Assembly: GCA_022732315.1 (NCBI GenBank)
Contig: JAIJUV010000076.1
Coordinates: 1 to 11,180, forward strand
Source of the DNA: Prevotella sp.
Lineage (GTDB): Bacteria; Bacteroidota; Bacteroidia; Bacteroidales; Bacteroidaceae
Length of the DNA: 11,180 nt
Reading direction: 5' to 3'
Made by a program: the position numbers and the translations under genes. Positions 1 through 11,180 of the stretch are shown piece by piece (the stretch's first letter is position 1; each line of letters begins with the position of its first letter). A model generated the notes under the pieces. The model saw nothing but the letters and a program-made list of their open reading frames with translations, had not been told where the DNA came from and did not search any database.

Positions 1-68
1 CCACCAGGAATCGAACCGGGGACACAAGGATTTTCAGTCCTTTGCTCTACCAACTGAGCTATGGCACC
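1..68 (-). tRNA. tRNA-Phe (anticodon GAA), 3' end cut off by the window edge
   Basis: Read on the minus strand from 68 downward, the sequence folds as a tRNA. The acceptor 5' strand is GGTGCCA. The D arm is GCTC...GAGC with the AGTTGGTA loop. The anticodon stem is AAGGA/TCCTT around the loop CTGAAAA, giving anticodon GAA and so Phe. The variable loop is GTGTC and the T loop is TTCGATT. Counting gives position 68 at the window edge, so the last part of the acceptor stem and the discriminator base are missing. The visible 3' bases TGG pair with the start of the acceptor stem. One T-stem pair (C51 with U63) is mismatched. The gene has its own consensus promoter directly upstream, so it is probably transcribed separately from the thiL operon on the same strand. 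Confidence 0.93.
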
Positions 69-85
69 ATTTTCTTTTGCGGTTG

Positions 86-117
86 CAAAGGTACAATAAA
101 ATTTTAAATTGAGCAAG
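86..117 (-). promoter_or_regulatory. Bacteroidota-type promoter of tRNA-Phe
   Basis: On the minus strand the -7 element is TACCTTTG (93 to 86), an exact match to TAnnTTTG. A -33 element CTTG (117 to 114) lies 20 bp upstream. The tRNA 5' end is 17 bp below the -7 element, leaving a short leader. The -33 element sits inside one arm of a 12-bp inverted repeat at 112-142. Confidence 0.75.
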
Positions 118-142
118 AGAAAACGAAATATTTTCTCTTGCT
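112..142 (-). repeat. Perfect 12-bp inverted repeat between thiL terminator and tRNA-Phe
   Basis: AGCAAGAGAAAA (112-123) is followed after seven bases by its exact reverse complement (131-142). The hairpin would form in either transcript. On the minus strand it is followed by CAATTTAAAATTTT and not by a clean U run, so it is at best a second, weaker terminator behind the one at 156-180. It may instead shield or punctuate the tRNA transcript. One arm contains the -33 element of the tRNA promoter. Confidence 0.6.
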
Positions 143-155
143 TAATGTATTTTAA

Positions 156-180
156 CTAAAAACAACCCCGAAATGGGGTG
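156..180 (-). terminator. Rho-independent terminator of the sppA-lpxK-punA-thiL unit
   Basis: In minus-strand sense, ACCCC (179-175) and GGGGT (169-165) form a stem with a five-base loop. The stem is followed at once by TGTTTTTAG. It lies about 47 bp after the thiL stop codon. The stem is short but GC-rich and the U tract is good. Confidence 0.7.
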
Positions 181-184
181 AATC

Positions 185-245
185 AATCTTTCGAAGGATT
201 CTTTGAAAGGCTTTGCTTGCGCTAAGCTAATCTTTCAAAGGATTC
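185..245. repeat. 17-bp direct repeat straddling the thiL stop codon
   Basis: AATCTTTCGAAGGATTC (185-201) and AATCTTTCAAAGGATTC (229-245) differ at one position and lie 44 bp apart. The second copy encodes the last residues and stop codon of thiL (Asn-Pro-Leu-Lys-Asp-stop). The first lies just downstream in the 3' UTR. Each unit is also an imperfect palindrome. This could be a small tandem duplication of the gene end. Confidence 0.6.
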
Positions 246-1336
246 CATCCCTGTGCCTTGAGCTCGAATTCCTGGCCATCGCGGGTGATGAGGAACTTGC
301 CTAGGCTTTCCTTGGTGATGTAACCAATCTGCTTCACTCCTTCCATCGCCTCGATTTTCTCGTGGTCGCCGATAGGAACCGTGAAGAGAAGTTCGTAATC
401 TTCGCCGCCATTCATCGCACAGGTGGTGAGGTTCATGTTGAATTCCTCTGCCTGTACGGCTGTCTGGTAGTCGATAGGAATATTCTTCTCATATACACGG
501 CAACCGCAATGGCTCTGCTCGCAGATGTGCATCAGTTCGCTGCTGAGGCCGTCGCTGATATCCATCATGGCTGTTGGGCGGATACCGGCTTCTCTCAACT
601 GAGCCATGATGTCGCCACGTGCTTCTGGCTGGAGCTGACGCTGCAACAGATATTCCTTTCCGGCAAAGTCGGGCTGGAAATTGCGCATCTCCTGCAAGTC
701 CTTGTTGAGAGCGGCAAGCTTCTGGCTATCATTATTTGCCTTAGCCTCTGCCATCTTCTTGCGGATGTCTTCCACCTGTCCGTAATACACAGCCTTTTCG
801 CGTTCCAGGAGCTGCAGGCCCATGTAGGCTCCGCCCAGATCGCCCGATACGCAGATGAGGTCGGTTTCCTTGGCTCCGCTGCGATACACGATATCTTCCT
901 TGGCAGCCTCACCGATGCAGGTGATGCTGATGGCAAGACCGGTGAGCGAAGAAGTGGTGTCGCCACCTACGATGTCAACTCCCCATTTATCGCATGCCAT
1001 TCGCAAACCTTTATAGAAGTCGTCAAGGTCTTCCACCTTGAAGCGCTTGCTCAGGGCAATGCTTACCACCATCTGGCGTGGAGTGCCGTTCATGGCGAAG
1101 ATGTCGCTGATATTGACCATGGCACTCTTGTAACCCAAGTGCTGCATGTCGATATAGGTAAGGTCGAAGTGTACACCTTCCATGAGCATGTCGGTGGTCA
1201 TGAGCACTTCCTTGTCTGGATAGTGCATCACCGCACAGTCGTCGCCCACACCATAGACGGTAGAGGCATTTTTGTTTTCATATCCCTTGGTGAGATGGTC
1301 GATGAGACCGAATTCACCTAACTTAGCTATATCCAA
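227..1336 (-). CDS. thiL: Thiamine-monophosphate kinase ThiL
   Basis: The protein has 369 residues and phosphorylates thiamine monophosphate with ATP to thiamine diphosphate, the last step of cofactor synthesis, in the cytoplasm. The family signature is complete. GEFGLIDHL is at 7-15 and the Mg/ATP loop GVGDDCAVM at 29-37. TTDMLMEGVHF is at 47-57, VGGDTTSS at 123-130, SGDLGG at 164-169, MMDISDGLSSEL at 257-268 and NGGEDYELLF at 309-318. The start is a TTG codon. An in-frame TAA lies only two codons upstream, and the GEFGLI block near the N terminus fits this start. A Lys/Glu-rich, probably helical segment at about 187-219 seems to be an insertion; E. coli ThiL has 325 residues. It is the last gene of the sppA-lpxK-punA-thiL unit, 40 bp after punA. 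Confidence 0.95.
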   Translation of the reverse strand: MDIAKLGEFGLIDHLTKGYENKNASTVYGVGDDCAVMHYPDKEVLMTTDMLMEGVHFDLTYIDMQHLGYKSAMVNISDIFAMNGTPRQMVVSIALSKRFKVEDLDDFYKGLRMACDKWGVDIVGGDTTSSLTGLAISITCIGEAAKEDIVYRSGAKETDLICVSGDLGGAYMGLQLLEREKAVYYGQVEDIRKKMAEAKANNDSQKLAALNKDLQEMRNFQPDFAGKEYLLQRQLQPEARGDIMAQLREAGIRPTAMMDISDGLSSELMHICEQSHCGCRVYEKNIPIDYQTAVQAEEFNMNLTTCAMNGGEDYELLFTVPIGDHEKIEAMEGVKQIGYITKESLGKFLITRDGQEFELKAQGWNPLKD

Positions 1337-1342
1337 GATAAT

Positions 1343-1370
1343 TTATAATTTATAGTTTATAGTTTATAGT
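1343..1370 (-). repeat. Four tandem heptamers in the punA-thiL spacer
   Basis: Plus-strand reading gives one TTATAAT followed by three perfect TTATAGT units. In the direction of transcription this is ACTATAA repeated. Each unit carries one TAA, and because seven is not a multiple of three the stops fall in all three frames. The array fills the 40-bp spacer, with six bases to the punA stop and six to the thiL TTG start. A similarly built array lies between groES and groEL. Confidence 0.85.
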
Positions 1371-1376
1371 TGACAA

Positions 1377-2186
1377 TTATGATCTGCGAATCATCTCTCG
1401 CATAATCTCCGTCATCTTTGGCTGGGCAGCATTGGCTGCAATCTGCACTTCCTCATGGCTTACCTCAACAGGTACGTCGAAGCCACCGAGGTCGGTGATG
1501 ATGCTGATGCCGAATACCTTGATGCCGCAATGGCGAGCCACAATAACCTCTGGCACAGTGCTCATACCTACGGCGTCGCCACCGAGGATGCGATACATGC
1601 GATATTCGGCAGGAGTCTCAAAGGTAGGACCCTGTACTCCTACATATACACCATGCTTGGCATTGATACCCTTCTCCTTGGCAATCTCGTCGGCAAGGTC
1701 GCGGAGCTGCTTGTCGTATGCCTCGTGCATGTCTGGGAAGCGAGGACCGGTAGGGAAATTCTTGCCATGCAGTGGATGCTCTGGGAAAAAGTTGATGTGG
1801 TCGTCGATGACCATCAGGTCGCCAATCTCGAAGTCTGGGTTCATACCGCCTGAAGCGTTGCTTACGAAAAGGGTCTCGATGCCCAACTCATACATCACTC
1901 GCTCTGGGAAGGTAACCTCCTTCATGCTGTATCCCTCGTAGAAATGGAAGCGGCCTTCCATGGCCATGATATCCTTGCCACCCAACTTGCCGAAAATCAG
2001 CTTGCCGGCATGACCTTCTACTGTAGAAACCGGGAAGTTTGGTATCTCACTATATGGAAACTCGTAACTATCAGTTATTTCTGAAGCTAATTGTCCTAGG
2101 CCTGTTCCCAGAATGATGGCAGTCTTCGGACTTGTGGTCATCCTTTCTTTTAGCCAGGATGCTGTTTCTTGAATTTTTTCGTACAT
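1377..2186 (-). CDS. punA: Purine nucleoside phosphorylase, trimeric (PNP/MTAP) family
   Basis: The 269-residue cytoplasmic enzyme cleaves purine nucleosides with phosphate to a free base and (deoxy)ribose 1-phosphate, for purine salvage. Visible motifs are the phosphate loop ILGTGLG (25-31), the phosphate-binding STVEGHAGKL (54-63), MEGRFHFYEGY (76-86), NASGGMNP (110-117), GPTFETPAEYR (186-196) and GMSTVPEVIVARHCG (207-221). SHEEV follows at 243-247. Glu190 corresponds to human PNP Glu201 and His244 to human His257. The residue matching human Asn243 is Asp232, which may change base preference. The start was placed at the ATG at 2186, giving the usual N terminus MYEKIQ. The frame stays open upstream to a TTG at 2225, but that adds 13 residues unlike the family. 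The first 116 bp overlap the 3' end of lpxK, suggesting translational coupling. Confidence 0.93.
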   Translation of the reverse strand: MYEKIQETASWLKERMTTSPKTAIILGTGLGQLASEITDSYEFPYSEIPNFPVSTVEGHAGKLIFGKLGGKDIMAMEGRFHFYEGYSMKEVTFPERVMYELGIETLFVSNASGGMNPDFEIGDLMVIDDHINFFPEHPLHGKNFPTGPRFPDMHEAYDKQLRDLADEIAKEKGINAKHGVYVGVQGPTFETPAEYRMYRILGGDAVGMSTVPEVIVARHCGIKVFGISIITDLGGFDVPVEVSHEEVQIAANAAQPKMTEIMREMIRRS

Positions 2187-3294
2187 AGCTAATAATTTTT
2201 TCGTTAAAGTTATTTTGTTGATCAAGCATGAAACTTACCTTGATAGGCAGTTCGTACATGCTCTTTTTCACACTCTCGTAGAGTCCTTCTGAGTCTCTCA
2301 GTCTCACGGCATCCTTTTCTGTAGTGATGATGATGCGAGGTTGAGGCATTGCCTCGAAGGTTTCGTTGATGCGGTCTATATCCTTGCTCTTGAAGTGATG
2401 GTGATCGCCGAAGGATAGTGACTGCATATCCTTGACCATCGGCTTGAGATCGTGCTCCATCTGCTTAGGCGATGCAATGCCCGTAAGGAGAAGTACGTGA
2501 TAATCTTTCAATCCTGCCAGATTCGGGTCGATGATTTCTTCCTCTTCTGTAGTCTCGATTTTCTGGGTAGGCAGCAGCTCTCCCGTAAAAACTCCCTTAG
2601 GTGTATCGTAGTCGATGCACGTGAAGTAGAGTTTCTGGAAAGGGTAGAGGTTCATTGCCTTGGTGAGCACGCGGAATTCCATCGGCTTCAGATCCTTTGG
2701 ACATTTCGTGATGATGACGATGTCGGCTCGGTTCTTTCCGCTCAGAGGTTCGCGCAGTCTTCCTGCCGGAAGCATCTTGTCGTAGATGATGAGTCGGTGG
2801 TAATCTACCAGCAGGATGTTGATGCCCGGTTTTACGTAGCGATGCTGGAACGCATCATCGAGCAATACCACATCCACATCTTTGGTGGATTCGTCACACT
2901 GCAGGTTGTTGATACCCCTTACTCTTTTTGCATCTACTGCCACATAGATGTCGGGGAATTTCTGGTGCATTTGGAATGGCTCGTCGCCAATCTCAGGCAT
3001 TTCCGTATTTTCGTCGGCAAGTACATAGCCGTGGCTCTTGCGTTTGTAGCCACGAGAAAGCACGGCAATTTTTCCCTTGTCGTGTAATAATCTGATGAGA
3101 TACTCCACATGCGGAGTCTTTCCTGATCCGCCCACGGTGATATTGCCCACCGAGATGACGGGGATAGAGAAAGCCCGGCTTTTCTTCAATCCGATATCGA
3201 AGAGCCAGTTGCGGAATCTCACGATGCCACCATATATCCAACTGAGTGGTAGCAGCCAATCGTTGATCTTGATAAGATCGCCTTCTGTTCTCAT
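2071..3294 (-). CDS. lpxK: Tetraacyldisaccharide (lipid A) 4'-kinase LpxK
   Basis: The 407-residue protein phosphorylates the 4' position of the lipid A disaccharide at the inner face of the cytoplasmic membrane, the step that makes lipid IVA. A hydrophobic N-terminal helix (about 13-32) would anchor it. The extended P-loop SVGNITVGGSGKTP is at 48-61 and SRGYKRK at 80-86. The LDDAFQHR block with catalytic Asp residues is at 145-152, LPAGRLREP at 175-183 and TTEKDAVRL at 324-332. Residues from about 370 are encoded on top of punA in another frame. YVRKNSRNS (370-378) looks like a normal LpxK end, whereas the last 29 residues are polar and I cannot assign them. The start ATG is preceded by an AAGGAG sequence about eight bases away, unusual for this phylum. 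It begins 48 bp after sppA. Confidence 0.94.
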   Translation of the reverse strand: MRTEGDLIKINDWLLPLSWIYGGIVRFRNWLFDIGLKKSRAFSIPVISVGNITVGGSGKTPHVEYLIRLLHDKGKIAVLSRGYKRKSHGYVLADENTEMPEIGDEPFQMHQKFPDIYVAVDAKRVRGINNLQCDESTKDVDVVLLDDAFQHRYVKPGINILLVDYHRLIIYDKMLPAGRLREPLSGKNRADIVIITKCPKDLKPMEFRVLTKAMNLYPFQKLYFTCIDYDTPKGVFTGELLPTQKIETTEEEEIIDPNLAGLKDYHVLLLTGIASPKQMEHDLKPMVKDMQSLSFGDHHHFKSKDIDRINETFEAMPQPRIIITTEKDAVRLRDSEGLYESVKKSMYELPIKVSFMLDQQNNFNEKIISYVRKNSRNSILAKRKDDHKSEDCHHSGNRPRTISFRNN

Positions 3295-3325
3295 TTCACT
3301 CTCTCCTTTATTTCTTATACCTTAT

Positions 3326-3342
3326 TATATATATACACACAC
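3326..3342. repeat. Dinucleotide tract in the sppA-lpxK spacer
   Basis: Five TA units run directly into CA repeats. The tract sits within the 48-bp spacer immediately after the sppA stop codon. Such tracts can slip, but here it is outside both reading frames and downstream of the promoter, so any effect would be on mRNA processing or on lpxK translation. Confidence 0.6.
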
Positions 3343-5130
3343 TTATTGGATGTTCAGTACGAAAGGCATGGCTGCCTGTACTGGTTCCTTTTCCTTCATG
3401 TTGCGAATCAGCATGAATGGTTTATAGAGGTCACCCAATGTAAGGCGCAACTGCTCGTCGAGATAGTTGCCGCTATTGTCTGATACTTCTTTCAGCAAAA
3501 GGGTGGTCCAATCTTCCGGTAAAGGATATTCCATCATGCCATAGTCTGATACCTTGGCTAGTTGGGCTGCCTTGGCTACGGCGTCGTTTAAGCTGCCGAA
3601 GCCATCAATCAGCTTGATGTTCTTGGCATCTGTTCCCAGCCAGACGCGTCCCTGCGCAATCTTCTCCACTTCGTCCACCTTCATCTTTCTGCCATCAGCC
3701 ACACGCTGGCGGAAGAGGGCATAACCACGGTTTACGTAGGCTTGCAGGTTGGCAAGTTCGTCGGCACTCCAAGGACGGGAATATCCGGCTCCTGTATAGC
3801 CGCTGTTACGGTTGGTCTTTACTTCATCATACTTGAAGCCCAACTTCTTGGTCATCAGTTCGCTGATGTCTGGCAGGGCACCAAAGATACCGATGCTTCC
3901 CGTCAGGGTGGTAGGCTGTGCCATGATGTAGCTGGCTCCCATGCTCATATAGTAAGCACCTGATGCAGCCATGCCTCCCATGGAAACAACAACTGGCTTT
4001 TTCTTGTTGAGCTGACTTACGGCACGCCAAATCTGTTCGGAAGCATAAGCATCTCCACCACCCGAATTGATGCGGAGAACCACTGCCTTCACGCCCTTGT
4101 CATTACCCAAATCCTCCAGGTCTTTGATGACATCGGTGCTCACAATCTGCTGTTCGTTGCCGTAGATGCTAGGAATAGCTGTGCTTACGATGCTTCCCTG
4201 GCAGTAATAAACGGCAACCTGTTCGCCCATCAGACTACTATCGTCGATAGTTGCGTTCACATCATTCATAGATGCCTGGCGAATCTTCTCGTCTTCTTTC
4301 AGTCCGAGCTGTTTCTTCACCACATTTTTAATCTCGTCATAATAGCAGAATCCATCCACCATCTTGCGTGATTTCAGCTGTCTGGTATCGTCAAACACCA
4401 TCAGTCCGTCGGCATAGTGATTCAGGGAATCCTTGTCGATGCCACGGCTCTGGCTTACATCGGCGAGTACTTTCTTCCAGAGTCCGCTGATATATCGGGT
4501 TACCTGCTCACGGTTGGCGTCGCTCATCTTATCCTCGGTATATGTTTCTGTGAAGCTCTTGTATTTGCCCACCTTTACCACGGTGAAGTGAACGCCAAAC
4601 TTGGCTGCCACATCTTTTATATATTGTGACTGTGAAGCGATGCCATGCCAGTCGATATGTCCCTCTGGGTTTACATACACCTTGTTGGCGATGGAAGCGA
4701 GGTAGTAGGCTCCCTGTGAGTAGCTGTCTCCATAGGCGATGATCCACTTGCCGCTTTTCTTGAAGTCGGCCAATGCTTCACGTATCTCCTGTAGGGTGGC
4801 GTAATCAGTGGCAAGATCACCTGTTTCCAGGTAGATGCCCTTTATCTTATCTTCGGTCTTAGCCTTTTTGATGGCTGAGAGAATATTGTTCATACCCAGG
4901 TTGTTGAACTTGTCGTCGCCTGTAAGTTGTCCCAACCAGTTGTCTTCTGCTCTATCGTCGATTTGACCTTGCAGTTTCAGTACCATCACTGAGTTGTCTG
5001 CCAATGAAGGCTTGCTGCTGCCATTGAGCACCATGCCCATCAGACAGATGAATCCTAGGATCATCATGATGATTCCTGAGGCGAAAATACCAATGATGGT
5101 AGCTGCTACGTTTTTGAAAAACTGCTTCAT
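3343..5130 (-). CDS. sppA: Signal peptide peptidase SppA, long (67K) type
   Basis: The 595-residue inner-membrane serine protease degrades cleaved signal peptides. A single N-terminal membrane segment lies at about 8-34, after a short basic start. Two tandem S49 peptidase-fold halves follow. The first (about 45-290) supplies the general base Lys191 in VGKYKSF. The second (about 300-530) carries NSGGGDAYASE (355-365) and the nucleophile Ser390 in GGMAASGAYY. TLTGSIGIFG is at 408-417. This Lys/Ser split across both halves matches E. coli SppA (Lys209/Ser409), and the length is normal for the long form. The ATG at 5130 starts directly before the membrane segment, with a consensus promoter 27 to 57 bp upstream. 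It is the first gene of the unit with lpxK, punA and thiL; its envelope role fits its neighbour lpxK. Confidence 0.95.
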   Translation of the reverse strand: MKQFFKNVAATIIGIFASGIIMMILGFICLMGMVLNGSSKPSLADNSVMVLKLQGQIDDRAEDNWLGQLTGDDKFNNLGMNNILSAIKKAKTEDKIKGIYLETGDLATDYATLQEIREALADFKKSGKWIIAYGDSYSQGAYYLASIANKVYVNPEGHIDWHGIASQSQYIKDVAAKFGVHFTVVKVGKYKSFTETYTEDKMSDANREQVTRYISGLWKKVLADVSQSRGIDKDSLNHYADGLMVFDDTRQLKSRKMVDGFCYYDEIKNVVKKQLGLKEDEKIRQASMNDVNATIDDSSLMGEQVAVYYCQGSIVSTAIPSIYGNEQQIVSTDVIKDLEDLGNDKGVKAVVLRINSGGGDAYASEQIWRAVSQLNKKKPVVVSMGGMAASGAYYMSMGASYIMAQPTTLTGSIGIFGALPDISELMTKKLGFKYDEVKTNRNSGYTGAGYSRPWSADELANLQAYVNRGYALFRQRVADGRKMKVDEVEKIAQGRVWLGTDAKNIKLIDGFGSLNDAVAKAAQLAKVSDYGMMEYPLPEDWTTLLLKEVSDNSGNYLDEQLRLTLGDLYKPFMLIRNMKEKEPVQAAMPFVLNIQ

Positions 5131-5156
5131 AATTCTTATAGTTTTGTATTTTTCTG

Positions 5157-5187
5157 CAAATTTAGTAAAAAAGAAGCAAACTGCAAA
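5157..5187 (-). promoter_or_regulatory. Promoter of the sppA-lpxK-punA-thiL unit
   Basis: On the minus strand TTTG (5187 to 5184) is followed after 19 bp by TAAATTTG (5164 to 5157). Both elements match the Bacteroidota housekeeping promoter exactly. The predicted leader of about 20 nt is AT-rich without a Shine-Dalgarno sequence. It is divergent from the esterase promoter in the same 156-bp intergenic region. Confidence 0.85.
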
Positions 5188-5229
5188 GGGTTTTGAACAA
5201 AATAACCGAAAATTGGCGAAAATATAACA

Positions 5230-5258
5230 TTGTATTAACGAAAAAATGCGTAACTTTG
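5230..5258 (+). promoter_or_regulatory. Promoter of the two-domain esterase gene
   Basis: TAACTTTG (5251-5258) matches the TAnnTTTG -7 element. ATTG ending at 5232 serves as a -33 element with an 18-bp spacer, slightly short. The leader to the ATG at 5287 is about 20 nt and AT-rich. Confidence 0.7.
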
Positions 5259-5286
5259 CACTCGTAACTTAAAAATTAAATACGTA

Positions 5287-6768
5287 ATGAAAAGATTTTT
5301 AGCTTTGTCATTGGTGGCTTGTGCCTCCTTGACGATGTTTGCGCAATCAACAGCGCGCAAGTTCGTACTTAAGAATAGTGCGGATGGTAAGAGTGAACTC
5401 ACCTGCTATCTGCCACAGAACCCTAGCGGTCGAGCTGTGGTAGACTGTCCTGGAGGCGGATATTCTCATCTCGCCATGGAACATGAGGGACATCAGTGGG
5501 CTGAATATTTCAACAAGCAGGGCATCGCCTACTTCGTTCTGAAGTATCGCATGCCGAAGGGCGACCGCAATATCCCGCTCGGTGATGCCTACCAGGCGAT
5601 GCGTACCGTGAGAGACAGTGCTGCCGTATGGCATATTAATAAGGAGGATGTGGGTATCATGGGCTTCTCGGCTGGCGGCCATCTGGCTTCTTCGGTAAGT
5701 ACCCATGCTGAATATGATGTACGTCCTAACTTCTCCATCCTCTTCTATCCTGTGATTTCGATGGATGAGCGCATCACCCATAAGGGTTCCTGCGTCAACT
5801 TCCTGGGTGAGGAACGCAAGACCAATCCTCAGCTGGTGAAGGAATGGTCTAACGACAAGGCTGTCCGTCGCCATCTCACTCCTCGTGCCATCATCCTGAT
5901 GTCGAGTGATGATGAGGTGGTTCCACCGGTAACCAATGGTGTGGCTTATTATTCTGCGATGAGAAACGAGGGCAACGAGTGTACCATGCATGTTTATCCA
6001 ACCTGCGGTCATGGCTGGGGCTTCCGTGATGCAGCCCATGGATTTCCTTATCATGAGCAGATGCTGAATGACCTTACCTGTTGGCTTAACGGTTTTAAGG
6101 CTCCAAAGGAGGATGCCATTCGTGTGGCTTGTATTGGTAATTCCATCACTGATGGCTTTGGCATAGGAATGGCTCCGGTTAAAGGATATCCTGCTCAGTT
6201 GCAGAAAAAGTTGGGTGATGGCTATGAGGTGAAGAACTTCGGTGTTTCTGCCCGTACAATGATGAACAAGGGCGATCTGCCTTATATGAACGAGTTGGCT
6301 TGGAGAGATGCCAAGGCTTTCAACCCTAACGTAGTTGTCGTCAAGTTGGGAACCAACGATACCAAGACCCATAACTGGGCGAAGGGGGCAGAGGAATATA
6401 AGCAGAGCATGCAGGCGATGATTGATACCTTGAAGGCATTGCCAAGCAAACCAAAGATCTATCTCTGTTCTCCGATTCCTGCCTTGAAGGATAGCTGGAC
6501 CATCAAGGATAGCGTTATCGTGAATGGGGAAATGCCTATCATCCAGAAGCTTGCCAAGAAGAATAAGTGCAGTTTCGTGGATTTGCATACCGCTTTCACT
6601 TTTGCAGACATGATGCAGCGTGATGGCATTCATCCTACAGCCAAGGGTGCCGGTAAGATTGCGGATATTATCTACACGGCATTGACTACTCCAGAGAAGG
6701 AGTTGAAGGCGGCAGCAAAGGCAGCTGCAAAGAAATCTGCCAAGAAGAAGAGTGCTAAGAAAAAGTAA
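5287..6768 (+). CDS. Secreted two-domain esterase: alpha/beta hydrolase plus SGNH hydrolase
   Basis: The 493-residue protein has a signal peptide (1 to about 19, ending MFAQ). The first domain (about 25-270) is an acetyl-esterase-like alpha/beta hydrolase. It has the oxyanion loop PGGGY (55-59), nucleophile Ser128 in GFSAGG, Asp209 in SSDDEV and His242 in GHGWG. The second (about 276-466) is a GDSL/SGNH hydrolase with Ser286 in GNSITDG, Gly319, GTND (355-358) and Asp446/His449 in DGIHP. Both catalytic sets look intact, so each domain should be active. Proteins of this build often deacetylate plant polysaccharides, but no glycan-use genes are adjacent and the substrate is unknown. The C terminus (471-493) is an Ala/Lys tail with 11 lysines in 23 residues, odd for an exported enzyme. 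The gene stands alone between its own promoter and terminator. Confidence 0.88.
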   Translation: MKRFLALSLVACASLTMFAQSTARKFVLKNSADGKSELTCYLPQNPSGRAVVDCPGGGYSHLAMEHEGHQWAEYFNKQGIAYFVLKYRMPKGDRNIPLGDAYQAMRTVRDSAAVWHINKEDVGIMGFSAGGHLASSVSTHAEYDVRPNFSILFYPVISMDERITHKGSCVNFLGEERKTNPQLVKEWSNDKAVRRHLTPRAIILMSSDDEVVPPVTNGVAYYSAMRNEGNECTMHVYPTCGHGWGFRDAAHGFPYHEQMLNDLTCWLNGFKAPKEDAIRVACIGNSITDGFGIGMAPVKGYPAQLQKKLGDGYEVKNFGVSARTMMNKGDLPYMNELAWRDAKAFNPNVVVVKLGTNDTKTHNWAKGAEEYKQSMQAMIDTLKALPSKPKIYLCSPIPALKDSWTIKDSVIVNGEMPIIQKLAKKNKCSFVDLHTAFTFADMMQRDGIHPTAKGAGKIADIIYTALTTPEKELKAAAKAAAKKSAKKKSAKKK

Positions 6769-6793
6769 TCTTGACAAGGTTGTCAGTATAAAT

Positions 6794-6833
6794 ACGTGCC
6801 AAAGTGTCAGTCTTGATGCTTTGGCACGTTTTT
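6794..6833 (+). terminator. Rho-independent terminator after the esterase gene
   Basis: ACGTGCCAAAG (6794-6804) pairs perfectly with CTTTGGCACGT (6819-6829), with a 14-base loop. It is followed by TTTT then CG. It starts 25 bp after the esterase stop and separates that gene from groES. Confidence 0.85.
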
Positions 6834-6924
6834 CGTATAGGGCGTGGGTGTTGAGAGTGCATGCCACCATTGGCTACGCTAGAGACAAAAGATAAGAATA
6901 ATAACAATTTAAAAATATAGAATC

Positions 6925-7197
6925 ATGAACATTAAACCATTAGCAGACAGAGTGCTGGTACTTCCTGCACCAGCTGAAGAAAAAGTAGGTGGAATCATTA
7001 TCCCTGATACAGCCAAGGAGAAGCCACAGCGCGGTAAGGTAGTTGCTACCGGCAAGGGTACCAAGGATGAGGAGATGATTCTCAAGGAAGGTGATACTGT
7101 TCTCTACGGTAAGTATGCTGGTACTGAACTTGAGTTTGATGGTACTAAGTATATGATGATGCGTCAGAGCGACGTACTCGCTGTAGTGGAGGAGTAA
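6925..7197 (+). CDS. groES: Co-chaperonin GroES
   Basis: This is a 90-residue protein of usual size, which forms the heptameric lid of the GroEL chamber in the cytoplasm. KPLADRVLV is at the N terminus. The mobile loop that contacts GroEL lies around [13 protein letters not shown] (22-34). GKVVATGKG (37-45) and [14 protein letters not shown] (56-69) are the other family blocks. The 91-bp region between the esterase terminator and the ATG must hold its promoter, but I see no TAnnTTTG element and no CIRCE inverted repeat there, so its heat-shock control is not visible. groEL follows 43 bp downstream as a normal groESL operon. Confidence 0.97.
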
Positions 7198-7205
7198 TTG
7201 ATAAT

Positions 7206-8869
<1,664 letters not shown>

Positions 8870-8904
8870 TCTAGCAGAATATAGTAGGTAATTCTACAGA
8901 TTCG

Positions 8905-8940
8905 TGCAAACAAAGCATACTCTAAAGGTGCTGGTTTGCA
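8905..8940 (+). other. Hairpin in the groEL 3' UTR
   Basis: TGCAAAC (8905-8911) pairs with GTTTGCA (8934-8940). After a small internal loop AGCA (8914-8917) pairs with TGCT (8929-8932). There is no U run after it, so it is not a terminator by itself. It lies just before the groEL terminator and may stabilise the transcript end. Confidence 0.5.
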
Positions 8941-8953
8941 AAGTGAAAATAAC

Positions 8954-8990
8954 AAATAGGGGTGATTCTCAATGAATTATCCCTATTTTT
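8954..8990 (+). terminator. Rho-independent terminator of groESL
   Basis: A 15-bp stem (8954-8968 with 8974-8988) contains AAATAGGG paired with CCCTATTT, plus two G-U pairs. It has a five-base loop and is followed by a T-rich stretch. It is 84 bp after the groEL stop. Confidence 0.88.
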
Positions 8991-9031
8991 GTGTTTAATT
9001 TGTTTATAAGCTGCAAAAAAAAGCAAAATTG

Positions 9032-9063
9032 TTTGGAGGTATTGGGCTTTTTTTGTACCTTTG
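9032..9063 (+). promoter_or_regulatory. Orphan consensus promoter, probably of a small RNA
   Basis: TTTG (9032-9035) is separated by exactly 20 bp from TACCTTTG (9056-9063), a full match to the Bacteroidota promoter. No credible protein gene follows before the terminator at 9166-9198, and the next gene has its own promoter at 9278-9310. Confidence 0.75.
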
Positions 9064-9069
9064 CAATCG

Positions 9070-9198
9070 AAATAGAAATAGTACTGATAAATGCGACCGC
9101 AAGGTCGATAAAGATATTTTTTTTGATTTGTTTTAGTAGATTAGTTTTTAAGTAGTTTGTTTTTGAAAATCGGTTGTCGTGAGACATCCGATTTTTTT
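9070..9198 (+). ncRNA. Candidate small RNA of about 130 nt
   Basis: A consensus promoter (9032-9063) and a strong terminator (9166-9198) bracket about 130 nt with no sizeable reading frame. The predicted start is about seven bases after the -7 element. Inside is a small hairpin, CGACC/GGTCG (9094-9107), closed by a GCAA tetraloop of the GNRA class. A long U-rich, unstructured stretch (9117-9165) follows. A six-codon frame ATG...TAA (9091-9111, Met-Arg-Pro-Gln-Gly-Arg) overlaps the hairpin and is probably chance. I do not recognise the family. It seems too short and too U-rich for 6S RNA and lacks a tmRNA or SRP core. It could be a base-pairing regulator. Confidence 0.45.
9166..9198 (+). terminator. 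Rho-independent terminator of the candidate small RNA
   Basis: A 13-bp stem (9166-9178 with 9183-9195) has one mismatch, a GTGA loop and a continuing T run to 9198. It stands alone: the nearest upstream gene, groEL, already has its own terminator more than 170 bp earlier. Confidence 0.85.
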
Positions 9199-9277
9199 GT
9201 GTTTATAGGCATCCTGCGTTAAAGGGAGTTAAGGATTTGCGAATACATCGTTTTCCTGCTAAAATAAATTCTCTTTC

Positions 9278-9310
9278 TTTCCACTAAATCAGAATTTTAT
9301 TGTATCTTTG
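9278..9310 (+). promoter_or_regulatory. Promoter of the small membrane protein and kinase operon
   Basis: TATCTTTG (9303-9310) matches the -7 consensus. TTTC (9278-9281) 21 bp upstream is a weak -33 element. The start codon at 9334 is 23 bp further on. Apart from a short GTTAA-type direct repeat near 9218-9235, nothing else is visible between the preceding terminator and this promoter. Confidence 0.65.
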
Positions 9311-9333
9311 CACCACAATAGCATTTTTATAGC

Positions 9334-9549
9334 ATGAATAATATTGATTGGAAAAAAGCTTTGGTCTTTCTGATAGTTATTGGAGGACTGATTTATATAA
9401 CAAAGGCTGAGTTGGGAATGACTAATACAAACTCATTCTTAACTACGCTAGGTGTGCTGTTGATTCTATTTATCGGCGACAACTTTGCACAGAAAATAGA
9501 TGATGACAGAAAACGTCGTAAATTGAATAAGAATGGAAAAGCTGATTAA
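9334..9549 (+). CDS. Small two-helix membrane protein, function unknown
   Basis: The 71-residue product has two hydrophobic stretches, about 9-23 and 35-48, likely membrane helices joined by a short loop (KAELGMTNTN). The tail from about 54 is strongly basic (DDRKRRKLNKNGK) and should face the cytoplasm, which would put both ends inside. I recognise no family. It has a good promoter, starts with an ATG in an AT-rich leader, and its last 17 bp overlap the start of the kinase gene (the sequence ATGGAAAAGCTGATTAA holds both the start and the stop). The two are therefore probably translated together. A membrane anchor or transporter accessory for the kinase is possible, but this rests only on the gene arrangement. 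Confidence 0.7.
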   Translation: MNNIDWKKALVFLIVIGGLIYITKAELGMTNTNSFLTTLGVLLILFIGDNFAQKIDDDRKRRKLNKNGKAD

Positions 9550-11077
9550 TCTTTATAAGCAATGGGCTGGTGAAGAACCTGTCGATGTCATCAGATTGGC
9601 AGGACAGGGCAGCAACCGCCAGTATTTCCGCATCATCAAGCAGGATGGTGATACCGTGATTGGTGTCATCGGAACCAGTCGTGATGAGGATCATGCGTTC
9701 ATTTATCTGGCTAATCATTTCACGCTTCGACAGTTGCCGGTGCCTAAGGTGTTGGCTGTGAGCGAGGATCAGCTCTGCTATATCCAGACCGATTTGGGCG
9801 GAACTTCCCTCTTTGATGCCATCAAAGGTGGACGGGAAGCTGGTGGCAGGTATAACCAGAAGGAGAAGGAACTCCTGAAGAAAACCATTCGTGAGTTGCC
9901 TAACATCCAATTGCGTGGCGCTCGTGGCCTGGAGTGGGAGAACTGTTATCCGCAGCCGGAGTTCGATGTGGATAGTGTGCTCTTCGATCTCAACTACTTC
10001 AAGTACTGTTTTCTGAAGCCTACCGATCTGGATTTCCACGAACTGAAACTGGAGGCAAACTTCCGTCTGTTTGCGAAGGACCTGACATCCGAAAAGATGG
10101 ACTGCTTCCTCTATCGCGATTTCCAGGCACGCAATGTGATGCTCGATGCTGAAGGCAATCCGTTCTTCATCGATTTCCAGGGAGGCAGAAAGGGACCGTT
10201 CTACTACGACCTGGCTTCTTTCCTCTGGCAGGCTTCGGCTAAGTATCCGTTCAAGTTGCGCCGTGAACTGGTTTGGGAGTACTATCAGTCGTTGAAAAAC
10301 TATACTGAAGTGCCATCCATCCGCCATTTCGTGAATCGTTTGAGCCTGTTTGTGCTCTTCCGTACCCTGCAGGTGTTGGGTGCCTACGGATTCCGTGGCT
10401 ATTTTGAGCGCAAGAAGCATTTCCTGGAAAGTATTCCGGCTGCCATTCAGAACCTGCGCGATTTGCTGAAGATGGGCGAGAAGGTGTTCCCATATCCTTA
10501 TATGATGGATATGCTGCGCCGACTCACCGAGTTGCCGCAGTTCAAGCGTATTGAGAGCGTGGCTGTTACCCGTGCAGATGGTTACAAGATTACGGATAAC
10601 AACATCTACCGGGCTCATCCGCAGGATGGTCCTGCCACTTATTCCAAGTATGACGGCAAGGGCCCGCTGGTGGTGCGAGTGTTCAGCTTCTCCTTCAAGA
10701 AGGGAATTCCGGAGGATCCTTCAGGAAATGGAGGCGGTTATGTGTTTGATTGCAGAAGCACCCATAATCCTGGAAGATATGAGCCTTATAAGAAGTTGAC
10801 CGGTTTGGATGAACCTGTCATCCGATTCCTGGAGGATGATGGAGAGATACTGCAGTTCCTGGAACATGTCTATGCGTTGGCTGATCATCACGTAAACCGA
10901 TATATCCAGCGCGGATTCACCTCGCTGATGTTCTGTTTCGGTTGCACCGGCGGTCAGCATCGCAGTGTCTATTCAGCCCAGCATCTGGCAGAGCACATTC
11001 ACGAAAAGTTTGGCGTGGAGGTGCGAATTTGCCACCGTGAGCAAGAGATTGAGCAGGTTTTGCCTGCAAAACAATAA
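9533..11077 (+). CDS. AmgK-type sugar kinase fused to a RapZ C-terminal domain
   Basis: The protein has 514 residues. The N-terminal part (about 1-330) is an aminoglycoside-phosphotransferase-fold kinase like the anomeric MurNAc/GlcNAc kinase AmgK. It has the nucleotide loop LAGQGSNRQYFRI (22-34), catalytic loop YRDFQARNVML (194-204, Asp196 and Asn201) and metal-binding FIDFQGG (212-218, Asp214). After a linker (about 330-377), residues about 378-505 match the C-terminal domain of E. coli RapZ: SFSFKKGIP (385-393), YVFDCRSTHNPG (403-414), TGLDEPV (423-429) and GCTGGQHRSVY (470-480). The P-loop domain of RapZ is absent; the kinase takes its place. The basic end of RapZ is replaced by EIEQVLPAKQ. 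In E. coli that RapZ domain binds glucosamine 6-phosphate, so here it may sense an amino-sugar phosphate and control the kinase. The gene is coupled to the small membrane protein upstream and precedes a probable nucleotidyltransferase. It is predicted to be cytosolic. Sugar specificity is inferred, not seen. Confidence 0.88.
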   Translation: MEKLINLYKQWAGEEPVDVIRLAGQGSNRQYFRIIKQDGDTVIGVIGTSRDEDHAFIYLANHFTLRQLPVPKVLAVSEDQLCYIQTDLGGTSLFDAIKGGREAGGRYNQKEKELLKKTIRELPNIQLRGARGLEWENCYPQPEFDVDSVLFDLNYFKYCFLKPTDLDFHELKLEANFRLFAKDLTSEKMDCFLYRDFQARNVMLDAEGNPFFIDFQGGRKGPFYYDLASFLWQASAKYPFKLRRELVWEYYQSLKNYTEVPSIRHFVNRLSLFVLFRTLQVLGAYGFRGYFERKKHFLESIPAAIQNLRDLLKMGEKVFPYPYMMDMLRRLTELPQFKRIESVAVTRADGYKITDNNIYRAHPQDGPATYSKYDGKGPLVVRVFSFSFKKGIPEDPSGNGGGYVFDCRSTHNPGRYEPYKKLTGLDEPVIRFLEDDGEILQFLEHVYALADHHVNRYIQRGFTSLMFCFGCTGGQHRSVYSAQHLAEHIHEKFGVEVRICHREQEIEQVLPAKQ

Positions 11078-11083
11078 TATTTA

Positions 11084-11129
11084 GCGTGCAAATTTGGCTA
11101 TCTCGCAAAAAGTTAGTAAATTTGCACGC
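11084..11129. repeat. Perfect 12-bp inverted repeat over a promoter
   Basis: GCGTGCAAATTT (11084-11095) is the exact reverse complement of AAATTTGCACGC (11118-11129), with 22 bp between the arms. The left arm overlaps the -33 element and the right arm overlaps the -7 element. The arms are about three helical turns apart, centre to centre, which would suit a dimeric regulator. In a read-through transcript it could form a hairpin, but no proper U run follows. Confidence 0.7.
11093..11124 (+). promoter_or_regulatory. Promoter of the partial nucleotidyltransferase gene
   Basis: TTTG (11093-11096) and TAAATTTG (11117-11124) are 20 bp apart and match the Bacteroidota consensus exactly. The start codons at 11154/11157 are about 30 bp below. 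The gene can therefore be transcribed separately from the kinase gene, whose stop lies 15 bp before the -33 element. I see no convincing terminator between them. Confidence 0.8.
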
Positions 11130-11153
11130 ACATTTTAAAATAGCTATTTAGCA

Positions 11154-11180
11154 ATGATGCAAGCAATGATATTCGCAGCA
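11154..11180 (+). CDS. Start of a probable sugar-1-phosphate nucleotidyltransferase (MurU/RfbA-like), partial
   Basis: Only nine codons are visible, reading MMQAMIFAA, before the window ends. The AMIFAA segment is the typical first strand of NTP-transferase enzymes and normally runs into the nucleotide-binding GxGTRL loop, which lies outside. Two adjacent ATG codons could start it. The second, giving MQAMIFAA, looks more usual. Its position after an AmgK-like kinase suggests a MurU-like enzyme that makes a UDP-amino sugar from the kinase product. The assignment is tentative because so little is seen. Confidence 0.5.

Follow-up and report, generated by a model that had tools for sequence, protein, structure and literature searches.

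We identified, in an 11,180-nucleotide stretch of Prevotella sp. DNA (all of it analysed here and called the window), a gene that fuses an AmgK-like sugar kinase to the C-terminal domain of RapZ (RapZ-C). The fusion is confirmed and general. Our best, still tentative, explanation is that the RapZ domain may be a cysteine phosphatase serving as catalytic partner in an anabolic N-acetylmuramate (MurNAc) salvage module. An earlier note on this DNA had read kinase and RapZ domain in one uninterrupted frame; that reading holds, with 514 aa encoded at 9533-11077 and both Pfam domains over their cut-offs, and the motifs it quoted (YRDFQARNV, FIDFQGG, SFSFKKGIP, YVFDCR and GCTGGQHRSVY) are all present. 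The features of the window are as follows.

1-68, minus strand: tRNA gene, cut by the window start
9334..9549, plus strand: small ORF of 71 aa with a hydrophobic stretch, overlapping the fusion start by 17 nt
9533..11077, plus strand: kinase-RapZ-C fusion gene, 514 aa, ATG start, without internal stop
9533..10528, plus strand: AmgK-like kinase half, residues 1-332 (domain border approximate)
10112..10135, plus strand: presumed kinase catalytic loop YRDFQARN, residues 194-201 (alignment of 17 fusions)
10169..10186, plus strand: presumed metal-binding motif IDFQGG, residues 213-218 (alignment of 17 fusions)
10529..10666, plus strand: linker, residues 333-378 (domain limits and structure model)
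10670..11044, plus strand: RapZ C-terminal domain, residues 380-504 (PF22740)
10724..10738, plus strand: GNGGG insert, residues 398-402, not in E. coli RapZ (alignment)
10772..10774, plus strand: Gly414, at the position of E. coli His190 (alignment)
10943..10966, plus strand: CTGGQHRS, residues 471-478, matching CxxGxxR[ST], between strand and helix (motif and model)
11154..11180, plus strand: start of a MurU-like nucleotidyltransferase, MMQAMIFAA, cut by the window end

A Pfam scan of the window protein placed APH (PF01636) at residues 19-239 (e-value = 4.1e-15, 56.6 bits against a cut-off of 23.2) and PapZ_C (PF22740) at residues 380-504 (e-value = 4e-32, 111.4 bits against a gathering cut-off of 27). 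The 4 Pfam hits include no N-terminal P-loop NTPase, the N-terminal half matching APH, and the same scan revealed no HAD-family phosphatase domain. The NCBIfam model for the RNase adapter RapZ (NF003828) matches through the C-terminal part only, at 92.8 bits and short of its cut-off of 244. The nearest solved structures in a PDB sequence search were E. coli RapZ (5o5s, e-value = 1.8e-14) and the kinase 3csv (e-value = 1.8e-8). Further, at least 8000 candidate homologs of the fusion were found in protein databases, all with an e-value ≤0.001, and the Segatella copri loci L001 and L002 encode proteins with 96 and 95% identity to that of the window. A chance or frame artefact is ruled out, as both domains occur in each of the best 120 relatives and the fusion is found in 22 of the 27 genomes that bear the domain. 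The linker varies from 13 to 46 aa among 17 fusions, that of the window being the longest, and its residues 341-376 are disordered in the predicted structure (pLDDT <50). Public names of such proteins mislead: two fusion records (L137:6984-8414 and L138:6981-8411) are annotated 'RNase adapter RapZ', a label that suits the C-terminal domain only, and others are called 'RapZ C-terminal domain-containing protein' or 'phosphotransferase'. In the literature covered by a search on RapZ and kinase fusions, we did not find a description of this architecture.

AmgK (NF045759) was the best NCBIfam model for the kinase half, at 64.8 bits and short of its cut-off of 550, and it was the top equivalog model for all 5 kinases scanned. 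Taking the roles of the two kinase motifs from the APH family, we find that R195, D196, F197, R200 and N201 of the catalytic loop and I213, D214, Q216, G217 and G218 of the metal-binding motif are invariant among 17 fusions, so that the APH-type catalytic residues D196, N201 and D214 are all present and unchanged. A MurU-like transferase had been claimed as the next gene, and its position is borne out by the start at 11154 and by the complete gene that follows the fusion in S. copri (L001, from 7622). MurU (NF045761) is the best NCBIfam match of the S. copri protein at 138.2 bits, below the cut-off of 250, and the HddC (71.9 bits of 300) and AglF models also match weakly. For 3 of the 4 transferases scanned MurU was the best equivalog, and in the fourth (L158) it ties with mannose-1-phosphate guanylyltransferase.

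To follow the distribution of these genes we used 247 genomes drawn from the phylum of S. copri. A PF22740 search found RapZ-C in 27 of them, one copy each, which is a lower bound given that the controls Bacillus subtilis (which has YvcJ) and Bacteroides ihuae gave no PF22740 match. A full-length Listeria RapZ query returned the same 27 genomes, matching through the C-terminal part only (residues 152 on), and we saw no canonical RapZ, with P-loop NTPase and C-terminal domain, in the 247 genomes with this query. The domain is fused to the kinase in 22 genomes (including S. copri G001), encoded by a separate adjacent gene in 4 and placed apart in 1. The earlier note had suggested a survey of how often fusion and transferase occur together, and in 20 of the 26 loci from this draw the transferase is indeed found downstream, on the same strand and no more than 1.2 kb away. 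The same is true of 44 of 80 Prevotellaceae-type loci (in 34 it is not next, and 2 contigs end early) and of both named loci, in Parabacteroides distasonis and Bacteroides finegoldii; these adjacency counts were made by tblastn, ORF calling missing shadowed transferase genes in L113 and other loci. The scan of species genomes had found 216 loci, and the 80 that were kept belong, by their titles, to Prevotella and related genera. When 17 genomes were probed for the transferase, 13 proved truly non-adjacent and all 13 encode one elsewhere (e-value ≤1.6e-31).

In 4 of the 26 loci (L111, L113, L114 and L115) the kinase and transferase genes flank a gene that encodes RapZ-C alone, with the order unchanged. 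Sequencing error is unlikely as the source of the split in L114 and L115, where kinase and domain are kept apart by several stops or by a change of frame. In L111 and L113 a single in-frame stop ends the kinase frame and 3 or 42 nt separate the genes, and here an error may be possible as judged from the DNA, although 133-aa stand-alone proteins resembling the L111 RapZ-C on other contigs (P0121-P0123) speak against it. In a kinase tree of 43 rows, fused rows accompany L111 at an unresolved fork and also share a set of 9 rows with L113-L115 (support 80/97, not starred). Because the split kinases group with fused ones, the split forms are more likely, if not firmly, to be splits of a once-fused gene than a primitive state. 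We also observed a RapZ-C gene that overlaps a secreted endonuclease I-like gene by 4 nt (L112:5801-7836); the kinase of that genome is on a separate contig (L150).

To examine the RapZ domain we aligned 279 distinct sequences, comprising 7 canonical, 2 plasmid-borne and 270 Bacteroidota-type domains (the last including metagenome proteins) and leaving out a Desulfosarcina fragment and identical rows. The equivalents of E. coli C247, G249, G250, H252, R253 and S254 are invariant in all 279, split forms included, as are those of V255, D182, R184, N188, P189 and H276. The invariant cysteine opens the sequence CTGGQHRS, which conforms to CxxGxxR[ST], a signature of cysteine-dependent phosphatases. 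The earlier note overlooked this signature, which therefore adds a rival, enzymatic role for the domain. Of 280 distinct RapZ domains 279 carry the signature, the sole miss being a fragment. Among 443 other mechanically called ORFs of ≥120 aa (153,270 residues) there is no match to it, and the looser Cx5R[ST] occurs 13 times (0.011 per 125 aa). In the domain model (pLDDT 93) the CTGGQHRS loop links strand 96-103 to helix 109-125, with the Cys at 103 and the Arg at 109; RapZ-C thus shares with the cysteine-dependent phosphatases (PTP/DSP, CX5R) a CxxGxxR[ST] placed between strand and helix. No PTP, LMW-PTP or Cdc25/rhodanese fold was among the matches listed for the domain model by Foldseek and VIA-align.

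Published work on RapZ relatives bears on what this loop might do. The C-terminal domain of E. coli RapZ is reported to bind sulfate, malonate and glucosamine 6-phosphate (GlcN6P) in a pocket of H190, T248, G249, H252 and R253, with C247 nearby (PMC5737377, PMC9841335, PMC7073468). Malonate or sulfate is contacted by His190, His252, Arg253 and the backbone of Thr248 and Gly249, placing an oxyanion at the loop that matches that of the cysteine-dependent phosphatases (PMC5737377). RapZ activity is described as lost in a C247S variant, for which the authors propose a catalytic -SH, and GlcN6P crystals as showing density of a 'chemically transformed product' (PMC9841335). The RapZ homologue of B. 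subtilis, YvcJ, 'exhibits NTPase and phosphatase activities' (PMC7525490), and the Xanthomonas homologue HpaP is named an ATPase/phosphatase (PMC6916182). We take HpaP to be a RapZ homologue because the neighbours given for it in PMC6916182 correspond to the genes around rapZ in Xanthomonas sacchari (L145), and PMC7073468 implies likewise. Together the C247S loss, the transformed GlcN6P density and the YvcJ and HpaP reports support an enzyme role. The word 'phosphatase' is absent from the main texts of both RapZ structure papers (PMC5737377, PMC9841335), and a search of the accessible literature on RapZ with CX5R found no paper. RapZ is known as an RNase adaptor and GlcN6P sensor, and the text of PMC9841335 gives no settled explanation for the need for Cys247 or for the apparent conversion of GlcN6P.

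We therefore favour, with less than even confidence, a module in which the AmgK-type kinase would put a phosphate on an amino sugar, most likely MurNAc, at C1, and the MurU-like transferase would turn the sugar 1-phosphate into a UDP-sugar. The RapZ domain would be a cysteine-dependent sugar-phosphate phosphatase, with Cys471 as nucleophile and Arg477 holding the phosphate, that would take the 6-phosphate off MurNAc-6-phosphate, or off a related sugar phosphate, either ahead of the kinase step or following it. While architecture, neighbours, conservation, signature and predicted fold are observed as described above, we infer the substrate, the phosphatase activity and the order of steps. The phosphatase assignment is supported by the recurrence of kinase, RapZ-C and transferase as a gene set, split forms included, and by a CxxGxxR[ST] signature that is near-universal in RapZ domains and absent from the 443 other ORFs.

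In such a module the RapZ domain would fill the place of the HAD phosphatase MupP in the Pseudomonas route and, if it is indeed a phosphatase, would give gut and oral Bacteroidota a candidate for the third enzyme of MurNAc salvage. That AmgK-MupP-MurU route, found in Pseudomonas and Caulobacter (with AmgK and MurU in T. forsythia too), likewise has an AmgK-like kinase near a MurU-like transferase, but its third partner is a HAD phosphatase where here it is a RapZ domain, and the fusion-locus proteins score below the equivalog cut-offs. Any likeness of the RapZ domain to MupP could be functional at most. The same logic of anomeric kinase, phosphatase and nucleotidyltransferase underlies the HddA-GmhB-HddC route to GDP-heptose, whose kinase and phosphatase belong to other families than those of the fusion module; only its transferase is distantly related, as the HddC match in S. 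copri indicates. The kinase, phosphatase and transferase plan of the AmgK-MupP-MurU route is set out in PMC13041923, and in C. crescentus the locus tags of amgK and murU follow one another directly (PMC13046382).

The earlier note had proposed instead that the domain is an amino-sugar-phosphate (GlcN6P) sensor. It would bind its ligand without turnover and raise or lower kinase activity, giving protein-level feedback on salvage, and we consider this a serious possibility that stands slightly behind the phosphatase. Regulatory domains fused to enzymes are common. The E. coli pocket is largely kept, with 4 of 5 residues retained in the window protein and the equivalents of T248, G249, H252 and R253 in all 270 Bacteroidota-type rows. 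Against the sensor, the fifth, H190, is Gly in 270 of 270, and the domain has a Gly-rich insert. Binding of GlcN6P may still be possible despite this change, since H190 varies in canonical RapZ as well (His in 5 of 7 rows). A linker of 13-46 aa, disordered in the model, also speaks against the sensor, as does a domain that 4 genomes encode separately and 1 places far from the kinase, though sensing in trans is possible. Nor would a sensor require an invariant cysteine in a phosphatase signature, though this Cys could be structural. In E. coli, GlcN6P binding by the RapZ C-terminal domain is reported to drive regulation (PMC7073468), and H190 is described as essential (PMC9841335). GlcN6P feedback is thus possible and not favoured; the lead of the cysteine phosphatase is narrowed because H190 varies in canonical RapZ and because E. 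coli Cys variants are reported to lose RNA binding as well.

A third, improbable, reading makes the RapZ domain a mere relic, or a scaffold that dimerises the kinase or tethers it to the transferase, its phosphate-binding loop being kept only for folding or RNA contact. The E. coli domain does form dimers according to the structural reports (PMC5737377, PMC9841335, PMC7073468), but the invariance of the C247, G249, G250, H252, R253, S254, D182, R184, N188 and H276 equivalents across 279 domains goes beyond the needs of a scaffold.

Part of the support for MurNAc as the sugar comes from relatives that lack RapZ-C. Kinase matches were found in 78 genomes, of which 51 are without RapZ-C, 50 of these having a distant kinase only; the other (G016, L149) has a closer kinase and a transferase. 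A RapZ-C query in these 51 genomes gave 0 of 51 in a run that contained no positive genome. In 14 loci taken from 14 of the 50 distant-kinase genomes (L151-L164), the order kinase, transferase, NamZ exo-N-acetylmuramidase and sodium symporter was found in 14 of 14, NamZ and the symporter being named by Pfam on L158 only and the symporter of L164 being cut by the contig end. This order suggests an operon for scavenging MurNAc that includes a candidate transporter of the sugar, and the adjacency of NamZ to a RapZ-less kinase and transferase pair points to N-acetylmuramate salvage. Neither RapZ-C nor AnmK was detected in the L151-L164 genomes. AnmK, the enzyme that makes MurNAc-6-P, is present in 18 of the 27 RapZ-C kinase genomes (one weakly, G223) and in 0 of the 51 kinase genomes without RapZ-C, a contrast that supports our preferred explanation. 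T. forsythia AmgK and MurU, expressed in E. coli, are reported as the positive control for MurNAc-probe labelling (PMC13041923). T. forsythia belongs to the family of P. distasonis, and because P. distasonis has the fusion we infer that T. forsythia AmgK is probably this kinase-RapZ fusion. MurNAc is thus favoured by the NamZ neighbours, by the T. forsythia use and by AmgK and MurU being the best equivalog models for the kinases and transferases.

Co-occurrence with RapZ-C across the 247 genomes was less telling. AnmK shows no enrichment in RapZ-C genomes (18/27 against 171/247 overall), co-occurrence of NamZ was uninformative (26/27 RapZ-C genomes against 237/247 overall), and the MurQ model was of no use, scoring at least 223 bits in 13 of the 27 RapZ-C genomes, 11 of them above its cut-off.

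It is unlikely, though compatible with both the phosphatase and the sensor readings, that the module serves a sugar other than MurNAc. The kinase would in that case make the 1-phosphate of a surface-glycan sugar, a heptose, GlcN or GlcNAc, and the phosphate of this sugar would be what the RapZ domain handles. Such a module would fit the scores far under the AmgK (64.8 of 550) and MurU (138.2 of 250) cut-offs, the weak HddC and AglF matches of the transferase, and the S. copri genome G001, in which genome searches found neither AnmK nor NamZ. It sits less well with AmgK being the best equivalog for 5 kinases and MurU for 3 of 4 transferases (and level with another model for the remaining one), with the NamZ that adjoins distant relatives, and with a MurQ-like match in G001, itself at 223 bits and below the 302-bit cut-off.

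The earlier note had further suggested an sRNA-independent and perhaps ancestral use of RapZ, which our results support in part and which is partly in print already. The Arg/Lys-rich RNA-binding tail is absent from the window protein, which ends in REQEIEQVLPAKQ where E. coli has RTLEKRKP, and because this Arg-rich tail is missing the domain is likely used without an sRNA. An Rfam search of the window and L001 found one tRNA and nothing else. According to PMC7073468, the GlcN6P site is widely conserved and the RNA-binding tail confined to Enterobacteriaceae. The fusion differs from RapZ, YvcJ and HpaP (UPF0042, PF22740) in having an APH kinase in place of their N-terminal P-loop NTPase, as well as in the GNGGG insert, the change of His190 to Gly and the missing tail. 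A salvage-kinase form of RapZ without the sRNA tail and with an intact phosphatase signature bears on the original role of RapZ. More doubtfully, RapZ-C as a whole might be a family of cysteine-dependent sugar-phosphate phosphatases with a phosphofructokinase-like fold, still working as an enzyme in Bacteroidota as the third member of an AmgK/MurU-type salvage pathway and repurposed in E. coli RapZ as sRNA adaptor and GlcN6P sensor.

Finally, small plasmids of Streptomyces and Planobispora encode RapZ-C on its own (L144:3001-3399 and L147:2447-2989), with the loop CxxGxxR[ST] present, and in L147 a NUDIX gene ends 17 nt upstream of the RapZ-C gene. The 71-aa ORF that overlaps the fusion start has a counterpart in S. 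copri (L001:5802-6017), and this copy is without a Pfam or NCBIfam match. A minus-strand frame at 227-1336 of the window, 8 kb away from the fusion, is what we take to be ThiL-like, and in L129, L130 and L132 the fourth called gene upstream of the fusion is presumably ThiL-like too.
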